A stretch of 64,000 nt of DNA from an uncultured Dehalococcoidia bacterium (GTDB lineage Bacteria > Chloroflexota > Dehalococcoidia > Lucifugimonadales > GCA-2712585). Where the stretch lies: positions 1,783,697 through 1,847,696 of the forward strand of contig OY282371.1 in the NCBI GenBank assembly GCA_958295715.1. Reading direction: 5' to 3'. Made by a program: the position numbers and the translations under genes. Below, in pieces: positions 1 to 64,000 of the stretch. Each line of letters starts with the position of its first letter. The stretch's first letter is position 1. The notes beneath the pieces were generated by a model. That model did not search any database. It worked only from the letters and a program-made list of their open reading frames with translations, and had not been told where the DNA came from.

Positions 1-530
1 AAAGGCTCGGCGTTCTTGTAGAAGGGGACGCCGGTTCTCAGGCCGAAGTGCCAAGTCTTGCCGTCGCTCTCAACGCTCCAAGTGGTGGCGAGCTGAGGCT
101 CCTCCACGTTGGTCTTGATGTTGCGGCCAACCATGTGGCTGTATATCGGCATGAGCTTTTCCGAGACCTGGCTCATGGGATAGGGCACCGTGAACTGCTC
201 GTTCCCAGGCGGGAACGCAACCCTTAGCCTAGGCTGAACGGGTTCCATCATCATCGCCGTAGGAGCCGGCGTGGGTCGGGGCGTAGCCGTGGGCCTCGGT
301 GTGGGCCTAGGCGTAGCCGTCATGGCAGGAGTGGCAGTACGGGTTGGCATGGCCGTAGCCGTGGGCATAGCCGTTGGCGCGGGCGTGGCGCGGGTCGGCG
401 CCGGAGTGGCCGCAGGCGTGGGCGTGGCGTCATCGCCGCCGCAGGCGACGACAATGGCGCTCAAGGCCACCACGGCGGCCAAAATGCCGTAAAGCCTTCC
501 TTTCCAGAGGAGTCTCTTGATACCTTTCAT
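1..530 (-). CDS. ABC transporter family-5 solute-binding lipoprotein, N-terminal part (truncated by window edge)
   Basis: This gene reads leftward from ATG 528-530 and leaves the window at base 1, so only about 176 N-terminal residues are seen. The protein begins MKGIKRLLWKG, has a hydrophobic stretch, and a lipobox ending IVVAC at about residue 30, so it should be an exported lipoprotein. A low-complexity Pro/Thr/Ala/Met linker of about 55 residues follows. The start of the mature domain then reads PRLRVAFPPGNEQF, followed by a segment resembling the W-x-V-x-x-DGKTW-x-F-x-LR-x-GV-x-F signature of SBP_bac_5 (peptide/nickel-type binding proteins). Known family role: capture of a substrate outside the membrane for an ABC importer. 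The substrate cannot be inferred. A good sigma70-type promoter lies 79 bp upstream (609-636). Confidence 0.8.
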   Translation of the reverse strand, partial: MKGIKRLLWKGRLYGILAAVVALSAIVVACGGDDATPTPAATPAPTRATPAPTAMPTATAMPTRTATPAMTATPRPTPRPTATPRPTPAPTAMMMEPVQPRLRVAFPPGNEQFTVPYPMSQVSEKLMPIYSHMVGRNIKTNVEEPQLATTWSVESDGKTWHFGLRTGVPFYKNAEP

Positions 531-608
531 ATTTTACCCCCAAGATATTGTGTGCCAAGAATAGCTTGCAGGACATAGCCCCAAACCCCTTGGCAAAAGC
601 CTAGAGAT

Positions 609-636
609 TTTATAATCGTCTTCTGGATTTTGTCAA
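609..636 (-). promoter_or_regulatory. Sigma70-type promoter for the solute-binding lipoprotein
   Basis: On the minus strand TTGACA (631-636) is followed after 16 bp by TATAAA (609-614). The site is in an AT-rich island about 79 bp upstream of the ATG at 530. Both hexamers are near consensus in an otherwise GC-rich region. Confidence 0.65.
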
Positions 637-689
637 TACCTCAAACCGGTGGATATTTCCCGCGACTTAAGGAAACCGGCGCCGGCCCC

Positions 690-1690
690 GCCATCTCTCC
701 CCTCCGTCATTCCACTTCTCATACCCGTCATTCCCGCCCTCCACCCCTCGTCATTCCCGCGCAGGCGGGAATCCAGGGGAGGGGTGGGGCCGGTAGCAGG
801 CGGTACGGGGTGGACATGGCCGCCCGACCCTCTTTTGGCCGGTGGTTCAGCAACGGATGGCGTCCACGCGGTGCGCCTCTCGCAGAGATGCCGCGCGGTT
901 GGAGGGCAGCGGCTTCTATCCGTGGCTGGCCTTGGGCTGAAGGGGGGATGGATTCCCGCGCTCGCCCCCTCTTTTCTCGTCATTCCCGCGCAGGCGGGAA
1001 TCCAGGGGCGGGGGGAATAGGCCGGTTGCGGAGGCTACGGAATGGACATGGCCGCCCGGCCCTCTTTTGGCCGGTGGCTCAGTAACGGATGGCGTCCATG
1101 GGTGATGCCCCTCGCAAGAGATGCCGCCTTTTCTCGTCATTCCCGCGCAGGCGGGAATCCAGGGGCGGGGGGAACAGGCCGGTTGCGGAGGCTACGGAAT
1201 GGCCATGGCCGCCCGGCCTCTTTTGGCCGGTGGGCTGAACGGGGGATGGATTCCCGCCCTCGCCTCTCTTATCCGTCATTCCCGTGAAAACGGGAATCCA
1301 GGAAGGTCACGTCCCTGTCACGGAGGTCTCGCCTTTACGAACGGACGGGAGCGCGCGCCGTGGCGCGGTTGGGCTGCGCAACGCCAGTGGGGGATGGATT
1401 CCCGCGTCCCTTTTCTCGTCATTCCCGCCCCCTTTCTCGTCATTCCCGTGAAAACGGGAATCCAGGAAGGTCACGTCCCTGTTACGGAGGTCTCGCCCTT
1501 ACGAACGGACGGGAGCGCGCGCCGTGGCGCGGTTGGGCTGCGCAACGCCAGTGGGGGATGGATTCCCGCCTGCGCGGGAATGACGGAAGGGGTGGTCCCG
1601 AGGCTTGGGGCGTTGGCTTTGGGGTGTAAGGTTCCTGGATTCCCGTTTTCACGGGAATGACGGAGGGGAGGGGCCGGAATGACGGAATAG
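690..1690. repeat. Repeat-filled gap: array of ATTCCCGC palindromes and locally duplicated modules
   Basis: The 1.17-kb gap between atpC and the lipoprotein gene contains about ten copies of the palindrome ATTCCCGC-loop-GCGGGAAT or its variant ATTCCCGT-GAAA-ACGGGAAT. Two modules are directly repeated. One of about 130 bp starts at 1276 and again at 1438 (162-bp period) and is nearly identical. Another, starting with a palindrome and containing the phrase GGCCGGTTGCGGAGGCTACG, occurs at about 979 and 1135, with a diverged copy from about 750. The overlapping ORFs here on both strands translate the palindrome (recurrent SFPRRRESI-like or WIPACAGMT-like peptides). I reject them as genes. Confidence 0.85.
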
Positions 1691-1700
1691 GGGAGGGCGG

Positions 1701-2144
1701 CTAGGAGTCGGGAGAGGGGCCGCGCCGCGCCCTGGAGCCTGGCCTCCGCCTCCGGGCCACGGCCAAACGCACGGTCGCCCGTCGCAGCTGCGCCACCGCC
1801 TGCTCCAGGTCCACGTCGGCCTCCCGCATGGCGATGCGCTCCTCCGCCATCCGCACGGCGGCTTGGGCCCGCTCCTCGTCGATATCCTCCGAACGCTCGG
1901 CGGCGTCGGCCAGAACGCTCACCCGGTTCTCCATCACCTCCAGAAACCCGCCCGACACCGCCATGAAGGTCTCCTCGCCGTTCTTGCGCACCATCAACTC
2001 CCCGGGTTGCAGCATCGTCATGAGGGCGGCGTGATGGGGCAGTATCCCCAACTCGCCCTCTATGCCCGGGGCCAGCAGGGCCTCCACTTGGTCCGAGTAC
2101 ACCACCTCCTCGGCGGTGATGATTTCCAGCTGCATGGTCGCCAT
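1701..2144 (-). CDS. atpC: ATP synthase F1 epsilon subunit
   Basis: A 147-residue epsilon subunit of the F1 central stalk, which couples rotation and can inhibit ATP hydrolysis. The N-terminal beta-sandwich is typical: LEIITAEEVVYSDQVE, the conserved GxLGILPHHA-type segment at about 31-40 (ELGILPHHA), and a VSGGFLEV strand. The C-terminal helical hairpin (about 88-140) is rich in Glu/Ala/Arg and ends in a very basic [12 protein letters not shown] tail. It is the last gene of the atp operon, 12 bp downstream of atpD. Length is at the upper normal range for the family. Confidence 0.95.
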   Translation of the reverse strand: MATMQLEIITAEEVVYSDQVEALLAPGIEGELGILPHHAALMTMLQPGELMVRKNGEETFMAVSGGFLEVMENRVSVLADAAERSEDIDEERAQAAVRMAEERIAMREADVDLEQAVAQLRRATVRLAVARRRRPGSRARRGPSPDS

Positions 2145-2156
2145 TATTCGCCGCCC

Positions 2157-3560
<1,404 letters not shown>

Positions 3561-3617
3561 TTAGGACGATTATATTAGGACGCGGGCCGGCTCATATAAG
3601 ACCCAGACCGGCGGCGG

Positions 3618-4481
3618 TCACGATTCCAGGGCCATGGCGCCGCCCACGATGTCCAACAGTTCCCCGGTAATGCTGTCCTGCCGCACCTTGTTGAGCTCCA
3701 GCGTAAGGTCTCCCACCATCTCCTTGGCGTTGTCGGTGGCGTTGCGCATGGCCACCATGCGGGCCGACTGCTCGCTGGCGCTGAGTTCCAACAAAGCGTG
3801 ATACACCTGCATCTCGACGAAGCGGGGCAGCAGATGCTCCAGCACAACCCACGGGTCCGGCTCGTAGATGTACCCGACCCGCGACTCCCCCTCCAGGTCG
3901 GCGGCCTCAATGGGCAGCAGCCGGGAAACGACGGCCCGTTGGGACGTGAGGGACACGAACTGCGGGTAGGCCACGTACACCTCATCCACGCTGCCCTGGT
4001 TATAGTCGTTGGCTATTATCTGGCAGATGGGCAGTATCTGCGACATGGCCGGCCTATCGCCCAGGTTGACGAAGACAGCCTGCACGTCCTGGCCCGTTCT
4101 CACCACAAAATCCCGCCCCTTGCGGCCCACGGCGATAACCCTAACGGGGGTTGGCCGCTTCTCAAGGATGAACTGGGCCACCGTGCGGTTCAGGGTCCCG
4201 TGGAGGCCGCCGCAAAGCCCCCGGTCGGGGGTCATGTGCAGAAGGCTGATTCTGCTCACGGGCCTCTGCTCCAAAAGGGGGTGGCCCTCCTCAGTCTCCT
4301 GGGGCTGGGCCTTCAGGTCGGCGATAACCTGCTGAATCTTCTGGGCGTAGGGCCGCCCGGCCAGCACCGCGTTCTGAGCGCGCCGCATCCTAGAGGCGGC
4401 TATCATCTCCATGGCATGAGTCACCTTGGCGGTGTTCTCTATGCTGCGGATTCTTCGTCGCAGCTGCCTCAAGCTGGCCAT
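3618..4481 (-). CDS. atpG: ATP synthase F1 gamma subunit
   Basis: A 287-residue gamma subunit, the rotor shaft inside the alpha3beta3 hexamer. The N-terminal helix MASLRQLRRRIRSIENTAKVT-like start and THAMEMIAASRMRRAQ are diagnostic. So is the C-terminal helix ATDNAKEMVGDLTLELNKVRQDSITGELLDIVGGAMAL, which pairs with the N-terminal helix in the coiled-coil shaft. The middle GDRGLCGGLH-type segment appears as PDRGLCGGLHGTLN. It is co-directional with atpA (31-bp gap) and atpD. Confidence 0.96.
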   Translation of the reverse strand: MASLRQLRRRIRSIENTAKVTHAMEMIAASRMRRAQNAVLAGRPYAQKIQQVIADLKAQPQETEEGHPLLEQRPVSRISLLHMTPDRGLCGGLHGTLNRTVAQFILEKRPTPVRVIAVGRKGRDFVVRTGQDVQAVFVNLGDRPAMSQILPICQIIANDYNQGSVDEVYVAYPQFVSLTSQRAVVSRLLPIEAADLEGESRVGYIYEPDPWVVLEHLLPRFVEMQVYHALLELSASEQSARMVAMRNATDNAKEMVGDLTLELNKVRQDSITGELLDIVGGAMALES

Positions 4482-4512
4482 GCTAAGCCGCCTCTACCAT
4501 AGGAAACCGGGC

Positions 4513-6027
4513 CTACTCCCCACCGAAGCCGGCCTTGAACTCCGTAATAGCCTTCTTCAAGACCTCCTCCGTTTCGGGCTTGATCTCCTTGTCCTCCATG
4601 ATGCGCGTCTCAATCTCCCCGTGGGAGGCGGCCATGTAGCGGTGAAGCTGGGCCTCGAACTCCCGGCACCGGGGTATGGGGACGTCGTCGACGAAGCCGT
4701 TGTTGAGGGCGTAGAAGATGATGGCCTGTCTCCCCATTGACAGGGGCTGGTACTGGGGCTGCTTGAGTATCTCGATGCTCCGCTGGCCCCGCTCCAACTG
4801 CGCCCTGGTCTCGCGGTCCAGGTCCGCCGTGCCGAACTGGGCGAAGGTGGCCAGTTCGCTGTACTGGGCCAGGTCTATCCGCAGCCTTCCCGCCACCCGG
4901 CGGATGGCGCGGGTCTGGGCCGCCCCGCCGACGCGGGACACGGAAAGGCCCACGTTAACCGCCGGCCTTATCCCGGCGTTGAAGGCCTCCGGCTCAAGGT
5001 ATATCTGGCCGTCGGTGATGGATATCACGTTGGTGGGAATGTAGGCCGACACGTCTCCCGCCTGGGTCTCAATCACCGGCAGGGCCGTGAGGGAGCCGCC
5101 CCCGTACTCCGGGGCCAGCTTGGCCGCCCTCTCGAGGAGCCGGCTGTGAAGGTAGAACACGTCGCCGGGGTAGGCCTCCCGGCCCGGGGGGCGCCTCAGC
5201 AGCAGGGACATCTGGCGATAGGCCCAGGCGTGCTTGGTCAGGTCGTCGTAGATGATGAGGGCCTCCCGGCCCGACTCCATGAACTCCTCGCCCATGGCGC
5301 AGCCCGCGTAGGGCGCGATGTACTGCAACGGCGCCGGGTCCGAGGCGTTGGCCGCCACAACCACCGTGTGCTCCATGGCCCCGTGCTGTTCCAGCGTGGA
5401 CACCACCTGGGCCACCTTCCCCTGCTTTTGGCCTATGGCAACGTAGATGCAGAGCAGGTTTTGCCCCTTCTGGTTGATGATGGCGTCCAAGGCTATGGCG
5501 GACTTGCCCGTGGACCGGTCGCCGATAATCAACTCCCTCTGCCCGCGGCCGATGGGTATCATGGCGTCGATGGCCTTGATGCCCGTCTGCACCGGGGTGT
5601 CCACCGACTGGCGGGTAACCACGTTGGGGGCTATCCGCTCCACGGGGCGGGTCTTGGTGGCGCGGATGGGGCCTCTGCCGTCCAGAGGCCGCCCCAAGGC
5701 GTCAACCACCCGGCCCACCAACTCATCGCCCACGGGGGCCTCGATAATCCTGCCGGTGGACCTGACCGTGTCCCCCTCTTTGACGGCGTTGGCGTCACCC
5801 ATAATGGCGGCGCCAACCGTGTCCTCCTCCAGATTCAGGGCCAGCCCCAGCATACCCCCGGGGAACTCTAGGAGTTCGCTGTACTGGACGCCCTGAAGCC
5901 CCTGTATCCGGGCGATGCCGTCACCCGTCTCCACGACGGAGCCGACGTCCACCATCTGGAGTTCACCCTCAAACTCCTCTATCTGTCGTCGAATAACCGA
6001 AACGATATCGGAACCACGGGTGGTCAT
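4513..6027 (-). CDS. atpA: ATP synthase F1 alpha subunit
   Basis: A 504-residue non-catalytic nucleotide-binding subunit of F1. The N-terminal membrane-proximal helix ([15 protein letters not shown]) is present. The P-loop reads GDRSTGKSA, where most homologues have GDRQTGKTA, a conservative change. The alpha-specific arginine-finger region [18 protein letters not shown] and the C-terminal helical domain ending in EFKAGFGGE-like residues are also present. It sits 28 bp downstream of atpH and 31 bp upstream of atpG. Confidence 0.97.
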
Positions 6028-6055
6028 TTATGCCTCCTAATACGGCCTCAGCCCG

Positions 6056-6616
6056 CTAACGGAGCGGGGCCGTCTCCAACTCCTCTTTAAGACTCTCCAA
6101 CTTCGACTTGGCGCTGCCGTCCATGAGCTTGTCGCCGACCTGTATAACCAGCCCTCCAAGGATGGACGGGTCAACCCGGGCGTCCAGGGCCACGCGGCCG
6201 CCCGTCATCCGCTCCACGAACCCCACAATCCCCCGCCTCTCCGGCTCCTCCAAGGGTATGGCGGAGTGGACCTTGACCCGTTCGATGCCGCGGCGACGGT
6301 CCAGCAACCGCCGGTACTCGTCTTCCACCTGCCCGGCCTGCTCCACAAGGCCCTTGGACACCATCAGGGAGAGCAGGTTTCGCGCCGTGGGCGTCACGCC
6401 GCCCAGGGCCTCGGCGATGGCCGCCGCCTTTCGTTTCAGGGGAACTTTGGCGTGGCTGAGGAAGGCCTTGAACTCCCTGTTATCCAGGGACTCGCCGATG
6501 ACGCGCAGGTCCGCCGTCCACCGGTCCAAGGCCGCGTCCACGCGCGACGGCTCTTGAGCCGCGGCCATCCCGTAGATAGCCTGGGCGTACCGCTTGGCCC
6601 AACTCCTTCCCGCCAT
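6056..6616 (-). CDS. atpH: ATP synthase F1 delta subunit
   Basis: A 186-residue delta (OSCP) subunit that ties the peripheral stalk to the top of F1. The N-terminal six-helix domain begins with SWAKRYAQAIYGMA, matching the family motif (A)xxYAxALfxxA. The C-terminal domain has RMTGGRVALDARVDPSILGGLVIQVGDKLMDGSAKSKLESL, the diagnostic IxGGxxixvGdxxxDgSv-type signature. Seven bases separate it from upstream atpF, consistent with tight translational coupling. Confidence 0.95.
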   Translation of the reverse strand: MAGRSWAKRYAQAIYGMAAAQEPSRVDAALDRWTADLRVIGESLDNREFKAFLSHAKVPLKRKAAAIAEALGGVTPTARNLLSLMVSKGLVEQAGQVEDEYRRLLDRRRGIERVKVHSAIPLEEPERRGIVGFVERMTGGRVALDARVDPSILGGLVIQVGDKLMDGSAKSKLESLKEELETAPLR

Positions 6617-6622
6617 AACCCG

Positions 6623-7129
6623 CTAGTCCTTCCTCACCTGCTGCCCCTCATCCAAGACACGGGCTATCAGCGCCCTGTGCACCTTTTCATCGAGGGACTG
6701 GCCGATAACCCGCTCGGCGGCCTGAATGGCAAGGCGGGCGAAGTGGGTCTTGACCTCGTCGATGGCCCCGTCCCGCTCCTGCTGAATATCCTGCCTGGCC
6801 CTGGACACGAAGGCCTCGGCCTCCTGTCGCGCCTTGGCCATCTCCTCCTCGCGGAACCTCTCGGCCTGCTCCCGGGCCTGTTCCAGCATATGCTGGCCCT
6901 CCCTGCGGGCCTTGCGCAGCTCCGCCTGGGTCCTCGCCTCCGACTCAGCCGCCTGCTCCTTGGCCCTTTCCGCCGCCTCCAGGCTCTCGCGGATGCGCTC
7001 GGAGCGCTGGTCCAGGAGCTTGAGGATGGGCTTGTAGGCGAACAGGTACAGGATGGCCAACAGGATGGCGAAGTTGACCAGGAACACCAGCAGGCTGGGT
7101 ATGTTCAAGCCTAGCTCAGCCATAGGCAA
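6623..7129 (-). CDS. atpF: ATP synthase F0 subunit b
   Basis: A 168-residue peripheral stalk subunit. One membrane helix near the N-terminus (about residues 8-30, LNIPSLLVFLVNFAILLAIL) is followed by a long charged amphipathic helix of about 110 residues rich in E/A/R/K that forms the b-dimer coiled coil. The PILKLLDQRSERIRESLE segment is typical just after the membrane helix. Only one b gene is present, so the stalk should be a b homodimer rather than b/b'. Confidence 0.95.
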   Translation of the reverse strand: MPMAELGLNIPSLLVFLVNFAILLAILYLFAYKPILKLLDQRSERIRESLEAAERAKEQAAESEARTQAELRKARREGQHMLEQAREQAERFREEEMAKARQEAEAFVSRARQDIQQERDGAIDEVKTHFARLAIQAAERVIGQSLDEKVHRALIARVLDEGQQVRKD

Positions 7130-7162
7130 CCTCTCTTCCCACCGGACTGCTCATTATCGCCT

Positions 7163-7462
<300 letters not shown>

Positions 7463-7481
7463 TCACGCAGTGATATTTTTG

Positions 7482-7583
7482 TCACCGGTCCTGACGGCTG
7501 GCGTAGATGGCGAATATGCCGCTCATCGCCGCCGCCGCTATGCCAGTGACCACTATCAGAAACAGCAGAATCAGTACATCCAC
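7482..7583 (-). CDS. 33-residue single-membrane-helix protein inside the atp operon
   Basis: A short ORF in the 197-bp gap between atpB and atpE. It starts with GTG at 7581-7583, has GGGAGG six bases upstream and an in-frame TAA immediately before the start, and ends with TGA at 7482-7484. The peptide is 33 residues: an acidic/polar first residue pair, a continuous hydrophobic helix of about 24 residues (VLILLFLIVVTGIAAAAMSG and on), then a polar RQDR tail. The topology would be one membrane helix. I do not recognise the family. The operon position suggests an accessory F0 peptide or assembly factor, but that is inference only. Strong ribosome binding, a clean start and membrane character argue that it is real rather than chance. 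Confidence 0.6.
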   Translation of the reverse strand: MDVLILLFLIVVTGIAAAAMSGIFAIYASRQDR

Positions 7584-7650
7584 CGTTTACCTCCCTAACC
7601 TGAGTTTAACCATTGGAACCCCAATCATTTCACTGTCAATCCTCTCACTA

Positions 7651-8835
7651 TCAGTCCTCGTGGTGGGCGATGGCCACCGTTGCGAAGGTAAGGGTTAAGC
7701 CCGCGAATATCATCGCCTGAATGAAGCCCACCAGCAACTCCAGCCCGTAGAAGGGCACGCTGAAGACGAAGGGCACCAGGAAGGCGGACACCAGGATTAA
7801 CAGCTTACCCGCCAGCATATTACCAAAAAGCCTGAAGGTAAAGCTCACCACGCGGATGAGTTCGCTCAGCCCCTCGAGTATCCCGACGAAAAGGTCGATG
7901 GGGCCGTTGAGCAGCCTGCCGGGACCCTTGATGAGGGTCTTGAAGCGGAAGAACTTGCTCAGGTATCCGAAGCCCAGCCGCCGGAGTCCCCAGAACTCCA
8001 CGAACAGGAAGGCCACTATCGCCAAGGCCAACGGCATGTTGATGTCGGTGCCGGCGGGACGCAGCAGGTCTATCCGGGGCGTGGCGCCCTGCTCCACGTG
8101 TTCAACTATAAGCTCTCCGTGATGCTTCACGGCTCCCAGCTTCACCTTCTCGCCAACGGCGCTGGCCGCCAGGCACGGGGCCGGGGAGCAGTCGCCCTTG
8201 AGTTCCTCCCCAACCTTGGAACTGTCCTCCATGTGGAAGGATGTCCCGTCCTCCAGGCTGAAGCCGCCGTCGCTGACCGCGGCGATGACCCCGTGAAGCT
8301 CCATCTCCACGTCCTCCCCCGTCTCCTCAATGAAGGCGGCGTTGGCCGTGGGCGAAGAGTCAAAGCCGAGGGATGGATATATGGGAAGCAGTCCCAGCCA
8401 GGCGTTGAAGAGCACGAACAGGAAGATGGTGGCGATTATGGGGAAAAAGGCCCTGGCCACCGCCTTGCCCGAGACGCCCTCCACGAAGTTGAGCAGGCCC
8501 TCCACCATCACCTCGACGAACCCCTGGAGTCTGCCCGGCACCAAGCGCCTTCGGGAGGCCGCCGCCACGAAAATGACCACCAATACCAGGGTGGTGAACC
8601 ATGACGAAATCATGGAGTTGGTTATGGCGAAGCCGGTGAACCCTAAGTTGCCGCCCCGGGCCGCGCTCTCCCGCTCCTCGGCGGGGAACACCGCCGAGGC
8701 GGGCAGGTGGACCTCGGGGGCGTCGAGCAGCCGGTCGGTGTTGAAAAGCTCCGAGCCGACGGCTCCAACGATAAACCCAAACAGCAACAGGGCCACCAGC
8801 CCAACGCCGGCCCCTATGAACAGTCGCTTAGCCAC
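7651..8835 (-). CDS. atpB: ATP synthase F0 subunit a with an extra extracytoplasmic domain
   Basis: A 394-residue subunit a, the stator half of the proton channel; homologues are usually about 220-290 residues. The essential arginine is R335 in SFTFRLFGNM, followed by the last helices (GLELLVGFIQAMIFAGLTLTF). The usual loop between helix 2 (FLFVLFNAWLGLLP, about 137-151) and helix 3 (DINMPLALAIVAF, about 264-276) is enlarged by about 85-90 residues (about 165-255). The insert reads as beta-rich: HGVIAAVSDGGFSLEDGTSF, then VGEKVKLGAVKHHGELIVE, with two cysteines (C216, C221). The strand-turn pattern resembles DUF5666/OB-like domains. By the E. coli topology this loop faces outside. The gene ends before the 33-codon ORF and lies 3 bp after atpI/Z. 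Confidence 0.95.
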   Translation of the reverse strand: MAKRLFIGAGVGLVALLLFGFIVGAVGSELFNTDRLLDAPEVHLPASAVFPAEERESAARGGNLGFTGFAITNSMISSWFTTLVLVVIFVAAASRRRLVPGRLQGFVEVMVEGLLNFVEGVSGKAVARAFFPIIATIFLFVLFNAWLGLLPIYPSLGFDSSPTANAAFIEETGEDVEMELHGVIAAVSDGGFSLEDGTSFHMEDSSKVGEELKGDCSPAPCLAASAVGEKVKLGAVKHHGELIVEHVEQGATPRIDLLRPAGTDINMPLALAIVAFLFVEFWGLRRLGFGYLSKFFRFKTLIKGPGRLLNGPIDLFVGILEGLSELIRVVSFTFRLFGNMLAGKLLILVSAFLVPFVFSVPFYGLELLVGFIQAMIFAGLTLTFATVAIAHHED

Positions 8836-8838
8836 TCG

Positions 8839-9081
8839 TTAGTCCCGGCCCTCCCCGGAGTCATGGTCGGACTGGCCCGCGTCCTGGAACAGCGGGGCCA
8901 CCATCTTATACATGCCATAAAAGGCCACCGCCACCCCCAACAGGACGCCGCCTAGGAGGAAGAGGGGTGAAGCGCCTAATTTTTTGTCTAGCCACAGACC
9001 CGCGATAACTCCCAACACTACGCATAAGGCCACGTACCACCCCATCCCTGCAACCCTGAGAGCCAGAAGCCAGCCAGGCAT
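8839..9081 (-). CDS. AtpI/AtpZ-like F0 accessory membrane protein
   Basis: An 80-residue protein with two predicted membrane helices (about 8-30 and 38-62). It contains GLWLDKKLGASPLFLLGGVLLGVAVAFYGMY, the signature of the AtpI/AtpZ family (small proteins at the head of atp operons, linked to c-ring assembly or Mg/Ca uptake). A polar, acidic tail follows. It is the first gene of the operon and stops 3 bp before atpB. The start ATG at 9079-9081 has AGGCAGGT just upstream. A good promoter lies at 9109-9137. Confidence 0.85.
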   Translation of the reverse strand: MPGWLLALRVAGMGWYVALCVVLGVIAGLWLDKKLGASPLFLLGGVLLGVAVAFYGMYKMVAPLFQDAGQSDHDSGEGRD

Positions 9082-9108
9082 TACCTGCCTACAAACAAAA
9101 CTCAGTGA

Positions 9109-9137
9109 ACCCTATCACCAGCCCCGCCCAAAGTCAA
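9109..9137 (-). promoter_or_regulatory. Probable promoter of the atp operon
   Basis: On the minus strand TTGACT (9132-9137), a 17-bp spacer and TAGGGT (9109-9114) lie 28 bp upstream of the first operon gene. The -35 box is nearly consensus and the -10 box is moderate. No other candidate is seen between the repeat block at 9238 and the start codon. Confidence 0.5.
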
Positions 9138-9237
9138 CCCGGCCCCCTCAACGAATGCGCCCACCCACCCAGCAAGGGGGCCAGAGCGCCCGCTCCTTAT
9201 TCCAACCCCTCAGCCGGCATTTCTATCCCCTTCTCTT

Positions 9238-9495
9238 TTCCGTCATTCCCGCGCAGGCGGGAATCCATCTTTCCTTATCCCCTTCTAACGCCATCGTCCT
9301 TCTTGTGACAGAGTTCCGGGCTGGGGCGGCAGGTTGGGCCGGGGGAGTGAGAGCGACACATTAGCCGTTTGGGGGTGGGGCCTTCCTGAGATTCCCGCCT
9401 GCGCGGGAAGGGCACGCGTGCCCACTTAGTTTTGAGGAACGCTGGTTTTGGGATGAAGGCTTCCTGGATTCCCGTTTTCACGGGAATGACGAACA
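9238..9495. repeat. REPIN-like composite repeat block
   Basis: An inverted pair of palindromes (about 9243-9263 and 9391-9407) encloses the conserved core seen elsewhere (CTAACGCCATCGTCC, GGCGGCAGGTTGGGCC, GAGAGCGACACATTAGCCG). It is directly followed by the second module type (GGGCACGCGTGCCCACTTAG, TTTTGAGGAACGCTGGTTTTG) and a third palindrome of the TTTC-loop type at about 9469-9488. The rest of the 457-bp gap (9082-9538) holds the atp promoter and nothing else recognisable. Confidence 0.85.
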
Positions 9496-9538
9496 CGGGG
9501 GGGTGAGCGGGATGACGGGGGGGAGGTCGGCACGCGCC

Positions 9539-9814
9539 CTAGCTCTGGCACCTCCCCATAAACCAGCCAAAGACCATGAGGTAGAAGCCCAAAAGCAGAG
9601 CCCCCGACCATGAGCCTTTACCGACGTTCTTAGCGCCACACTCGACACAAATCACCAGTCTGGCGCTTATATTCGCTATCAGCCACTTTATGTGCTCCAT
9701 AAGGAAAGTAAAGATGGCTAATAAAATCTGCATTATTCCTCTTAAGAGCCCTACTAAGATCTCAGCCGTAGCCTCGGTACCATCATCACCCTTTCTCCTT
9801 CTTCTCCTGGCCAT
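9539..9814 (-). CDS. Small basic membrane protein of unknown function
   Basis: 91 residues. A strongly basic start (MARRRRRKGDDG) is followed by two hydrophobic segments (about 20-50 and 72-87) and a cytosolic-type CVECGAKN half zinc-ribbon motif (about 57-64) between them; a single Cys is near the end (GRCQS). The ATG at 9812-9814 has GGGGAGG 7 bases upstream. The gene is less GC-rich than its neighbours and sits alone between two repeat blocks, which hints at transfer or relaxed origin. I do not recognise a family. Confidence 0.6.
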   Translation of the reverse strand: MARRRRRKGDDGTEATAEILVGLLRGIMQILLAIFTFLMEHIKWLIANISARLVICVECGAKNVGKGSWSGALLLGFYLMVFGWFMGRCQS

Positions 9815-9957
9815 TCCTTGACCTCCCCTTATAGCGCCGATTCCGTGTGTTCGGCGCGCAATCCCAATCCTCTTTCAAATGGCAAACAAAGGCAAGCTGG
9901 CGGTTTGGACAATCCCGTACCCCTTGCCACCCTATCCGCTCTTCCCGCCTCCTCTCT

Positions 9958-10330
9958 CGTCATTCCCGCCCCCACCTCTTTTCCGTCATTCCCGCGTAGG
10001 CGGGAATCCATCTTTCCTTATCCCCTTCTAACGCCATCGTGTCCTCCTTGTGACAGAGCTCCGGGCTGGGGCGGCAAGTTGAGCCGGGGGAGTGAGAGCG
10101 ACGCATTAGCCGTTTGGGAGTGAGGCCTTCATGGATTCCCGCCTGCGCGGGAATGCCGGACTGGGGGGGAATGCCGGACACGGCAGGTGGGCGGGATGAC
10201 GGGGGCTGTTTGCGTTGGGGACTCACAAGGAGCGCGCCCACCGGAAGCCCTCAACACAGGAACAACGCTCTTCAAAACTTAAGTGGGCGCACGCGCCCTT
10301 CCCGCCTACGCGGGAATGACGAGAGAGGCG
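9958..10330. repeat. REPIN-like composite repeat block
   Basis: Palindrome at about 9988-10008, core (CTAACGCCATCGTGTCC, GGCGGCAAGTTGAGCC, GAGAGCGACGCATTAGCCG), then an inverted palindrome at about 10135-10154. Next comes a reversed second-type module (ACGCTCTTCAAAACTTAAGT, GGGCGCACGCGCCC) ending in a half palindrome at about 10300-10320. The remainder of 9815-10468 shows no gene-like feature. Confidence 0.85.
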
Positions 10331-10468
10331 GGGAATGATGGACAAGGGCGGTTTCCGCATGGAAATGCGCCCAGTCCTCCCTTCACGGCAGAGGGAGGGG
10401 GCCGGCGCTTGGCGACAGGCGTCCCGCCGGGATAGGTTAGGGGCGGGCGGGCGGCTCTGGCCCCTAAC

Positions 10469-11026
10469 CTACTCCTTCGCCTGGCTCTTGCCGAAGTCCT
10501 CCAGGTCCAGGGTGTTGATGAAGTCGGTGAAGGCGGACATCCGCTGCAACTCCTCCTCCTTCACCTCGCTGGGGCCCTCGTCCTCAGCGGCGGCGGCGTC
10601 CCGCATAATGGGCTTGCCCGTCTCCGAGTCTAGCTGTATGCCGGCCTTTTCCAGCACGTTCTCCTCGGCGTAGATGGGCACCTGGGCGCGCACCGCCAAG
10701 GCGATGGCGTCGCTGGGCCGGGAGTCAACCTCCACCTGCTTCCCATCCACAGAGACGCTAATTTTCGCAAAGAAGGTGTCGTTCTTGAGGTCGTTAACGC
10801 GAATGTGGGTTATCTCACCGCCCAAGATGTCTATGACCGACTGCATGAGGTCGTGGGTCAGGGGCCGCGGGGCCGAGAAGTCTTGCAGCTTGACCGCGAT
10901 AGCGTCCGCCTCCGCGGGGCCTATCCAGATAGGCAGATACCGGTCGGACTCCCGCTCCTTCAGTATCACCACGCGCTGATAGTTCATGAGGCTGACCCGA
11001 ATGCTATCGATGGTCATCTCCTGCAT
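10469..11026 (-). CDS. Bifunctional nuclease (BFN/DUF151) domain protein
   Basis: About 185 residues, matching the BFN/DUF151 family (named for a nuclease acting on RNA and DNA; many bacterial members are uncharacterised). Family features are VVILKERESDRYLPIWIGPAEADAIAV, the RPLTHDLMQSVIDILGGE segment and VDSRPSDAIALAVRAQVPIYAEENVLE. A DE-rich C-terminal tail of about 45 residues follows. I place the start at ATG 11024-11026, 10 bp after AAGGAGG; an upstream in-frame GTG (11035) lies too close to that site. A strong promoter precedes it (11059-11088). Confidence 0.85.
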   Translation of the reverse strand: MQEMTIDSIRVSLMNYQRVVILKERESDRYLPIWIGPAEADAIAVKLQDFSAPRPLTHDLMQSVIDILGGEITHIRVNDLKNDTFFAKISVSVDGKQVEVDSRPSDAIALAVRAQVPIYAEENVLEKAGIQLDSETGKPIMRDAAAAEDEGPSEVKEEELQRMSAFTDFINTLDLEDFGKSQAKE

Positions 11027-11058
11027 GTCAACCACACCTCCTTGGTCGGTTACCGGTA

Positions 11059-11088
11059 ATTGTAGGGTTGGCCGTCTAGGAGTGTCAA
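11059..11088 (-). promoter_or_regulatory. Sigma70-type promoter for the DUF151 gene
   Basis: Minus strand TTGACA (11083-11088), 18-bp spacer, TACAAT (11059-11064). It lies 33 bp upstream of the chosen ATG, just ahead of the AAGGAGG ribosome site. Confidence 0.65.
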
Positions 11089-11241
11089 GGGAATCTCACC
11101 CGCCAGCCGCCCTTTCGCCACCCGTCGCTCCAACCCTAAACCCCAACGCCAAAGGGCCGCTTGAGGACGCCCCGCAAGTTGACCGGCGCCCGCTCCACGC
11201 CTATAATGTCCCCCAAACCCTATCCTGAGGAGGCCCGCCCC

Positions 11242-12396
11242 ATGATCAACGGCTACAAGGTTATAGACGCCGACGCCCACATGCAGGAGCCTTTGGACCT
11301 GTGGGACAACTACGTCGAGCCCGCCTTTTACAACCGCCGCCCCGTCATAAAGGACCACCGCTACCGGCTGTTCTTCGAGTACGAAGCCGGGGAGTTGTAC
11401 CCCGCGCAGGCGGCCGGCAAGGACCAGATGGGCCGGCTGCGTCCCACCGAGATCCTGGAGCGTCAGCCCATCAAGTACGGCGAGGCCTACGAGGAGTGGT
11501 GGAGCGCCGAGAGCCGCCTCCGCGACATGGAGCGCTACGGCTGGGACAGGATGGTGTGCATACCGGGCACCGGCGCCCAGCCCCTGAAGCTGGAGGGCAA
11601 GGACCCCGACCTGATGTGGGCCTTGACCCGCGCCTATCACAACTGGGCCCACGACTTCTGCGCCGCCGACTCGTCCAAGCTCAAGATGGTGGCGTCCATA
11701 CCGCCCTACGACATGGAAAATACCCTCATTGAGTTTCGCCGCGCCGTCGCGGACCTGGGAGCCGTCACCGTGATGATGCCCAAGCCCCAGGAGGGCGTAT
11801 TCTGGCATCACGACGAGTTCACCCCCTTCTGGGACCTGGCCGTGGAGTTAGACGTGCCCATCTCCTTCCACGGCGTGCAGAGCGGCTCTCCCCACACCGG
11901 CACGCGCTACCAGGGCATCCCCGGCACCCTCATCGCCTTGGAACACGCCATCGGCTTCCCCTTCGAAAACATGATATCCCTGGGCCACCTCATCTACACC
12001 GGCGTCTTGGAGCGCTACCCCGCCCTCCGCGTCTCTATGTTGGAAGGAAACGCCGGCTGGGTCCCCTTCTGGCTGGGCCGCCTCGACGACCACGCCGCGG
12101 GACGCCAGGCCGTCTTCGTAACCGAGAGCCAGAACCCCATGACCATGGCCCCCAGCGAATACTTCAAGCGTCAGGTCTTCGTGGCCTGCGACGGCGACGA
12201 GTTCGCCCTTCCCGGCGTCGTCAGCCTCGTCGGGTCAGACAACCTCCTGTGGAACACCGACTACCCCCATCCCGACGCCCCCGACCCGGGCAAGGCCCTG
12301 CCCGACTTCCTCGACCAGCCCATCTCCGATGAGAGCAAGCGGAAGATACTGTGGGACAACCCCGCGCGTCTCTACGGCGAGCGGCTAACGGCCTAG
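11242..12396 (+). CDS. Amidohydrolase (Amidohydro_2 / metal-dependent hydrolase family)
   Basis: 384 residues when started at ATG 11242, which has GAGGAGG 8 bases upstream. A longer in-frame ORF begins at 11161 but lacks a ribosome site. The N-terminus KVIDADAHMQEPLDLWDNYV contains the D-x-H metal-binding motif of the TIM-barrel amidohydrolase-2 family (decarboxylases and hydrolases acting on cyclic or aromatic carboxylates). Other conserved points are ISFHGVQSG (metal His), the GHLIYTGVLERYPALRVSMLEGNAGWVPFWL segment and WNTDYPHPDA (catalytic Asp). The exact substrate is unknown. A hairpin terminator follows at 12422. Confidence 0.85.
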   Translation: MINGYKVIDADAHMQEPLDLWDNYVEPAFYNRRPVIKDHRYRLFFEYEAGELYPAQAAGKDQMGRLRPTEILERQPIKYGEAYEEWWSAESRLRDMERYGWDRMVCIPGTGAQPLKLEGKDPDLMWALTRAYHNWAHDFCAADSSKLKMVASIPPYDMENTLIEFRRAVADLGAVTVMMPKPQEGVFWHHDEFTPFWDLAVELDVPISFHGVQSGSPHTGTRYQGIPGTLIALEHAIGFPFENMISLGHLIYTGVLERYPALRVSMLEGNAGWVPFWLGRLDDHAAGRQAVFVTESQNPMTMAPSEYFKRQVFVACDGDEFALPGVVSLVGSDNLLWNTDYPHPDAPDPGKALPDFLDQPISDESKRKILWDNPARLYGERLTA

Positions 12397-12421
12397 CCCT
12401 CCCCAAGGACCGGCAACCCCA

Positions 12422-12456
12422 AGAGGCCCCGCCGCTAACGCGGGGCCTCTTATTTA
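12422..12456 (+). terminator. Rho-independent terminator after the amidohydrolase gene
   Basis: An 11-bp GC-rich stem (AGAGGCCCCGC / GCGGGGCCTCT) with a short loop is followed by TATTTAT on the plus strand. It starts 26 bp after the stop codon. Confidence 0.75.
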
Positions 12457-12587
12457 TAGAGGTCAGAGTCCGCCCTTCCAACCCCTTCCCGGCGGGCGGA
12501 GGCGGGGAAACGGGCGAGGCCCCGCTCTTGACGCCCAAAACGCCGTTGTGCCAAAATAGCCCATAATCTCTAGGCAGGGCCTCGACT

Positions 12588-12929
12588 ATGCCCCTAATAG
12601 AATACGGCTGCCACGACTGCAAGAGCATCAGCGAGGCGCTGGTGCGGGACAGGTACTCCATACCCGCCTCCGTGGCCTGCGAGGACTGCGGCGGCTCCAA
12701 CACCGTGAGGCTCATCTCACGGGTGAACTACAAGATGCAGAAGAAGGCCAAGTACGACGACGACTTCCTCGGCAAGGCTATGCCCGCCATGAGAAAGAAG
12801 AAGGAGACCGCTCAGTACTTCGCCGAAGGCCCCAAGGCCTCCGACGAGGCCAAGATGTTCGAGATGGGCGAGCAGATAGGCGAGCGCATCGACCGCATGA
12901 TAGAGTCCAACTTCCCTAAGAAGAAGTAG
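12588..12929 (+). CDS. FmdB-family zinc ribbon protein
   Basis: 113 residues. The N-terminal zinc ribbon has two CxxC pairs (C8/C11 and C31/C34) in the context MPLIEYGCHDC and CEDCGGSN, as in FmdB-family putative regulatory proteins. The remainder is charged and helical, with a Lys-rich end (SNFPKKK). Function is unknown; homologues were first noted near formamidase genes. The 190-bp upstream gap contains the amidohydrolase terminator. Confidence 0.75.
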   Translation: MPLIEYGCHDCKSISEALVRDRYSIPASVACEDCGGSNTVRLISRVNYKMQKKAKYDDDFLGKAMPAMRKKKETAQYFAEGPKASDEAKMFEMGEQIGERIDRMIESNFPKKK

Positions 12930-12980
12930 GCGTCAACCCCGCCCCGCTTCCCACCACCCCGGCCCTACTCGTACCCGGCC

Positions 12981-15900
12981 CTATTCGTACCGCAGGGCCT
13001 CAGCCGGATGCACGTTTCCCGCCTGCCTGGCCGGCAGATACGTCGTCAGCATGGAGAACAGGTACGTTATCACGATTATCACCGAAATCTGAAGCCACGG
13101 CATGGAGAACTGCAACCCCGGGATGTCATTCGCGATGCTCTGCACCAGGTTATAGGAGATTATGGCCCCCAGGGCCACCCCGATAATCACCCCCAGCAGG
13201 GCCACGAAGGAGGACTCGAAGAGGAAGCTCAACTGTATCATGCCCTGCCGGTAGCCAATGGCCCGCAGCACCCCTATATGCTGCCGCCGCTCGACCACCG
13301 CCCTAAGGCTTATGACGCCCAGGGCCGCTATCCCCACCACCAACCCCATGCCCATAAACCCCGTCATCAGGTTGTTGAAGCCCCGGTTGACCGACACCGC
13401 CTGGTCGATAACCTCCTTCAGGACCGACGTCTCAGCCCCGTTCTCCAGGAACGACGACTCCAAGGCCCTTGAGGTCTCCTTCACGTCCACCCCCTCGGCG
13501 GCGCGGAACCTGTAGGTTGTCAACGGAACGGGGAAGGGGAAGGCCGCGTCCACGCTCTCCTTGGATATCAAGATGTTTCCCGAGTTATCCGCGACTGCCC
13601 TCAGAACGCCGATAACCGTGTAAGGAACCATGGTGTCGCTCTGCGGCTCCAGGACCTCTATGTCAATGGGGGACATCGTCACGTCCTCAACGGTCATCCC
13701 CTCCAGCTGGAAGTCCGGCCCCTGATCGCCAAAGCCGCCGCCATCCTGGCTGGGCGCCGTGGCGTAGGACACCACCGCCAGGTTGGGGTTGTCCTTAAGG
13801 GCCTGCCAAACGTCCTGCCTCGCCGGCCCGTACCCATCGGCGATAATCTGGAAGTCGTACTCCGTGGCGTTGAGGAACCCGTCGTCCACGGCCTGCACGG
13901 AGGAACCCTCCCATCGCTGGCTCTCGGCGTTCCCCTGTCTGGCCACCACCGGGGCCACGATGAAGCCGCCGATGGCCGCGAAGTCCGACGGGTTGAGTCC
14001 CGGCTCCGCTTCAATGGCGCCTCTGATGTCCTCAATGGGGCTGTTGGGGGCCACCGTCGCCTCAATGTCCCAACCGCCCGTCACCTCGTCCGCGTCGCTC
14101 AGCGTGTTGCCGAAGGCGTTGTTGAGGATGGACATGACGATGAGGGTGAATATCACCAGGGCGAACATGGCCAAGGTCAGCCCGGTGCGGAACTTGGCGC
14201 TCATGGGGTAGGCGACGGCGATGACCACCACGGGGCGAATCTTGCCGATGCCTGAACTCACGAATCCCGTCGCCTTCAGCAGAAGGTCGGCGTTGTACAT
14301 CACCGTCCACACCGCCGCGGCCACCACCGACACCCCCGACACGAAGAACATCTCTATGCCGCCGTTCAAATCTCCAATGACCGGCTCCAGGGTGTCGAAG
14401 GGCAGGATCCACCAGCCCAGCATTATCAACCCGATGAACGTGAAGGCCTGCCTGTCCACGAAGTCCGGCGGCATGGCCCCTTTTCGGAACTGGCTGGCCG
14501 CCGTCATAATCAGGCCCGCCAGCAGCAGCCCCGCCCCTATCAGCGACGACAGGGCGTTGGACGCGACTATGCCATGGCCCAGGGTCACCGCGCCTCCCAC
14601 CGCCGTCAGCAGGCCGATGGCCGGCGTGATCCCTTCCCACCGCGTCGCCGCCATGCGGAGCATCATACCCAGGCCGACTATCATCAGCGACACGCCGATG
14701 GTGAAGGAGGCCGTCTGGTTCCAGGGCCCAACGCCCAGGTAGGTGATATACGCGCCAAAGAGCAGGGTGAGCCAGCCCCGGAGCACGTAGGGCCACGCGA
14801 ACTTCACCAGGGCCGCCGCGATATCGACGAACCACGGGACGAGAAGGATCCACAGGGCGAAGGCGCCGAGGGAACGCAGGGCGCCGGCGAACTGCGATCC
14901 CGCCAAGCGGATGAAGAACCGCGCCAGGAACACGAGGGGCCGGATTAGGGACCAGCCCAACTGCGAGAGCCGCAGGGAGATGGCCTCCTCGTCCACCGGC
15001 TTCATAACCTCCGGCAGGCCCCGCACCGCCTCAACGATGTTCATGCGGCTAACCCTGTACGCCGACACCACCACCGTTGCGAAGGTGATTATCATGCCCA
15101 GGCAGTAGGCCACCACCGCGCTGCGGGGCTCGATGCGGTACAAGAAGCGGAAGTCCTCGCTGCTCCCCGCGACAATCTGGTTGGCGAAAGCCATAAGCAG
15201 CAGCCCCACCCCCAACCCGATGGTCGTGCCCAGGGCCGCGGCCACCAGGTCATAGGTCGTCCCCTCAAACATAAACATCTGCACCAGGTGGCCACGCTTG
15301 GCCCCCAAGGCCCGGGCCATCCCCATCTCCGTGCGGCGGGCCGCCGCCAGCATGACGAATATCAGGAATATCAGCAGCACGCCCACCATTACTGAGAATA
15401 GGCCCAGGACTATGAAGAAGGTCGTCACGCCGCTGCCCGCCGCGTCCGCCAACTCTAGCAGCGTGCGCTTAATCTCGGTGACGTCCATCTCCGACAGGTT
15501 GCCGAACAGCGTGTCCGCCTGCCCCTCCAACTGAGCCAGGCCGCCCTCGCCCAAAATGTCTAGGACCTGCCCCCGTACCGCGCTATCGGCCAGGACCCGA
15601 ATCAGCCCGTCGCTTACCTGGGGAAGCTGCAACTCCTGCCTCAGGGTGGCGATATCCCCCTGGATGTTCCCCGTCAGCGTTTCCTCGCGCTGCTCCAGCA
15701 GGCTGAGGACCTCCTGCCGGTTGAGAAGGACCCGCAGCTCCTCGGCGACGCCCCTATCCGCAAAGAGGACCCGCAGCCGGGTGGCCACCTCCTCGCTGGC
15801 CTCCGCGCCGCTCACGGCGCCGCCCCGGTTGGACACGGCGATGGAGTTTATCTGGCCCGGCCTGTCAAACAGGGCCTGGCCCCTATCCAAAGGCATGAGA

Positions 15901-16607
15901 ACCGTGGGATTCGCCCCGGCGAAACCGCCGTCCTCCACCACCCCTTCGACCTGGAAATCAATCTCTTGGCCCTCCAGGAACAGCCGCACCGTATCCCCCG
16001 TGCGGAGCTCCATCTCCTCCATGGCCTCCGCGTTCACCGCGACCCCGTTCTCCGACAGCGAGTTGAGGGAGAAGTCCCCGCCGGAAACCGACTGGAACTC
16101 GCCGAACCCCTGCATAAAGTCCGGGTCCACCGCCACAATCTCCGTCTGCCCGTCGGTAAGCGACGTGCGGAGATTAAGGGCCGGCGCCCGCCCGCCTATG
16201 GACGGGGCCATCCCGTCAATGGCGTCAAACCCGGCCAAGTCCCGCTGTAGCTCGTCGAAGCGGCTCCTCGGGAAGTAGGGCAACCCTCCCGCCTGGAAAC
16301 CGCCGCCTCCCCGGGCCGAGGTCACAATCTCATCGATGTTGCCCAGCCCCTGGATGGTGGCGTCGCGGATGGAAAAGCTGATGGTGTCACCCGTGCCGAA
16401 GGCCGCCGCGATTATCACCGCGCTCAGCATCGACCCCACCACTATCAAGATGGTCTGCGCCCGACGCCGGGGGATGTTGCGCAGGCCCAGCTTCAACATT
16501 ATGCGGTTGCGCCAGGCCATAAAGCCCACGACGGCCATTATCGCAATGAAGATGGACAGCAAAATGACCATCAACAGGTTCATGGAAACGCCAAAGAGTT
16601 CTTGCAC
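12981..16607 (-). CDS. Large ABC transporter permease with two FtsX/MacB-type units
   Basis: A 1208-residue permease. It has an N-terminal membrane helix (about 8-32) and a second hydrophobic segment with MacB periplasmic-core features (about 45-370, with a coiled stretch at 300-370). The first FtsX unit follows (about 390-510; the RRTEMGMARALGAKRGHLVQMFMFEG coupling segment is visible). A middle block of additional hydrophobic helices spans about 560-800, then a second extracytoplasmic domain (about 830-1060), and a C-terminal FtsX unit ending VHPAEALRYE with VERRQHIGVLRAIGYR. The start is GTG at 16605-16607, overlapping the TAG stop of the ATPase gene by one base. Such pairs export lipoproteins, peptides or drugs, or act mechanically; no substrate is implied here. 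Confidence 0.9.
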   Translation of the reverse strand: MQELFGVSMNLLMVILLSIFIAIMAVVGFMAWRNRIMLKLGLRNIPRRRAQTILIVVGSMLSAVIIAAAFGTGDTISFSIRDATIQGLGNIDEIVTSARGGGGFQAGGLPYFPRSRFDELQRDLAGFDAIDGMAPSIGGRAPALNLRTSLTDGQTEIVAVDPDFMQGFGEFQSVSGGDFSLNSLSENGVAVNAEAMEEMELRTGDTVRLFLEGQEIDFQVEGVVEDGGFAGANPTVLMPLDRGQALFDRPGQINSIAVSNRGGAVSGAEASEEVATRLRVLFADRGVAEELRVLLNRQEVLSLLEQREETLTGNIQGDIATLRQELQLPQVSDGLIRVLADSAVRGQVLDILGEGGLAQLEGQADTLFGNLSEMDVTEIKRTLLELADAAGSGVTTFFIVLGLFSVMVGVLLIFLIFVMLAAARRTEMGMARALGAKRGHLVQMFMFEGTTYDLVAAALGTTIGLGVGLLLMAFANQIVAGSSEDFRFLYRIEPRSAVVAYCLGMIITFATVVVSAYRVSRMNIVEAVRGLPEVMKPVDEEAISLRLSQLGWSLIRPLVFLARFFIRLAGSQFAGALRSLGAFALWILLVPWFVDIAAALVKFAWPYVLRGWLTLLFGAYITYLGVGPWNQTASFTIGVSLMIVGLGMMLRMAATRWEGITPAIGLLTAVGGAVTLGHGIVASNALSSLIGAGLLLAGLIMTAASQFRKGAMPPDFVDRQAFTFIGLIMLGWWILPFDTLEPVIGDLNGGIEMFFVSGVSVVAAAVWTVMYNADLLLKATGFVSSGIGKIRPVVVIAVAYPMSAKFRTGLTLAMFALVIFTLIVMSILNNAFGNTLSDADEVTGGWDIEATVAPNSPIEDIRGAIEAEPGLNPSDFAAIGGFIVAPVVARQGNAESQRWEGSSVQAVDDGFLNATEYDFQIIADGYGPARQDVWQALKDNPNLAVVSYATAPSQDGGGFGDQGPDFQLEGMTVEDVTMSPIDIEVLEPQSDTMVPYTVIGVLRAVADNSGNILISKESVDAAFPFPVPLTTYRFRAAEGVDVKETSRALESSFLENGAETSVLKEVIDQAVSVNRGFNNLMTGFMGMGLVVGIAALGVISLRAVVERRQHIGVLRAIGYRQGMIQLSFLFESSFVALLGVIIGVALGAIISYNLVQSIANDIPGLQFSMPWLQISVIIVITYLFSMLTTYLPARQAGNVHPAEALRYE

Positions 16608-17440
16608 TAGCCCTTGGCCCCCCCGTTCTTGGCGGCTGCCAGGCCGTCGTCGGCGATGCGGCCGTCCCGCATCCGCACAATCCTATCGGCCATCTGCCCC
16701 ACCTCCTGGGAGTGAGTCACCATAACAAAGGTCTGCGCGTTCTCCTTGTTCAAGGTCAACATCAGGTCCATAATCTCCTGGGTGGTCTCGCTGTCGAGGT
16801 CGCCGGTGGGCTCGTCGGCCCAGATAATGGCCGGGTTGTTCACCAAGGCCCTGGCGATGGTCACCCTCTGCCGCTGGCCGCCGGAAAGCTCCCCCGGCAG
16901 ATGCCGCACCCACCCCGACAGACCAACCTTGTCCAGCATCTCCAAAGACCGCTCCCGCGCCTCCTTCTGCCCAATCCCCGACACCAACAGAGGCATCTCG
17001 ACGTTCTCAACCGCGGTCAGCACCGGCAGCAGGTTGTACAACTGGAAGACAAAGCCCATGCGCCGCGCCCGGTAGTCGCTCCTCTGGTCGTCGGGGAGCC
17101 TGTGAAGCTCCATGTCCTCTATAAATATCTCCCCGGAGTCGGTGGAATCCAGCCCGGAAAGGCAGTTCAACAAGGTGGTCTTCCCGCACCCGCTGGGTCC
17201 CATAATCGCCACCATCTCGCCCTTCTTCACCAGCAGGTCAACCCCCCTCAGCGCCTCCACCTTCACCCGGCCCGTGTCGTAAGTCTTGAAAACCTTGCTT
17301 GCGGATATTATCTCGCCGTTCAATTCAACCCCGTCCTGTGCTATTTTGTTGGCCCGCGCTATTTTGTCGGTAGAAAACGATACCAGATTTTTCCATTTAT
17401 GGATATACTTGAGGAAGCGGGGCCTCTCCAAGCCCCTCAT
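16607..17440 (-). CDS. ABC transporter ATPase (LolD/MacB type)
   Basis: 277 residues. Walker A GPSGCGKT at 81-88, Q-loop [10 protein letters not shown], signature LSGGQRQRV, Walker [13 protein letters not shown] and the H-loop TFVMVTHS are all intact, as in the LolD/MacB/FtsE class that drives FtsX-type permeases. The first 42 residues before [13 protein letters not shown] are not typical of the family and the ATG at 17440 lacks a Shine-Dalgarno, so the true start may lie further in. It overlaps the permease start by one base, implying translational coupling. Confidence 0.92.
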
Positions 17441-17499
17441 TCCCGGCGGCTAGACCCCGTGATTAAGCCACCAAGCCGAGCGGCCTACGGAGCACATCG

Positions 17500-18966
17500 A
17501 TGGTCCAAGACACCGAAATCAGTTACGACGTCATAGTGGTTGGCGGTGGAAACGCCGCCATGTGCGCCGCCCTTGCCGCCCGCGAAAGCGGCCGCCGCGT
17601 CCTCCTCATTGAAAAGGCCTCGCCCGAGGACCGGGGCGGCAACTGCCCCTACACCGGCGGCGGCTTCCGCTTCACCCACAACGGCGCCAAAGACCTGGAA
17701 CCCCTCCTGGCCGACCCCTCGACCCTCCACCGGCTGGGAGAGGCCGTCGGCCCCTACACCGCGCAAGACTACCGCGCCGACATGCTGTCGCGAACGGCCG
17801 GCCTCACCGACCCCGACCTCCTGCGCGCCCTCATATCCCGCTCCTACGACACCGTCCTATGGATGGCCCAAAAGGGCATCAGGTTCGAGCTAAGCGGCTC
17901 CGCTCAGGCCGCGGCGCTGACGCCGGGAACGCGGGTCGGCGTCAGCGCCGTCGGTTCCGGCCCCGGCCTCATCAACATGCACTACGACGCCGCCCGCAGG
18001 CACGGCGTAGACGTGGTGTACCGGACCAAGATGTTGGAACTCATCAGGAATCCCCAAGGAGCCGTGACGGGCCTCGTCGTCGAGGACCCGGATGGCGTTC
18101 AGCGACTCCGAGCCGGCGGCGTGGTCCTCGCCTGCGGCGGCTTTGAGGCCAACCCGCAGATGCGTGGGGACCACCTGGGCGGCCACTGGACGCGGGCCAA
18201 GGTTAGAGGTTCCCGCCACAACACCGGCGACGGACACCGCGCGGCCATGGCCATAGGCGCCGGCGCCGCGGGGCAGTGGGACGGCTGCCACGGCTCCCCC
18301 ATAGACCTCCACGCCCCGGACACCGGCTCGCCCGACTCCGTGGACCGGCTGCCCCGCCGCTCCTACCACTACGGCGTAATGCTCAACCTCATGGGCCAAC
18401 GGTTCGTCGACGAGGGATCAGACCTTCCCCTGAACAACTTCGTCATCATGGGCGACGCCATCCTCCAACAGCCCGAGGGAACGGCCTTTCAGGTCTTCGA
18501 CGCCAAGACGCAGGAACTCCTGGAGCCGCGCTACGGCAGCGCCGCCGCGGTCACCGCCGGCTCCGTGCCGGAGCTCGCTCAAAGGCTGGGCCTCAACCCT
18601 CAGGCCGTGGAGGACACCATCTCGCAGTTCAACGACTCCGTTCAGGAGGGAACCTTCAACCCGGCGGCCCTCGACGGCAAGTCCACCGCCGGCCTGACCC
18701 CGCCCAAGAGCAACTGGGCGCAGACCATAGACGCGCCGCCCTTCTCCGCCTACAGAGTGACCGGGGCCATCACCTACACCTTCGGCGGCCTGAAGATAAA
18801 CCCCGGAGCCCAGGTCCTAGACACCCATGGCGCCCCCATTCCCGGCCTCTACGCCGCCGGGGAGATAGTGGGCGGCTTCTTCTACCACGACAGCCTTCGG
18901 GCCTCCGGCCTCATGCACGGCTCCGTCTTCGGCCGCATCGCCGGGGCCAACGCCGCCCGCCCCTAG
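17500..18966 (+). CDS. FAD-dependent dehydrogenase, tricarballylate dehydrogenase (TcuA)-like
   Basis: 488 residues of the FAD-binding-2 / fumarate reductase flavoprotein family. The dinucleotide motif YDVIVVGGGNAAMCAALAA (about 9-27) with LIEKA and GGNCPYTGGG resembles TcuA (tricarballylate dehydrogenase). The C-terminus has the family segment TYTFGGLKINPGAQVLDTHG and GLYAAGEIVGGFFYHDSLRASGL-type FAD contacts. Substrate is uncertain because TcuA-like proteins include many uncharacterised oxidoreductases; no TcuB or TcuC partner is adjacent. It is divergent from the ABC genes with a 59-bp gap. Confidence 0.85.
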   Translation: MVQDTEISYDVIVVGGGNAAMCAALAARESGRRVLLIEKASPEDRGGNCPYTGGGFRFTHNGAKDLEPLLADPSTLHRLGEAVGPYTAQDYRADMLSRTAGLTDPDLLRALISRSYDTVLWMAQKGIRFELSGSAQAAALTPGTRVGVSAVGSGPGLINMHYDAARRHGVDVVYRTKMLELIRNPQGAVTGLVVEDPDGVQRLRAGGVVLACGGFEANPQMRGDHLGGHWTRAKVRGSRHNTGDGHRAAMAIGAGAAGQWDGCHGSPIDLHAPDTGSPDSVDRLPRRSYHYGVMLNLMGQRFVDEGSDLPLNNFVIMGDAILQQPEGTAFQVFDAKTQELLEPRYGSAAAVTAGSVPELAQRLGLNPQAVEDTISQFNDSVQEGTFNPAALDGKSTAGLTPPKSNWAQTIDAPPFSAYRVTGAITYTFGGLKINPGAQVLDTHGAPIPGLYAAGEIVGGFFYHDSLRASGLMHGSVFGRIAGANAARP

Positions 18967-18984
18967 CCCCGCTGCCCTCTTATC

Positions 18985-19690
18985 CGTCATTCCCGCGTAG
19001 GCGGGAAGGGCGCGTGCGCCCACTTTGTTTTGAGGAGGGCTGGTCCTGAGTTGGAAGCTTCGGCCTGCCGCCTCTCCCCTTCCGTCATTCCCGCGTAGGC
19101 GGGAATCCATCTTCTCCCCTCGGCAACGCCAACCCCACGCCGCGCTACTCTCAGCGGGCGGCGGGCCTCCCGTGTATGGCAGCCAGAACCCCCGCCGCCA
19201 CCTGCCGCCCCGCGTCATTCCCGCCGCCCTCTTTTCGTCATTCCCGCGCAGGCGGGAATCCAGGAAGGCCACACCGCGAAACGGGCAATGTGTCGCTTTC
19301 ACGCCCTCCGGCCTAACCCGCCGCCTCAATCCGGCGTTCCGTCAATAGAATACGACGGCGTTAGAGGGAACAGGGCAAGATGGATTCCCGCCGCCCTTTT
19401 TTCGTCATTCCCGCGTAGGCGGGAATCCAGGAAGGCCACATCGCTAAACGACCAATGTGTCGCTCTCACGCCCTCCGGCCTACCCCGCCGCCTCAACCCG
19501 TCGTTCCAGCAAAAGAAGTCGATGGCGTTAGAGGGAATAGGGCAAGATGGATTCCCGCCTGCGCGGGAATGACGGGACGGGGTGACGCCGGGATTTGAGG
19601 CACGTTGGCCTTGGGATGGCGCCTTCCTGGATTCCCGCCTACGCGGGAATGACGGGACGGGGTGGCGCGGGAATGACGGATAGGAGAGGC
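18985..19690. repeat. REPIN-like composite repeat block (several copies)
   Basis: The whole 747-bp gap is built of repeat modules. A second-type module (GGGCGCGTGCGCCCACTTTG) is at about 19010-19060. Composite units in the reversed orientation start at about 19238 and 19405 (palindrome, AATGTGTCGCT, GGCGTTAGAGGGAA, GATGGATTCCCG), and single palindromes are at about 19090, 19560 and 19630. The phrase GAGCGGGCGGCGGGCCTCCC, which is the 3' end of the MFS gene at 19725-19745, is also found at about 19151-19171, so a piece of that gene end has been duplicated. Confidence 0.85.
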
Positions 19691-19713
19691 CGCAACGCCA
19701 ACCTCACGCCGCG

Positions 19714-21153
19714 CTACTCTGAGCGGGCGGCGGGCCTCCCGTGGATGGCGGCCAGGACCACCACCACCACCTGCAACCCGGCCATGAGCAGAAACACCCG
19801 CCTCAGCCCCTCCGTGAAGGCCCGCCCCACCTCCAGATCAACCCCCTCCGCAAACCCCTCCAGCGTGGCCTCGAGGCCCAGGGACGACATGGTTAACGTG
19901 ATGACCACCGTGGCCATTCCGATGCCCGTCACTGTGGAGGCGGTCCTTATCAGCTGCACGAAACCCGACACCACCCCGTAAGACCTGCGGGGAACCCCGC
20001 TCAAAATGGAGCTGGCGTTGGGAGCGGTGAACATCCCCATGCCGCTGCTCTGCAACAGAATGCCCAGCATCACCACCCACAGGGCCGTGTCCGGCGTTAT
20101 GCGAGACAGCGTAAGCAGCCCGAAAACCGACAGGACCGCCCCGGCGACGGTGAAGGGCCTCGGGCCAAACCGGTCGGAAAGCCGGCCGGCCACCGGCCCC
20201 ACCACCACTATGCCAAAGGCGATGCTGGTCATAATGGCCCCCGCCACGCCGGGACTGTATCCCGTCACCCCCTGTAAGTAGAAGGGCATCAGAAATAGGA
20301 TGGTCGCCGCCGCCACAAAGCCGAGGGCCCTGGCCGACACCCCCAAAGAGAAGATGCTGTTCCTGAACAGGGCCATCTCCAGCATGGGCGCTTTCGCCCT
20401 CGCCTCCCACGCCACAAAGACCGCCAACAGTCCCACGCACGACGCCAGGACCGCCGCCACCAACCCCGTGTTCCATCCAAAGGGATTGGTCAACCCTATC
20501 AGGAAGGTCATGAGGGCGGCGGATGACAGGAAGGACCCCATCCAATCAAACCCGCCCAAACCCACCTTGGCGTCGGACTGAGGGGCCCGGCTTTCCTTAA
20601 GAATCAGCAGCGGCGCCAGCGCGCACAGAAGCCCCAAGGGGATGTTCAGGAAGAACACCGACCGCCACCCGAAGGCGTCTACCATGACCCCGCCGATGGC
20701 CGGGCCGATAATCAACGCCGTTCCAACAATGGTCATGTGAAAGCCCAGGGCCTTGCCCCGCTCTTCGGCGGGAAACACCGACGCCATGATGGCCATCTGG
20801 TTGCCGTGGACCATCCCTATGCCCATACCCTGCAAGACCCTGAACAGTATCAGCATTTGGAGGTTCGGCGCCGCGCCCGCCAGCCCGGAGCCAAGGGTGA
20901 AAATCAGCAGCCCGCAAATGTAAACCTTCTTGCGGCCTATCATGTCGGAAAGGCGGCCCATGGGCATTAGAAGGGCGCTGGTGGCCACCAGATATCCCGT
21001 GGCCAGCCACTGGACCGTCGCAAGGTCGCTGTTGAACCGGTCGGCGATGGTGGGCATGGCCACGTTCACCTCCCCGATGTCGGCCACCGTCACCAGGGTG
21101 CCCACGGCCACGCTGGCAATGGCCCACCACTTTTGGCTGGAACGGCCGGCCAT
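19714..21153 (-). CDS. MFS exporter, DHA2 (EmrB/QacA) 14-helix family
   Basis: About 479 residues from ATG 21153; an upstream TTG at 21174 is a possible alternative start adding 7 residues. The protein is hydrophobic throughout, with about 14 predicted helices. It has MFS motif A as GRLSDMIGRKKVYICG after helix 2, motif C-type GPAIGGVMVDAFGWRSVFFLNIPLG after helix 5, and the second-half motif GRLSDRFGPRPF. These are typical of proton-coupled drug:H+ antiporters of the DHA2 group. Substrate is not predictable. No regulator gene is adjacent, unusual for a drug exporter. Confidence 0.88.
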   Translation of the reverse strand: MAGRSSQKWWAIASVAVGTLVTVADIGEVNVAMPTIADRFNSDLATVQWLATGYLVATSALLMPMGRLSDMIGRKKVYICGLLIFTLGSGLAGAAPNLQMLILFRVLQGMGIGMVHGNQMAIMASVFPAEERGKALGFHMTIVGTALIIGPAIGGVMVDAFGWRSVFFLNIPLGLLCALAPLLILKESRAPQSDAKVGLGGFDWMGSFLSSAALMTFLIGLTNPFGWNTGLVAAVLASCVGLLAVFVAWEARAKAPMLEMALFRNSIFSLGVSARALGFVAAATILFLMPFYLQGVTGYSPGVAGAIMTSIAFGIVVVGPVAGRLSDRFGPRPFTVAGAVLSVFGLLTLSRITPDTALWVVMLGILLQSSGMGMFTAPNASSILSGVPRRSYGVVSGFVQLIRTASTVTGIGMATVVITLTMSSLGLEATLEGFAEGVDLEVGRAFTEGLRRVFLLMAGLQVVVVVLAAIHGRPAARSE

Positions 21154-21259
21154 GCCGCCGAAAACTCTCCTCAACGCGACCCCCTCTCCAAAATCACAAC
21201 GCCGCCGCTCAGTTTACCACCCCAGCGTGGCTATCTAAACCCAAGGGCGCGCGCTTATC

Positions 21260-21605
21260 CTCTCCCATCGTCATTCCCGCGCCCGCCCCACTCGCTCCTC
21301 TCCCGCCACCCATCCGCAATTCCCGACTCTACCCCTATGCGTCATTCCCGCGTAGGCGGGAATCCATCTTTCCCTATTATCTCTAACGCCATCATCATCC
21401 TCTGACGGCAGATTGAGGCGGCAGGCTGGGCCAAGGGCATGGGAGCGACACATTCGCCGTTCTGCCATGCAACCTTCCTGGATTCCCGCCTGCGCGGGAA
21501 TGCCGGATAGGAGAGGGGCGGCAAGCCGAAGCTTCCAACGCAGAACCAACGCTCTTCAAAACAAAGTGGGCGCGCGCCCTTCCCGCGCAGGCGGGAATGA
21601 CGGGA
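21260..21605. repeat. REPIN-like composite repeat block
   Basis: A palindrome at about 21343-21363 and its inverse at about 21481-21502 enclose the conserved core (CTAACGCCATCATCATCC, GGCGGCAGGCTGGGCC, GAGCGACACATTCGCCG). A reversed second-type module (ACGCTCTTCAAAACAAAGTG, GGGCGCGCGCCC) ends with a palindrome at about 21580-21600. Nothing else is seen in 21175-21619. Confidence 0.85.
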
Positions 21606-21619
21606 GAGGCCGGTGCCGG

Positions 21620-23590
21620 CTACCGGGCCGGGGGAAACAGCTCCTCCCAGAGGCGGCCCTCGCCAGCCACGTACTGCCCCGTGCGGATGTAGTCGATGGG
21701 ATACCCTGGGAGAGTCGCTATCGTCGTGCAGCCTCCGTCAAAGCTCCGGCCGCTAACTCCGAAGCGAAAGTCTAGGTTATTGAAGCCCCACTGCCTCTGG
21801 TCCTCAGCAAGGTCAGACTCATCCACGGGGTAGACGTGCAGGAAGAACATGGCCTCAGTGTCGGCCATAGAGCAAGGCTCCTTCACGTAAGTCAACTTGT
21901 CCCCATCCCGATAGACGTCGAAGGTCGAACGGACCACAGGCTCGGTGGCGGTGAGGGACTCGTACTCGGCGCGATGGAGCCGGTAGGGGTCTGCCGGCGC
22001 CGTGGGGCTGTCGTCGAACCTGAACAGAAACCCGTCGTCCAGAAAGGCCACCGGCTCCAGTTCAGGAAACGAGAGCAGGTCGGAGACGCCATAGTCCCGT
22101 CCATGGCACCAGGTAGACCCTACGCCATTGAACCAGAGGACGTAGACCTCCCTCCCGGAGCCTTCACTTTCATGGGACAGGCGCGGCAGCAGCCCCGCGG
22201 GGCATCTGATATAGCGGTGGCTCGTCGTGGGGCCGGTGTGGATATACGCGCCGGCGGCATGGTTGCTAAACACAACGCCATCTATAGACTCTTCTCGCAG
22301 GTATCCCAGGGAGTCGGAGCCGGCCCACCTATAGGCGCCGTACTCCCAAGTGTAGTGACCTACATCTATTTGGCGCAGGTTCAGCCCAGCCTGGTACACC
22401 AACGACAGGGAGAGAAGGGCGATGAGGATGGGAGCCGCCAAACGCCCACCCCGCACGGGGAGGGGAGGAATCCGCAGCTTGTCATTGATTCTCTGCGGCC
22501 TACGCTCCCGCGCATAGCTAAAGACCGGATCCAAGGCCGTCAAGACCAGAAACATCAACGGGATGTACACGACTGTTAGATACCTTGGCTCTAGCCGGAA
22601 ATAGGTCCCTATCATCCCCGAAACGGCGAGGGCCGCCACGTGAACCAACGCAAACCCGCCGAACATGAAAATGGCCCTCCGGTGAGTCCGCGCCTCCTCC
22701 TTCCCACGGGCCCGCATGAGTACCAGGCCGAGGATGACGATGACGGCCAATACGAGGAGCCCGGCGTATCCCCAGAACGCGTTGGGGGACACCCAGTCGG
22801 CTAGATGGAGAAGCGCCCTATCCAAAGTGTCCGTTAACGAGTGGGACGGATAATGGCCCCTGGGTCCGGCGGGGGCGCCGTAGAGGAGGAGGTTCCGGAG
22901 CATCCATAGGCACATGGGGGCCAGGGCAATGGACGCGTAGACGAATACTGGCTTCAGCCTCTGCGCCCAGACCGCGGCGGGCCGGGATAGCAGCAGCAGG
23001 GCCACCACGGGAACTAACGCTATCCCTTGGTAGTGGGTCAAGAAGGCCAGGGCAGTGAAGCCCGAGGCCCAAAGAAGGGATGATAGCCGGCCCTTGTCCA
23101 TGAACTTGTCCGTCTGGACCAGGGCCAGGAGCGCGAACAGGCTGAAGGCCGATTCCGACATGGCGAAGAACGCCGTAAACGTCAATGGGACGGCGAAGGC
23201 CAGGAAGGCGCAGCCCCAGAGCAACAGGAAGCGGGACTCTAGGCGCGTCTCCAGGTATTTCCCCGCGACGAAGACCGTCGCCCCGAAGATGACGGCGTTC
23301 AGAGGGCCGGCCACGTCGTGGGGGTCAAAAATCCCGAGGCCGGCCGCGGCCAGGAGCAGGGGATACAAAGGACCAAAGGACTCGTAGGGGATGCCTTCGA
23401 AGGTGGTGAAGCCCGCTCCGCTCAACAGGTTCCGCGCCACGGATATGTAGTTCACCGAGTCCCAGGTCAAGGCCACGCCGTAGTCGGCCTGCCGCACCAT
23501 GACCAAGACGCCGGCCAGCGCCGACAGGGCGGCCAGTTGAAGGGTGAAGGGGCTAGGGCGCAGCCGGAGCGCAGAACTAAGCGTCTTCAT
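21620..23590 (-). CDS. Polytopic glycosyltransferase-like membrane protein (ArnT/PMT, GT-C fold type), intact copy
   Basis: 656 residues with about 9-11 membrane helices in the first 400 residues and a soluble C-terminal domain (about 410-656). The N-terminal loop after helix 1 carries WDSVNYISVARNLL, the acidic position expected of GT-C lipid-phosphosugar-dependent glycosyltransferases (ArnT/PMT/GT39), and YESFGPLYPLLLAA. The C-terminal region has several Cys residues and no motif I recognise. Family assignment is by overall layout, so function is tentative (transfer of a sugar from a polyprenyl donor outside the membrane). A second copy, frame-broken, lies at 36572-38561 and is about 90% identical in its N-terminal part. 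Confidence 0.7.
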   Translation of the reverse strand: MKTLSSALRLRPSPFTLQLAALSALAGVLVMVRQADYGVALTWDSVNYISVARNLLSGAGFTTFEGIPYESFGPLYPLLLAAAGLGIFDPHDVAGPLNAVIFGATVFVAGKYLETRLESRFLLLWGCAFLAFAVPLTFTAFFAMSESAFSLFALLALVQTDKFMDKGRLSSLLWASGFTALAFLTHYQGIALVPVVALLLLSRPAAVWAQRLKPVFVYASIALAPMCLWMLRNLLLYGAPAGPRGHYPSHSLTDTLDRALLHLADWVSPNAFWGYAGLLVLAVIVILGLVLMRARGKEEARTHRRAIFMFGGFALVHVAALAVSGMIGTYFRLEPRYLTVVYIPLMFLVLTALDPVFSYARERRPQRINDKLRIPPLPVRGGRLAAPILIALLSLSLVYQAGLNLRQIDVGHYTWEYGAYRWAGSDSLGYLREESIDGVVFSNHAAGAYIHTGPTTSHRYIRCPAGLLPRLSHESEGSGREVYVLWFNGVGSTWCHGRDYGVSDLLSFPELEPVAFLDDGFLFRFDDSPTAPADPYRLHRAEYESLTATEPVVRSTFDVYRDGDKLTYVKEPCSMADTEAMFFLHVYPVDESDLAEDQRQWGFNNLDFRFGVSGRSFDGGCTTIATLPGYPIDYIRTGQYVAGEGRLWEELFPPAR

Positions 23591-23699
23591 GCACGGCGCA
23601 TTTTACCATACCCCAGGGAGGGGGGGATGAGGGCGGCGTATTGGCCGGTATGCTGGATGCAGGAGCGCACGCCGTGGCGCCCTTGGCCCGGCGCAACGC

Positions 23700-24115
23700 C
23701 GCCCCATTCCGTCATTCCCGCGCAGGCGGGAATCCATCTTTCCCGATTCCCTCTAACGCCATAGTCCTCTCTTGACAGAACGCCGGGTTGAGGCGGCAGA
23801 TTGGGCCAAGAGCATGGGAGCGACACATTCGCCGTTCTGCGATGGGGCCTTCCTGGATTCCCGTTTTCACGGGAATGACGGAAAAGAGGCGGGAGCGCGT
23901 GTTGGGGCGCGGTTCCCCCGTCGCAACGCTGGCAGGGAGGGATGGATTCCCGCCTGCGCGGGAATGACGGGAGGGGGGCGGGAGTGAGGGGAGAGGGGTG
24001 ACGCCGGGATTCGGGGCGCTGGCTTGCGGATGAGGCGGCAACGCCGACGCTCCTCAAAACAAAGTGGGCGCTCGCGCCCTTCCCGCCTGCGCGGGAATGA
24101 CGGATAAGAGGGCGG
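23700..24115. repeat. REPIN-like composite repeat block
   Basis: Composite unit from the palindrome at about 23714 to its GAAA/TTTC-loop inverse at about 23860-23880, with the full core between. A third module (GGAGCGCGTGTTGGGGCGCG, GATGGATTCCCG) is at 23890-23970 and a second-type module (GCTCCTCAAAACAAAGTGGG) is at 24048-24100. The remainder of 23591-24232 holds no gene I can support. Confidence 0.85.
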
Positions 24116-24232
24116 GAATGCGAGAGGGGAGCAGGAGAAAGCTAGGGTGGGGTATGGGGACGCGTATGGCAGGCTTAACGGGTTGGCCGCGCCATCCTTC
24201 CAGCCCGCGCCGCCTGTTGCGCCCCGCGGTCC

Positions 24233-24748
24233 CTAGCCCAGGGCGGCGACCATGGAAGCCTCCGCGTTCAGCAGCCGCTCCTTCACATCCAGCCCCCCGG
24301 CTCCGTAGCCGTGGAGACCGCCGTTGCTTCCGATGACCCGGTGGCAGGGCACCACCACCGGAACCCGGTTCCTGGCCATGGCCTGCCCCGCCGCGCGGTA
24401 GGCCCTGGGCCGGCCCGCCTCGGCCGCCAGCCACGCGTAGCTCCTCGTCTCCCCCGGAGGAATGGAGCGGCACGCTTCCCAAGCCTCCCTGTGAAAGGCC
24501 GGGGCGCCCTCCAAGTCCAACGGTATCCCCTCCAAAGCGCGGGCGTCACCGGCGAAAAATCCCTCTATCCTATCCCGCACGCCAGCGACCGCCTCATCAT
24601 CCAAGGCAGCGCCGCGCAGCCGAGGCCCCAGGGCCTCCACCGACTCCAAGGCCGTGGGCGTCATGGAGGCGTAGCGCAGCCCCCTATCGGAAACGATGGC
24701 GGCGTACCAGCCGAAATCGGTGGGAAACACCCCGTAATGCAACTTCAT
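24233..24748 (-). CDS. ogt: Methylated-DNA--protein-cysteine methyltransferase
   Basis: 171 residues from ATG 24748, which has GAGGTGG upstream; a longer in-frame ORF to 24922 adds an unrelated-looking 58-residue extension and is rejected. The C-terminal domain has the active site PCHRVIG with acceptor Cys135. The preceding IPPGETRSYAWLAAEAGRPRAYRAAGQAMARNRVPVVV helix-turn-helix region and the following SNGGLHGYGAGGLDVKERLL are also typical. It repairs O6-alkylguanine by irreversible alkyl transfer to the cysteine. It is divergent from the selenoprotein candidate at 24902. Confidence 0.93.
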   Translation of the reverse strand: MKLHYGVFPTDFGWYAAIVSDRGLRYASMTPTALESVEALGPRLRGAALDDEAVAGVRDRIEGFFAGDARALEGIPLDLEGAPAFHREAWEACRSIPPGETRSYAWLAAEAGRPRAYRAAGQAMARNRVPVVVPCHRVIGSNGGLHGYGAGGLDVKERLLNAEASMVAALG

Positions 24749-24901
24749 CAAGACCACCTCCAGAGTCCCGGCAGTATACCCCAACCGGCCAGGCGTTTCC
24801 ACGACGTCACCAGCCTTGGAGGGAACCCTTCGCGCCAAGCCCAGGCGAAACGCGGCCTGCCAGACCAACACGCCGTTAACGCTCTGTGATACCATTAGAT
24901 T

Positions 24902-26173
24902 ATGATGACTTTTGCCCTCCACCCGCGGCGCCTGGCCGTCCTGCTATCGCTGGCGACCGCCGCCCTCATCACGGCCTGCGCCGGCGCGGCGACTCCTCCG
25001 GCCACCCCCGCGACGGCCAGCGCCTCCACGCCTCAACCGGCCAGGACATCCGTCGCCACGCCCAGCCCCACGGCCATCCCGGCGCCAACCACACCGTTGG
25101 CCACGCCATCCACGCCGCGTCCCACCCAACCACCAACCACGACTCCAACAGCCACGGCCACGCCGCGCCCCACCGCCACTCGACCGGCGCCCACTCCCAC
25201 ATCAACCCCCGCCGGCCCCGACTCCAACCTCAAAATAGTAACCCTTCTGCCCCGCGACGCCATACCCGCCATCCTTGAACCGTCCTTCCTCAGCGCGGCG
25301 GAGGCGTCGGAGCAGTACATGCCCACTGAGCAGGTGCTGGGCGTATCCATCAACGGCCGGCACAAGGCCTACTCCGTCCCATACCTCAGTTCCCGCGAGA
25401 TAGTCAACGACCGGTTGGGAGGCGTGGCCATCGCCGCCACCTGGTGACCCCTCTGCTTTACGGGCATGGTCTTTGCCCGAGACACCTCAGACCAGACCCT
25501 CACCTTCGGCGTGTCGGGCAAGCTCATAATGAACGCCCTGGTCATGTATGACCACCAGACGGATACCTTATGGAGCCAGTTCCTCAGCCGCGCCGTTCAA
25601 GGGCCTTTGGAAGGAACCACCTTGGAGCTTCTGCCGGCCCTCCAGACCGACTGGGCCACCTGGCGGGAGTTGCATCCCGACACCCTGGCCCTCGACAAGG
25701 GCGGGGCCTCTAGCCGCGACCCCTATGACACCTATTACAGCCTTGACGACGCGGGCGTTCTCGGAGAGACCAGGCAGGACGACCGCCTCCGCGCCAAGGA
25801 GTTTATCGTTGGGCTGGAACAGGAGGGAATGGCCAAGGCCTATCCCTTCAGCGTCCTCAACGACTCCCCCATCGTCAACGACGTTTTCGGGAACCTTCAG
25901 ACGCTGGTGGCCTTTGACGCAGGATCCGCCGCCGGAGCGGTCTTCAACCGCGCCCTCAACGGCGACGTCCTAACCTTTGACCTGCGGGACGACGGGCCCG
26001 GCGCGGCCCTGGCCATGGTGGACAGGGAGACGGGGACAGTGTGGAGGGCGTTGACGGGGGAGGCCATCGAAGGCCCCCTCCTCGGCAAGACCCTCCAGCA
26101 GATACCCACCACGCTATCATTCTGGTTTGGCTGGAAGGACTTCTACCCCGATACGGAGGTCTACGGCCAGTAG
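24902..26173 (+). CDS. DUF3179 lipoprotein with in-frame UGA at the CPLC cysteine (probable selenoprotein)
   Basis: The frame runs from ATG 24902 (or 24905) to TAG 26171-26173 with one in-frame TGA at 25445-25447: 423 residues if the TGA is read through as Sec182. The N-terminus is a lipoprotein signal (lipobox ITAC, Cys26) followed by a Pro/Thr/Ala linker to about residue 107. The rest matches DUF3179: VLGVSINGRHKAYSVPYLSSREIVNDRLGG before the TGA, and PLC-x4-VFARDTSDQTLTFGVSGKL, MYDHQTDTLWSQF and LHPDTLAL after it. Family members read T-Y-C-P-L-C here; this gene reads T-W-TGA-P-L-C, so the TGA replaces exactly the first Cys. A SECIS-like hairpin follows (25461-25479). Codon use and frame are continuous on both sides, so this is not a frameshift. 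DUF3179 function is unknown; a UxxC motif suggests extracytoplasmic redox chemistry (inference). Automated callers would split it into 24902-25447 and 25466-26173. Confidence 0.85.
25445..25479 (+). promoter_or_regulatory. Bacterial SECIS-like element after the DUF3179 UGA
   Basis: TGA 25445-25447 is followed 13 nt later by a 6-bp stem CGGGCA (25461-25466) / TGCCCG (25474-25479) with loop TGGTCTT (25467-25473). The loop contains GGUCU, starting 21 nt after the UGA; in E. coli fdhF the loop GGUCU starts 19 nt after. The second loop base is G, as required in the bacterial SECIS consensus. Confidence 0.75.
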
Positions 26174-26191
26174 AGCCCCGCGCGACGATGG

Positions 26192-26557
26192 CTAGGATTC
26201 CGGGTTAGAGGCTATCACCTCGGCAAAGCTCAACTCGTTGCCATCGGGGTCCCACATGTGGAAGAACCGCTCCCCCCAGCCCCCATCCCTGGGGTCTTCG
26301 GGGGAAAGCCCGGCATCCTTCAAACGGCGGTTCAACTCATCCACCCCGTCGACCCGAATTATCACCCGACCCCACCAGTCCGGCCGTTTTTCAGGCGTCA
26401 GAACCAGATTGAGGGCGTCGGCCCCGGCGCGGATGGTGGTGAAGGTCGAGTCATCGCCCCCGTAGGTGACGTTCATGCCCAGCTTGCGGTAGAACTCCAC
26501 CGCCCGGTTCATGTCGCCCACCGCCAGCGTCACCGCGCTTATCCCCTGAATTCGCAT
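26192..26557 (-). CDS. VOC (glyoxalase/bleomycin-resistance/dioxygenase) superfamily protein
   Basis: 121 residues from ATG 26557; a longer ORF to 26662 adds an atypical 35-residue extension. Typical single-domain VOC pattern: ISAVTLAVGDMNRAVEFYRKLGMNV at the start, a middle DALNLVLTPE strand and the C-terminal FFHMWDPDGNELSFAEV segment with the usual DPDGN and metal-ligand Glu. The specific reaction cannot be read from sequence. It is convergent with the DUF3179 gene, 18 bp apart. Confidence 0.82.
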   Translation of the reverse strand: MRIQGISAVTLAVGDMNRAVEFYRKLGMNVTYGGDDSTFTTIRAGADALNLVLTPEKRPDWWGRVIIRVDGVDELNRRLKDAGLSPEDPRDGGWGERFFHMWDPDGNELSFAEVIASNPES

Positions 26558-26662
26558 GAGCCTGGTTAACGACCCTCTCCTTCCGGATTCGAGACCCGCG
26601 CATCCCCATGACATACGGCGCCTCTGGTTCATTATCCACCAGAGGGCCGTTCCATTCAACAT

Positions 26663-26967
26663 GCCCCGCGGCGCGCCTCAGCCGGGCGAAGGGCCGCGCC
26701 TCCTCAGAGCCGTCAGGGAGGACAGGCGGGAATGACGGAGGGGGGCGGGAATGCGGATAGTGGGGCCAGAAGCCTCCAACACAGAACCGGCCCTCTTCGA
26801 AACTTACGTGGGCGCACGCGCCCTTCCCGCCTGCGCGGAAATGACGGAAAGGGGGCGGGAATCCATCCCCCACCCAAAATCCTGATTGGCGATGAGCGAC
26901 AGCCCCGGCGCCGCGCCTCAACCCGGCGAGGGGCCGCGCCTCCTCAGACCCGCCACGGAAGACAGGC
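26663..26967. repeat. Repeat insertion flanked by a 65-bp direct duplication of the pyrD tail
   Basis: 26663-26727 and 26903-26967 align without gaps over 65 bp at a constant 240-bp offset, about 80% identical; the right copy includes the last codons of pyrD. Between them are degraded palindrome fragments and a reversed second-type module (CTTCGAAACTTACGTGGGCG, GCACGCGCCC, GCGCGGAAATGACGG; about 26725-26865). The rest of the 360-bp gap has no gene. Confidence 0.7.
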
Positions 26968-27952
26968 CCCGCTCCCGCAAATGCCGGCTCAGCCCCCGGT
27001 TGATATCCCTGGCCACGCCCGGCCCCTCGAATATAAGCCCGGTGTAGACCTGCACCGTATCCGCGCCGGCCTCAAGGGCCTCCAACGCCTGACCCGGCGT
27101 CGATATGCCCCCGCAGGCGTTGACCGCCATTCCGTCGCCTACCTCCCGCCGCACCTCCGCCACCATTCGCAGCGTGTCGGGAAACAGGGGCCTTCCACTC
27201 AAGCCGCCCCTGCCCATCTTCAATGCCGGTTCCGTCACGGGCCTGGTGTTGGCGGCCGTGACCCCATCCACCCCCATATCCCTGGCTATCCTCACCAGGC
27301 TCAGCGACTCATCCCTTCCCCTATCGTCGTCGTAGGGTGGAATCTTAACGAAGAGAGGCCCCTTGCGCTTGGCGTTAAGCCGCTCCAACAACTCTCGGAA
27401 GGTCTCCGGCTGGTGGAAGGCCCGAAGGCCGGCGGTGTTGGGCGAACTGACGTTGACCTCCACGCCGTCGGCCAAGGGCGCCATGCGGCGGTAACACTCC
27501 ACCAACTCCTCCACCTCAAGGCCCGACACGCTCAAAATGAGGGGCCGGGCCGGGTTTCGCTCCAAATTCCTCCGCGCGCCACCGGCCCCGACCCCGGGAA
27601 ACCCCAGGGAGTTCACCAACGCGCCATCCCCAACCTTGCGGAGCAGGCGGGGGGCGGGATTCCCCGAGCGCGGATTCAGCGTCACCGTGCCACCCACCAC
27701 GTAGCCGAACCCCATGCTCATCAGAGAGGGCAGGAACCGGCAGTCCTTGTCGCAGCCCGCCGCGACCCCCACCGGGTTCGACAACTCAATCCCGGCCAAC
27801 GTGGTCCTCAACCCAGGGTCGTCGACCCGGTAACGCCGGGCCAGCATCCGCCATAGAAAACCCCGGCTCATGAAGAATTCGCCGACGCGATGCCCCCGCT
27901 CCGGCGGGAGGGAGAAGAGCAGGGGACGCAGCAGCCGTTGGTAGAAACGCAT
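26918..27952 (-). CDS. pyrD: Dihydroorotate dehydrogenase, class 2 (quinone)
   Basis: 344 residues. Class-2 features: an N-terminal membrane-associating helix (MRFYQRLLRPLLFSL), GIELSNPVGVAAGCDKD, GYVVGGTVTLNPRSGNPAPRLLR, NSLGFPGVG, and NVSSPNTAGLRAF with the Ser base of class-2 enzymes. C-terminal FMN-binding segments (VNACGGISTPGQALEALEAGADTVQVYTGLIFEGPG) are present. It oxidises dihydroorotate to orotate and passes electrons to quinone at the membrane in pyrimidine synthesis. A fragment of its 3' end is repeated 240 bp downstream (26663-26727). Confidence 0.95.
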   Translation of the reverse strand: MRFYQRLLRPLLFSLPPERGHRVGEFFMSRGFLWRMLARRYRVDDPGLRTTLAGIELSNPVGVAAGCDKDCRFLPSLMSMGFGYVVGGTVTLNPRSGNPAPRLLRKVGDGALVNSLGFPGVGAGGARRNLERNPARPLILSVSGLEVEELVECYRRMAPLADGVEVNVSSPNTAGLRAFHQPETFRELLERLNAKRKGPLFVKIPPYDDDRGRDESLSLVRIARDMGVDGVTAANTRPVTEPALKMGRGGLSGRPLFPDTLRMVAEVRREVGDGMAVNACGGISTPGQALEALEAGADTVQVYTGLIFEGPGVARDINRGLSRHLRERGLSSVAGLRRRGPSPG

Positions 27953-28111
27953 CGCCGGCCTATTATGGCCAAGGGACGCGGGATTGAAAAGTTTTGGCCC
28001 CGTTAGCCTTGTTCGGTAGACCTATGGCCCGTTAGACCTATGGATAGTCACGCCGGCCCTCGCCCGGTTCTTAAGCGGTCAGGGCGCCGTGTCCCGTGGA
28101 GGCGTGGCCCC

Positions 28112-29413
28112 TTAAATCCCCTCCTCGTACACCCCAAAGGTGAAGGCGAACATGGCGAAGTCGGTGGAGTTGGAGCTCAGCTTCAGGCTGTACTCTCCGT
28201 ACTCCGGCGCCTCGACCACGGCGTACAGACGCGGTTGGTCCACCACCAAGAAGCTCCTCCCGTCGTCCTCAATAACCACGTCCTCGCCCCTGTTGTCCTC
28301 CGTCAGGGGCTTGTCATCCAGGGTCACAAGGACCTTGAAGGTCTCCTCCTCCTCGGGGGTCAAGACCACGTTCACGCTCTTGGCGGAGAACCGCAGCAGC
28401 ATGTAGTCCTCGTAATTCTCCGTCTCCGCTCCGTGGCGCAGGCTCTCCCTCTCCGCAAGCCATGACCCGTGCAGGTACAGCCTATGCGAGTCGCGATGGC
28501 CCGTATCCTCATAAACCGTCACCACGTCCTTGGAATTGCAGTACTCCGTATTGGCGACCAGGCTGTTGGCGTAGATGCTGTACAGGCTGCAACCCCGCTC
28601 ATAGCCGCCGTAAAGCTCGGAGGTCACCTCCGCGCCGATGGTGTTCCGAAAGGAGGAGTCAAGGGTCTGGTTGGGAGCGAACATCGCCTCGTCCCCCGAC
28701 AGGTCTCTGCCGGTTTCCATGATGAGCTTGCGAATCTGCTCCTCCGTCTCGTCGTAGGCCCCCTCGCCAAAGTGCTGGTACCGGATGACCCCGTCCTTGT
28801 CTATGAGATACTTGGCGGGCCAGTACCTGTTATCGTAGGCGCGCCAGGTCCTGAAGTTGTTGTCCTGCACCACCGGCCACCCTATGCCGTAGTCCGCCAC
28901 CGCCCCGCGCACGTTCTCCAACTCATGCTCAAACCGGAATTCCGGCGTATGGACGCCTATTATCACCAGTCCATCGTCGGCGTACTTGGAGTGCCACACC
29001 TTCAGGTACGGCAGCGTGCGGATGCAGTTAACGCAGGTGTAGGTCCAAAAGTCGATGAGCACCACCTGGCCCCTCAGCCCCTCAATGGTGAGCGGGTCCG
29101 AGTTCAGCCACGCCTGGGTTCCCACCAGTTCCGGGGCCATCGGCCCATCGACCTTGGGCGCGACGGTGGGCGGCGGCGATGACGGGGTTGGACTTGGCGT
29201 CGCCGTCGCCGTGACGGTCCCTGCGGCAGTTGTCGGCTCGGCGGTGGGACTGGGAGACGGCGCCGCCGTGGCAGTGGCCGCCGGGGCCCCCCCGCTGGCA
29301 GTCGATGCCGCCGTGGGCGATGGCGTCGGCTCCTCAGACCCGCAGGCCGCCCCCAGGGCCAGGATAAGGCAGGTCAACACGCCTCCGAATACCAGACCGA
29401 TTCTTCTCTTCAT
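28112..29413 (-). CDS. Thioredoxin-like lipoprotein with C-terminal DipZ-type beta domain
   Basis: 433 residues. The lipobox is LGAAC (Cys24), followed by a Ser/Thr/Pro/Ala linker (about 28-88). A thioredoxin-fold redoxin domain (about 90-245) has active site WTYTCVNCIRTLPYL (Cys127, Cys130) and HTPEFRFEHE. A C-terminal domain (about 260-433) matches the layout of DipZ/CcdA-associated extracytoplasmic thioredoxins (LYLHGSWLAERE, VNVVLTPEEEETFKVLVTLDDKPL). It probably reduces or exchanges disulfides outside the membrane; no CcdA/DipZ membrane partner is adjacent. Both active-site positions are ordinary cysteine codons, unlike the UGA gene at 24902. Upstream gap 29414-29528 shows nothing notable. 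Confidence 0.88.
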   Translation of the reverse strand: MKRRIGLVFGGVLTCLILALGAACGSEEPTPSPTAASTASGGAPAATATAAPSPSPTAEPTTAAGTVTATATPSPTPSSPPPTVAPKVDGPMAPELVGTQAWLNSDPLTIEGLRGQVVLIDFWTYTCVNCIRTLPYLKVWHSKYADDGLVIIGVHTPEFRFEHELENVRGAVADYGIGWPVVQDNNFRTWRAYDNRYWPAKYLIDKDGVIRYQHFGEGAYDETEEQIRKLIMETGRDLSGDEAMFAPNQTLDSSFRNTIGAEVTSELYGGYERGCSLYSIYANSLVANTEYCNSKDVVTVYEDTGHRDSHRLYLHGSWLAERESLRHGAETENYEDYMLLRFSAKSVNVVLTPEEEETFKVLVTLDDKPLTEDNRGEDVVIEDDGRSFLVVDQPRLYAVVEAPEYGEYSLKLSSNSTDFAMFAFTFGVYEEGI

Positions 29414-29528
29414 ATATCCTCGCCGTAAACCTCAGATAATGCCCGAACTCTTCCTAACATACGGAACAACGGGCGTGGTCGGATTCAAAAGCCGCCTGTC
29501 CAGCCCACCCCCCATCCGGAAAATAGGG

Positions 29529-31091
29529 CTACAGGGGGATGTTGCCGTGCTTCTTGCGCGGCATGGCGTCCACCTTGTCCTTCAGCAGGTCCAAGGCCCT
29601 TATCAGGCGTGGCCGCGTCTCCCTGGGGTCTATGACGTCGTCAAGGAAACCGTGGCTGGCCGCCACGTAGGGGTTGGCGAAGTTCTCCACGTACTCCCGG
29701 GTAAGCTCGGCCCGCCGCTTCTCCGGGTCCGACGCCTTGGCTATCTCCTCCCGGAAGATGATGTTCACCGCCCCGTCGGGACCCATCACCGCTATCTCCC
29801 CCGACGGCCACGACAGGTTTATGTCGCCCCTCAAGTGCTTGCTGCTCATCACGATATAGGCCCCGCCGTAGGCCTTCCTTATCATCACGCTAACCTTCGG
29901 CACGGTGGCCTCGGCGTAGGCGTAAATCAGCTTGGCCCCGTGGCGAATAATGCCGCCGTGCTCCTGGTCCGTTCCGGGCAGGAATCCGGGCACGTCAACG
30001 AAGGTGATGACGGGTATGTTGAAGGCGTCGCAGAAGCGTATGAACCGGGCCGCCTTCACCGAGGCGTTAATGTCGAGCACGCCCGCCAACACGGCCGGCT
30101 GGTTCCCCACCAGTCCCACCGTCGCGCCGCCCATGCGAGCGAAGGCCACCACAATGTTCGGCGCGTAGCTCTGATGCACCTCCATAAGATCCTCGTCGTC
30201 CACCACCCGCGCCATTATCTCCCGTATGTCGTAGGACTTGTTGGACTCCCGTGGGACGATGCCCGCCAGGTCCTCGCTGACCCGGTCCACGGGGTCGAAA
30301 GCGACGCCGGCGGGCGGGTCCTCCATGTTGTTGGAGGGAAGGAAGCTCAGCAGCCGGCGCAGCTCCTCCATGCACTCCTCCTCCGTCTCATAAACGAAGT
30401 GGGCCACGCCGCTCCTGACGCCGTGAGCCGAGGCGCCGCCCAACTCCTCATGGGTGACCTCCTCCCCCATAACCGTCTTAATGACGTCGGGCCCTGTGAT
30501 GTACATCTGACCGACGCCCTGGGCCATGAACACGAAGTCGGTGATGCCGGGCGAGTAGACGGCGCCGCCCGCGCTGGGGCCGACTATGACCGATATCTGG
30601 GGCACGACCCCGGAGGCCATGGTGTTGCGAAGGAATATCTCGCCGTAGGCCGCCAGGCTCAAGACCCCCTCCTGGATCCTGGCTCCCCCCGAGTCGTTGA
30701 CCCCCACCACCGGCGCGCCAACCTTCATGGCCAGGTCCATAACCTTGCATATCTTCTTGCCCACCGTCTCCGACACGGAACCGCCCAGAACCGTGAAGTC
30801 CTGGGCGTAGGCGAAGACCTTCCGGCCGTTAACCTTCCCGTACCCCGTCACCACCGCGTCCCCCGGCGGCCGGTTATCCGCCAACCCAAAGCCGGTGGCG
30901 CGGTGAGTGGCGAAGGGATCTATCTCCTCAAAGGTTCCCGCGTCGAAAACCAGATCCAGCCGCTCCCGGGCCGTCAGCTTGCCCTTGGAGCGCTGCTGGG
31001 CGATGCGCCTCTCCCCGCCCCCCATCCGGGAACGGGAACGAAGCTCCTCCAGCCTTTCCAGACCCTCGTCGGACTTGGGTTCAATAGCCAC
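29529..31091 (-). CDS. Acyl-CoA carboxylase carboxyltransferase (PccB/MmdA type)
   Basis: About 520 residues from GTG 31091, chosen because AAGGGGGG precedes it; the longer ORF to 31127 has no ribosome site. Carboxyltransferase family features: RERLDLVFDAGTFEEIDPF, GDAVVTGYGKVNGRKVFAYAQDFTVLGGS, GVNDSGGARIQEGV, SVIVGPSAGGAVYSPGITDF and the C-terminal PRKKHGNIPL. It is the beta subunit of propionyl-/methylmalonyl-CoA-type biotin carboxylases or decarboxylases. The biotin carboxylase subunit is not in the window, so substrate and direction are open. Confidence 0.92.
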   Translation of the reverse strand: MAIEPKSDEGLERLEELRSRSRMGGGERRIAQQRSKGKLTARERLDLVFDAGTFEEIDPFATHRATGFGLADNRPPGDAVVTGYGKVNGRKVFAYAQDFTVLGGSVSETVGKKICKVMDLAMKVGAPVVGVNDSGGARIQEGVLSLAAYGEIFLRNTMASGVVPQISVIVGPSAGGAVYSPGITDFVFMAQGVGQMYITGPDVIKTVMGEEVTHEELGGASAHGVRSGVAHFVYETEEECMEELRRLLSFLPSNNMEDPPAGVAFDPVDRVSEDLAGIVPRESNKSYDIREIMARVVDDEDLMEVHQSYAPNIVVAFARMGGATVGLVGNQPAVLAGVLDINASVKAARFIRFCDAFNIPVITFVDVPGFLPGTDQEHGGIIRHGAKLIYAYAEATVPKVSVMIRKAYGGAYIVMSSKHLRGDINLSWPSGEIAVMGPDGAVNIIFREEIAKASDPEKRRAELTREYVENFANPYVAASHGFLDDVIDPRETRPRLIRALDLLKDKVDAMPRKKHGNIPL

Positions 31092-31214
31092 GCTGCCCCC
31101 CTTAGCCCGCAAATTCTGCCGGCGCAAATCGTATCAGATGAAAGCGACGCAGCGCAACCGGAAAACACGCCTCCATTGGTTGATACCGCCCGCCCCAACC
31201 CGTCGTTCCCCTTT

Positions 31215-31575
31215 TTTACCGTCATTCCCGCGTAGGCGGGAATCCAGGAAGACCCCATAGCAAGACGGCCAATGTGTCGCTCTCACGCCCCCGGCCAGCC
31301 TGTCGCCTCAACCCGGAGTTCCCCTTTTTTACCGTCATTCCCGCGTAGGCGGGAATCCAGGAAGTCCCCAACGCAGAACGGCCAATGTGTCGCTCTCACC
31401 CCCCCCCGGCCCAACCCGGCGGTCTGTCAAAGAAAGGGCGATGGCGCCAGAAGCGAATTAAGAAAGATGGATTCCCGCCTTCGCGGGAATGACGGAAAGG
31501 GGAGGCTGGAATGGCGGAGGCGCGGCGCGGGAATGACGAGAGGGGGAGGCGGGAATGACGGGTGGGTGGGCAACG
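31215..31575. repeat. REPIN-like composite repeat block (reversed orientation, two units)
   Basis: Palindromes at about 31225 and 31340 (GTAG loop), each followed by the reversed core (CCAATGTGTCGCTCTCACGC), then GATGGCGCCAGAAG and GATGGATTCCCGCCTTCGCG at 31440-31495. Further diverged palindrome fragments run to 31575. The first unit lacks the right-hand half of the core. Nothing gene-like is seen in 31092-31627. Confidence 0.85.
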
Positions 31576-31627
31576 AATAAGCGCATACACGCCCCCTCGC
31601 CTTGTGTTACCATGAACTCAGCATCCG

Positions 31628-32122
31628 ATGTTTAGCCTTGGAATACTCACCGTCAGCACGGGCGGATACCATGGCCGCCGGGAAGACGCCAGCGGCCGCG
31701 TCATCCGGGAGCTTTTGGCCCCGCCACAGTACGAGGCGCGCCGGTACGAGATAGTCCCCGACGAGCGGGGGGCCATAGAGGACAGGTTCCGGACTTGGGC
31801 CGACGACGACGGCCTGGACCTGGTCGTCAGCACGGGCGGGACCGGCTTCGGCCCCCAGGACGTGACCCCGGAGGCCTGCCGGGCCGTCATCCACAGAGAG
31901 GCCCCGGGCCTCCCCGAGGCCATGCGCCTCCGGACCCTGGAGAAAACCCCCATGGCCATGCTCAGCCGCTCCGTGGCGGGCATCCGTGGAAATACCCTCA
32001 TCGTGACCCTGCCGGGCAGCCCCAAGGCCGTGAGGGAGTGCCTAGAGGTGATAATTCCCGTACTGCCCCACGCCTTGGAACTGCTCCGCGACACGGCCGG
32101 CGGACGCCATCCCCACCCCTAA
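31628..32122 (+). CDS. mogA: Molybdopterin adenylyltransferase / MogA-MoaB family
   Basis: 164 residues. MogA/MoaB features: [20 protein letters not shown] at the N-terminus, [21 protein letters not shown] (the GGTG substrate-binding loop) at about 64-84, a middle [35 protein letters not shown] and a C-terminal helix. It adenylylates molybdopterin before metal insertion in Mo-cofactor synthesis. Placed 15 bp before trmD on the same strand. No molybdoenzyme is in the window. Confidence 0.88.
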
Positions 32123-32136
32123 CCCCACCCGTGGCC

Positions 32137-32901
32137 ATGCGAATTCACATACTCACCCTCTTCCCCGACATGTTCCGCGGCCCCTTCGACCTCAGCATAG
32201 TCAAGCGGGCCGTGGACGACGGCTTGGCGGATATCCGCATCCACGACATCCGGCGGTTCACCCATGACCGTCACCGCACCGTCGACGACTACCAGTTCGG
32301 CGGCGAACCGGGCATGGCCCTGAAGCCCGAACCCATCTTCGAGGGCGTGGAGAGCATCCTTTCCGACCTCACCCAACTTGAGATGGCCCACACGCGGGTT
32401 GTGCTCACCTCGCCCCAGGGCAAACTCCTAAATCAGGCCGTGGCCCAGGAACTGGCGGGCCAGCTCGACCTGATACTCATCTGCGGCCACTACGCGGGTG
32501 TGGATGAGCGGGTGCGCGAGGGGCTGGTCACCGACGAAATAAGCATCGGCGACTACGTGCTCACCGGGGGCGAACTGGCCGCCATGGTCATCACCGACGC
32601 CGTGGTGAGGCTCCTGCCCGGCGCGGTGGGGTCCCAAGACAGCGTCCGCAGCGACTCCATAACCTCCGGCCTGCTCCAGCACCCCATATACACGCGGCCG
32701 GCCCGGTTCCGGGAATGGAGCGTCCCCGAAACCCTCCTGTCCGGCAACCACCAGGAGATACGGCGGTGGAGGCGGGAACGCTCCTTGGAGCGCACCCTCA
32801 AACTTCGCCCCGACCTCCTGGCCGCCGCCGACCTCACCGGCGAGGACATCCTATACCTGGAGAAGCTGGGCTATAGAAGGAAGGAACCACCCGCCGCCTG
32901 A
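32137..32901 (+). CDS. trmD: tRNA (guanine37-N1)-methyltransferase
   Basis: 254 residues from ATG 32137; a frame-compatible longer ORF to 31795 overlaps mogA and is rejected. SPOUT-family features: [44 protein letters not shown] and the trefoil-knot segment [40 protein letters not shown]. It methylates G37 next to the anticodon to hold the reading frame. The usual trmD neighbours (rpsP, rimM, rplS) are absent. Confidence 0.95.
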
Positions 32902-32981
32902 CCCGTCCCGCGCCGCCCCCACCCGCGGATTTTCTGCTAAACTTCACAGGAACCGGATACCAAAGCGCGGGAGGACGCGAG

Positions 32982-33428
32982 ATGGCGTTAAAATCGGGCG
33001 TCGCAGCCCCGGACTTCACCCTAACGGACAACAATGGCCGGGAGGTGTCCCTCAGCGGCTTCAGGGGGAAGAAGAACGTTTTGCTGGTCTTCTACTGCCG
33101 GAACGACACCCCCGGCTGAAACCGCCAACTCCAAGCCCTACGGGACGATAGGGCCGAGTTTGAGTCCCTGAACGCCGCCATTCTGGGCGTGAACCCCGCC
33201 TCCGAGGCGTCGCATGAGAGGTACGCGCAGAAGCACAGCCTGCCCTTTCCCCTCCTGGCCGACACGCAGCGGGCCGCGGCCCACGCCTACGACGCCCTGA
33301 AGCCCAACGGCAAGAACATACAGCGCACCGTCTTGATAATCGACCGGGAGGGGGTCATCCGCTACGTCAAGCAGGGGATGCCGAAGGACAGCGAACTCTT
33401 GGCCGCCCTCCGCGAGATGGAGTCTTAG
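32982..33428 (+). CDS. Peroxiredoxin with in-frame UGA at the peroxidatic cysteine (probable selenoprotein)
   Basis: The frame runs from ATG 32982 (GGGAGG upstream) to TAG 33426-33428 with a single in-frame TGA at 33117-33119; 148 residues if read as Sec46. The AhpC/TSA-type core is clear: AAPDFTLTDNNGREVSLSGFRGKKNVLLVFYCRNDTPG, then TGA, then NRQLQALRDDRAEF, AILGVNPAS, LPFPLLADTQR and RTVLIIDREGVIRYV. The active site in this family is T-P-G-C; here it is T-P-G-TGA, exactly the peroxidatic position. The usual BCP/PrxQ resolving Cys five residues later is absent, so it would be a one-Sec enzyme. A SECIS-like hairpin follows (33135-33154). Peroxiredoxin with Sec is a known selenoprotein family. 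Callers would report only 33189-33428. Confidence 0.88.
33117..33154 (+). promoter_or_regulatory. Bacterial SECIS-like element after the peroxiredoxin UGA
   Basis: TGA 33117-33119, then after 15 nt a perfect 6-bp stem GCCCTA (33135-33140) / TAGGGC (33149-33154) with an 8-nt loop CGGGACGA. The second loop base is G, and the loop starts 22 nt after the UGA, within the 16-37 nt range known for bacterial SECIS elements. Confidence 0.65.
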
Positions 33429-33500
33429 GCTGAGCGTGACAATGCCCTCCTCCACCTCCCAACCCCCAAGCCGGCCCGGCGGCGGAGCGGCGGCCGTCCG

Positions 33501-34325
33501 TTGATACCCATCGGCAGCGATATCGACGCCCATCGCAGGACCACGCCCTACGTGACCTACGCCCTCATCGGCGCCTGCGCGCTGGTGTTCCTCTATGAAC
33601 TATATCTGGGCGGCTCCCTCTTCTTCTCCAACTCCATTGAAGTCACCAGGTTCTTCTTCCAGTGGGGACTCATCCCGGCGGAGATAGCGGGCGGCAGCGA
33701 ATTCACCGCCCTCCGCTTCAACGTGGGCCAGTACCCGGACGTGCGGATAGTGGCTGTCGACGTGGCCTCGCCCGTCCCAACGTGGGGAACCGCCTTCACC
33801 TCCATGTTCATCCACGGCGGTTGGATACACCTGCTGGGCAACATGCTATACCTGTGGGTCTTCGGCCGCAGTATAGAGGACAGGTTCGGCCATACGAAGT
33901 TTCTGCTCTTCTATCTAGGGGCGGGACTGGCCGCCGTGTGGGCCCAGGTGGCCCTCAACACCGACTCCCAAACGCCCATGGTGGGGGCCAGCGGCGCCAT
34001 CTCCGGCGTAACGGGGGCCTACCTGGTCCTCTTCCCCTTCGGACGCATCCGGACCCTGGTGGTCTTCTTCTTCATCATGTCCATAGAACTGCCCGCCATT
34101 GCCGTCTTGGGCTTCTGGTTCGTGCTGCAACTCTTCCAGGGCGTGGGGTCCCTCGGCGCCCTGGGCGGCGGGGTGGCCTATTGGGCCCACGTGGGAGGCT
34201 TTCTGGCCGGGATGCTGGTCGCCCTGCTGTACAAACTGGTAATCCGGGAGCCGATGACGCCGCCGGGCCAGTGGCCCTTCCGGCGCCGCAACCCCTGGGA
34301 CCGCTTCCCCGACGACTACCGCTGA
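33501..34325 (+). CDS. Rhomboid-family intramembrane serine protease
   Basis: 274 residues. The family N-terminus MIPIGSDIDAHRRTTPYVTYALI fits a TTG start at 33501; no ATG is suitable. About six to seven helices. The catalytic motif GASGAISG has nucleophile Ser164, and the catalytic His230 is in AYWAHVGGFLAG. The loop-1 region W-x-H with the HGGWIHLLGNMLYLWVFG segment is typical. It cleaves membrane-anchored substrates within the bilayer; targets are unknown. It is 72 bp downstream of the peroxiredoxin. Confidence 0.93.
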   Translation: MIPIGSDIDAHRRTTPYVTYALIGACALVFLYELYLGGSLFFSNSIEVTRFFFQWGLIPAEIAGGSEFTALRFNVGQYPDVRIVAVDVASPVPTWGTAFTSMFIHGGWIHLLGNMLYLWVFGRSIEDRFGHTKFLLFYLGAGLAAVWAQVALNTDSQTPMVGASGAISGVTGAYLVLFPFGRIRTLVVFFFIMSIELPAIAVLGFWFVLQLFQGVGSLGALGGGVAYWAHVGGFLAGMLVALLYKLVIREPMTPPGQWPFRRRNPWDRFPDDYR

Positions 34326-34344
34326 GGGGGGGCCGCCCTATCCG

Positions 34345-34690
34345 TCATTCCCACGCCTCCCTCCGTCGTTCCCGCGCAGGCGGGAATCCATCCCCTCCCC
34401 CGCCGCCGTTGCGCCTGTGGTCCCACCGCGCCACCCCCCGCGCTCCCATTCGATCCCTACCGCCTCCGTCCTCCCGCACCCCCCACCCCTCTTGTCCGTC
34501 ATTCCCGCGCAGGCGGGAATCCAGGAAGCCCACAACCCAGAACAGCGAATGTGTCGCTTTCATGCCTCCGCCCCAACCCGGAGTGCTGTCCTGTGGCAAC
34601 GAGGGCAAGAAAGATGGATTCCCGCCTACGCGGGAATGACGGAAAAGAGGGCGGGAATGGACGGGAGGGAGAGGCGGGCAATGAGAGGTT
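34345..34690. repeat. REPIN-like composite repeat block
   Basis: Palindrome at about 34368-34388; composite unit from about 34497 (palindrome), reversed core (GCGAATGTGTCGCTTTCATG, AACCCGGAGTGCTGTCC, GAGGGCAAGAAAGATGGATT) to the inverse palindrome at about 34617-34640. Nothing else is seen in 34326-34787. Confidence 0.85.
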
Positions 34691-34787
34691 GGCCAAGGGC
34701 CTCGGTTCCCACGGCGCGCGCGAGAAACCTTTACACGCCACAGACCAGTTGATAACCTGAGTCCACCACCCCTAAACAGGAGGGCCA

Positions 34788-36131
34788 TTGTCCACCACCC
34801 CCGGCAACGCGGTAACCATGGAGAAGATCCTTTCGCTGTGCAAGCGGCGAGGGTTTCTGTTTCAGAGCAGCGAGATATACGGCGGCCTGAACGCCACCTG
34901 GGACTACGGCCCCCTCGGCGCCGAGCTTAAGCGCAACGTCAAAGAGGCGTGGTGGCGCTCCACCGTCCAGAGCCGGGACGACGTGGTGGGCTTGGACTCG
35001 GCCATCCTCATGCACCCCAACGTTTGGAAGGCCAGCGGCCACCTCGACAGCTTCAGCGACCCTCTGGTGGAGTGCCAGTCCTGCCGCCAACGGTTCAGGG
35101 AGGACGACCTGGAGTCGCGGAAGTGTCCCAACTGCGGCGGCGGGCTTTCGGAGCCTCGCCAGTTCAACCTAATGTTCAAGACCTTCATGGGCGCTGTGGA
35201 AGACACCGCCTCGGAGGTGTACCTGCGGCCCGAGACGGCCCAGGGCATCTACGTCAACTTCCAAAACGTCGTCAACAGCGCCCGCCGCAAGCTGCCCTTC
35301 GGCATCGGGCAAATCGGCAAGGCCTTCCGCAACGAAATAACCCCCGGCAACTCCATCTTCCGCACCAGGGAGTTCGAGCAGATGGAGTTGGAGTTCTTCG
35401 TCAAGCCCGGCGCCGACGCCGAGTGGCTGGACTACTGGGTGGAGGAGCGGATGAACTGGTTCGTGAGCCACGGCGTCCACAGAGAAAATCTGCGGCTCCG
35501 ACGCCACGGGCAGGACGAGTTGGCCCACTACGCCAAGACGGTTTACGACATTGAGTATCGGTTCCCCTGGGGCTGGGCCGAGTTGGAGGGAATCGCGAAC
35601 CGCTCCGACTTCGACCTGCGTCAGCACGCCGGCCACAGCGGCCGGGACCTCACCTACTTCGACGACGAGACCCGTCAGCGATACCACCCCTACGTCATCG
35701 AGACGTCGGTGGGGGTGGACCGCGCAGCCCTGGCCTTCCTCATCGACGCGTACCAGGAGGAGGCCGTGGCGCCGTCCAAGCCCGGCGGGGCGTCGGAGAC
35801 CCGGACGGTCTTGCGCATGGACCGGCGCCTGGCCCCCGTCACCGTGGCCGTCCTGCCCCTCAGCCGCAACCAGCGGCTCACGCCAACGGCCAAGGAGGTC
35901 CACGCCCTGCTGCGGCAGAGGTTCAACGCCCTCTACGACGACGCCCAGAGCATCGGGCGCCGCTACCGCCGGCAGGATGAGATAGGCGCGCCCTACTGCG
36001 TGACGGTGGACTTCGACACCCTGGATGACCGCGCCGTGACCCTGCGGGACCGGGACACGATGCTGCAACTCCGTCTGCCCATTTCGCGCCTGCCCGAGGT
36101 GGTGGAAGACAAACTCCGCCACGGCTGGTAG
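34788..36131 (+). CDS. glyS: Glycyl-tRNA synthetase (alpha2 type)
   Basis: 447 residues, class II aminoacyl-tRNA synthetase. The start is TTG at 34788, preceded by CAGGAGGG at 3-4 bp; an ATG ten codons in (34818) is the alternative. Features: EKILSLCKRRGFLFQSSEIYGGLNATWDYGPLG, the zinc-binding CQSCRQRF and CPNCGGGL pair, motif 2 RNEITPGNSIFRTREFEQMELEFFV, and the anticodon-binding domain PVTVAVLPLSRNQRLTPTAKEV. It charges tRNA-Gly; a tRNA-Gly gene is at 58733. Confidence 0.95.
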   Translation: MSTTPGNAVTMEKILSLCKRRGFLFQSSEIYGGLNATWDYGPLGAELKRNVKEAWWRSTVQSRDDVVGLDSAILMHPNVWKASGHLDSFSDPLVECQSCRQRFREDDLESRKCPNCGGGLSEPRQFNLMFKTFMGAVEDTASEVYLRPETAQGIYVNFQNVVNSARRKLPFGIGQIGKAFRNEITPGNSIFRTREFEQMELEFFVKPGADAEWLDYWVEERMNWFVSHGVHRENLRLRRHGQDELAHYAKTVYDIEYRFPWGWAELEGIANRSDFDLRQHAGHSGRDLTYFDDETRQRYHPYVIETSVGVDRAALAFLIDAYQEEAVAPSKPGGASETRTVLRMDRRLAPVTVAVLPLSRNQRLTPTAKEVHALLRQRFNALYDDAQSIGRRYRRQDEIGAPYCVTVDFDTLDDRAVTLRDRDTMLQLRLPISRLPEVVEDKLRHGW

Positions 36132-36132
36132 G

Positions 36133-36530
36133 CGCGCGCAGGCGGGAATCCAGGAAGCCTACATCCCAAGACCAGCGCTTCTCAAAACTAAGTGGGCACG
36201 CGTGCCCTTCCCGCGCAGGCGGGAATCCATCTTTCCGCCTCTACTGCGCTGGGTGAACGGCGCGAATCGCGGCGGCCATGCCTCCTCTCCCCCCTCCGGA
36301 CGGTAGGGAAGGGGAACGGCGAGGCGCGCCCTTGCGCGGGTTGTCCCGGCGCAATGCAGGAAGGAGGGGATGGATTCCCGCCTACGCGGGAATGACGAGA
36401 GGGGGGGAGCGCGGGAGCGCCACGGCAGGAGTCCAGAAGCGGCCAACCCAGGACCAGCGCTTCTCAAAACTAAGTGGGCACGCGTGCCCTTCCCGCCTGT
36501 GCGGGAATGACGGGAGGGGGGCGCGGCGGG
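36133..36530. repeat. Repeat block: palindromes plus second-type modules
   Basis: The end of the GlyRS gene is directly followed by GCGCAGGCGGGAATCCAGGA. Two second-type modules in reversed orientation (CTTCTCAAAACTAAGTGGGC and GGGCACGCGTGCCC) sit at about 36175-36215 and 36455-36495. A third-type module (GCGCGCCCTTGCGCGGG, GGAAGGAGGGGATGG) is at 36328-36390. No gene is supported in 36132-36571. Confidence 0.8.
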
Positions 36531-36571
36531 GGGTGGGCGTGAGGGCGGGAAGGTGAAGGGCGCGGCGCCGG

Positions 36572-38561
36572 CTACCGGGCCGGGGGAATCCGCTCCTCCC
36601 AGAGGCGGCCCTCGCCGGCCACGTACTGCCCGGTGCGGATGTAGTCAATGGGGTAGCCTGGCAGAAGGGCCGTCGCCATGCACCGGCCGTCGAAGCGCAC
36701 GCCGCTAACCGGGAAGCGGAAGTCCAGGTTATCGAAGCCCCACCGCCTGCGGTTCTTGGGAAGGTCAGCCTCATCCACGGGGATGACGTGCAGGAAGAAC
36801 ATGGCCTCAGTGTCGGCCATAGAGCACGGCTCCTTCACGTAAGTCAACTTGTCCCCATCCCGATAGACGTCGAAGGTCGAACGGACCACAAGCTCGGTGG
36901 CGGTGAGGGACTCGTACTCGGCGCGGTGGAGCCGGTAGGGGTCTGCCGGCGTCGTGGGGCTGTCGTCGAACCTGAACAGAAACCCGTCGTCCAGAAAGGC
37001 CACCGGCTCCAACTCAGGAAACACGAGCAGGTCGGAGACGCCATAGTCCCGTCCATGGCACCGGATAGACCCTACGCCATTGAACCAGAGGACGTAGACC
37101 TCCCTCCCGGAGCCTTCACTTTCATGGGAAAGGCGCGGCAGCAGCCCCTCGGGGCATCTGATATAGCGGTGGCTTGTCGCGGGGCCGGTGTGGATGTACG
37201 CGGCGGCGGCCTCATTGCTGAACACAGCGCCATCATGGGACACTTCTCGCAGGTATCCCAGGGAGTCGGAGCCGGCCCACCTAGGGGACTCGAACCTCCA
37301 CCGGTCTTGGTAATTAACCTCATCTATTTGGCGTAGATTCAGCCCAGCCTGGTACACCAACGACAGGGAGAGGAGGGCTATGATGACGGGAGCCGCCAGA
37401 CGCCCGCTTCTCATGGGGGGGGGGGGGGGGGGGGGCAGTAATTGGCGGTTTGTCACCGACTCTCAACGGCCCACGCCCCCGAACATAGCTCAAGACCGGA
37501 TCCAAGGCCGTCAAGACCAGAAACATCAATGGGACGTACACGACTGTTAGATACCTTGGCTCTAGCCATATATAGGTCCTTAGCATCCCTGAAATGACAA
37601 GGGCCGCCAGGTGAACCAACGCAAACCCACCGAACATGAAAAAGGCCCTCCGGTGAGCGCCCGCCGTCTCCTTCCCACGGGCCCGCATGAGAACGAGGCC
37701 GAGGATGACTATGAAGGCCAAGACAATGATCCCGGCGTATCCCCAGAACGCGTTGGGGGACACCCATTCGGCAAGATGGCGAAGGACTCCATCCAAAGTG
37801 TCCGCTAGGGAGTGGAACGGGTAGTCGCCCCTGGGTCCGGCGGGGGCGCCGTAGAGGAGGAGGTTCCGGAGCATCCACAGGCACATGGGGGCCAGGGCGA
37901 TGGACGCGTAGATGAATACCGGCTTCAGCCTCTGCGCCCAGGCGCCGGCGGGCCGGGATAGCAACAGCAGCGCTACCACGGGAACTAACGCAATTCCCTG
38001 GTAGTGGGTCAGGAAGGCTAGGGCGCTAAAGGCCGAGGCCCAAAGTAGGGATGGGAACCGGCCCTTGACCATGAACTTGTCCGTCTGGACCAAAGCCAGG
38101 AGCGCGAACAGGCTGAAGGCCGTTTCCGACATGGCGAAGGACGCCATAAACGTCAACGGGATGGCGAAGGCCAGGAAGACGCAGCCCCAGAGCAGTAGGA
38201 AGCGGGACTCTAGCCGCGTCTCCAGGTATTTCCCCGCTACGAAGACCGTCGCCCCGAAGATGACGGCGTTCAGAGGCCCGGCCACGTCGTGAGGGTCAAA
38301 AATCCCGAGGCTGGCCGCGGCGAGGAGCAGGGGATACAATGGGCCAAAGGACTCGTAGGGGATGCCTTGGAAGGTGGTGAAGCCCGCTCCATCCAACAGG
38401 TTCCGCGCCACGGATATGTAGTTCACCGAGTCCCAGGTCAGGGCTACGCCGTAATCTGCCTGCCGCGCCATGACCAAGACGCCGGCCAGCGCCGACAGGG
38501 CGGCCAGTTGGAGGGTGAAGGGGCTAGGGCGTAGCCGCAGCGCGGAACTAAACGTCTTCAT
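36572..38561 (-). pseudogene. Second copy of the GT-C glycosyltransferase-like gene, frame broken at a 21-nt C tract (probable contingency locus)
   Basis: Homologous end to end to the gene at 21620-23590. The 5' part (38561 down to about 37436) gives MKTFSSALRLRPSPF and on, about 90% identical to the intact copy, then reaches 21 consecutive C on the coding strand (37415-37435). In the present tract length the frame slips and continues as PPPPPPHEKRASGGS to a stop at 37320. The correct continuation MRSGRLAAPVIIALLSLSL is in another frame and runs on to 36572. With 20 (or 17 or 23) C residues the two parts would join into one protein of about 660 residues. Homopolymer tracts of this kind vary by slippage, so on/off switching is plausible; a sequencing error in the tract cannot be excluded. 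Confidence 0.8.
37415..37435. repeat. Homopolymer of 21 G (plus strand)
   Basis: Twenty-one uninterrupted G residues inside the glycosyltransferase-like gene, at the junction of the two frames. The intact paralogue has a non-homopolymeric sequence here (reading IPPLPVRGG). It is by far the longest mononucleotide run noticed in the window. Confidence 0.9.
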
Positions 38562-38664
38562 GCAGCACGCATTTTACCATACCGCGGGGAGGGGGGAGGC
38601 CCGCGCCAGCGCGGAACCCGGTTGGCCCGGCGCAATGCCGGGGTTCGCAGCGTCGGTTTGCGGA

Positions 38665-38890
38665 TGAAAGCTTCCTGGATTCCCGCCTGCGCGGGAATGA
38701 CGGGAGGGGGGAGCGCGCCTTTGCGCGGGTTGCCCCGGCGCAATGCCGGAAGGAGGGGATGGATTCCCGCCTGCGCGGGAATGACGGAAAGGGGCGGGCG
38801 GCAGGCCGAAGCTTCCAACGCAGAACCAGCCCTCCTCAAAACAAAGTGGGCGCTCGCGCCCTTCCCGGCTGCGCGGGAATGACGGACAAG
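38665..38890. repeat. Repeat block of palindromes and modules
   Basis: Inverse palindromes at about 38678-38700 and 38763-38785 with a third-type module between (AGCGCGCCTTTGCGCGGG, GGAAGGAGGGGATGG), then a reversed second-type module (CCCTCCTCAAAACAAAGTGG, GGGCGCTCGCGCCC). Remaining bases of 38562-38986 show no gene. Confidence 0.8.
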
Positions 38891-38986
38891 GAGGATTGGA
38901 CTAAGCATAACGCGCCTGATGGGCTGGCCGCGCCATCCTTCCAACCCGCCCTTCCAACCCGTAGGCTGCTGCGCTAATATAGGCCC

Positions 38987-40243
38987 ATGCGCATTCTTCA
39001 CTTTGCCGACCTGCACATAGGCGTGGAGAACTACGGGCGGGTTAACGCGGAGGGGCCGGAGACCGGCCTATCCACCAGGCTGCTGGACTTCCTGAAGGCC
39101 CTGGATGAGGTTGTGGAGTACGCCCTTACTCAGAACGTGGACCTAGTCCTCCTGGCCGGGGACGCCTACAAGAGCCGCGACCCCAATCAGACCCAGCAGC
39201 GGGGCTTGGCCCAACGGCTGGCGAGGCTGTCTGCCGCCGGGATACCGGTCTTCCTGCTGGTGGGCAACCACGACCTCCCCCACGCCATCGGGCGGGCCAC
39301 GGCCATGGACATCTTCAACACGCTTCAGGTGCCCAACCTGTACGTGGGAGACGAGATAGGAACCTACACCGTGGCGACGCCCAGCGGCCCTTTGCAGGTG
39401 ACGGCCCTGCCCTGGCCCCGCCGCAGCAACCTTTTGGCGTTGGACGACACCCGCGGCTTCTCCTTGGACCAGATAAACCAGAGGATTCAGGACCTGCTCG
39501 GCAACGCTATCCGCAAGGCCGCCGGCGGGCTTGACCCGGAGGTTCCCGCCATCCTCAGCGGGCACGTCACTGTGGACGGGGCGACGGTGGGGTCTGAGCG
39601 TTCCATGATACTGGGGCAGGACCACTGGCTCCAGGCCAGCGATATCCACCTGCGCGAGTTCGACTACATCGCCCTGGGGCACATCCACAAGCACCAGGTG
39701 TTGAGGGAGAACCCCATTATGGCCTACGCGGGGAGCCTCCAGCGGGTGGACTTCAGCGAGGAGGACGACGCCAAGGGGTTCTGCGTGGTGGAACTGGATC
39801 CCACACGCTCTCAAGGGACGCGGCTGACGGACTTCCGGTTCCAGCCTGTCGACGCGAGGACCTTCACGACCATCGACGTGAATACGCCGGAGGGGAGCCT
39901 GGACCCGACCCAAGACACGGTGCGCGCCATCCTGCGGCACAACGTCAAGGACGCCATCGTAAGACTCAGAATCTCCCTGACCGCCGAGCAGTCGGCCCTG
40001 CTGCGAGAGGGGGAGGTGCGGGAGGCGTTGCAGGATGCCCACTACGTGGCTTCCATCAAGCGGCAGGTCGCAGAGGAGCGCCGCGCCCGGCTTCCCGCCG
40101 ATATGGTGGAGGGCCTTGGCCCGCGAAAGGCCTTGGAACTCTACCTGAAGACCCGCGAAGTCGACGCGCAGAGACGGGAAAGGCTGCTCCAGTACGCGGA
40201 CGCTCTCATAAAGGAGGAGATGGCGGAGCGGGATGAGCGTTAG
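38987..40243 (+). CDS. sbcD: DNA repair exonuclease, SbcD/Mre11 family
   Basis: 418 residues of the calcineurin-like phosphoesterase family. Metal-binding motifs: MRILHFADLHIGVE (D8, H10), LLAGDAYKSRDP, LLVGNHDLP, ILSGHVTVDG and IALGHIHKHQ. The capping and C-terminal regions are as in SbcD/Mre11 nucleases. It would process DNA ends together with an SMC-like ATPase, SbcC/Rad50. Here the next gene is a small membrane protein, so any SbcC must be elsewhere. It overlaps the next gene by 11 bp (40233-40243). Confidence 0.9.
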   Translation: MRILHFADLHIGVENYGRVNAEGPETGLSTRLLDFLKALDEVVEYALTQNVDLVLLAGDAYKSRDPNQTQQRGLAQRLARLSAAGIPVFLLVGNHDLPHAIGRATAMDIFNTLQVPNLYVGDEIGTYTVATPSGPLQVTALPWPRRSNLLALDDTRGFSLDQINQRIQDLLGNAIRKAAGGLDPEVPAILSGHVTVDGATVGSERSMILGQDHWLQASDIHLREFDYIALGHIHKHQVLRENPIMAYAGSLQRVDFSEEDDAKGFCVVELDPTRSQGTRLTDFRFQPVDARTFTTIDVNTPEGSLDPTQDTVRAILRHNVKDAIVRLRISLTAEQSALLREGEVREALQDAHYVASIKRQVAEERRARLPADMVEGLGPRKALELYLKTREVDAQRRERLLQYADALIKEEMAERDER

Positions 40244-40697
40244 CGACCTGCTCTTTGTGGCTATACGGTGGCTCCACAACATATCTGCGGCGGCCCTGGT
40301 GGGCGGCGGGCTGTTCTACCTGCTGGTCCTGAGGCCGGTTTGGAGGCAGTCCGGCGGCGGCCCCGACGAGGCCGTCAGCAGCGAGTTCCGCGCCCTGGCC
40401 ACCACCGCCGCGGGTATCCTGCTGGTGACCGGGGCAGTCTTGAGCTTCAACCGGCTCACCTCCGGCTTCGTGGGCGTTCCCTACGCGGTGGTCCTGGCGG
40501 TGAAGGTGGCCCTCGCCCTCTGCATGTTCTATCTGGTCCTGTTCGTCAGGCGGGGCGCAAGGCAGAACGGGTCTAGGAAGTCTCCGCGGTGGTTGTCCGC
40601 CCTCTCCGGCGGCGCGGCGATGGCGCTCCTGGGGGTGATTGTGTTTCTGCTGGCCGACGTGCTCAGCGCCCTCTTCGAGCGGGGGCTGAGGGGATAA
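40233..40697 (+). CDS. CopD-like four-helix membrane protein
   Basis: 154 residues with about four predicted membrane helices. The first segment VAIRWLHNISAAALVGGGLFYLLVLRP and the later GILLVTGAVLSFNRL, with a conserved Trp-Leu-His near the start, resemble the CopD copper-resistance/DUF2269-like families. Copper transport is therefore possible but not shown; there are no CopC or metal-rich motifs nearby. The 11-bp overlap with sbcD suggests translational coupling, and the next gene follows 11 bp later. Confidence 0.6.
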   Translation: MSVSDLLFVAIRWLHNISAAALVGGGLFYLLVLRPVWRQSGGGPDEAVSSEFRALATTAAGILLVTGAVLSFNRLTSGFVGVPYAVVLAVKVALALCMFYLVLFVRRGARQNGSRKSPRWLSALSGGAAMALLGVIVFLLADVLSALFERGLRG

Positions 40698-40708
40698 CGG
40701 GGGAGGCG

Positions 40709-40894
40709 ATGCGAAAAGAGGTTATGGACATTCTGGCGTGCCCCGTCTGCAAGGGCCCGCTGACCCTGGCGGCGACGGAGGAACGGGGGGATGATGTGGT
40801 GACGGGTTCGCTGCGGTGCGACGAGTGCGACGAGAGCTACCCCATCAGGGAATCGGTCCCAAACCTGCTGCCGCCCGGCCTCCGCTCCCCCTAG
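40709..40894 (+). CDS. Trm112-like small zinc-ribbon protein
   Basis: 61 residues. Two CxxC pairs (ACPVCKGPL at about 10-18 and RCDECDESYPI at about 35-45) and ending ESVPNLLPP, the pattern of the Trm112/UPF0434 family. Known members activate methyltransferases as small partners. The ATG at 40709 has GGGGGAGG upstream. A longer in-frame ORF begins at 40589 inside the previous gene and is rejected. It is the last gene of the sbcD unit. Confidence 0.85.
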   Translation: MRKEVMDILACPVCKGPLTLAATEERGDDVVTGSLRCDECDESYPIRESVPNLLPPGLRSP

Positions 40895-40969
40895 CGGCCC
40901 CGGCGCTGCGCGGGATTCCGACCACCCAGAGGCCCGACGCCTAGAACCTCGCGCCGCCCGCCCTATCCG

Positions 40970-41335
40970 TCATTCCCGGCCCCTCCCCCCTCTCGTCATT
41001 CCCTTTCTTCTTTACCGTCATTCCCGCGTAGGCGGGAAGGGCGTGTGCGCCCACTTTGTTTTGAAGCGGGCTGGTTATGAGTTGGGGGCTTCGGCTTCCC
41101 GCCCGCCCCATGCCGTCATTCCCGGCTCCTCCCCCATCCGTCATTTCCTTTCTCCTTTATCGTCATTCCCGCGCAGGCGGGAATCCATCTTTCCCTTATT
41201 CCCTGCTAACGCCATCGTTTTCCTTTGACAGACCGTCGGGTTGAGGCGGCAGCTTGGGCCGAAGGCGTGAGAGCGACACATTTAGCCGTTTGGGGTTGGG
41301 GTCTTCCTGGATTCCCGCCTGCGCGGGAATGACGG
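40970..41335. repeat. REPIN-like composite repeat block
   Basis: Second-type module (GGGCGTGTGCGCCCACTTTG, TTTTGAAGCGGGCTGG) at about 41030-41085. Full composite unit from the palindrome at about 41165 to the inverse at about 41309-41332 with core CTAACGCCATCGTTTTCC, GGCGGCAGCTTGGGCC, GAGAGCGACACATTTAGCCG. No gene in 40895-41397. Confidence 0.85.
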
Positions 41336-41397
41336 ATGGGGGCCGGGCAGTACGTGGCCGGCGAGGGCGCGACCACGCAGAAGCCAAACGCCTAGTC

Positions 41398-41934
41398 CTA
41401 GGCGGCGGGGGTGATGAGCGACGGCGGCGGCGGCGCCCACCGGATGACGCCCTCCCGTCCCTCGGCAAGGGGCAGCAGGGCATCAATGGTCTTCCCAATG
41501 GAGGGGTGAACCAGGCCTGGCGCTATCTCCCACATGGGCAGGAGCACAAAGGCGCGCTCCGGGATTCGCGGGTGGGGCACGCAGAGGCCCGGCTCATCCA
41601 TAATCAGCCCGCCATAGAAGAGAAGGTCAGCGTCAAAGACCCTGGGGCCGCCCGGAAAGGTTGGCTCTCGGCCCACCAGCCCCTCAGTCTCCTTGAGGAG
41701 GGAGAGGAGGGGATGGGGAGCCAGGCCGGTTACGGCTTCGCAGACGCAGTTCAGGAACGGCGGCTGGTCCGTGTAGCCCCACGGCTCGGTCTCGTATATT
41801 GATGAGACCTTGGTTAGGGTGACGCGCCGGCCCAAGCGGCTCAGACCGTCGCTGAGGTGGGCCATGCGGTCTCCCAGATTGGAACCCAGACCCAGGTATA
41901 TCCTAACCGCGTCCCGCTTCACGCCATCCCCCAT
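41398..41934 (-). CDS. folK: 2-amino-4-hydroxy-6-hydroxymethyldihydropteridine pyrophosphokinase
   Basis: 178 residues of the HPPK family: RIYLGLGSNLGDRMAHL at the N-terminus, SSIYETEPWGYTDQPPFLNCV and the Mg-binding segment GPRVFDADLLFYGG (usual form GPRTLDLDIL), plus VPHPRIPERAFVLLPM. It transfers pyrophosphate from ATP to the pterin in folate synthesis. It begins one base after the stop of folP (TGA, G, ATG), so the pair is translated together. Confidence 0.92.
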   Translation of the reverse strand: MGDGVKRDAVRIYLGLGSNLGDRMAHLSDGLSRLGRRVTLTKVSSIYETEPWGYTDQPPFLNCVCEAVTGLAPHPLLSLLKETEGLVGREPTFPGGPRVFDADLLFYGGLIMDEPGLCVPHPRIPERAFVLLPMWEIAPGLVHPSIGKTIDALLPLAEGREGVIRWAPPPPSLITPAA

Positions 41935-41935
41935 C

Positions 41936-42796
41936 TCACGCCGTCCAATGCGGGGGTCGCCAGCCCCTCACGATGGCGTCGGTCATCCTGACCACCCGCG
42001 CCATGGCCTTGACGTCGTGGACGCGGACTATGTCGGCCCCGCCGGCGATGGATAGGGACACGGCGGCCGCGGTGCCTTCCAACCGCTCCTCCACGGGCAG
42101 ATCCAGGACCAGGCCGATGGTGGACTTTCTGGAGGCGCCCACCAGCAACGGATACGGGAGCGCCTTGATTTCGCGCAGGCGGCCCAGTATCTCCAGGTTA
42201 TGGTCCGGCGTCTTGCCGAAGCCGATGCCCGGGTCGATGATAATGTTTTCGGGAAGCGCCCCGGCTGCCAAAGCCGCCGCCGCCGCCGTTCTCAGGCTAT
42301 CGATAACGTCGGGCAACAGGTCGGCGTAGCTGGCGCCGGCCTGGTTGTGCATCAACACTATGGGGACTCCGTACTCGGCGGCCACCGGCGCCGTGGTCCC
42401 GTGGGCCATTGGCCCCCACACGTCGTTTATCATGGATGCGCCGGCGGCCAGGGCGCGCCGGGCCACATCCGCCTTGTAGGTGTCCACGCTGACGGGAACG
42501 TCAACCTTGGCGACTATCCTATCCAGGGCGGGCATCAGTCGGGCCAACTCCTCCTCAACGGACACGGGACGGTGGCCGGGGCGGGTGGACTCGGCCCCCA
42601 GGTCGATAAAGTCGGCGCCCTCGGACTGGAAGGCCAGGGCCTGTTCCAAGGCGGCCTCGGGGCGGTGGGCGAGGCCGTCGCCGGAGAAGGAGTCGGGGGT
42701 GAGGTTGACGACGCCCATGATGTAGGTGCGCTCGCCCCACAGGAACTTTCGACCGCCGCAGGTCGTGGGTGGAGGGACGCCGTGGCTTATGTCCAT
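41936..42796 (-). CDS. folP: Dihydropteroate synthase
   Basis: 286 residues from ATG 42796; a longer in-frame ORF runs into repeat DNA to 43138 and is rejected. TIM-barrel DHPS features: YIMGVVNLTPDSFSGDG, DFIDLGAESTRPGHRPVS, VSVDTYKADVARRALAAGASMINDVWG, PIVLMHNQ, DPGIGFGKTPDHNLEIL and GASRKSTIG. It condenses p-aminobenzoate with the pterin pyrophosphate produced by FolK, the next gene. It is the sulfonamide target. Confidence 0.94.
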   Translation of the reverse strand: MDISHGVPPPTTCGGRKFLWGERTYIMGVVNLTPDSFSGDGLAHRPEAALEQALAFQSEGADFIDLGAESTRPGHRPVSVEEELARLMPALDRIVAKVDVPVSVDTYKADVARRALAAGASMINDVWGPMAHGTTAPVAAEYGVPIVLMHNQAGASYADLLPDVIDSLRTAAAAALAAGALPENIIIDPGIGFGKTPDHNLEILGRLREIKALPYPLLVGASRKSTIGLVLDLPVEERLEGTAAAVSLSIAGGADIVRVHDVKAMARVVRMTDAIVRGWRPPHWTA

Positions 42797-42854
42797 ACGC
42801 ACAGTATACACGGCCTTGGCATGGCGGCGGGGGGATCGGGGCTGCCCGCCCCAT

Positions 42855-43090
42855 GCCGTCATTCCCGCGCAGGCGGGAATCCATCTTTCCGCCTCTACTG
42901 CGCTGGGTGAACGGCGGGAATCGCGGCGGCCATGCCCCACTCCTCCTTCCCAGTGTTTAGGAGGGGGAACGGCGATTCGCGCCGTTGCGCGGCGCAGTAG
43001 AGGCGGAAAGATGGATTCCCGCCTGCGCGGGAATGACGGATAGGAAGGGCGGGAATGACACGTGGGGAGGCGGGAATGACGGATAAGAGG
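42855..43090. repeat. Repeat block of palindromes
   Basis: Palindrome at about 42860-42880, a segment shared with about 36225-36270 (CTTTCCGCCTCTACTGCGCT and GGTGAACGGCG), its inverted repetition CGCAGTAGAGGCGGAAAGAT at about 42995-43015, and an inverse palindrome at about 43015-43040. The two copies of the Ctactgcgct segment make a larger inverted repeat of about 170 bp. Confidence 0.8.
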
Positions 43091-43144
43091 GCGGGACTGA
43101 GGAGCGACGCCGGCCGCCCCCATCCCCCCTCCCCTCAAAAATTG

Positions 43145-43174
43145 AGAGGCCCCGACGCTTGCGTCGGGGCCTCT
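43145..43174 (-). terminator. Rho-independent terminator for the rsmH-ftsA-ftsZ unit
   Basis: Near-perfect 14-bp stem (AGAGGCCCCGACGC and its complement) with a minimal loop. On the minus strand it is followed by CAATTTTTG. It lies about 100 bp after the ftsZ stop codon. Confidence 0.8.
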
Positions 43175-43270
43175 GTTGATTCCCAGCCGGCCTTGGTATC
43201 CTTTAGGAGCCGGTACTATTCCGTTAAGACCCTGGGAACATTACTCAGGAACAAAGGTCTAGCGGCGGCC

Positions 43271-44416
43271 TTAGCCAAAGTATCCCCTGGTGCGGCTCGT
43301 CGCCTCCTTCCGGAGAAAGCTGGGCACGTCCAGGTCATCCCCGGTCTGGCTCACGCTCTCGCGCAGCAACCTCCGGAGCTCCTCCTGGCGCTGGACCAGG
43401 TTCTCCTCAGCCATGGGGAAGGAGACGGCCACTAGCGTTATCTTCACCTCGTCGTCCATCTTCGGGTCCTTGACGGTGCCGAAGATGACGTTGGCTTCGG
43501 GGTCTGCCAACTCGTGGATTATGTCGGCGGCCTGCTGTATCTCCCGCAGGGAGAGGGACGGCCCGCCGGTCATGACAAACAGTATCCTCTTGGCGCCCTC
43601 AATGGCTATGTCCAACAGAGGGCTCTTGGTGGCCTGCCTGGCCGCGTCGAGGGCCCGGTTCTCGCCCTTGCCGGAGCCGATGGCCAGCCACGCCGGGCCG
43701 GCGTTCTGCATCACCGTCTTAACGTCGGCGAAGTCCACGTTGATCTCGCCGGGAACCATCACCACCTCGGCCACGGCCCGGATGCCCTGGTGCAGGACGG
43801 AGTCGGCGAGGCGCAGGGCGTCATCCCAAGACACCGTCTGCTCCCGGTGCTGCTCCAGGTCCAGCAGCCGGTCGTTGGGAATGGTGATGACCGTGTCGAC
43901 GTGGTCCTTTAGACGGGTAATGCCCTCTTCGGCGTTCTTGCGCCTGGTGGCCACCTCAAAGCCGAAGGGCTTGCTGACCACCGCGATGGTCAAGGCCCCC
44001 GACTCCTTGGCTATCTGGGCTATGACGGGGACGGCGCCGGTGCCGGTGCCGCCGCCCATTCCTGCGGCCAAGAACACCATGTCGGCGCCCATGCACAGGT
44101 TCTCCAGCCTCTCGCGGCTCTCCTCGGCGGCCTGCCTGCCGATGTCCGGGTTCCCGCCGGTGCCCAGGCCCCTGGTGAGGTTCTGGCCGATGGCCAGCTT
44201 GTTGGGCACGTCCAGCCGCGTCAGGTGCTGGGCGTCGGTGTTCACGGCGAAGTAGTCCACGCCGGCCACCTTATCGCTGCACATGCGATTAACTGCGTTG
44301 CTGCCTCCCCCACCCACGCCTATAATCCGGATAACCGGGTTGCCGTACGGCTTCCCTTCGGGGATGGTGAAGGCCTCTGGCTCCTCCACCGGGTAATGCT
44401 GCTCTTGAAAGTCCAT
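43271..44416 (-). CDS. ftsZ: Cell division protein FtsZ
   Basis: 381 residues from ATG 44416, which has GAGGAGG 5 bases upstream; the earlier in-frame ATG at 44434 would place the start before its own ribosome site. The tubulin-like GTPase features are GVGGGGSNAVNRM, the tubulin signature GGGTGTGAVPVIAQ, PFGFEVATRRKNAEEGI and the T7-loop region VDFADVKTVM. The C-terminal interaction peptide DVPSFLRKE is kept. It polymerises into the Z-ring at mid-cell with FtsA, its neighbour. The stop is followed by a hairpin terminator. Confidence 0.97.
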   Translation of the reverse strand: MDFQEQHYPVEEPEAFTIPEGKPYGNPVIRIIGVGGGGSNAVNRMCSDKVAGVDYFAVNTDAQHLTRLDVPNKLAIGQNLTRGLGTGGNPDIGRQAAEESRERLENLCMGADMVFLAAGMGGGTGTGAVPVIAQIAKESGALTIAVVSKPFGFEVATRRKNAEEGITRLKDHVDTVITIPNDRLLDLEQHREQTVSWDDALRLADSVLHQGIRAVAEVVMVPGEINVDFADVKTVMQNAGPAWLAIGSGKGENRALDAARQATKSPLLDIAIEGAKRILFVMTGGPSLSLREIQQAADIIHELADPEANVIFGTVKDPKMDDEVKITLVAVSFPMAEENLVQRQEELRRLLRESVSQTGDDLDVPSFLRKEATSRTRGYFG

Positions 44417-44468
44417 GGCTCCTCCTCTATTCAATGAAATTTTGGTTCCTTATATCTGCCTGACCTGG

Positions 44469-45707
44469 CTACCTGACCTGCACCGCGCTTCTGATTCGCT
44501 GGAAAAAGGTCTTCGGTTCCCCCGAGTTCCAATCTCCCTTGCTGCTGTAAAGCCCCTTCTGACTGTGGTTCTTGATGCTCCACAGCAGAAGTCCTATCAC
44601 CGTTGAGAATGCCGGCTTGTTCTGCTCGTGGCTCAGGCCCCGTATCCCCATGGGCGACGCCACCCGCACCGAGCACCCCAGGACCTTCGTAGCCAACTCC
44701 GCCAGGCCGGGGATCTTGGTCGTCCCGCCCGTCAGGACCACCCCGCCGGGTGGGAAGCGGGTCATGCCCGTCTGCTGAATCTTGACCTGCAACAGCCCCA
44801 GGGTCTCCTGCAACCGTTCTATCAACGGCTTGCACAAGAGGGTGCGGCGTATCAGCCGGCGGGGCTGCCCCTGGAAGCTGGGCAGAAGCACCTCCTCCCC
44901 CGACTCCGACCCGTCGGGCGAGGCGTGTCCCCACTTCTCCTTAAGGTCCTCGGCGAAGTAGTAGGGCATACCCAGGGCCACCGAAAGGTCCCGGGTCAGC
45001 TGGTTTCCGCCCACCGGAATGGAGGCGTTGTACCACAGGCTGCCGTCCTTGAAGATGGCCAGGTCCGTAATGCCGGCGCCAATGTCGGCCAGCACGACCC
45101 CCATCTCCTTCTCGTCCTGGTATAGAGTGGCCTCGCTGGAGGCGAGGGGCGACAGGACCATTCCACCCACGGGGATGTTGCAGTTCTCCACGGCGTGGGT
45201 GGTCTTGCTCAGGATGTCCCTTTCGCCCAGGACCACGTGGGACTCCACCTGGACCCTGCCGGCGTGAAGGCCAACCGGGTTCCGCACGCCCCGGTAGCCG
45301 TCCACCACGTAGTTCACCGGTATAACGTGCAGTATCTGCTTGTCGACGGGGATGTCGGGGTAGGAGGACTGGACGAGGCGCTCAATGTTCTCCCTCGTGA
45401 CCGGCTTCTCCTCGCTGTCGGGATGAATCATCCCGCTGGAGTTGAAGCAGGTGACGTGAGCGCCGGAAACGCTTACGAAGATGCTGGGAATGCGGTTGCC
45501 CAAGTACCTCTGGGCCTCGTTTATGGAGGACTGGATGGCCTCCTGCGCCTCCGCGATGTCAACAATACGCCCCTTCTCCACTCCTTGAGAGGGGACAAGC
45601 CCAACGCCCACCACCTTCAACTCCCCTTCAGGTCCCACCTGGGCCACAACGGTGCAGACCTTGCTGGTGCCTATGTCCAAAGCCGTGTAAAAAATGTCTT
45701 TCGCCAT
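44469..45707 (-). CDS. ftsA: Cell division protein FtsA
   Basis: 412 residues of the actin-like ATPase family: DIFYTALDIGTSKVCTVVAQVG (phosphate 1), the FtsA-specific 1C domain with GAHVTCFNSSGMIHP, VLADIGAGITDLAIFKDG (phosphate 2) and VVLTGGTTKIPGLAELA (adenosine). It tethers FtsZ filaments to the membrane. The C-terminus ends FFQRIRSAVQVR, a short amphipathic membrane-targeting type helix. Gap to ftsZ 52 bp. Confidence 0.95.
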   Translation of the reverse strand: MAKDIFYTALDIGTSKVCTVVAQVGPEGELKVVGVGLVPSQGVEKGRIVDIAEAQEAIQSSINEAQRYLGNRIPSIFVSVSGAHVTCFNSSGMIHPDSEEKPVTRENIERLVQSSYPDIPVDKQILHVIPVNYVVDGYRGVRNPVGLHAGRVQVESHVVLGERDILSKTTHAVENCNIPVGGMVLSPLASSEATLYQDEKEMGVVLADIGAGITDLAIFKDGSLWYNASIPVGGNQLTRDLSVALGMPYYFAEDLKEKWGHASPDGSESGEEVLLPSFQGQPRRLIRRTLLCKPLIERLQETLGLLQVKIQQTGMTRFPPGGVVLTGGTTKIPGLAELATKVLGCSVRVASPMGIRGLSHEQNKPAFSTVIGLLLWSIKNHSQKGLYSSKGDWNSGEPKTFFQRIRSAVQVR

Positions 45708-45743
45708 GCTTACTTTCCTTTCAGATAGAGACTGGTAACTCGT

Positions 45744-46739
45744 CTATAGATGTTCCGCCACCCGCATCCGGGCGCTTCTGCCGCGTGGGTTTCCCGCCCT
45801 CTCTTCGACCGACGGGGTGATGACCTTGCGCGTGATTAGCTTAAGCTGCGCCGTGTGCCCGCAGACGCACTGGGGGACCTCCACGGGGCAAACGCAGTCT
45901 TGCGATTCTCTCCGGAAGGCCTCCTTTACGATGCGGTCCTCCAGGCTGTGGTAACTTATGATCGCCAGCCTGCCGCCCGTCTTCAGAAGCCCCATGGACT
46001 GTTCAAGCCCTTGTTTCAGGTTCTCCAACTCGTTGTTGGTGGCGACGCGCAGGGCCTGGAAGGAACGCGTCGCAGGATGTCTGCCTCTCTTGGATGGCCC
46101 GGCCACCGCCGTTATGGCCCTGGCCAGTTGGGCCGCGCTGCTGAAGGGGCGCCGCCTCACGATGGCCCTGGCGATGGCGGCGGCCCTTGGCTCCTCGCCA
46201 TACTTGCGCAGCAACTGGGCCAGTTCCGTATGCGACAAGCCGTTCACCAGGTCGGCGGCCGTCGGCCCCCCGCCGTCGGGGTTGAAGCGCATGTCCAAAG
46301 GCTCCTCCCGGCGGAAGCTGAACCCCCGCGACGAAGCCTCAAGCTGCAACGACGACAGCCCCAGGTCAAAGAGGATTCCGTCGGCCTTGCCGAGGCCGGA
46401 GCCTTCCATGATGTCCGACACGTCGGCGTAGCTGCCGTGGACCGCGGTTAGGCGCGTCCCGAAGCGGTCAAGTCTTGAGCGGGCCGCGTTGATGGCTGAG
46501 GCGTCGGCGTCGATGGCCAGCGCGCGGCCACCGGGAAGGCTCCTCTCCAAGATCCCCTCGGTGTGGCCGCCGCCACCGGCGGTGCAGTCAACGTACACCC
46601 CGCCGGGAACCACGGCCATTCCATCAAGAACCTCTTCGAGGAGAACAGGCTTATGAAAGAGAGAAGGCGTGTTTATGGGCCACCTCAACCCTTCTGTTTC
46701 GGTTTTGGCCGGCGCTAAGGCTGTCTCGCTGGAGAACAC
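45744..46739 (-). CDS. rsmH: 16S rRNA (cytosine1402-N4)-methyltransferase
   Basis: 331 residues (MraW). The SAM-binding motif VYVDCTAGGGGHTEGIL is at about 51-67, with ADGILFDLGLSSLQLE, RREEPLDMRFNP, FQALRVATNNELENL, IISYHSLEDRIVKEAF and the C-terminal R-x-NPRGRSARMRVAE-type end. The start is GTG 46737-46739 with GGAGG 4 bases upstream. It is the first gene of the division unit; mraZ is missing and the mur genes, ftsI and ftsQ are not between rsmH and ftsA. Confidence 0.95.
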   Translation of the reverse strand: MFSSETALAPAKTETEGLRWPINTPSLFHKPVLLEEVLDGMAVVPGGVYVDCTAGGGGHTEGILERSLPGGRALAIDADASAINAARSRLDRFGTRLTAVHGSYADVSDIMEGSGLGKADGILFDLGLSSLQLEASSRGFSFRREEPLDMRFNPDGGGPTAADLVNGLSHTELAQLLRKYGEEPRAAAIARAIVRRRPFSSAAQLARAITAVAGPSKRGRHPATRSFQALRVATNNELENLKQGLEQSMGLLKTGGRLAIISYHSLEDRIVKEAFRRESQDCVCPVEVPQCVCGHTAQLKLITRKVITPSVEERAGNPRGRSARMRVAEHL

Positions 46740-46749
46740 CTGGCCTCCT

Positions 46750-46985
46750 ACACTCTAAATCTTTGGGGTCCCTTGGAAAGGCGCCCTTTCCGAGGAGGGA
46801 TCCCGGAAACAGTAAAGACGGGCTGTGAGCAGCCCCGCTAATCGGTGGGTTTCCCGCATAGAGGATCCCGTCAGGCCAGGCATCACCGGTGGGGTGGTTG
46901 CCTGAGATTATGTTTAGGGAGGCTCGTCACCCCGCTTCCACGCCACCACTCCCTAGCAACGTAAACAACGGTACCACCCCCATTT
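46750..46985 (-). ncRNA. Candidate structured leader RNA upstream of rsmH
   Basis: No ORF occupies this stretch, but it is dense in complementary segments when read on the minus strand. An 8-bp stem pairs 46973-46980 with 46891-46898. A nested 7-bp stem pairs 46949-46955 with 46915-46921, a 6-bp stem pairs 46877-46882 with 46899-46904, and another pairs 46817-46822 with 46867-46872. There is a hairpin GGGCTG-loop-CAGCCC at 46820-46835, and a 7-bp hairpin at 46775-46791. The loop of the 46877-46904 hairpin includes the partner of the outer stem, so a pseudoknot or switching pair is possible. It lies between an AT-rich, promoter-like island (46985-47040) and the rsmH start. I could not match it to RNase P, 6S, SRP, tmRNA or the riboswitch classes I know. 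Confidence 0.4.
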
Positions 46986-47264
46986 TCAATGCTTCAAGTA
47001 TTTTGAAATAAGTTTTAGCCAAGTTTTATGATTTTTTTATTGATTGGAGATTGAGCAGGCCGCGGCCGGAGTCTCGCCGGGAGTCATGGCCCTCACAGCC
47101 TGCCCGCCGGGAACGGCGCTTCCGCACGGATTTTGGTCTCATTACGAAAACAAGACTCTAACTAAACTGAAAAGTGTACAGAAAGTTATGTAACCTACCC
47201 GGCCCGGCGCTCCAGCCCCGAGCACTGTCAATAAATGAGAATGGCGTTAGCAGGGAATTGGGAA

Positions 47265-48245
47265 AGATGGATTCCCGCCTTCGCGGGAAGGGCGGATAAG
47301 AAGGGCGGGAAGGGCGCGTGCGCCCACTTTTGTTTTGGGGAGCGTTGGTTCTGCATTGAGCGCTTCCCGATTCCGGCCTGCCGGCCGCCGTCATTCCAAT
47401 CCCATTCCGTCATTCCCGCGCAGGCAGGAAGGGCGCGGGCGCCCACTTTTGTTTTGCGGAGCGTTGGTTCTGCATTGGGCGCTTCCCGATTCCAGCCCGC
47501 CAGACGCCGTCATTCCCGCCCAGGCGTGAATCCAGGAAGGCCCCAACCCAAAACCGGCCAATGTGTCGCTCTCACGCCCTCGGCCCAGCCTACCGGCTCA
47601 ACCCGGAGCGCTGTCAATAAATGAGGATGGCGTTAGCAGGGAATAGGGAAAGATGGATTCCCGCCTTCGCGGGAAGGGCGCGTGCGCCCACTTTTGTTTT
47701 GCGGAGCGTTGGTTCTGCATTGGGCGCTTCCCGTCCAGCCTGCCGCTCAACCCGGAGCGCTGGCAATAAATGAGGATGGCGTTAGCAGGGAATCGGGAAG
47801 GATGGATTCCCGCCCTCTTTTCCGTCATTCCCGCGTAGGCGGGAATCCATCCCCTCCCCCGTTGCGCCAGACCAACCGCGGCTCTGGCTCCAGCAGTGGG
47901 AGTGGCACCCCCTCCTCTAGCCTTCCTACCACCACTCGCCATCGTTCCCGCCCGCCCCCCATTCCGTCATTCCCGCGCAGGCGGGAAGGGCGCGTGCGCC
48001 CACTTTTGTTTTGCGGAGCGTTGGTTCTGCATTGGGCGCTTCCCGATTCCGGCCTCCCGCCCCAGCCCGGAGCGCTGTCAATGAATGAGGATGGCGTTAG
48101 CATGGAATCGGGAAAGATGGATTCCCGCCTTCGCGGGAAGGGCGCGCGCGCCCACTTTTGTTTTGCGGAGCGTTGGTTCTGCATTGGGCGCTTCCCGGTA
48201 TTCCCACCCCATTCCGTCATTCCCGCGCAGAAGGACGGGCGGAAG
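47265..48245. repeat. Repeat block: five second-type modules and interleaved composite units
   Basis: Second-type modules (GGGCGCGTGCGCCC, CACTTTTGTTTTG, GGAGCGTTGGTTCTGCATTG, CGCTTCCCGATTCC) recur at about 47308, 47425, 47677, 47984 and 48143. They alternate with the reversed core (AATGTGTCGCTCTCACGCCC) and the phrases AATAAATGAG, GATGGCGTTAGCAGGGAAT and AAAGATGGATTCCCG. It is the densest second-type cluster in the window and is unusually homogeneous, suggesting recent amplification or conversion. ORFs here are artefacts of the repeats. The stretch 46986-47264 is AT-rich and has no supported gene. Confidence 0.85.
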
Positions 48246-48305
48246 GGGAGGGGCGACCGGCGGGGGGCGCTTGCGCGACGGGGCCTACTCTGGCAAGATA
48301 GCCCT

Positions 48306-49184
48306 ATGAAGCTAGGCGTTTTCGACCTCACCGACCCGCTCCCGGAACTGAAAGACCCCCACGTCATAGCCCTGCTGCGGCCGTGGATAGACGTCGGCAG
48401 CGTGGGGACCATCGCCGTCACCAAGCTGGAGCGCTACTTCGGGGCCAAGGAGTTGGGCCGCATATCCAGGCCGGGCAACTTCTACGACTTCACCCGCTAC
48501 CGCCCCATCATGCGGACCATCGAGGGCAACAGGGCCCTCAACATCCCCAACACCATCATCAACTACGCCATACGGGAGGAGCCGCCGGACCTCCTCTTCT
48601 TCCACCTGCTGGAACCCCAGTCCTTCGGGGAGGACTACACCGACGCCATCCTGGACGTGATAGACAGGCTGGGGGTCAAGCAGTACGTCCGCATCGGCGG
48701 GATGTACGACGCCGTGCCCCACACCCGGCCCCTCATGGTCACCGGCTCCACCACCGGCGCGGCGGCGCAAAAGTACGGCAGCGTGCTATCCCTGAGGCCC
48801 AGCACATATCAGGGGCCGACCTCCATCGTGAACCTGGTGGCCGAAGGCGTGAGCAGCCGGAACATAGAGGCCGTCAGCGTTATGGTGCACCTGCCCCAGT
48901 ACGTTCAGCTTGAGGAGGACTACTCCGGGGCCGCCCGACTGTTGGAAATCCTCTGTTCGGTGTACAACCTGTCCAAGGAGTTGGCCGACCCGGAGCGGGG
49001 CCGCCGCCAGTACCGGGAGATAAACAACGAGGTGATGCGAAACCAGGGGCTAAAGTCACTGATTGAGCGTTTGGAAGTCCACTACGACTCCCGTTCCGCC
49101 GGCAAGGAGGCCGAGGAGAGCGTCAAGCTGTCTCCCGAGGTGGAGAAGTTTTTGAAGGAGATGGGGGAGCGGTTCGACAGTTAG
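48306..49184 (+). CDS. PAC2-family protein (proteasome-assembly-chaperone-like)
   Basis: 292 residues from ATG 48306; a longer in-frame ORF extends back to 47682 through repeats and is rejected. PAC2-like pattern: DPHVIALLRPWIDVGSVGTIAVTKLERYFGAKELGRI, then PDLLFFHLLEPQSFGEDYTDAILDVIDRLGVKQYVRIGGMYDAVPHTRP and MVHLPQYVQLEEDYSGAARLLEIL. Bacterial members are of unknown function. The stop codon overlaps the stop of the convergent helicase gene by 4 bp. Confidence 0.8.
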   Translation: MKLGVFDLTDPLPELKDPHVIALLRPWIDVGSVGTIAVTKLERYFGAKELGRISRPGNFYDFTRYRPIMRTIEGNRALNIPNTIINYAIREEPPDLLFFHLLEPQSFGEDYTDAILDVIDRLGVKQYVRIGGMYDAVPHTRPLMVTGSTTGAAAQKYGSVLSLRPSTYQGPTSIVNLVAEGVSSRNIEAVSVMVHLPQYVQLEEDYSGAARLLEILCSVYNLSKELADPERGRRQYREINNEVMRNQGLKSLIERLEVHYDSRSAGKEAEESVKLSPEVEKFLKEMGERFDS

Positions 49185-51418
49185 CCCTCCACCTTCTGCA
49201 AAGGCGCGAAGCTCACCAATAGCCGCTTGATGCCGGCGTCCCCGAGAAAGGCCACCGTGACCTCGCTTTCCCGCCCCTCGCCTGCGCGCTGGACCACCAT
49301 CCCCTTGCCGAAGACGGCGTGGCGCACCCGGTCGCCGGGCTCGAAAACCACCTGCGGCGGCTCTTCATCCGCGGCGGGTGTCTCAGCGCCGGCGGCGGCT
49401 GGGGAGTAGACCCGCCGCGCCCGTCCCCCGGCCCTTGAGGAGAGGCCCCTGCCACCGTCGGCCACGGGGTCGGCGGAGGCTATGACGCGCGGGGGCACCT
49501 CCGCCAGGAAACGCGACGGGGCCGTCGGGAGGCTGCGGCCATACATCCCACGCTTGAAGGACCTGGTGAGAAACAGCCTGTCCATGCAACGGGTGATGCC
49601 CACGTAGCAGAGCCGCCGCTCCTCCTCCACCTCCTCCGGGCTGTCCATGGAGCGGGAGTGGGGCAGAAGCCCCTCCTCCATGCCGGTTATGAACACCACC
49701 GGGAACTCCAACCCCTTGGCCTGGTGGAGGGTTATGAGGGTGACGGCCTCCGTCGTCCCGTCGTAGGAGTCCACGTCGGCCACCAGGGCCAGCTCCTCCA
49801 GGAAGGCGGTCAGCCCCTCGCCGGGGTCCCAGCCGCCGTACTCACCGGCGACGCTCCGCAACTCCAACACATTCTCCCACCGCTCCTCCCAGTTGTCCGC
49901 GCCGCCCTTGAGATAGCCCAGGTAGTCGATGCCCTCAAGCAGCAGGTCTATCAACTCCACCAGTTCCAGGCCGGCTTTTTTCTCGCGGAAACCGGATATC
50001 ATATCCATGAATCCCGCGACGGCGCCGGCGGCCCGCGGAGATAGGGGGAAGGAGGGGGGAAGCCGGTCGCGCCGCTCCTGGCGGACCTGCTCCAGTACCC
50101 AGGACAAGGGTATGTTCTGCCTCCTGGCCTCGTGGGTCAGGCGGTCCAGGGACTGCCTGCCGATACCCCTGCTGGGCTTATTGACGACGCGCAGTAGGCT
50201 TACCTCGTCGTCGGGATTGTTAATCAGGCGGAGGTAGGCGATAAGGTCCTTGACCTCCGCTCGCTGGTAGAACCGCGTTCCGCCAATGATGCGGTAGGGC
50301 AGGGCGTGACGGAGGAAGGCCTCCTCTAAGGCCCGCGACTGGGCGTTTACGCGGTACATCACCGCGCAATCCGAGGCCTTGAACGGCGTGTCTTCCAGCA
50401 GGCGTTCCACCTGCCGGACGACGAACCGCGCCTCCTCCTCCTCGTTGTAGGCCTCGTGGACCACCAGGCGATCGCCGCGTCCCCGGGAGGGCAATATCTC
50501 CTTGGCCAGACGCTGGCGGTTGCCGGCGATGACCCCCTTGGCGGCGTCGATGATGGCCTGGGTTGAGCGGTAGTTGACCTCCAGCGTCACCACCTTGGCG
50601 CCGGGGTAGTCCTCCCGGAAGCTCAGGATGTTGCGGATGTCGGCGCTCCGCCACGAGTATATGGACTGGTCCGGGTCGCCCACCACGCAGATGTTCCTAT
50701 ACCCCTCGGCCAGGAGCTTGGCCAGGGCGTACTGGGCTATGTTGGTGTCCTGGAACTCGTCGATGAGAACGTGGATGTACCGCTGCTGATACCAGCGCGC
50801 TACGTCCGGGGCTGTGCGGAACAGGGTAACGGTCTTGAGGAGCAGGTCGTCGAAGTCCACCCCGTTGTTGCGGGCCATAAGCTCCTCATAGTGGGCGTAG
50901 ACCCGGGCCGCCACCTCCTCAAAGTAGCTGCCCTGCTGAGCGGCCAGGCCCTGGGCGTCCAGCAGAACGCTCTTGGCCTTGGATATGACGCCGTGAAGGG
51001 AGCGGCGGGGGAACTGCTTGTGGTCCACCTCCGCCTCCTCCATGGCGGCCTTCATCAACTCCATCTGGTCTTCGGTGTCGAAGATGCCGAACCCCGGCGC
51101 CAGACCCACGAGCTGCCCGTGGCGGCGCAGGACCCGGGCGCAGAAGGAGTGGAAGGTTCCCACAGTGAGGCCCTCGGCGCGGGGACCGATGAGACGGCTC
51201 AGCCGGCCCTTCATCTCGTTAGCGGCCTTGTTGGTGAAGGTGGCGGCCATGATCCCGTGGGGGCTTATCCCGACGACCCGCGCCAGGTAGGCGATGCGGT
51301 GGGTTATGACGCGGGTCTTGCCGGAACCCGGCCCGGCGATGATGAGCAACGGCCCATCTATGGCCTCCACCGCCTCGCGCTGGGCCTGGTTCAGCCCCTG
51401 AAGTAGTTGGGTGGTCAT
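49181..51418 (-). CDS. pcrA: ATP-dependent DNA helicase UvrD/PcrA
   Basis: 745 residues from ATG 51418; upstream codons to 51514 read through repeat DNA and are excluded. Superfamily 1 motifs: LNQAQREAVEAIDGPLLIIAGPGSGKTRVITHRIAYL (Q motif and Walker A), ATFTNKAANEMKGR, VLIDEFQDTNIAQYALAK, VVGDPDQSIYSWRSADI, LEVNYRSTQAI, VTLITLHQAKGLEFPVVFITGMEEGLLPHSR and LCYVGITRCMDRLFLTRS. The C-terminal Tudor-like end (VVFEPGDRVRHAVFGKGMVV) is characteristic of PcrA/UvrD. It unwinds DNA 3'-5' in repair and restart. Confidence 0.95.
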   Translation of the reverse strand: MTTQLLQGLNQAQREAVEAIDGPLLIIAGPGSGKTRVITHRIAYLARVVGISPHGIMAATFTNKAANEMKGRLSRLIGPRAEGLTVGTFHSFCARVLRRHGQLVGLAPGFGIFDTEDQMELMKAAMEEAEVDHKQFPRRSLHGVISKAKSVLLDAQGLAAQQGSYFEEVAARVYAHYEELMARNNGVDFDDLLLKTVTLFRTAPDVARWYQQRYIHVLIDEFQDTNIAQYALAKLLAEGYRNICVVGDPDQSIYSWRSADIRNILSFREDYPGAKVVTLEVNYRSTQAIIDAAKGVIAGNRQRLAKEILPSRGRGDRLVVHEAYNEEEEARFVVRQVERLLEDTPFKASDCAVMYRVNAQSRALEEAFLRHALPYRIIGGTRFYQRAEVKDLIAYLRLINNPDDEVSLLRVVNKPSRGIGRQSLDRLTHEARRQNIPLSWVLEQVRQERRDRLPPSFPLSPRAAGAVAGFMDMISGFREKKAGLELVELIDLLLEGIDYLGYLKGGADNWEERWENVLELRSVAGEYGGWDPGEGLTAFLEELALVADVDSYDGTTEAVTLITLHQAKGLEFPVVFITGMEEGLLPHSRSMDSPEEVEEERRLCYVGITRCMDRLFLTRSFKRGMYGRSLPTAPSRFLAEVPPRVIASADPVADGGRGLSSRAGGRARRVYSPAAAGAETPAADEEPPQVVFEPGDRVRHAVFGKGMVVQRAGEGRESEVTVAFLGDAGIKRLLVSFAPLQKVEG

Positions 51419-51474
51419 GGCCTCAAGATTGTAGCACAGGCGGCCAGAGTCCCAGCGCCGCGACCCTCGCCCTC

Positions 51475-51990
51475 CCGTCATTCCCGCGTAGGCGGGAAGG
51501 GCGCGAGCGCCCACTTAAGTTTTGAAGAGCGTTGGTTCTGCGTTGTAGGCTTCGGGTGGCCGCCCTCTTATCCGTCATTCCCGTGAAAACGGGAATCCAG
51601 GAAGGACTCAATCCAAAACGGCAATGTGTCGCTCTCACGCCCCCGGCTCAACCAACCGCCCCAACCCGGAGCGCTGTCAATAGAGGACGATGGCGTTAGG
51701 AGGGAATCGGGGAAGATGGATTCCCGCCTGCGCGGGAATGACGGAAAGGGGGAACGGGCCTCACCCTTACGGACCCATGACGCGCGCCGTGGCGCGATTG
51801 CGCTGGTGTAACGGCGCTGCGTCTCACCTCTCCCATCATACGCCGGTAGGAGAGAGCCGAGGCGCGGCCTATGGGGTCTGTTCTGCTACACAGCCTTCCT
51901 GGATTCCCGCCTGCGCGGGAATGACGGGAGGGAGGGAGCGGGAATGACGAAATGGGGAGAGGCGGGCGCACGCCCTGCCCCGTTTCCACA
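51475..51990. repeat. Repeat block, including one full reversed composite unit
   Basis: Second-type module at about 51490-51550; composite unit from the GAAA-loop palindrome at about 51575 through AATGTGTCGCTCTCACGCCC, GCGCTGTCAATAGAGG, GGCGTTAGGAGGGAATCGGG to the inverse palindrome at about 51717-51740. Another inverse palindrome is at about 51902-51925. The remaining stretch to 52043 contains no supported gene. Confidence 0.85.
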
Positions 51991-52043
51991 GGGATGACGG
52001 ATGGGGGCAGGCGCGCGCCCCTTCCTGTTTAGGCGCAAGCCGC

Positions 52044-52736
52044 TCAGCCCTCCCGCGTGATGGTTCCGATGGTGACCCTCGTCATCGGGTCCGGCCATTC
52101 GGCCCGGCACTGGGATATGGTCCGACCCTTGGCTATCTCCTTCCGCACCCACGCCTCCCACGCCTCCTTCTCCTGCACAAAGCCCAGATGCTCCCTGGCC
52201 TCATCCGGCGAGGCCACCAGCACTCCGTCATCGTCGCCGAACACCATGTCGCCGGGGTTGACCACCACGCCGCCCACGTTTACGGGAACGTTGACCGCGC
52301 CCCACTCGATGCCCCAGCCGCCGGTCTTCCCCGTCATGGCCACGGAGCCGCGGGAGAAGACGGGGAACCGCATCCGCTCAATGGCCGCGCGGTCGGCGAT
52401 GGGGCCGTCGGTGACCAAGCCCGCTATCCCCGCCTCCACGTAGCCCAGGCATCCTATCTCGCCGGTGGTGGCGTGGCGATGCTCGCCGGCGCGGGCAATC
52501 ACCAGAACGTCGCCGGGCCGGGCAATCTTCAGGGCGGCGGCCACCGCCGAGGTTATCTGCGGATAGGTCTGCACCGTCAGGGCCGGGCCCACCAGCTTAA
52601 CGGGCCGCCAGATGGCCTGTATGGAACCCTCCATGGCCGTCTCCAACACGTGGCCCAGGGTCGCCGGGGCCAGCTTCTTGTAGGCCGCCACAAGCCCCGG
52701 AGACAACCGGTCCGGTGGCGAATTCACAGTTATCAT
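52044..52736 (-). CDS. RraA-family protein (aldolase-like) lacking the catalytic arginine
   Basis: 230 residues from ATG 52736, preceded by AAGGAGGAGG. The fold family includes RraA and the HMG/CHA aldolases (cleaving 4-hydroxy-4-methyl-2-oxoglutarate-type substrates). Conserved segments: [55 protein letters not shown] and [19 protein letters not shown]. Active HMG aldolases have Arg-Asp in the D-G-x-x-R-D motif; here the pair is Ala114-Asp115, so aldolase activity is doubtful. The second copy at 62721 keeps Arg-Asp. It is divergent from acetyl-CoA synthetase. Confidence 0.85.
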
Positions 52737-52925
52737 TCCTCCTCCTTTGGGCGGGCCGGCCAGTCCAATGGCGAGAGGGCCGCCGCGCCTTTTCGCTCCA
52801 TCATACCATCCCGGAGCCTCCATACCATCTCTCGGGGACTCACTCAAGGGGGGACAAAGCGTTTACTCCACCCACCCTTTGTGTTAAAAACTGTTCAGGA
52901 CCCATCCCATTCGGAGGTTGACGTC

Positions 52926-54881
<1,956 letters not shown>

Positions 54882-54918
54882 GCGGCCCCGGCCCTGTGCC
54901 GCCCGCCCATCCCAAGAA

Positions 54919-55065
54919 CGCCAACCCAGCGCGGGCCGGGGAGAGGAACGACGAGGCCATCACCGCCATCGATAATTCCGCCAACCCCGGCGCGGGCCGG
55001 GGAGAGGAACGACGGGGCCATCACCGCCATCGATAATCCCGCCAACCCCGGCGCGAGCCGGGGAG
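54919..55065. repeat. Tandem repeat, about 60 bp, two full copies and a partial third
   Basis: Copies begin with CCAACCC at 54921, 54981 and 55042 (period 60, then 61). Each reads GCGCGGGCCGGGGAGAGGAA, CGACGAGGCCATCACCGCC, ATCGATAATTCCG-type segments. The third copy is cut off after GGGGAGAG by the beginning of the methyltransferase homology region. The one-base change in period shifts the reading frame between copies. Confidence 0.85.
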
Positions 55066-55091
55066 AGACCCACTGGACCCATCGCCTCTTT

Positions 55092-55859
55092 GTGGAAAAC
55101 GCCGGCCTCTACATGCCCTTTCTCGAGGCCGCCCGGGAGCGCGGAGTCCATGAAGCCGACGTCTTGGCGGACCAGTTCGCCGCCTTCCACCTGCCCGCCG
55201 GGGCCAGGGTCCTGGACGTGGGCTGCGGCATCGGACGCCACAGCGTCCCCCTGGCCCTGAAGGGCTGCCGGGTGGTCGGCTTCGACCTGTCGCCCCTATT
55301 TCTGGAACGGGCCAGGGAGTTGGCCGCGGAGGCCGGGGCGGACATCCGTCTCGTGGGGGGCGACGCGCGGAGCTTGGAGAACTCCCTCGGCGGCGAGGCC
55401 CCCTTCCAGGCCTTCATCAACATGTTCACGTCCCACGGCTACTACGGGGAGGAGGACGACCTGCGGTTCTTCCAGTCGCTGCGCCGCCTCGCCGCCCCCG
55501 GCGCGGCCCTGATTCTGGAAACCCTAAACCGCGACTATATCCTGCGCAACTTCCAGCCCATTGGCATCGAAGAGGCCGGCGGCGTCCAGTACCGGGACGA
55601 GCGGCGCCTGAATCTGGAGACCTCTACCCTTGAAAACGTGTGGAGCTTCTACGAGCGCAGAGGGGATGACCTGAAGCTCCGTTTGCGGCTGGAGATGGAG
55701 ATGCGAATCTACAGCCTCCACGAGATGAGGCGGCTCCTGGACAGGGCCGGATGGCGGTTCGTCCGCAGCTTCACCCTGGAACCTGGCGGCCCCGGGACGC
55801 GTCCGGTGACGCCGGACTCCTTCCGAATGTGGATAGCGGCCCGCAATGGGGAGGGCTGA
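55092..55859 (+). CDS. SAM-dependent methyltransferase (class I)
   Basis: 255 residues if started at GTG 55092. Methyltransferase motif I is ARVLDVGCGIGRHSVPLALKGCRVVGFDLS (about 36-64), with a LVGGDARSLE motif II/III region and ALILETLNRDYILRNF later. Upstream in-frame codons read ETHWTHRLF, which looks like authentic protein, but no ATG, GTG or TTG lies in frame before it and there is no ribosome site before 55092. The 5' end thus runs into the 60-bp tandem repeat and may have been disturbed by it. Substrate unknown. Convergent with speE, 19 bp apart. Confidence 0.75.
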   Translation: MENAGLYMPFLEAARERGVHEADVLADQFAAFHLPAGARVLDVGCGIGRHSVPLALKGCRVVGFDLSPLFLERARELAAEAGADIRLVGGDARSLENSLGGEAPFQAFINMFTSHGYYGEEDDLRFFQSLRRLAAPGAALILETLNRDYILRNFQPIGIEEAGGVQYRDERRLNLETSTLENVWSFYERRGDDLKLRLRLEMEMRIYSLHEMRRLLDRAGWRFVRSFTLEPGGPGTRPVTPDSFRMWIAARNGEG

Positions 55860-55878
55860 AGGCCGGCCGACGCCGACG

Positions 55879-56799
55879 CTACACCATGAACACCGGGGCG
55901 TCGTCGGTGACCACGCGCCTCTCGGCGGCTATGCCCTCCCGCAGGTAGGTGGGCAGAGAAAACATGTGCCGGTGGGTCACGCCGTCGTAGAACCGTAAAC
56001 GCCCTTGCAGCCTTTCCCCTATCAGGGCGTCCACCTCCTCGGGTCCGGAAAGAGAGGACGCCGCCGCGGGGCCTTTTAAGGCTATGGTGAAGGTCCACGG
56101 CGTCACAAAGGCGGGCACGTATACGGCGTAGGGCAGCGTCGCGGGGAAGAGGCCGGACAGGGTGTTGACGATGGCGGTAAAGCATTCGGTGTGATTCAGC
56201 AGGCTGCCGGGCCCCGACTGGGTGACCAGAACCCCGTCGCGGCTGAGCCTCGACATGGCTATCTCGTAGAACTCCCTCGTGTACAGGGTGTAGGCCGCGC
56301 CGCCCTCCAGCGGGTCCACCAAGTCCAAGACTATGGCGTCGTAGACCTCTGTGGTCTCGGCCAGGTACCGCCGGGCGTCCTGGTGGACAAGCCTCGTCCG
56401 TGGGTCGTCAAAGGCCCCCCGGCTGTGCTCCGGCAGGTGGGCGCGGGCCAGTTCCACAACCCGGCCGTCCAGGTCAACCATGGTCACCCGCTCCACGCTC
56501 CTGTGGGCCAGGACCTCCCGCAGGGTGGCCCCCTCGCCGCCGCCGCCTATGAAGACGGACCGGGGGTTGGGGTGAAGGAGGAGGGCGGGATGGGCCAGGG
56601 CTTCGTGATATATGTGCTCGTCTGCGGAGGTCGACTGGGTCTTGCCGTCTAGGACTAGGGACTTGCCAAAGGTCCCGGTCTCCAGTATCTCAACGTCCTG
56701 ATAGTCCGTTTTGCCGGAGTACAGGAAGTTCTTTACGCGATACAGGAGAACCAGGTCGGGGGTGATAAGCTCAAAGAACCACTTCCCTTGAAGGTCCAC
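55879..56799 (-). CDS. speE: Spermidine synthase
   Basis: 306 residues. Polyamine aminopropyltransferase features: WFFELITPDLVLLYRVKNFLYSGKTDYQDVEILE, LVLDGKTQSTSADEHIYHEALAHPALL, SVFIGGGGEGATLREVLAHRSVERVTMVDLD, then DAIVLDLVDPLEGG with the catalytic Asp region. It transfers an aminopropyl group from decarboxylated SAM to putrescine (or related acceptor). It lies 13 bp after speD, which makes the donor. The speA/speB putrescine genes are not in the window. Confidence 0.94.
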   Translation of the reverse strand: MDLQGKWFFELITPDLVLLYRVKNFLYSGKTDYQDVEILETGTFGKSLVLDGKTQSTSADEHIYHEALAHPALLLHPNPRSVFIGGGGEGATLREVLAHRSVERVTMVDLDGRVVELARAHLPEHSRGAFDDPRTRLVHQDARRYLAETTEVYDAIVLDLVDPLEGGAAYTLYTREFYEIAMSRLSRDGVLVTQSGPGSLLNHTECFTAIVNTLSGLFPATLPYAVYVPAFVTPWTFTIALKGPAAASSLSGPEEVDALIGERLQGRLRFYDGVTHRHMFSLPTYLREGIAAERRVVTDDAPVFMV

Positions 56800-56812
56800 C
56801 GGGGACGCCGGG

Positions 56813-57184
56813 CTAGGAGGAAGGGACCGGCGCGGGGGCCTCGACGCCCCGCTCGATAATGTGGATGGACGGGTCCTTGGACTCCAGCTTGTCGATGAGG
56901 AGACGCGCCGCGTCCCTCGGCTCAGAGGAGGCGTTGCAGGTGAAGATGTCCGCCGCCGCGTAGCCGAGTTCCGGCCACGTGTGAATGCTCAGGTGGGACT
57001 CGGCAATGGCCAAAACGCCGGTTATCCCTTGGGGGTTGAACTGGTGGAAGGACTCTCCGATTATCTGCGCGCCCACCACCCGAGCCGCGTCGACCATCGC
57101 CTCCCTCACGTAATCCAAGTCGTCTAAGGCACGGGGATTACACTGTCTTAGCTCTAACAGCAAATGCGTTCCTAGTGCATTCAA
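56813..57184 (-). CDS. speD: S-adenosylmethionine decarboxylase proenzyme
   Basis: 123 residues, bacterial SpeH/SpeD small class. The self-cleavage site is between Glu62 and Ser63 in ITGVLAIAESHLSIHTWPE; Ser63 becomes the pyruvoyl cofactor. The catalytic Cys is in AADIFTCNASSE. The start is TTG at 57182-57184 with a GGGGGG-AGGTG ribosome site just upstream; the nearby ATG is in another frame with an immediate stop. It supplies decarboxylated SAM to SpeE. Confidence 0.94.
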   Translation of the reverse strand: MNALGTHLLLELRQCNPRALDDLDYVREAMVDAARVVGAQIIGESFHQFNPQGITGVLAIAESHLSIHTWPELGYAAADIFTCNASSEPRDAARLLIDKLESKDPSIHIIERGVEAPAPVPSS

Positions 57185-57220
57185 TCACCTGCCCCCCTTG
57201 GAAAATACTCGCAGATGAGG

Positions 57221-57249
57221 ATTCTAAACCTTATCACCTATGCAAACAA
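57221..57249 (-). promoter_or_regulatory. Sigma70-type promoter for speD-speE
   Basis: Minus strand TTGTTT (57244-57249), 17-bp spacer, TAGAAT (57221-57226), about 37 bp upstream of the TTG start. The rest of the 277-bp gap to 57461 shows no other feature. Confidence 0.5.
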
Positions 57250-57461
57250 GACCTTTTAGCCCTTTGACTCCCGTTTTTCTCACGCCCCATGGGCCTACGG
57301 AACGGCGCGCCGTCCCGTTGCCGGCGGATAGCCTTCGCGCAACCGCCATTTCCGCGAAAGCGCGGGGTGGGGGAACCTAGAGCCTTGCCTTTGCCGAGGT
57401 CGTCCTCTTAATTATATGCGCTTCACGGGGAATTTCGCAAAGGTCTCACGAGGGAAGACAC

Positions 57462-58487
57462 TCAGGCCAACTGCTCTAGCGCCTCCTCAAGGCCGCAGCG
57501 GGTAGCCAAAAGCTCCCGGAACCTGGCGACCTTGGCCGGGTGACGACCGTTGGCCGCGTCTAGGGCCAGCGCGAGGGCGTCCACAGCCGCGTCCGTGCGC
57601 CCCGGGGCCACCACCAGGGGAACGTTCAGCCGCTCCACCTCATGGTACAGATACTCGGTGGGTCTGTGTCCCCCCGTGATTATCAGGCCGTGAAGGGGTG
57701 ACGCCAGGGCCGCCAGCTGGATGTCCGGCCGGTCGCCCCGCACAATGACCACCGTTGCCTCTTTGCGCCCGAAGTAGGCGTTCCCCGAGTCCATGAGATT
57801 GCCGCCGATGAGGAACCGCTCCACCAGCCGCCCGGCCCCCTCCCGGCCCATCACCCACCGCCCGTCGAGACCCTCAGCGGCCTGGCCGAGGGTGACGGAC
57901 AGCATGAGGCGGTCTTCCGGGACCACGCCCAAAAGCCCGGCGTCCGCCGCCTCAGGACGGCGCGCCAACTCCTCCGCCTCCCGGAGCCGGTGGCGAGTCA
58001 CCATGTTCAGGACAACGCCCAGGAGCCTATGGCCAAAGGCCCCCGCGTCGCGGCTCAACCCCTCAAGGCCCATTCCCGGACTGTAGGCCGCCATCAGCAG
58101 GACCCGGGCGTTCAACTCCTCGACGATGCGCAGGGAGAGGGCCGAAAGGTCCGATTCGTCGTCTCGGAGACTGGGGCCTTCCAGAATCAGGACGTCGCAT
58201 CGCGGCGCGGCGGCCACGGCAACCTTGACCCCCTCCACCGCCCGCGCGACCGCGGAGGGGGAGGAGGCGTCAGGCCGGGGCGACAGAGGCTCAACCACAA
58301 GTCCGGCCTCGCCCCACGCCGCCACCTGGCGGGCGAAGTCCACGTCGCCGTCAGGCCCGGGGCCGTTGGCGAAGGGCTTGAAGTATCCAACCCGCCGGCC
58401 CCGCTCAGCCAGGGCCGATAGGATGGCCATGGCCGCGGCGCTCTTCCCGGCGCCGGGTCTTTGGGAGGTTATGTAAAGAACGTTCAT
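57462..58487 (-). CDS. BioD-like AAA/P-loop protein with DRTGG domain (phosphotransacetylase N-terminal-like)
   Basis: 341 residues. The N-terminal P-loop is MNVLYITSQRPGAGKSAAAMAILSALAERGRRVGYFKPF (about 1-39), as in the dethiobiotin-synthetase-like domain found at the N-terminus of some phosphate acetyltransferases. The C-terminal DRTGG-type domain is about residues 215-315: TVVIVRGDRPDIQLAALASPLHGLIITGGHRPTEYLYHEVERLNVPLVV. The catalytic PTA domain is missing. Function is not known; a regulatory or ligand-sensing role is suggested for the DRTGG domain. Divergent from the tRNA unit. Confidence 0.8.
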   Translation of the reverse strand: MNVLYITSQRPGAGKSAAAMAILSALAERGRRVGYFKPFANGPGPDGDVDFARQVAAWGEAGLVVEPLSPRPDASSPSAVARAVEGVKVAVAAAPRCDVLILEGPSLRDDESDLSALSLRIVEELNARVLLMAAYSPGMGLEGLSRDAGAFGHRLLGVVLNMVTRHRLREAEELARRPEAADAGLLGVVPEDRLMLSVTLGQAAEGLDGRWVMGREGAGRLVERFLIGGNLMDSGNAYFGRKEATVVIVRGDRPDIQLAALASPLHGLIITGGHRPTEYLYHEVERLNVPLVVAPGRTDAAVDALALALDAANGRHPAKVARFRELLATRCGLEEALEQLA

Positions 58488-58600
58488 GGGCTTAATTTAG
58501 TTCACAGGCTTCATTTAATCGAGCCCTTTGGGGGCGCGCGACCCTTTTCACTATCTTAACACAGGGCGCCATTTGGGACATACTCAGGGCGCCGGCGTGC

Positions 58601-58629
58601 TTGACACCTCTAGGGCGTCAAATTAGTAT
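58601..58629 (+). promoter_or_regulatory. Promoter of the tRNA-Phe/tRNA-Gly unit
   Basis: TTGACA (58601-58606), exactly 17 bp, TAGTAT (58624-58629); the mature tRNA-Phe starts 11 bp after the -10 box. The -35 box is a perfect consensus. Confidence 0.75.
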
Positions 58630-58639
58630 ATGTGTGACT

Positions 58640-58714
<75 letters not shown>

Positions 58715-58732
58715 GCGCGCAGGCGCCGGCGA

Positions 58733-58807
58733 GCGGAAGTGGCTCAGTGGTAGAGCATCTCCTTGCCAAGGAGAGGGTCGTGGGTTCGAATCCCATCTTC
58801 CGCTCCA
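58733..58807 (+). tRNA. tRNA-Gly (GCC), CCA encoded
   Basis: 75 nt cloverleaf: acceptor GCGGAAG/CTTCCGC, D-arm GGCTCAGTGGTAGAGC, anticodon arm with loop TTGCCAA (anticodon GCC), T-loop TTCGAAT, discriminator T and encoded CCA. It follows tRNA-Phe after 18 bp. Confidence 0.97.
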
Positions 58808-58965
58808 TCTTTTCTCTCCTGGCTCCACGTCTCCTTATTAAGGGGACTTTCCCCTTGCCAACCATCTGCCTAACCATCTAATTCCCAGTTGATTAGATGA
58901 ATAGCGCAATGGAAAGGGCCACGGCCTCTTCCGCTTATCGCGGTAGATGACTCATACGCCCAGCC

Positions 58966-59100
58966 ATCCCCCTCCTGCCATCCCCCTCCTGCCATGCCTC
59001 CTCCTGCCATGCCTCCTCCTGCCATGCCTCCTCCTGCCATGCCTCCTCCTGCCATGCCTCCTCCTGCCATGCCTCCTCCTGCCATGCCTCCTCCTGCCAT
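58966..59100. repeat. 15-bp minisatellite
   Basis: Seven perfect tandem copies of GCCTCCTCCTGCCAT (58996-59100) preceded by two variant copies (CCTCCTCC becomes CCCCCTCC). Read on the minus strand each unit is ATGGCAGGAGGAGGC, so every unit carries AGGAGG followed by the ATG of the next unit. Remaining 58808-59345 holds nothing else supported. Confidence 0.95.
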
Positions 59101-59345
59101 GAATGAGGACAGGTGGGAATAGGCGGCGCGCGGGTTTGGGGCTAAATGGGCAATTTCCGTTGCCGTTCCCATTGATTTTGAGGCCAAGGGCGGGCTGCGG
59201 GCGGAGCCGGCGCGCCGCGCGTGACACCGCCGCCCCCGCTCCGGACGGCGCGAGACCTCGGTTCCCTCCCACTCCTTGGGCTACGGGGTAGCAAGGTATG
59301 GTATACTCATTCCAGCATCGGCGGCTTACGGCAGGAGGAGATTAC

Positions 59346-60308
59346 ATGCCATTGCTTCTTACGGATAGCGAGGTCAACCGGCTGATGACCATGGAGGAGT
59401 GCGTCGGCGTGATGGAGGACATGCTCGGCCAGGCGCACCGCGGCATGGCCTGGCTTCAACCTCGCAGCCACATCCGCACCCCCGTGGGGTATCACCACAT
59501 CATGCCCGGGGCCCTCTTGGACTCCGGCGTGGTTGGACTGAAGGTGTACACGGCCCGGTTCCCCGCCGGCTCCCGCTTCCTAACCGTCCTCCACGACAGC
59601 CAGACCGGCGACCTGCTGGCCCTGCTGCAAGGGGGCCGCTGCTCCCAACTGCGGACGGGGGCCCTCAGCGCCGTGGCCAGCCGGCACATGTCCCGCCAAA
59701 ACGCCTCCACCGTGGGCATCATTGGAACCGGCGCCCAGGCCACGGCCCAGCTTGAAGGGGTGTGCGCCGTTCGCGACGTCCGCTCCATCCGCGCCTTCGA
59801 CATCGTGGCGGAGAGGTCCCAGCGGTTCGCCGCCGAAATGTCCGAGCGGCTCAACGTGGAGGTGACCGCCGCCGAGACCGCCCAGTCCTGCGTGGCGGGC
59901 GCCGACATCGTAATCACCATGACCACCTCCCCCAACCCGGTGCTCCTAGGCGAATGGCTGGAGCCGGGTATGCACCTCAGCATAATGGGGTCCAACCACT
60001 GGACCCGCCGGGAGGTGGACAACGGCGTCATCAGCCGCGTGGACTCCATAGTGGTGGACAGCCTGGAGGAGGCCAAGCGGTACTCCGGCGACCTCCTCTT
60101 CAGCATCGACCAAGGTCTGGTGCGGTGGGAACAGGTCCGCGAGCTTGCCCCCGTGGCGGCCGGGCAGATTGCGGCTCGACCCTCCGACGAGGCCATCACC
60201 ATGTTCAAGTCCCACGGCGTCGGGGTCAGCGACGTGGCCGCCGCCGCCTACGTTTACCGGAAGGCCAGGGAACAGGGCTTGGGCGCCGAAATTCCCCTAA
60301 ACCCCTAA
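59346..60308 (+). CDS. Ornithine cyclodeaminase / mu-crystallin family dehydrogenase
   Basis: 320 residues from ATG 59346, which has AGGAGGAG 6 bases upstream; the longer in-frame ORF to 59298 lacks one. The family N-terminus LLLTDSEVNRLMTMEECVGVMEDML, VGLKVYTARFPAGSRFLTVLHDSQTGDLLALLQGG and the NAD-binding GIIGTGAQATAQLEGV (about 128-143), followed by ADIVITMTTSPNPVLLGEWLEPGMHLSIMGSN, are diagnostic. Members include ornithine cyclodeaminase, alanine dehydrogenase and ketimine reductases, so the substrate is uncertain. Followed 105 bp later by the PEPCK-like gene. Confidence 0.87.
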   Translation: MPLLLTDSEVNRLMTMEECVGVMEDMLGQAHRGMAWLQPRSHIRTPVGYHHIMPGALLDSGVVGLKVYTARFPAGSRFLTVLHDSQTGDLLALLQGGRCSQLRTGALSAVASRHMSRQNASTVGIIGTGAQATAQLEGVCAVRDVRSIRAFDIVAERSQRFAAEMSERLNVEVTAAETAQSCVAGADIVITMTTSPNPVLLGEWLEPGMHLSIMGSNHWTRREVDNGVISRVDSIVVDSLEEAKRYSGDLLFSIDQGLVRWEQVRELAPVAAGQIAARPSDEAITMFKSHGVGVSDVAAAAYVYRKAREQGLGAEIPLNP

Positions 60309-60413
60309 GCCGCCTATCGTGCGCTTGCGCCGGGAGACGGTGGAAAATATAGACGAGGCCGGTCCCTCAGCCCCGGGGCCGGCCCCCTCACAGACGATAT
60401 TGGGAGAAGATTT

Positions 60414-62705
60414 GTGAACAAAGACGGCAGCAACGGGGGCCAGCGGAAAGCATCCATCCTGGCTGGCCCCACCCAAAACCCCTCCTTTGTGAAATCCCTC
60501 GGCGACCTGGTGGCCTTGGCCAAGCAGGGCCAGAGGCCGGACAGCCCCCTCTTCAACCCCTCGGACCAGTGGCTCATCGACCGTATGCGCGTCTTTCAAG
60601 ACCTGCCCGACAAGGAACGGGGGCGTGTGTTGGAAGACGCGGCAGAGGTCGACAGGGAGTCGGCGGAGGCCAACGCCCAGGGCAAGGCCGCCCGGAAGGT
60701 GTGGCCGGAGACGGTGGTCAGGCTGGACAACGGCGGCCTGGCCTTCTTCAGCCAACTGGGGGTGGCCCGCCGCCCGGACCTTACCCAGTACTTCATTGAC
60801 GGCTTCCAGCGCAACCGCGACGCCCTGGCCTTCAGCGAGGAGAACCAGGCCCTGTTCGCCCAGGTTCTTGAATGCGCCGTCAAGGAGATGAAGCGGCTAT
60901 TCGACCTGGGCGAGGGGGTCTTGCAAACGGACAGGCGCATCTGCGACGCTCCCGGACGGTCCTTCCACGCCCGCCAACTCCTGTTCGGCGCCCGGTATCT
61001 CCAGCTGCCCCTCATGTGGCGCAGCCTGACCTTCGACCTGCCGGAGGAGGAGCGCGCCCAGGAGCCGGACATCATGGAGGTGTCTATACCCAACTGGCTC
61101 ACGGACCTGGACCTTCCCCAAGAGCTTAAAGACCGCATTGAGGCCGCCGGGCTAACCCAACTGGTCTTCAAGGCGCCAACCCTGGGCCTCTCCCTTCATC
61201 TGGGCTTCGACTACGTGGGCGAGCACAAGATGGGGCCTCTGTCAATCGCCATGTTCAAGGTCAAGCAGGCCCGGGGCCTGGCCATACAGGCCGCCCTCAG
61301 CATGGTGCGCGTAAGAACCCTCGACGGGGCCATGACCAACTCGGCAATCGTCACCCTGGGGCCGTCCCTCCACGGCAAGAGCACCCTGACAATTATGATA
61401 GAACTGGCGGGAAGCCAACTGGCCGGCATTCTCGGACTCCCCACCGACGGGGAGGAGGGCGTCTACCCCATGAACGACGACATCATCCTCCTCCAGCGCC
61501 TCCCAAAGCCCATGGAGACCGTGCGCAACGGGCAGCGGGTGGAAAGCCCCTACGGCATCGACGGCACGGAGAACAACCTCTACGCCGTCCCCTTCGGCCT
61601 CACCCGCGAGGACGACCCCATCACCTTTGACGTTCTCCGCGGCACCGAGGAGTCGCCCAACCCCCTGGAACTGCTGGAGAACGTCCCGGTGGATATCGAT
61701 ACCTCAAAGCCCAAGTATGACGAAAACCCCGTACGCAACATGAGGATGATCCTGTCGCGCCGCCGCCTCCTGGACCGCAAGGGCGCGCGCCACGTCCTCA
61801 AGTCCATCACCAACGGCCAGTTGGACGACTCGGTTCACGTGCCGCTGGAACACACGGACCGCGTCTTCTGGCAGGCGGTCATGCGCCAGAACACCATCAT
61901 CGCGCCCCTCCGCAAGCTGTCCCTCGAGCAGTACATACGGGTCCTCATGTACGGCGAGGCGGTGCAGATGGGGGCCGCCACCGGGGCCATCGGCAGGCCC
62001 TACGTGGAGTATTTCTCCGACCCCTTCATCATCGGCCTGGAGGACAACAACGCCAACATGATGTACGGGGCCCTCAAGGAGATGGCCGCCGGCGGGCTGC
62101 CACAGCGCTACTACGTCTTCAACACCGGCGGCGTGGGGGCCGACAGCAACGAGGAGGCCAGCGGCCCTTCCTACAAGAAGATCCCCAGGTCCCTCACCCT
62201 CATGCTTCAAGAGGCCCTGCTCCGGGGCGCCGTGAAGTTCGAATACGACTCGGCCCTCGGCTCCGACGTGGCCGTCGCGGTGGTGGACGCCAAGGGCGAC
62301 GAGGTCCTGGACCTGAGGAAGGACTGGCTGCCGCGCTCCATCTACGGCGAGGAGGAGTACCTGCGCCGCATTGAGGAGTTGCGCCGCCGCCGCTTCTATG
62401 GCCGCGACGCTGAGGACAAGGCCGGCATCTTGCGGTACACCAAGGTCATTGACGCCCTCATAGACCTGAATGAGATACCCAACCCCGCCAACGAGCGGGA
62501 GTTGGCCTGGCTGCTGTCCTACTGCTGGCACGTGGACCGGGTCTACCCCTCGCTGTCGGAACTGGTCGCCCACCTGGATGAGGGACGGCGCCCCGGCGAC
62601 GACACGCTCAAGGCCCTGACGGATAAGTTCAACGGCGGCCTTGAACTGGGGCTGACCTTAGACGCGGAATCGCTCAAGCGCCTGGAGGAGCTTGGAATCT
62701 CTTGA
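60414..62705 (+). CDS. Large P-loop ATP-binding protein, PEPCK(ATP)/HprK-like; function unknown
   Basis: 763 residues from GTG 60414 with GGGAGAAG upstream. Residues 316-324 read GPSLHGKST, a Walker A loop set as in ATP-type PEP carboxykinase and HPr kinase; a downstream segment GVYPMNDDIILLQRL (about 350) could be the Walker B-like acidic pair. Upstream is VRTLDGAMTNSAIVTL; further on are YGIDGTENNLYAVPFGL, EKPRNMRMILSRRRLL-like and YYVFNTGGVGADSNEEASGPSYKKIPRSLT. It is longer than known PEPCK (about 530) and I did not recognise the canonical oxaloacetate/Mn residues, so it may be a divergent carboxykinase-like protein. It is followed 15 bp later by an RraA-like gene, and preceded by an OCD-family dehydrogenase. 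Confidence 0.65.
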   Translation: MNKDGSNGGQRKASILAGPTQNPSFVKSLGDLVALAKQGQRPDSPLFNPSDQWLIDRMRVFQDLPDKERGRVLEDAAEVDRESAEANAQGKAARKVWPETVVRLDNGGLAFFSQLGVARRPDLTQYFIDGFQRNRDALAFSEENQALFAQVLECAVKEMKRLFDLGEGVLQTDRRICDAPGRSFHARQLLFGARYLQLPLMWRSLTFDLPEEERAQEPDIMEVSIPNWLTDLDLPQELKDRIEAAGLTQLVFKAPTLGLSLHLGFDYVGEHKMGPLSIAMFKVKQARGLAIQAALSMVRVRTLDGAMTNSAIVTLGPSLHGKSTLTIMIELAGSQLAGILGLPTDGEEGVYPMNDDIILLQRLPKPMETVRNGQRVESPYGIDGTENNLYAVPFGLTREDDPITFDVLRGTEESPNPLELLENVPVDIDTSKPKYDENPVRNMRMILSRRRLLDRKGARHVLKSITNGQLDDSVHVPLEHTDRVFWQAVMRQNTIIAPLRKLSLEQYIRVLMYGEAVQMGAATGAIGRPYVEYFSDPFIIGLEDNNANMMYGALKEMAAGGLPQRYYVFNTGGVGADSNEEASGPSYKKIPRSLTLMLQEALLRGAVKFEYDSALGSDVAVAVVDAKGDEVLDLRKDWLPRSIYGEEEYLRRIEELRRRRFYGRDAEDKAGILRYTKVIDALIDLNEIPNPANERELAWLLSYCWHVDRVYPSLSELVAHLDEGRRPGDDTLKALTDKFNGGLELGLTLDAESLKRLEELGIS

Positions 62706-62720
62706 GGTTGGAGGCGTCCC

Positions 62721-63446
62721 ATGACTGAGCTACCCCCCATTTCCGACGAGACCTTGGAAGTCCTGCGGCAAATTCCAACCCAGACCATCATTGACGCGCT
62801 CTGGGTCAAGGGCTGGCCCATGTCCTTCATAGAGGGGGCGAAACCCTTGCAGCGAGGGCAGAGGATGGCCGGCCGCGCCGTTACCCTGCGCTTTGTGCCC
62901 CACCGCCCGGACCTGGCCGCCGATAAGCCCAAGGGCGCGCAGTCGGCGGAGTACGTGGCCTATGAGCTTTGCGGCCCCGGCGAGGCGCTGGTTATAGACG
63001 CTATGGGTTGGCAGTTTAGCTCTGTGGGCGGGGACATCAAGTTCCTGCGCCTCAAGCAGCGGAACATTGGCGGCCTAGTCACCGATGGGGCCGTCCGGGA
63101 CACCGTGGCCCTGCGGGAGTACGGCTTCCCCGTCTACTCGGCCAACAGCACGGCCAAGCAGGGGCCCGCCGAGTTCTGGCCCTGGCAGGTGAACGACGCC
63201 ATCCAGTGCGGGGGAGTCCTGGTCCGCCCCGGCGACGCCGTGGTGGGCGACGACGATGGCGTGGTGGTGGCGCCCCGCGCCGTGGTCGACGAGGTGATAT
63301 CCATAGCCCACCAACGGGAGGACGTGGAGGCCGTCATCAAGGAGCAACTGGCGGTGGAGCAGTGCTCGCCCGGGAAGTACTACCCCTTCAACGACCGTAC
63401 CTGGAAGCTCTACGAGGAGAAGACGGGCAAGAAGCCGCCCATCTAG
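62721..63446 (+). CDS. RraA-family protein with intact aldolase motif
   Basis: 241 residues. RraA/HMG-aldolase layout: TIIDALWVKGWP, RAVTLRFVP, CGPGEALVIDAMGW, NIGGLVTDGAVRDTVALREYGFPVYSANST with the active Arg126-Asp127 pair, and GGVLVRPGDAVVGDDDGVVVAPR. Family members cleave 4-hydroxy-4-methyl-2-oxoglutarate or decarboxylate oxaloacetate. Its neighbour encodes a PEPCK-like P-loop protein, which fits oxaloacetate chemistry, but this is inference. It starts 15 bp after the upstream gene, likely co-transcribed. Confidence 0.85.
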   Translation: MTELPPISDETLEVLRQIPTQTIIDALWVKGWPMSFIEGAKPLQRGQRMAGRAVTLRFVPHRPDLAADKPKGAQSAEYVAYELCGPGEALVIDAMGWQFSSVGGDIKFLRLKQRNIGGLVTDGAVRDTVALREYGFPVYSANSTAKQGPAEFWPWQVNDAIQCGGVLVRPGDAVVGDDDGVVVAPRAVVDEVISIAHQREDVEAVIKEQLAVEQCSPGKYYPFNDRTWKLYEEKTGKKPPI

Positions 63447-63524
63447 CCGCCCCCTCTATATCTACACTCGGCCTGCAAGGGCCTGACAGCCCTTTATGCC
63501 CTCTCCTTTCCGTCATTCCCGCTC

Positions 63525-63960
63525 CCCCCTCCGTCATTCCCGCGCAGGCGGGAAGGGCGCGCGCGCCCTCTTAGTTTTGAAGAGCGCTGGTTATGCGTTG
63601 GGAGCTTGGCTTCCCGCCTCCTATCCGTTCCGGCCCTCCCCCCCATCCGTCATTCCCGCCTTCCCCCCACCGTCATTCCCGCGCAGGCGGGAATCCAGGA
63701 ACCCTACACAGCAGAACCAACGCCCTTCAAAACTAAGTGGGCGCACGCGCCCTTCCCGCCTCTCTCCCCTCCCGTCATTCCCGCGTAGGCGGGAATCCAT
63801 CTTTCCCGATTCTCTTCTAACGCCACCGTCCTCCTTTGACAGAACTCTGGGTTGGGGCGGCAGGTTGGGCCGAGGGCATGAGAGCGACACATTGGCTGTT
63901 TTGGATGGGGGCTTCCTGGATTCCCGCCTGCGCGGGAATGACGGATAAGAGGGGGCGGGA
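63525..63960. repeat. REPIN-like composite repeat block
   Basis: Second-type modules at about 63545-63600 (GGGCGCGCGCGCCC) and 63715-63760 (reversed), then a full composite unit from the palindrome at about 63778 to the inverse at about 63918-63945 with core CTAACGCCACCGTCC, GGCGGCAGGTTGGGCC and GAGAGCGACACATTGGCTG. A weak hairpin AAGGGC/GCCCTT lies just after the RraA gene (63478-63493). Continues beyond the window edge. Confidence 0.85.
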
Positions 63961-64000
63961 ACGCCGGATGGGAGCGCGCGCCCTTGCGCGGGAGGCCCTA

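Follow-up and report, generated by a model that had tools for sequence, protein, structure and literature searches.

We find that a DUF3179 gene in an uncultured Dehalococcoidia bacterium very probably recodes an in-frame UGA, at position 25445, as selenocysteine (Sec), as judged by comparative sequence analysis. The gene lies in a stretch of 64,000 nucleotides (hereafter, the window) and is a further member of an already known selenoprotein family. A single TGA at residue 182 is the sole interruption of a 423-codon frame (24902-26173), and translation thus bears out the original prediction of a frame that is intact apart from this codon. The TGA stands in the context ATW-U-PLC. Without read-through, the gene shows as two open reading frames (24902-25447 and 25466-26173), which are the two false genes that standard gene calling was expected to produce. 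The Pfam profile of DUF3179, PF11376, matches residues 118 to 418, on both sides of the TGA, and confirms the proposed family identity (E = 3.7e-83; 279.7 bits versus a gathering cut-off of 27; profile positions 1-292 of 292). With the window protein and six of its relatives as queries, NCBIfam gave one chance hit and nothing for DUF3179. The features of the gene are as follows.

24902-26173, plus strand: probable DUF3179 selenoprotein gene, 423 amino acids, UGA read as Sec at residue 182 (translation; PF11376, E = 3.7e-83)
24902-24979, plus strand: putative signal peptide with a lipobox-like I-T-A-C at residues 23-26 (by eye from the translation)
24980-25213, plus strand: Pro/Thr/Ala/Ser-rich linker, 87% P, T, A or S (composition)
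25322-25690, plus strand: repeat 1 of DUF3179, which carries UPLC (hhalign versus repeat 2, E = 5e-35; models with mean pLDDT 96.6)
25445-25447, plus strand: in-frame TGA, the probable Sec codon and U of UPLC (U in 48, C in 23 and S in 1 of 72 homologues)
25454-25456, plus strand: C185, second Cys of UPLC and proposed resolving Cys (nearly invariant alignment column, C82)
25461-25479, plus strand: bacterial SECIS-like hairpin CGGGCAT-GGTCT-TTGCCCG (covariation; synonymous recoding; covariance model, E = 1.8e-12)
25784-26170, plus strand: repeat 2 of DUF3179, with no CxxC (hhalign versus repeat 1)

Evidence for selenocysteine at the UGA codon

Four lines of evidence indicate a real selenoprotein gene: the alternation of TGA and Cys at one column, the covariation of a downstream hairpin, its excess pairing over a synonymous-recoding null, and the presence of Sec machinery in the genome. 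We searched 60 related genomes and obtained matches in 43, among which many homologues have exactly one internal TGA (some of the weaker matches were to the P/T-rich linker only). In an alignment of 73 DUF3179 segments, the position of the TGA is occupied by U (48 segments), C (23), S (1) or a gap (1), and at other positions there are just two isolated cases of an internal TGA. The UGA therefore replaces the first Cys of CPLC, and the column is a Cys column in the family, both as had been proposed. One in-frame stop is also what gene decay or misassembly would produce. It is nevertheless extremely improbable that this is a normal DUF3179 gene with Cys, in which the TGA arose by pseudogene mutation or through a sequencing error, given that the 48 homologues with TGA come from many genera and assemblies and always have it at the Cys column. 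Furthermore, a homologue of the same genus aligns across the TGA with 66% identity, and selection on the hairpin is seen in TGA genes only. We reject this explanation on the basis of the 48 homologues and the hairpin selection. Separately, one DUF3179 Sec gene (L025, genome G049) does appear to be frameshifted into two overlapping frames, as a decayed gene or through an assembly error.

The predicted hairpin was confirmed, and the signature of selection on RNA was found in Sec genes only. Its arms, CGGGCA (25461-25466) and TGCCCG (25474-25479), enclose an apical loop with GGTCT at 25468-25472. If the T of TGA is numbered 1, positions 17-23 form pairs with positions 29-35 around a 5-nt loop, in which G25 (25469) is invariant across the 48 Sec genes and U26 occurs in 43 of them. 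In an alignment of 38 Sec sequences, 92.9% of cells were paired versus 72.6% after shuffling, a flattering figure because this alignment omits ten Sec genes, most of which form few pairs in that register. Cells in which both partners had changed numbered 45 in the same 38 sequences, compared with 15.2 in shuffles (0 of 500 shuffles reached the observed value), and the covariation score was 0.454 versus 0.103 in shuffles and at most 0.046 in slid versions of the hairpin. In six loci with few pairs in this register (L029, L032, L034, L084, L090 and L091), the hairpin appears by eye to be shifted by one position.

To separate RNA from protein constraint, each gene was also recoded synonymously, with all 48 Sec genes used. 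Sec genes had 5.81 of 7 pairs compared with 3.86 under recoding (z = 14.6), whereas Cys-containing homologues, all from relatives of the window's genome, had 3.09 compared with 3.01 (z = 0.4); these z-scores are not probabilities, since related sequences are not independent. TGA or Cys at the exact column, together with hairpin selection at the RNA level only in Sec-containing genes, places recoding far beyond chance. A covariance model gave E = 1.8e-12 at the hairpin, which was its sole strong site in both the window and the genome; note that this sequence is itself part of the model. The Rfam family RF00031 (SECIS_1) was silent in the window's genome, which is uninformative because it was also silent in all 14 control genomes, and a permissive Rfam scan of 25350-25600 gave chance-level matches only. 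In Escherichia coli fdhF, the SECIS element is a hairpin shortly downstream of the UGA with a 5-nt GGUCU apical loop. The DUF3179 hairpin is alike in position and loop, but the distance from UGA to loop is about 2 nt greater and its stem sequence is different.

The genome to which the window belongs (2.40 Mb, 96.6% complete) encodes all four components of Sec machinery that the original prediction had listed as a check. These are tRNA-Sec (73.7 bits, also called as tRNA-SeC by ARAGORN), SelA (E = 1e-162), SelB (above cut-off) and SelD (E = 3.5e-110). The UGA at 25445 would accordingly be decoded by SelB and tRNA-Sec, and the hairpin, which begins 13 nt past the codon, would direct insertion. 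Codes in which TGA means Trp exist in some bacteria. Here, a genome-wide reassignment of UGA (e.g., to Trp), or non-specific read-through, has a negligible probability and was rejected: the column is Cys (once Ser) and never Trp in other homologues, the full Sec machinery and tRNA-Sec are present, and the SECIS-like hairpin is confined to TGA genes. The selD gene (G000:C1:70120-71043, L045) also has a TGA in frame, within the motif CAGUASK and ahead of a predicted hairpin, and is a candidate selenoprotein gene itself.

Distribution of the Sec form and relation to the known family

The gene had been proposed to found a probable new selenoprotein family. That claim fails, since two reviews (PMC9312934 and PMC13188914) already include the DUF3179 domain-containing protein (PF11376, UxxC/T) among prokaryotic selenoprotein families and RefSeq names the product of a plasmid gene 'DUF3179 domain-containing (seleno)protein'. 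In their entries for the family, both reviews cite Zhang & Gladyshev 2007. OS_HP1, listed with UxxC in a 2008 GOS paper, may belong to the DUF3179 family as well. Our gene shares with the listed family the Pfam domain and a UxxC motif that begins with Sec. However, the tables in PMC9312934 and PMC13188914 have one family entry with one example accession, whereas we find several paralogous Sec clades within a Dehalococcoidia/SAR202-type order of Chloroflexota. No paper in the literature searched contained both 'selenoprotein' and 'SAR202'. What we add is thus the spread of Sec clades in this order, the Sec/Cys exchanges, the hairpin signal, the internal duplication and a predicted fold. The family, which is little known, is thus common among these uncultured Chloroflexota and occurs there in multiple copies. 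In the gene described here, standard gene calling turns a real UGA-recoding event into two false genes.

Among named genomes, the Sec form was found in Chloroflexota (Dehalococcoidia, SAR202 cluster), and the Cys form in the archaeal (Nitrososphaerota) and Acidobacteria members that we examined. The Cys-containing proteins of Nitrososphaerota and others share the domain and have YCPLC at the same column; they differ in having Cys for Sec, and the Cys homologues tested, from relatives of the window's genome, have no excess hairpin pairing. Sec motifs vary among homologues (WUPLC, YUTLC, YUIKC, YUVLC and WUPIC), which indicates that Sec is not limited to one close clade. On a tree of 109 rows, the Sec/Cys label changes at least seven times, with six changes forced by well-supported branches. 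Because U was replaced by C before tree building, the topology is not driven by the Sec/Cys column, and the label changes point to repeated exchange between Sec and Cys in DUF3179. Two homologues depart from the usual pattern. In L021 (genome G016), adjoining DUF3179 domains at 2989-2945 and 2205-2161, both on the minus strand, have TGA at the same column, in YUPLC and WUPLC. In L071 (genome G047), Ser-P-I-S replaces C/U-P-L-C, so that this homologue probably has no redox motif.

Predicted fold and possible function

The predicted lipoprotein-type N-terminus was supported by a lipobox match: MMTFALHPRRLAVLLSLATAALITAC fits the pattern [LVI][ASTVI][GAS]C (by eye; LITAC), and the product is a probable surface lipoprotein. 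DUF3179 consists of two tandemly duplicated halves (E = 5e-35 and 33% identity by hhalign). Both repeats, in AlphaFold models with a mean pLDDT of 96.6, are predicted to resemble the Rieske beta fold without the Rieske ligands. Compared with Rieske-fold ferredoxins and oxygenase domains (e.g., 3gce and 3dqy), the repeats align over about 91-94 residues with Z of 7.8-8.4 and rmsd of 2.6-2.9, a middling match, as Z-scores near 8 can arise from a widely shared arrangement. For 3gce, repeat 2 gave Z = 8.4 (rmsd 2.9, 93 residues) and repeat 1 alone gave Z = 7.8 (rmsd 2.8, 94 residues); the matches listed for repeat 1 were Rieske-type proteins. Foldseek E-values were not significant (0.14). Profile comparison with Rieske proteins was weak (hhalign probability at most 16%), and a sequence search of solved structures returned none related to DUF3179. 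Unlike Rieske [2Fe-2S] proteins, DUF3179 does not have the CxH...CxxH ligand pattern: the invariant and nearly invariant columns include no CxH/CxxH ligands, no His, and only the Cys of UxxC. Rieske-domain matches number 33-59 in the relatives G009, G012, G013 and G023 versus one in the window's genome.

Alternation of Sec with Cys in a UxxC motif usually marks a catalytic redox residue, and we consider it reasonably probable that the DUF3179 protein is an extracytoplasmic selenol/thiol redox lipoprotein. The protein would be exported and probably lipid-anchored, and its mature form would consist of two tandem Rieske-like beta folds without [2Fe-2S] ligands, with UPLC placed at a beta-hairpin turn in repeat 1. 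U182 would attack a disulfide or an oxidized substrate, and C185 would be the resolving residue. In the modeled domain, U79 and C82 are located where strand 72-79 turns into strand 84-89. A C-P-x-C at such a hairpin turn recalls metal-binding knuckles, and metal-handling proteins are among the listed selenoprotein families; the main functional rival, which involves the same recoding, is that UxxC is a metal site (e.g., for copper or zinc) on a knuckle-like turn. We regard this as rather unlikely, as the motif has just two candidate ligands, the family has no further invariant Cys or His, and repeated use of Sec would favor redox chemistry. The predicted fold is a structural lead on the possible role of DUF3179. 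Within the redox reading, we tentatively raise the possibility of a distinct architecture, in which a tandem Rieske fold that lost or never had its FeS ligands carries UxxC/CxxC on a beta-hairpin turn, with several Sec paralogues expanded in SAR202-type Chloroflexota for extracytoplasmic redox.

Gene neighborhood

The DUF3179 gene stands alone in the window, with a divergent neighbor of the 6-O-methylguanine DNA methyltransferase type and a convergent neighbor of the glyoxalase family. Neighbor clustering over 38 DUF3179 loci gave no convincing recurrent partner or operon: the largest cluster was the DUF3179 gene itself and the next an apparent antisense open reading frame. About 2 kb downstream (28112-29413, minus strand) is a gene for a P/T-rich lipoprotein-type protein with an AhpC-TSA/thioredoxin-like domain (CVNC) and a C-terminal Thioredoxin_10 domain. 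Dispersed palindromic repeats around TTCCCGCCTGCGCGGGAATGACGG also occur near the DUF3179 gene, in both orientations, at 21332-21611, 23702-24111, 26723-26855 and 31191-31571.
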